The notes beneath the pieces were generated by a model, which saw only the letters and a list, made by a program, of their open reading frames with translations, ran no database searches and was not told where the DNA came from. A DNA stretch of 8,381 nt from Treponema sp. (GTDB lineage: Bacteria; Spirochaetota; Spirochaetia; Treponematales; Treponemataceae), in assembly GCA_012513125.1 (NCBI GenBank), contig JAAZCS010000346.1:1-8381 (forward strand), read 5' to 3'. Made by a program: the position numbers and the translations under genes. This document shows, piece after piece, positions 1 through 8,381 of the stretch; positions within the stretch are counted from its first letter, which is position 1; each line of letters opens with the position of its first letter.

Positions 1-134
1 ATATACTGTTGCTCATTTCCACCAGACGGGGAAAATCTTGCTGATTCTAAAATTATATTCATATTTTCATCTGAAATATTTTTATCAGAAAAATTTCGTA
101 CACTTGTTCGCTTCTTCATTAAATCAATAATCAT
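1..134 (-). CDS. Nitroreductase-family protein, N-terminal 44 residues, cut by window edge
   Basis: Reading leftward from the ATG at 134-132, the frame stays open to the edge. It encodes the typical opening of an FMN-dependent nitroreductase-like oxidoreductase: a short helix, then KKRTSVRNFSD (residues 7-17; the R-x-x-R pair usually contacts FMN phosphate), a linker ISDENMNIILESARFSPS (residues 20-35 region) and SGGNEQQ. Members of this family reduce nitro compounds, quinones or flavins using NAD(P)H in the cytoplasm. The physiological substrate cannot be read from the fragment. The start is supported by GGAG at 145-142 on the minus strand, seven bases before the ATG. It lies 35 bases downstream of the kinase-like remnant on the same strand. 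Family assignment is firm; subfamily is unknown because the rest of the gene lies outside. Confidence 0.85.
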   Translation of the reverse strand, partial: MIIDLMKKRTSVRNFSDKNISDENMNIILESARFSPSGGNEQQY

Positions 135-169
135 TTATAAACTCCATTAATATAGTGTTTTTGTATTTT

Positions 170-328
170 TCAATGTTTTTTTATCAATTGCTCAACTTCA
201 GAAAGCTTTGGAGGATTAATCTGGAACGGGTAACGTGAACATGCCACAGCCGAACAAGCACTTGCAAAAATCAAAGTCTGTTCATCATCCATTTGATTCA
301 TCAATGCGTAAACATCTGCCTTTTTCAT
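170..328 (-). pseudogene. Remnant resembling the C-terminus of a PfkB-family carbohydrate kinase (52 codons)
   Basis: A 52-codon frame on the minus strand ends in TGA at 172-170. Residues 14-30 (DDEQTLIFASACSAVAC) followed by a proline-rich turn and LSEVEQLI (residues 42-49) match the way PfkB/ribokinase-type sugar kinases usually end: a helix of small residues near the nucleotide site, then a final helix of E-E-V-E type. A complete enzyme is about 300 residues and needs a GxGD motif, which is missing here. The frame is closed by a TGA five codons before the ATG. The ATG does have AGGAG five bases upstream (338-334 on the minus strand), so a 52-residue peptide could be made. I read it as the tail of a deleted kinase gene; an unrelated small protein is the alternative. 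The resemblance is from memory of the family, not from an alignment. Confidence 0.5.
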
Positions 329-660
329 TTTTGCTCCTGTTCAAATTGTTCATTCAAAATGTAACAATGTCAATATTTTTTATTCTCATCGTCAACTTCT
401 TGTATGTCTTGAACAATTCTATTACACAATAGTTCATATAGGACATTTTTGAACTCGTTCGCCTTTCATTGAATAGGAGAATCGCTTCCGGTCATTTTTA
501 TGAGGATTTGATTGTGTCTTTTCTTCCTCGTTCTCATGGCGTTCTATGATTTCTTCTTAAGTGGTTTCTCTTCAACTTCCAGTACGGTGGGCAGATATAG
601 TTTTTTCTATTCAAGGTATTTTCTTAGCACTGCAGCTTTAAGTTCTGTACTTTGTGACAT
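329..660 (-). other. Gene-poor, probably decayed coding stretch
   Basis: No intact gene is visible here on either strand. On the minus strand, short protein-like stretches follow one another in different frames: 17 codons from the ATG at 660-658, then a piece ending PLKKKS, then a charged piece with RKRFSYSMKGERV, then one with VQDIQEVDDENKKY ending in TGA near 379. The succession of hydrophilic, low-stop segments in shifting frames looks like a gene decaying by frameshifts, but I do not recognise the protein. A 65-codon GTG-started frame on the plus strand (235-432) lies opposite these pieces, lacks a ribosome binding site and looks fortuitous. The segment separates the nitroreductase side from the R-M fusion and may be debris of the same rearrangements. 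Confidence 0.35.
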
Positions 661-734
661 TACATTCTTTGATTGATTAATTGTTTTCATTTAATACTAA
701 AATAAAAATCAAAAAGTATAAATATCAAAAACTC

Positions 735-743
735 TGTTATACT
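735..743 (+). promoter_or_regulatory. Extended -10 promoter for the R-M fusion gene
   Basis: TGTTATACT matches the extended -10 consensus (TG, one base, then TATACT at 738-743). No convincing -35 hexamer lies 16-18 bases upstream, which is common for extended -10 promoters. The last base of the -10 is six bases before the ATG at 750, so transcription would begin at or next to the start codon, giving a leaderless mRNA. It also argues against the in-frame TTG at 681 as the start. Confidence 0.55.
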
Positions 744-749
744 TTACTA

Positions 750-2198
750 ATGCAAGAATTAATTAATCATTCATTTACAAAGAAAGATGTTATTGGGATT
801 TTAGAAAACTGTCTAAATAAAACTCTCGGTGAAATTGACATAAATCATGTTTTTGATTCAACAAGAGAAAATCCAAAAATTACAGGAATTGCAGGTAACG
901 TAATTGAACAATCTGTTTTTGGTTATTCAGCAAATAGCAGTAAAAATCCCGATTTGATAATAGATAACATTCCTACAGAATTAAAAACAACAGGAATTCG
1001 CCTTTCAAAAAAACATCCAAAAGAATATGAAGCAAAGGAACCAATGTCAATTACAGGAGTTTCACCAAAAACAATTATTACAGATATTTCTCTTGTAAAT
1101 AAAAATGATATTCCGCATCATAATCTTTTGGTGGGTGGCTTTCCCTGTCAAGACTATTCTGTCGCTAGAAGTCTAAACGGTGAAAAAGGAATTACTGGAA
1201 AAAAAGGTGTTCTTTGGTGGTCAATTCTAGAAATTCTAAAAGCTAAAAAAACTCCTTTTGTTCTTCTCGAAAATGTAGACCGTTTACTTTTATCCCCATC
1301 AAAACAGCGTGGTAGAGATTTCGCAATTATTCTTTCTTGCTTATTAAATGAAGATTATATTGTTGAATGGCGCGTTGTAAATGCAGCTCAATATGGTGAA
1401 GTTCAGCGTAGAAGAAGAACATTTATTTTTGCTTACAAAAGAAATACAAAGTTTGCTAAATCTCTAAATGTATCTAATCAAGATAATGATATTTATAGAA
1501 TTATTCAAAACGAAGGTTTCTTTGCAAAAACCTTTAGCATAAAAGAGTTTAATAATCTTTCTATAAAATCAGAAAATATTTCGGACGATGTACAATTAGT
1601 TTCGGATAAATTTACCTTTAATTTTGAAAATAGCGGAATTATGTATAACGGTTTTGTTTATACTGCAAAAACTTTTCCAGAAGAAATCGAACCAAAAACA
1701 CTTAAAACAATTATTGAAAAAGAAACAGTTGCTTCAAAGTTCTTTATTCCTAATGAAAAACTTTATTATACAAATCCAGAAGAAACTCATAGTGATGAAA
1801 CAGAAAACGAGTTACCAGCAAAAAGTCGTCAAACTTGGCAATATATAAAAGGTGCAAAAAGAAAAATGCGTTTAGCCACTAACGGTCATAAATATGTTTA
1901 TTCAGAAGGTGCAATTCCAATGATTGACGAATGGAATAAACCTGCAAGAACAATGCTCACAAGTGAAGGTAGTTTTAATAGAAGTACACACATTGTTAGA
2001 GATTACAATACAAAAGAAATAAGAATTTTAACTCCATTAGAAACAGAAAGAATTCAAGGTTTCCCAGACAATTGGACAAATACAGGAATGCCCGAAAAAT
2101 TCAGATATTTTTGTATGGGAAATGCTCTTGTAGTTCCGTTAATTTCGAAAATGGGAAAAACTATAGAAAAGATTTTTGATGAAAGTGAAGATGAATAA
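750..2198 (+). CDS. Chimeric R-M ORF: MutH/Sau3AI-like nuclease N-terminus fused to a truncated C5-cytosine methyltransferase
   Basis: 482 codons from the only plausible ATG. Residues 1-105 resemble the catalytic part of MutH/Sau3AI-family type II endonucleases: ITGIAGNVIEQSVFGY with E53, then D68 (possibly D72) and TELK with E77 and K79, the D-x(n)-E-x-K metal site, followed by YEAKEPMSI. From about residue 107 the chain becomes a C5 DNA methyltransferase: motif IV GGFPCQDYS with catalytic C133, motif VI ENVD (E174), motif VIII QRRRR (from 219), a long target-recognition region, motif IX TPLETERIQGFP (428-439) and motif X MGNALVVP (456-463). The SAM-binding motif I (F-x-G-x-G) and motif II are absent, as is the rest of the nuclease. 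Methylation should therefore be lost; nuclease activity is doubtful. Such nucleases and methyltransferases are normally separate neighbouring genes, so an in-frame deletion is the simplest origin. A GATC target is only a guess from Sau3AI kinship. An assembly join is the alternative. Confidence 0.85.
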   Translation: MQELINHSFTKKDVIGILENCLNKTLGEIDINHVFDSTRENPKITGIAGNVIEQSVFGYSANSSKNPDLIIDNIPTELKTTGIRLSKKHPKEYEAKEPMSITGVSPKTIITDISLVNKNDIPHHNLLVGGFPCQDYSVARSLNGEKGITGKKGVLWWSILEILKAKKTPFVLLENVDRLLLSPSKQRGRDFAIILSCLLNEDYIVEWRVVNAAQYGEVQRRRRTFIFAYKRNTKFAKSLNVSNQDNDIYRIIQNEGFFAKTFSIKEFNNLSIKSENISDDVQLVSDKFTFNFENSGIMYNGFVYTAKTFPEEIEPKTLKTIIEKETVASKFFIPNEKLYYTNPEETHSDETENELPAKSRQTWQYIKGAKRKMRLATNGHKYVYSEGAIPMIDEWNKPARTMLTSEGSFNRSTHIVRDYNTKEIRILTPLETERIQGFPDNWTNTGMPEKFRYFCMGNALVVPLISKMGKTIEKIFDESEDE

Positions 2199-2303
2199 AT
2201 AAAAGAGCAAATTTTTTAACTCTGTAAAACTATTCTTGTGATTTCCAAACAAGTCAGATTTCTGCTAAACTATTTTCATATTATCCAAAAGAGGAAAATC
2301 AGT

Positions 2304-2531
2304 ATGAGCATTTTAATAAAAGACACAACTAGAGAAGAACGTGAAAAAATTATAAATGATTCCCTTGACAGTGGGTGGGATACCGGCTGCGGAACGGAAG
2401 GTTTTGGAATAGATTACCAACTTTATATTGACGGAAAAGTTGAATTGAAAGATTTGAACGCCAATTCTGATTGTGGTTTTGAAACCGCCCATCCGTCTGA
2501 AAGAGATTCTCATAGTTGTCCATCAGTGTAA
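2304..2531 (+). CDS. Conserved-looking 75-residue protein with KDTTREER opening
   Basis: The ATG at 2304 is preceded nine bases upstream by GAGG (2291-2294), which I prefer to the in-frame GTG at 2238 that has no ribosome site. The product is small, acidic and soluble, with no signal peptide or membrane segment. It opens with ILIKDTTREEREKI (residues 3-16), continues through a Gly/Cys-rich turn (C29) to YIDGKVELKDLN (41-52), and ends in a polar tail with C57 and C72. I recall short proteins from gut anaerobes with the same K-D-T-T-R-E-E-R start and Y-I-D-G-K-x-E-L segment; their function is unknown to me. The tail after residue 53 seems different from those I recall. It faces the radical-SAM gene convergently, with ten bases between the two stop codons, so it could conceivably be a substrate or partner of that enzyme; this is speculation. 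Confidence 0.75.
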   Translation: MSILIKDTTREEREKIINDSLDSGWDTGCGTEGFGIDYQLYIDGKVELKDLNANSDCGFETAHPSERDSHSCPSV

Positions 2532-2541
2532 GCTAATTCTT

Positions 2542-3492
2542 TTAGTCAATTTTTTTTGCTAAATATTCACAGAAACAACAATTGTCGCTTGTTTTGCCCC
2601 TGAATTTGCAACCTTCTTTTTTCATTTCCTTCATGTAAGAAAGAAGTCCTTCGTTGTAGCAAATGTTGACTAGTTTATTTTCTGACGCTTGTTTCATAAC
2701 GATGTCATATGTTTGATTTATATTGCCAATTATTAGTTTTTCCGATTCGTTTGCAAATCCACAGCAAGGTGCAATGTCTCCGTTTGGATGCACGTAAAAA
2801 AGTTGACCTGGACCTTCGCAATAATCTTCTTTGAACCATTTTTTATCTTTCCATGCTTGAGGATTATCGCTTTGTACTGAAAGTGGAGTGATATATATCG
2901 GAATAAAAAGATTTTCGTTTTGAAGAGTCATTGTTACGCCTTTTGTTTTATCAAAAGAAATTTTTTTACTTTTGCAATTCATAGCCTTTGCAAGTTTTTC
3001 TATCAATTCAAAATCATCTTTTTTATTGTTCATCACAAATTGAATTTCAATAATAAAGTTGTCTTTCCAGATTCTAAAAACGTTATTACAAAAAGTGGCA
3101 ATTCTTTCTGGCTTTTGATTATGATAAGAATCGTAGCTCAAACCGAATTTTCCGTCAAAACCAGCGTTATAGATTTTTTCTAATGTTGAACATAATTCAT
3201 CTTCAGTTTTCCACCAGTCCCCGTTTGTCATGATTTTATCAAAAGTGAAGTCGTTTTTTACCGCAAATTGAATGATTTCTTCCATATATAAGGTATTTAA
3301 AAAGGGTTCTCCACCCGAAAATCCAATTTTAGAAATGTTTTTGCAAGTCTTTAAAAAAGAAATTGCAGCATCGCTTTTTAGTGATAAGTTGTTTCTTTTT
3401 ACATAGCAATGTTTACAGTGTAAATTGCATTTATCAGTCACGGCAAAAATAATTTCTTCTGGGTTAAAACCATGTTTAATATTCTTATTCAT
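2542..3492 (-). CDS. Radical SAM protein with a SPASM-like cysteine-rich C-terminus
   Basis: 316 residues. The radical-SAM cluster motif is DKCNLHCKHCY with C22, C26 and C29 (C-x3-C-x2-C), followed by the SAM-binding GFSGGEP at 57-63. Such enzymes split SAM at a 4Fe-4S cluster to make a deoxyadenosyl radical. The C-terminal third has YCEGPGQ (C225), PNGDIAPCCGF (C243, C244), C278, C295 and DNCCFC (C305, C306, C308), a spacing like the SPASM or twitch domains that bind auxiliary iron-sulfur clusters in peptide- and protein-modifying enzymes. The substrate is not evident; PqqE- or anSME-like peptide modification is a family-level guess. The gene is transcribed divergently from cimA. Its start lacks a Shine-Dalgarno, and a TATACT box lies just upstream, suggesting a leaderless message. 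No frameshift or missing core motif is seen. Confidence 0.88.
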   Translation of the reverse strand: MNKNIKHGFNPEEIIFAVTDKCNLHCKHCYVKRNNLSLKSDAAISFLKTCKNISKIGFSGGEPFLNTLYMEEIIQFAVKNDFTFDKIMTNGDWWKTEDELCSTLEKIYNAGFDGKFGLSYDSYHNQKPERIATFCNNVFRIWKDNFIIEIQFVMNNKKDDFELIEKLAKAMNCKSKKISFDKTKGVTMTLQNENLFIPIYITPLSVQSDNPQAWKDKKWFKEDYCEGPGQLFYVHPNGDIAPCCGFANESEKLIIGNINQTYDIVMKQASENKLVNICYNEGLLSYMKEMKKEGCKFRGKTSDNCCFCEYLAKKID

Positions 3493-3499
3493 GCAAAAA

Positions 3500-3505
3500 A
3501 GTATA
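3500..3505 (-). promoter_or_regulatory. -10 box of the radical-SAM gene
   Basis: TATACT, read on the minus strand from 3505 to 3500, ends seven bases before the ATG at 3492. The hexamer 17 bases upstream, TTTCTT, is a poor -35. No ribosome binding site lies between box and ATG, so the transcript would start at or one base before the initiation codon. Confidence 0.5.
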
Positions 3506-3559
3506 CTTGAAATTCAATAATTAAGAAACGTCTAACATTCATACAAAATAACTGTTCCA

Positions 3560-3588
3560 TTGCTTTTTTTGCCTATTTTCAATATCAT
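3560..3588 (+). promoter_or_regulatory. Candidate promoter of cimA
   Basis: TTGCTT (3560-3565) and TATCAT (3583-3588) are separated by 17 bases, giving a start near 3595 and a leader of about 26 bases. The leader holds only a weak ribosome site, GGATGG at 3606-3611, nine bases before the ATG. No attenuator, T-box or leader peptide is visible in this short leader. Confidence 0.4.
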
Positions 3589-3620
3589 TAATTGATTTTA
3601 GAAATGGATGGTATTTTGAT

Positions 3621-5216
3621 ATGAAAAAAATTGAGATTCTTGATTCAACTTTGCGTGATGGCGCTCAGGGTGAAGGTATTAGTTATTCTGTTCAGGATAA
3701 AATTCATATCTGCCAAGCTTTAGATTCTTTAGGAATTGATTTTATTGAAGCTGGAAATCCTGGAAGCAATCCAAAAGATATGGAATTCTTTCAGGAAATA
3801 AAAAATATCGAGTTAAAGCATTCAAAACTATGTGCTTTCGGTTCAACAAGAAGAAAAGATATTAAATGTTCAGAAGATTCAAATGTTCAAAGTTTGCTTG
3901 CCGCAGGAACAAAATATATTGTCATTTTTGGCAAATCTTGGACTTTTCAAGTTACTGATATAATCAAAACAACACTTGAAGAAAATCTTAACATGATAAA
4001 AGACACTTGTGCTTATTTGCGTGAAAATGGCAGAGAAGTAATTTACGATGCAGAACATTTTTTTACAGCGTATGAAGAAGACAAGGATTATGCATTTAAG
4101 ACACTTCAGGCTGCAGTAGATGGAGGAGCAAGTGTTCTGTCTTTGTGTGAAACAAAAGGCGGTTGCATGATTGATTCTTGCAGAAAGGCTGTCAAAGAAG
4201 TTGTAGAAACTTTCGGTTCAAAAGTGAAAGTGGGAATTCATACTCATAATGATTCCGGTCTTGCAGTTGCAAATACTTTAGTTGCAGTTGATCAAGGTGC
4301 TGTTCATATTCAGGGTGTTTTGCTTGGTTTTGGTGAACGCACAGGAAACGCTAATCTTTCTACAATAATTCCAAATCTTCAATTGAAAATGAATTATGAT
4401 TGTATTTCTAAAGAAAACATGCAGAATCTAACTTCAATCTGTAAAAGGGTATCGGAAATAACAAATATTAGCTTGAATTCACAGCTTCCATATATTGGTT
4501 CAAATGCATTTGCACACAAAGCCGGAATGCATATTGATGCTGTTTTGAAAAATCCTATGGCATATGAACATATTTCCCAAGAATGTGTAGGCAACTCAAG
4601 GGTATTCTTGATGAGTGAAGTTGCGGGGCGTTCAACAATTATCGAAAAGATTCAAAAATTTGCTCCAAATATTCAAAAATCAGATCCAATTGTAAAAACA
4701 ATTATTGATAAAATGAAGGATTTAGAGTTCTCAGGCTATCAATTTGAAGGTGCCGACGGCAGTTTTGAACTTTTAGTGCGAAAAATGATAGGGCAGTATC
4801 AGTCGTTCTTTACATTGCATTATTATCAAACAAATGGTTCTAATCCACGTCCAGAAGAAGGAGTTTGCTGTTGTGCTCAAATAAAGCTTGAAGTAGACAG
4901 ACAAATTGAAATAACAGCAGGAGAAGGAGATGGTCCTGTAAATGCACTTGATATTGCATTGCGAAAAGCTCTTGAACGTTTTTACCCATCTGTATCACAA
5001 ATCAGACTTGTTGATTTTAAAGTTCGTGTCCTAGATGGCAAATCGGCTACGGCAAGCAAGGTTCGTGTAATTATAGAAAGTACAGATGGAGAAGCGAATT
5101 GGACTACAGTTGGGGTTTCTGCCGACTTGATTGAGGCGTCTTGGCTTGCTCTTGTTGATTCTTTTGAATACAAACTTATTCGAGATATAGAAAAACGATA
5201 CAGGAAAATCATTTAG
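3621..5216 (+). CDS. cimA: (R)-citramalate synthase
   Basis: 531 residues, the usual length for CimA. It condenses pyruvate with acetyl-CoA to (R)-citramalate, the threonine-independent entry into isoleucine synthesis in the cytoplasm. The N-terminal HMGL/DRE-TIM barrel starts at ILDSTLRDGAQGEG (residues 6-19; R12 and D13 are the catalytic/metal residues) and carries the metal-binding GIHTHNDSG (205-213, H207 and H209) and GFGERTGNANL (236-246). SNAFAHKAGMH (294-304) follows in the linker region. Residues from about 385 form the LeuA-type regulatory dimer domain, with GEGDGPVNALD (434-444) and LVDFKVRVLDG (463-473), where isoleucine feedback usually acts. The E-G-x-S segment after the R-D motif and the isoleucine-pathway neighbours favour CimA over 2-isopropylmalate synthase or homocitrate synthase. 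leuB follows after 67 bases and may be partly co-transcribed. Confidence 0.93.
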   Translation: MKKIEILDSTLRDGAQGEGISYSVQDKIHICQALDSLGIDFIEAGNPGSNPKDMEFFQEIKNIELKHSKLCAFGSTRRKDIKCSEDSNVQSLLAAGTKYIVIFGKSWTFQVTDIIKTTLEENLNMIKDTCAYLRENGREVIYDAEHFFTAYEEDKDYAFKTLQAAVDGGASVLSLCETKGGCMIDSCRKAVKEVVETFGSKVKVGIHTHNDSGLAVANTLVAVDQGAVHIQGVLLGFGERTGNANLSTIIPNLQLKMNYDCISKENMQNLTSICKRVSEITNISLNSQLPYIGSNAFAHKAGMHIDAVLKNPMAYEHISQECVGNSRVFLMSEVAGRSTIIEKIQKFAPNIQKSDPIVKTIIDKMKDLEFSGYQFEGADGSFELLVRKMIGQYQSFFTLHYYQTNGSNPRPEEGVCCCAQIKLEVDRQIEITAGEGDGPVNALDIALRKALERFYPSVSQIRLVDFKVRVLDGKSATASKVRVIIESTDGEANWTTVGVSADLIEASWLALVDSFEYKLIRDIEKRYRKII

Positions 5217-5218
5217 TA

Positions 5219-5247
5219 TTGAATTTGTAAAATTAATTTAGTATTAT
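5219..5247 (+). promoter_or_regulatory. Candidate promoter of leuB
   Basis: TTGAAT (5219-5224), 17 bases, then TATTAT (5242-5247), starting just after the cimA stop. It would initiate near 5254 and leave a leader of about 30 bases with a good AGGAG at 5274-5278, five bases before the leuB ATG. The -35 is identical to that proposed for ilvD. The very high AT content weakens any single match. Confidence 0.4.
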
Positions 5248-5271
5248 TAAATATATTAAATATTATTAAAT
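5245..5271 (+). repeat. Three TATTAAAT repeats upstream of leuB
   Basis: TATTAAAT occurs at 5245-5252, 5254-5261 and 5264-5271, with starts 9 and 10 bases apart, overlapping the proposed -10 and the transcription start of leuB. An operator is possible, but low-complexity AT sequence could produce the same pattern. Confidence 0.4.
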
Positions 5272-5283
5272 TTAGGAGTAGAT

Positions 5284-6375
5284 ATGGAAAAGACTATAGC
5301 GTTGATACCAGGAGACGGAATTGGTCCTGATGTTGTTGATGAAGCTGTAAAAGTATTGAATGCCGTTGCAAATAAAAATGGTCATACTTTCACTTATAAA
5401 AATGTTATTGCTGGATGAAAAGCTATTGATATGTTCAAAAATCCTCTTCCTAAAGATCAGCTTGATATTTGTTTACATTCAGATTCTGTTTTATTGGGCG
5501 CTGTTGGCGGTCCAAAATGGGATGATGTAGATCCTTCTATCAGACCAGAAAAAGCACTTTTGGGTTTAAGAGGCGGAATGAAAGTTTATGCCAATCTTCG
5601 TCCTGCTGTAATGTTCCCACAGTTAAAGGCTGCTTGTCCATTAAAAGATGAAATTGTAGGAAACGGTCTTGATATTTTAATCGTACGTGAACTTACTGGT
5701 GGAATTTATTTTGGAGAAAGAGGAATTTCTTCTGATGGAAAAACAGCATGGGATACAGAAAAATACAGTTGGGAAGAAATTGAACGCATTGTTAGACTCG
5801 GATTTGAATCTGCTCAAAAACGTCAAAAGAGATTGTGTGTTGTAGATAAGGCAAATATTCTTAATTCAAGTAGATTATGGAGAAAAGTAGCCGAATCTAT
5901 TAAAGGTGAATATCCTGATGTAGAATTAAACTATCTTTATATTGACAATGCTTCAATGCAATTAGTTCGTAATCCAAAACAATTTGATGTAATTGCAACA
6001 AGCAACATGTTTGGTGATATTCTATCTGATGAAGCTTCACAGATTACAGGTTCAATTGGAATGTTGGCTTCCGCTTCTTTAGGAAATGGAAAAGGACCTG
6101 GTTTATATGAACCAATCCACGGGTCAGCTCCTGATATTGCAGGAAAAAATCTTGCAAATCCTTTGGCAACAATTCTTTCTGCAGCAATGCTTTTACGTTA
6201 CGATTTTAAACTTGAAAAAGAGGCAAAATCAATTGAAGACGCAGTTCAAGCAGTTCTAAATGAAGGCTGGAGAACAGGCGATATTGCTGGAAACATTGAA
6301 GAAGTTAAAGCAAGTGGAAAACTTGTTGGAACTAAAGAAATGGGTCAGCTTGTTGTAGACAAAATTAATGCCTAA
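5284..6375 (+). pseudogene. leuB: 3-isopropylmalate / 3-methylmalate dehydrogenase with an in-frame TGA at codon 45
   Basis: The full frame is 363 codons, a normal LeuB length, from an ATG with AGGAG five bases upstream. LeuB oxidatively decarboxylates 3-isopropylmalate (leucine) and, in the citramalate route, 3-methylmalate to 2-oxobutyrate, using NAD. The family opening IALIPGDGIGPDVV (residues 5-18), [11 protein letters not shown] (70-80), RELTGG (135-140), VVDKAN with K189, [11 protein letters not shown] (241-251) and [13 protein letters not shown] are all intact. Codon 45 (5416-5418) is TGA, aligned with the second glycine of the conserved GG-x-AID motif; one G-to-T change from GGA would explain it. 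Translation could restart at the ATG at 5431, but the product would lack the first strand and GDGIG loop and is unlikely to work. There is no other damage, so a recent mutation or a base-call error is likely. The surrounding genes show no sign of TGA being recoded. Confidence 0.9.
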
Positions 6376-6387
6376 TCTGTAGGTAAT

Positions 6388-6466
6388 AATCCGGTTTATG
6401 AAGTTCACATCAAAAAATTGTGCAAATGTTCAGTTTTAGTGTGCCTTCAATAGCCGGATTTTTTTT
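6388..6466 (+). terminator. Rho-independent terminator after leuB
   Basis: AATCCGG (6388-6394) pairs with CCGGATT (6454-6460). Further pairing continues inward between GAAG (6400-6403) and CTTC (6445-6448), and between CAC (6406-6408) and GTG (6441-6443), around an AT-rich loop. A run of eight T follows from 6459. It lies 12 bases past the leuB stop and separates leuB from the LRR gene. Confidence 0.75.
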
Positions 6467-6485
6467 GCTTTTAACTTATTTTAGC

Positions 6486-6514
6486 TTGTCGATAAAAAGA
6501 AAGTAATCTACAAT
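6486..6514 (+). promoter_or_regulatory. Promoter of the LRR gene, predicted leaderless
   Basis: TTGTCG (6486-6491) and TACAAT (6509-6514) are separated by exactly 17 bases. The -10 ends seven bases before the ATG at 6522, and no purine-rich ribosome site lies between them, so the mRNA would begin at or one base before the start codon. Confidence 0.5.
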
Positions 6515-6521
6515 ATTAAGC

Positions 6522-8186
6522 ATGGCTAATTCTATTGTAAAGAAAAATGGATTATTGTATTCAGAAGATATGCACACTTTGTTAGGTGTTGATTCTGAAA
6601 GTGAAGAGTTTAATGGAAGAGTTCCATTTGGTGTACATTTTATAAATGATGAAGTTTTTGCCGATTCAGAACAAACTTCAATTTCCTTGCCAGATTCAGT
6701 AAAATCGGTTGGTGCAAATCTTTTTTGCAATTGTAAACGTCTTTTAAAAGTAAAATTACCATCATCTTTATGTGAGCTTTCTCCATATATGTTTTCTGGA
6801 TGTTCGGCTTTACAAAAAATTGTTATGCCAAATCAAGTTGATTCTTTTCCAGAGGGATTATTTTACGGCTGTTCATCTTTGACAGAAATTCCTTTTAGAG
6901 CAGGTCTTTCCACTTTAAGCGAGAATGTTTTTGCTGGTTGCTCTTCATTAAAGTCGCTTGTCATACCTGATACAGTGATAAAGATTGAAAGTTGTGCTGT
7001 TCAAAATTGTAGCTCTTTGGAATCAATTGTAATTCCCTCTTCAGTTCAGTTTATAGCTCCAGATGCTTTTGACGGTTGTAATTTGATTCATAATATTAGA
7101 ATTTCTAGCGATAATAAACTTTTTTACATAAGTGAAAAAGATGGCTGTTTATATGAAAGAACTGCTGAAGAAGATAGATGTATCATAAAAATAAATAAAA
7201 TTGAAAATAAAGATGTCGACTTTTTTGAAAATAATTTAGTAGATACTGAAGAAGTTGATAACGAAGAAGAAGACAATGAAGAAGATGATTTGTTTAGTGC
7301 AGAAATTGGTGCTATGAATGAAGAATCTTCATTAATAAATGAAAACGAAAATAAAAATACAGAGGAACATGAAAAAATGACAGAAGATATTGATTCAATT
7401 TTTAATGAAATAATGAGTGATGAAAAAGAGACTTTGGATTCAACAAACGAGAATATAGATGTTGATAAAAAAGAATCGGAAGTTTTAGTTGATGCTATCG
7501 ATATCGTAAACGAACATAAAAGTAGATTGTCAGATACTCAAAATGTAGGCGTTGATGAAAAAGAAGGTCAAGTTCTTGCTCAAATGATGGAAGTTATGAA
7601 TGAGAAAAAGCCTGAACCGTCAGAAGCTAAAGTTTCAACAGAAGAATTGGAAAAATTGTTTTCTACTCATGAAGAAAAGGAACCTAATGGACAAGCTGAT
7701 AACAGTCTTTCTGTAAAAAATCCAAGTAACATTGACAAAAAGGTTAGAATTCTTCTTGATGCAGCAAAAGTATCAAAAATTTTGGAATTTGATGTGGAAA
7801 AAGATTTGCCTTTTGAACCTGATTTATTTGTAATTGCGGAAAAAACTGTTGCTAACGAAAACGGTGAAGAAGAATTTTCATCAAAATTGTTGGCTTGTGT
7901 TTCAAAAATCGCTCATATTCAAAATTTCAATAGAGTTTATTTAGTTTCAGAGCTTCCTTTTGATAATGAGGAATTTGTATATTTCTATTCTTCATTTATT
8001 AGCAAAAAAAATTTAATTCTTGCGTGCGAGGCTGCAAGACCTTCTCTTCTTTCAGAATATTGCAAGTCTATTTGTGAAAAATCAAGAATAAGTTTGGATA
8101 AACAAGATTTAAATGATCAAAGAAAACGCCTAAGCATAAAAAATAACACATTGATAAAACTAGTTCTTCAAGATAAATATTGTTAA
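6522..8186 (+). CDS. BspA-type LRR_5 protein without signal peptide, acidic middle, unknown C-terminal domain
   Basis: 554 residues; role unknown. Residues 54-191 are six consecutive LRR_5 (Treponema/BspA-type) repeats of exactly 23 residues, each roughly I-x-I-P-x-x-V-x-x-I-x-x-x-x-F-x-G-C-S-S-L-x-x, a curved protein-binding solenoid. Residues 230-390 are strongly acidic, probably disordered, with degenerate 30-residue repeats. Residues 405-554 look folded (alternating hydrophobic segments such as LFVIAE and RVYLVSELPF) but match nothing I recognise. BspA-like proteins are usually exported adhesins. This one starts MANSIVKKNGLLYSED, with no hydrophobic signal, lipobox or membrane segment, so it should be cytoplasmic. 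It sits between leuB and ilvD but is insulated by the leuB terminator and its own promoter, so a direct part in amino acid synthesis is not implied. The ATG at 6522 is supported by the promoter spacing. Confidence 0.85.
   Translation: MANSIVKKNGLLYSEDMHTLLGVDSESEEFNGRVPFGVHFINDEVFADSEQTSISLPDSVKSVGANLFCNCKRLLKVKLPSSLCELSPYMFSGCSALQKIVMPNQVDSFPEGLFYGCSSLTEIPFRAGLSTLSENVFAGCSSLKSLVIPDTVIKIESCAVQNCSSLESIVIPSSVQFIAPDAFDGCNLIHNIRISSDNKLFYISEKDGCLYERTAEEDRCIIKINKIENKDVDFFENNLVDTEEVDNEEEDNEEDDLFSAEIGAMNEESSLINENENKNTEEHEKMTEDIDSIFNEIMSDEKETLDSTNENIDVDKKESEVLVDAIDIVNEHKSRLSDTQNVGVDEKEGQVLAQMMEVMNEKKPEPSEAKVSTEELEKLFSTHEEKEPNGQADNSLSVKNPSNIDKKVRILLDAAKVSKILEFDVEKDLPFEPDLFVIAEKTVANENGEEEFSSKLLACVSKIAHIQNFNRVYLVSELPFDNEEFVYFYSSFISKKNLILACEAARPSLLSEYCKSICEKSRISLDKQDLNDQRKRLSIKNNTLIKLVLQDKYC
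6681..7094 (+). repeat. Six in-register 23-residue leucine-rich repeats (69-bp units)
   Basis: The units cover residues 54-76, 77-99, 100-122, 123-145, 146-168 and 169-191, with no length variation. The conserved positions are the I/V-P near the start, the F-x-G/N-C near residue 16 and the S-S-L after it. The fourth unit departs from the pattern at its start (IPFRAGLS), and the sixth loses the final S-S-L. DNA identity between units is low, so these are old duplications. Confidence 0.85.
7371..7640 (+). repeat. Degenerate tandem repeats of about 30 residues in the acidic segment
   Basis: Residues 314-343 and 344-373 align without gaps: VDKKESEVLVDAIDIVNEHK against VDEKEGQVLAQMMEVMNEKK, followed by related S-D/E-rich tails. 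Residues near 287-312 (FNEIMSDEKETLDST) look like a more diverged earlier copy, offset by 31. The shared pattern is V-D-x-K-E, x2, V-L, then a helix ending N-E-x-K. Confidence 0.6.
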
Positions 8187-8212
8187 TATTCTGTTTTAAG
8201 TAAGAGAATATT
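8185..8212 (+). repeat. Inverted repeat between the LRR gene and the ilvD promoter
   Basis: AATATTCT (8185-8192) and AGAATATT (8205-8212) are perfect 8-base complements around a 12-base loop. The left arm begins inside the LRR stop codon and the right arm overlaps the first two bases of the proposed ilvD -35. T-rich sequence starts about ten bases later, so it is a poor terminator; a repressor site is equally possible. Confidence 0.35.
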
Positions 8213-8238
8213 GAATAAAGTTATTTTTTTTATATAAT
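8211..8238 (+). promoter_or_regulatory. Promoter of ilvD
   Basis: TTGAAT (8211-8216), 16 bases, then a consensus TATAAT (8233-8238). Transcription would start near 8245 and give a leader of about 60 bases ending in the ilvD ribosome site. No T-box or attenuator hairpin is seen in that AT-rich leader. Confidence 0.55.
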
Positions 8239-8305
8239 GTTTTATTAAGTATAATTAAAGAAATTAAATAATTATAAAGATTTAGTCTTGAAATAGAGGT
8301 GATTT

Positions 8306-8381
8306 ATGAAAAGTGATAATGCAAAAAAAGGAGCTGCAAGAGCTCCCCATCGTTCTTTGTTCTATGCGATGGGATATACTG
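8306..8381 (+). CDS. ilvD: Dihydroxy-acid dehydratase, N-terminal 25 residues, cut by window edge
   Basis: The ATG is preceded by GAGGTGA at 8296-8302, a strong match to the 16S tail, with six bases between GAGG and the ATG. The first 25 residues, with KSDNAKKG followed by APHRSL and AMGYT, are the standard IlvD opening (S-D-x-x-K-x-G-x-x-x-A-P-H-R-S-L). IlvD dehydrates 2,3-dihydroxy-3-methylvalerate and 2,3-dihydroxyisovalerate to the keto acids of isoleucine and valine, using an iron-sulfur cluster whose ligands lie beyond the window. With cimA and leuB upstream it marks a branched-chain amino acid region. The related dehydratase Edd does not begin this way. Confidence 0.85.
   Translation, partial: MKSDNAKKGAARAPHRSLFYAMGYT

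Follow-up and report, generated by a model that had tools for sequence, protein, structure and literature searches.

The analysed DNA, an 8,381-nucleotide stretch of a Treponema sp. genome that is referred to here as the window, carries on its forward strand an open reading frame at positions 750..2198. The frame comprises 482 open codons when read from its ATG and 505 if counted from a TTG at position 681. Together with family profile matches, it describes a chimera, R'-'M, in which the beginning of a restriction endonuclease (R) runs in frame into the later part of a C5-cytosine methyltransferase (M). R' (750..1079, +) corresponds to residues 1-110 of a Sau3AI/MutH-like endonuclease of about 479 residues in congeners and is a fragment of the nuclease, not a whole domain; approximately 370 of the 479 R residues are missing. 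It contains E53, D68, E77 and K79, whose catalytic role is assigned by analogy with MutH. The fragment matched the NCBIfam profile restrict_Sau3AI (NF040973) over residues 17-102 (E 3.1e-12), with 46 bits against a whole-chain cut-off of 300 bits, the Pfam profile MutH over residues 57-109 (22.5 bits, cut-off 23) and the PADLOC profile REase_II PDLC03570 for Type II restriction enzymes over residues 5-109 (E 9.8e-32).

The second part, 'M (1083..2195, +), extends from motif III onward and includes PCQ (motif IV), ENV, QRRRR, the target-recognition region and the C-terminal motif; motifs are named and numbered as is usual for such enzymes. Residues 107-474 matched the Pfam profile DNA_methylase, with the match beginning at position 44 of 324, and an alignment with M.HhaI started with M.HhaI residue 59 opposite residue 111 of the chimera. 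Profile and alignment agree that motifs I and II are lacking, whereas motif III, PCQ and the later motifs are kept. Codon comparison with eight congeners placed the junction region at 1068..1085 (+): R homology stops at I110 (nt 1079), M homology starts again at D112 (nt 1083), and codon 111 (1080-1082) is close to neither. The original prediction of a single open frame with these four nuclease residues, without motifs I and II and with the switch between 1059 and 1085, is therefore in agreement with the translation, the profiles and the relatives.

Downstream of the chimera, a small ORF (2304-2531, +) encodes 75 residues including cysteine and had no family match. It is convergent with a gene for a radical SAM/SPASM protein (2542-3492, -), whose best NCBIfam match was a YydG-like peptide epimerase (E 2.5e-12, below the cut-off); the two genes may form a modified-peptide pair. 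Further along, a leuB-like gene for 3-isopropylmalate dehydrogenase (TIGR00169; 5284-6375, +) has an in-frame TGA at codon 45 (5416-5418), counted from the ATG at 5284. The listed ORF of this gene starts downstream of the TGA, at 5431.

An extended -10-like element, TGTTATACT (735..743, +), ends 6 nt 5' of the ATG of the chimera. The pattern, TGNTANNNT, was chosen after the sequences had been viewed; it ends 6-9 nt 5' of the R start in six of nine loci (the window, L032, L033, L034, L037 and L038), so that the element of the window is placed as it is before R in five of eight congeners. Single-base shuffles of the upstream stretches, a lenient control, yielded a mean of 0.095 and a maximum of 2 over 2000 trials. 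The placement suggests a promoter that would give a nearly leaderless message, and the promoter of R was likely kept in the chimera. A promoter scan of 500-2700 returned 10 sites versus 8.9 in shuffles, no excess, and the element at 735-743 was not among them. In most of the nine loci no clear Shine-Dalgarno sequence was seen by eye, and the message from which R of this family is translated may be leaderless.

The start of R was found in nine of 200 genomes of the genus, the window's own and eight others, and M was also present in all eight R-carrying congeners. In each of them an intact R (~479 codons) is followed on the same strand by M (437-450) after a gap of 44-111 bp. The R part of the chimera is 71-78% identical to the R proteins of these congeners and the M part 69-74% identical to their M proteins. 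EPMSIT in R and GGFPCQ in M lie 1473-1480 bp apart in seven of the eight congeners and 1536 bp apart in the eighth, G112, but only 96 bp apart in the window, which is shorter between these fixed motifs by 1377-1384 bp and 1440 bp, respectively. The arrangement taken as ancestral is hence intact in 8/8 congeners, and a segment of it is missing in the window. It had been proposed that the two proteins are normally separate neighbours and that a deletion took away the last part of R together with the first part of M; relatives with two full genes in R-M order, and the missing ~1.4 kb, support both proposals. The intact congener R proteins of this type also score below the NF040973 cut-off, in two halves, so they represent a divergent branch of the Sau3AI family.

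A search of the assembly to which the window belongs (2.27 Mb, 406 contigs, ~81% complete) yielded neither a second R match nor a closely related intact M; other M matches were at most 40% identical. Seven more C5-cytosine methyltransferase matches, 27-36% identical to that of the window, occur on contigs C392, C399, C195 and C32 (L074-L077) of this assembly; one 17-kb contig holds three of them and another contig holds two. A second Sau3AI-type system is found in the genus (G112, G113, G188, G152, G079 and G073; L026-L031 and L063-L068); by match positions its M precedes R, and its R exceeds the NF040973 cut-off. Both kinds of system occur in G112.

At the junction, R relatives read T/V/I-I-I, D/N/G, E-E and M relatives T-T-N-I/M-D-I-S/A, and T-I-I-T-D-I-S is found in the window. 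Around the junction, the closest R by eye is that of G112, where R (ATTATTGAT) and M (AATATTGAT) have TATTGAT in common. Before the GAT of this shared stretch the window carries one additional codon, ACA, so the exact ends of the deletion are not fixed; a junction at the shared stretch with a small insertion or a later change is plausible.

Other proteins share this architecture. The protein P0001 (11 members) has the same junction as the window with 7 residue differences. P0002 (one member, on a 12,179-bp contig) is 97% identical to the window, with 11 differences in 390 compared residues, and has the same R end joined to EDYIVEW, PCQ being deleted too. It agrees with the window at all 7 positions at which P0001 differs, and these differences therefore likely arose in P0001. 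The IIDED of P0002 fits a separate deletion that brought R (IIDEE) up against M (NEDY), but also a nested second deletion. P0091 (20 members, 56 contigs; locus L040) from Bacterium D16-36, a member of the Lachnospiraceae, is an unrelated chimera that likewise consists of an R' joined in frame to an 'M without motif I. Its junction reads NKDIP; the intact R P0239 (13 members, 58 contigs), which is 99-100% identical to the R part of P0091, has NKDVP. No intact M of D16-36's own species was seen, and the M of another species, G112, which has KKDIP, was used for the junction comparison; the two proteins are thus joined where R and M resemble each other. The D16-36 genome itself has the chimera only.

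Such chimeras are infrequent. Among the best 120 of 8000 scored proteins, 117 kept motif I (sought as FAG[VIA]G), and the three that lacked it were all R'-'M chimeras (the window-type P0001, P0002 and P0091) with three different junctions. One compact family conserved in many unrelated genomes, which would have spoken against the original prediction, was not seen in this set. In a survey with NF040973, 17 of 274 genomes of the window's family had a match: 15 with both R halves, the window's chimera, and G148. The family of D16-36 had matches in 13 of 397 genomes: 11 with both halves, the D16-36 chimera, and G365, in which the N-terminal match lies in a 217-aa frame. Apart from this N-terminal match, no chimera besides those of the window and D16-36 was seen in the two surveys, and FPCQ was absent from all 237 R-like proteins among the matches listed. 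By these comparisons the predicted R'-'M deletion route is rare but recurrent. G148 was considered as another remnant and rejected; its match spans 69 bp, and the neighbourhood yielded no M and, for R, nothing beyond 20 residues matching P0239 (E 5e-4).

Neither half of the chimera is complete. On the R side there are residues 1-110 of ~479 and no other R piece in the own assembly, and on this basis R' is predicted to be unable to fold as a working endonuclease, because the remaining ~370 residues are missing. The earlier warning of a dangerous nuclease, should it be active, is weakened accordingly. On the M side, motifs IV (PCQ), VI, VIII and later ones of the C5-cytosine methyltransferases (Dcm family) are present, but motifs I and II for cofactor binding are absent. 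Since FAG[VIA]G is lacking and S-adenosylmethionine (SAM) binding depends on these motifs, the M part should not be able to methylate. With both halves incomplete, the chain does not have the composition of a Type IIC single-chain R-M enzyme, as far as this can be read from sequence. An AlphaFold model had a mean pLDDT of 65.5; residues 1-112 stayed below 50, and ~residues 190-330, which cover the middle of M and its recognition region, reached ~84-96 per ten-residue block. A fold search in the PDB gave M.HhaI (2uyc) as best match (E 2.9e-13, query TM-score 0.42, rmsd 7.6). The structure prediction that had been proposed as a check thus recovered the C5-methyltransferase core and was uninformative for the R part, which was represented by only 3 rows in the alignment.

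Invariant positions were defined from small sets, 41 intact M of 48 fetched and 35 intact R of 40 fetched. The M part of the window is changed at 3 of 164 positions invariant in the 41 intact M proteins. Intact M proteins tested likewise had 0-3 changes, and since the window lies within this range, it would not have undergone long decay. P0002 is changed at 3/107 and P0001 at 5/164 of these positions, the latter being the highest count in the comparison, and 2 of the 7 changes of P0001 relative to the window fall on them, a hint of relaxed constraint in P0001. The R part has one change in 51, common to all three chimeras, compared with 0-3 in intact R proteins. The long intact frame had been regarded as telling; on this point we disagree with the original prediction. 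With 7 differences to P0001 and 11 in 390 to P0002, few stops are expected even without selection (by an estimate from the genetic code, less than one for 7 replacements), and the intact frame is uninformative about function.

An imprint of the system on GATC was considered and rejected. Nine congeneric or confamilial genomes with the system had a median ratio of 0.45 and 14 without it 0.49 (20 fetched, 6 dropped for lack of countable bases; Mann-Whitney one-sided p 0.14); because these groups show no clear difference, the target site is not readable from GATC rarity. In a 215.9-kb sample of the own assembly, window included, 190 GATC were seen versus 603 expected. None of the other 15 four-base palindromes is avoided as strongly there as GATC, and many congeners without the system avoid it too.

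Taken together, the ORF 750-2198 is very probably an in-frame R'-'M chimera left by what was likely one deletion of ~1.4 kb in an adjacent R-M pair, and its product is predicted to be inactive both as nuclease and as methyltransferase. A single deletion would have run from within R into the first part of M, probably at a short shared sequence. Loss of a Type II R-M system can kill the cell because the endonuclease outlasts methylation (PMC3874152); it is not lethal where the endonuclease stays active for less than two replication cycles, as with Esp1396I (PMC11324026). Survival of the lineage would hence require an R that was already dead, or one that lost its activity before unmethylated sites could accumulate. 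The open frame would mean that the event is of recent date and preserved the frame by chance, or that out-of-frame cases go unseen in protein databases. Several findings count against the deletion scar. The deletion is deduced from relatives with 70-78% identity, because the pre-deletion pair of the window's own lineage was not found, and an intact copy may exist elsewhere in an organism whose assembly is ~81% complete. All three known junctions are in frame, a chance of ~1 in 27, albeit one that protein databases favour, and the remaining M motifs and R catalytic residues are unbroken. Furthermore, P0002 shares the R-side end of the window and may derive from a nested second deletion instead of an independent event.

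The in-frame junctions would be accounted for if the chimera were a retained working protein, for instance one that binds DNA through the target-recognition region of M without methylating it. This is unlikely, even though a 482-codon frame is open in at least two alleles, the target-recognition region and later motifs are intact, the central and recognition part of M is modelled with high pLDDT, and a promoter-like element is kept upstream. The architecture is not constant in the family, given that P0002 has also lost PCQ and the segment up to EDYIVEW, and P0001 changes two positions that are invariant in the 41 intact M proteins; the low pLDDT of residues 1-112 points the same way, although it comes from the 3-row alignment. 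A more specific role, to which we give little credence, is that of a rescue device: a catalytically dead but target-recognising M fragment, produced from the R promoter, would cover the sites while leftover endonuclease is diluted out. If this were true, the in-frame state of the known junctions would be explained, and one deletion at short sequences shared by R and M would end both activities at once, a recurrent exit from restriction addiction.

An assembly artefact that joined two loci or skipped 1.4 kb is very improbable. The assembly is fragmented and incomplete, but P0001, an allele with 7 residue differences, has the same junction (its 11 members are possibly not independent), P0002 has a second type of junction, and a chimera of its own is present in the isolate genome of D16-36. 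The assembly join raised originally has lost ground mainly through P0001. Finally, that a natural single-chain R-M enzyme of the Type IIC kind is in the making is scarcely credible, since the engineered RM.Eco29kI, which keeps both activities in one chain according to PMC3039593, joins two whole enzymes, whereas in the chimera about three quarters of R are missing along with the SAM-binding motifs I and II.

Because a cell may die when it loses an R-M system, such systems are considered resistant to loss. Under the preferred reading, a deletion scar, the chimeras would be traces of a loss in which one cut went through both genes, in the Treponema lineage with at least two breakpoints and separately in D16-36. 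In D16-36 the contig counts of the chimera and of the intact R are similar, which offers a natural system for asking how cells survive such a loss. Should the chimeras be mere debris, they would be a neat but ordinary example of gene decay, and would caution that genes of this sort are readily mistaken in annotation for functional methyltransferases.

That R-M systems decay and are lost is already known, and the available parts of PMC3874152 and PMC11324026 provide the same frame for lost systems. These texts speak of gene loss, and a chimera formed by one deletion across both genes was not met in them. A description of a natural R'-'M deletion chimera was likewise not found in our narrow literature search, which is no proof of its absence in print. 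The engineered RM.Eco29kI resembles the window in having R before M in one chain; as described in PMC3039593, its overlapping stop and start codons were replaced by glycines and both enzymes are whole and active. P0091 of D16-36 is similar to the window in being an in-frame R'-'M without motif I whose intact R is known as a separate protein. It belongs to other R and M subfamilies, its M part being 57% identical to that of the window, and its R part is longer, with ~215 residues and an NCBIfam match ending at 215. Unlike in the window, a vsr mismatch endonuclease gene (TIGR00632; L040 3507-3983) lies directly 5' of the chimera. The closest counterparts are the Sau3AI-like Type II R-M pairs of Treponema, such as R P0128 (MutH/Sau3AI family endonuclease [Treponema bryantii]) and M P0023 (T. 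pectinovorum). These are the same two proteins by sequence, encoded there by two intact genes and in the window by one chimeric gene without the middle.
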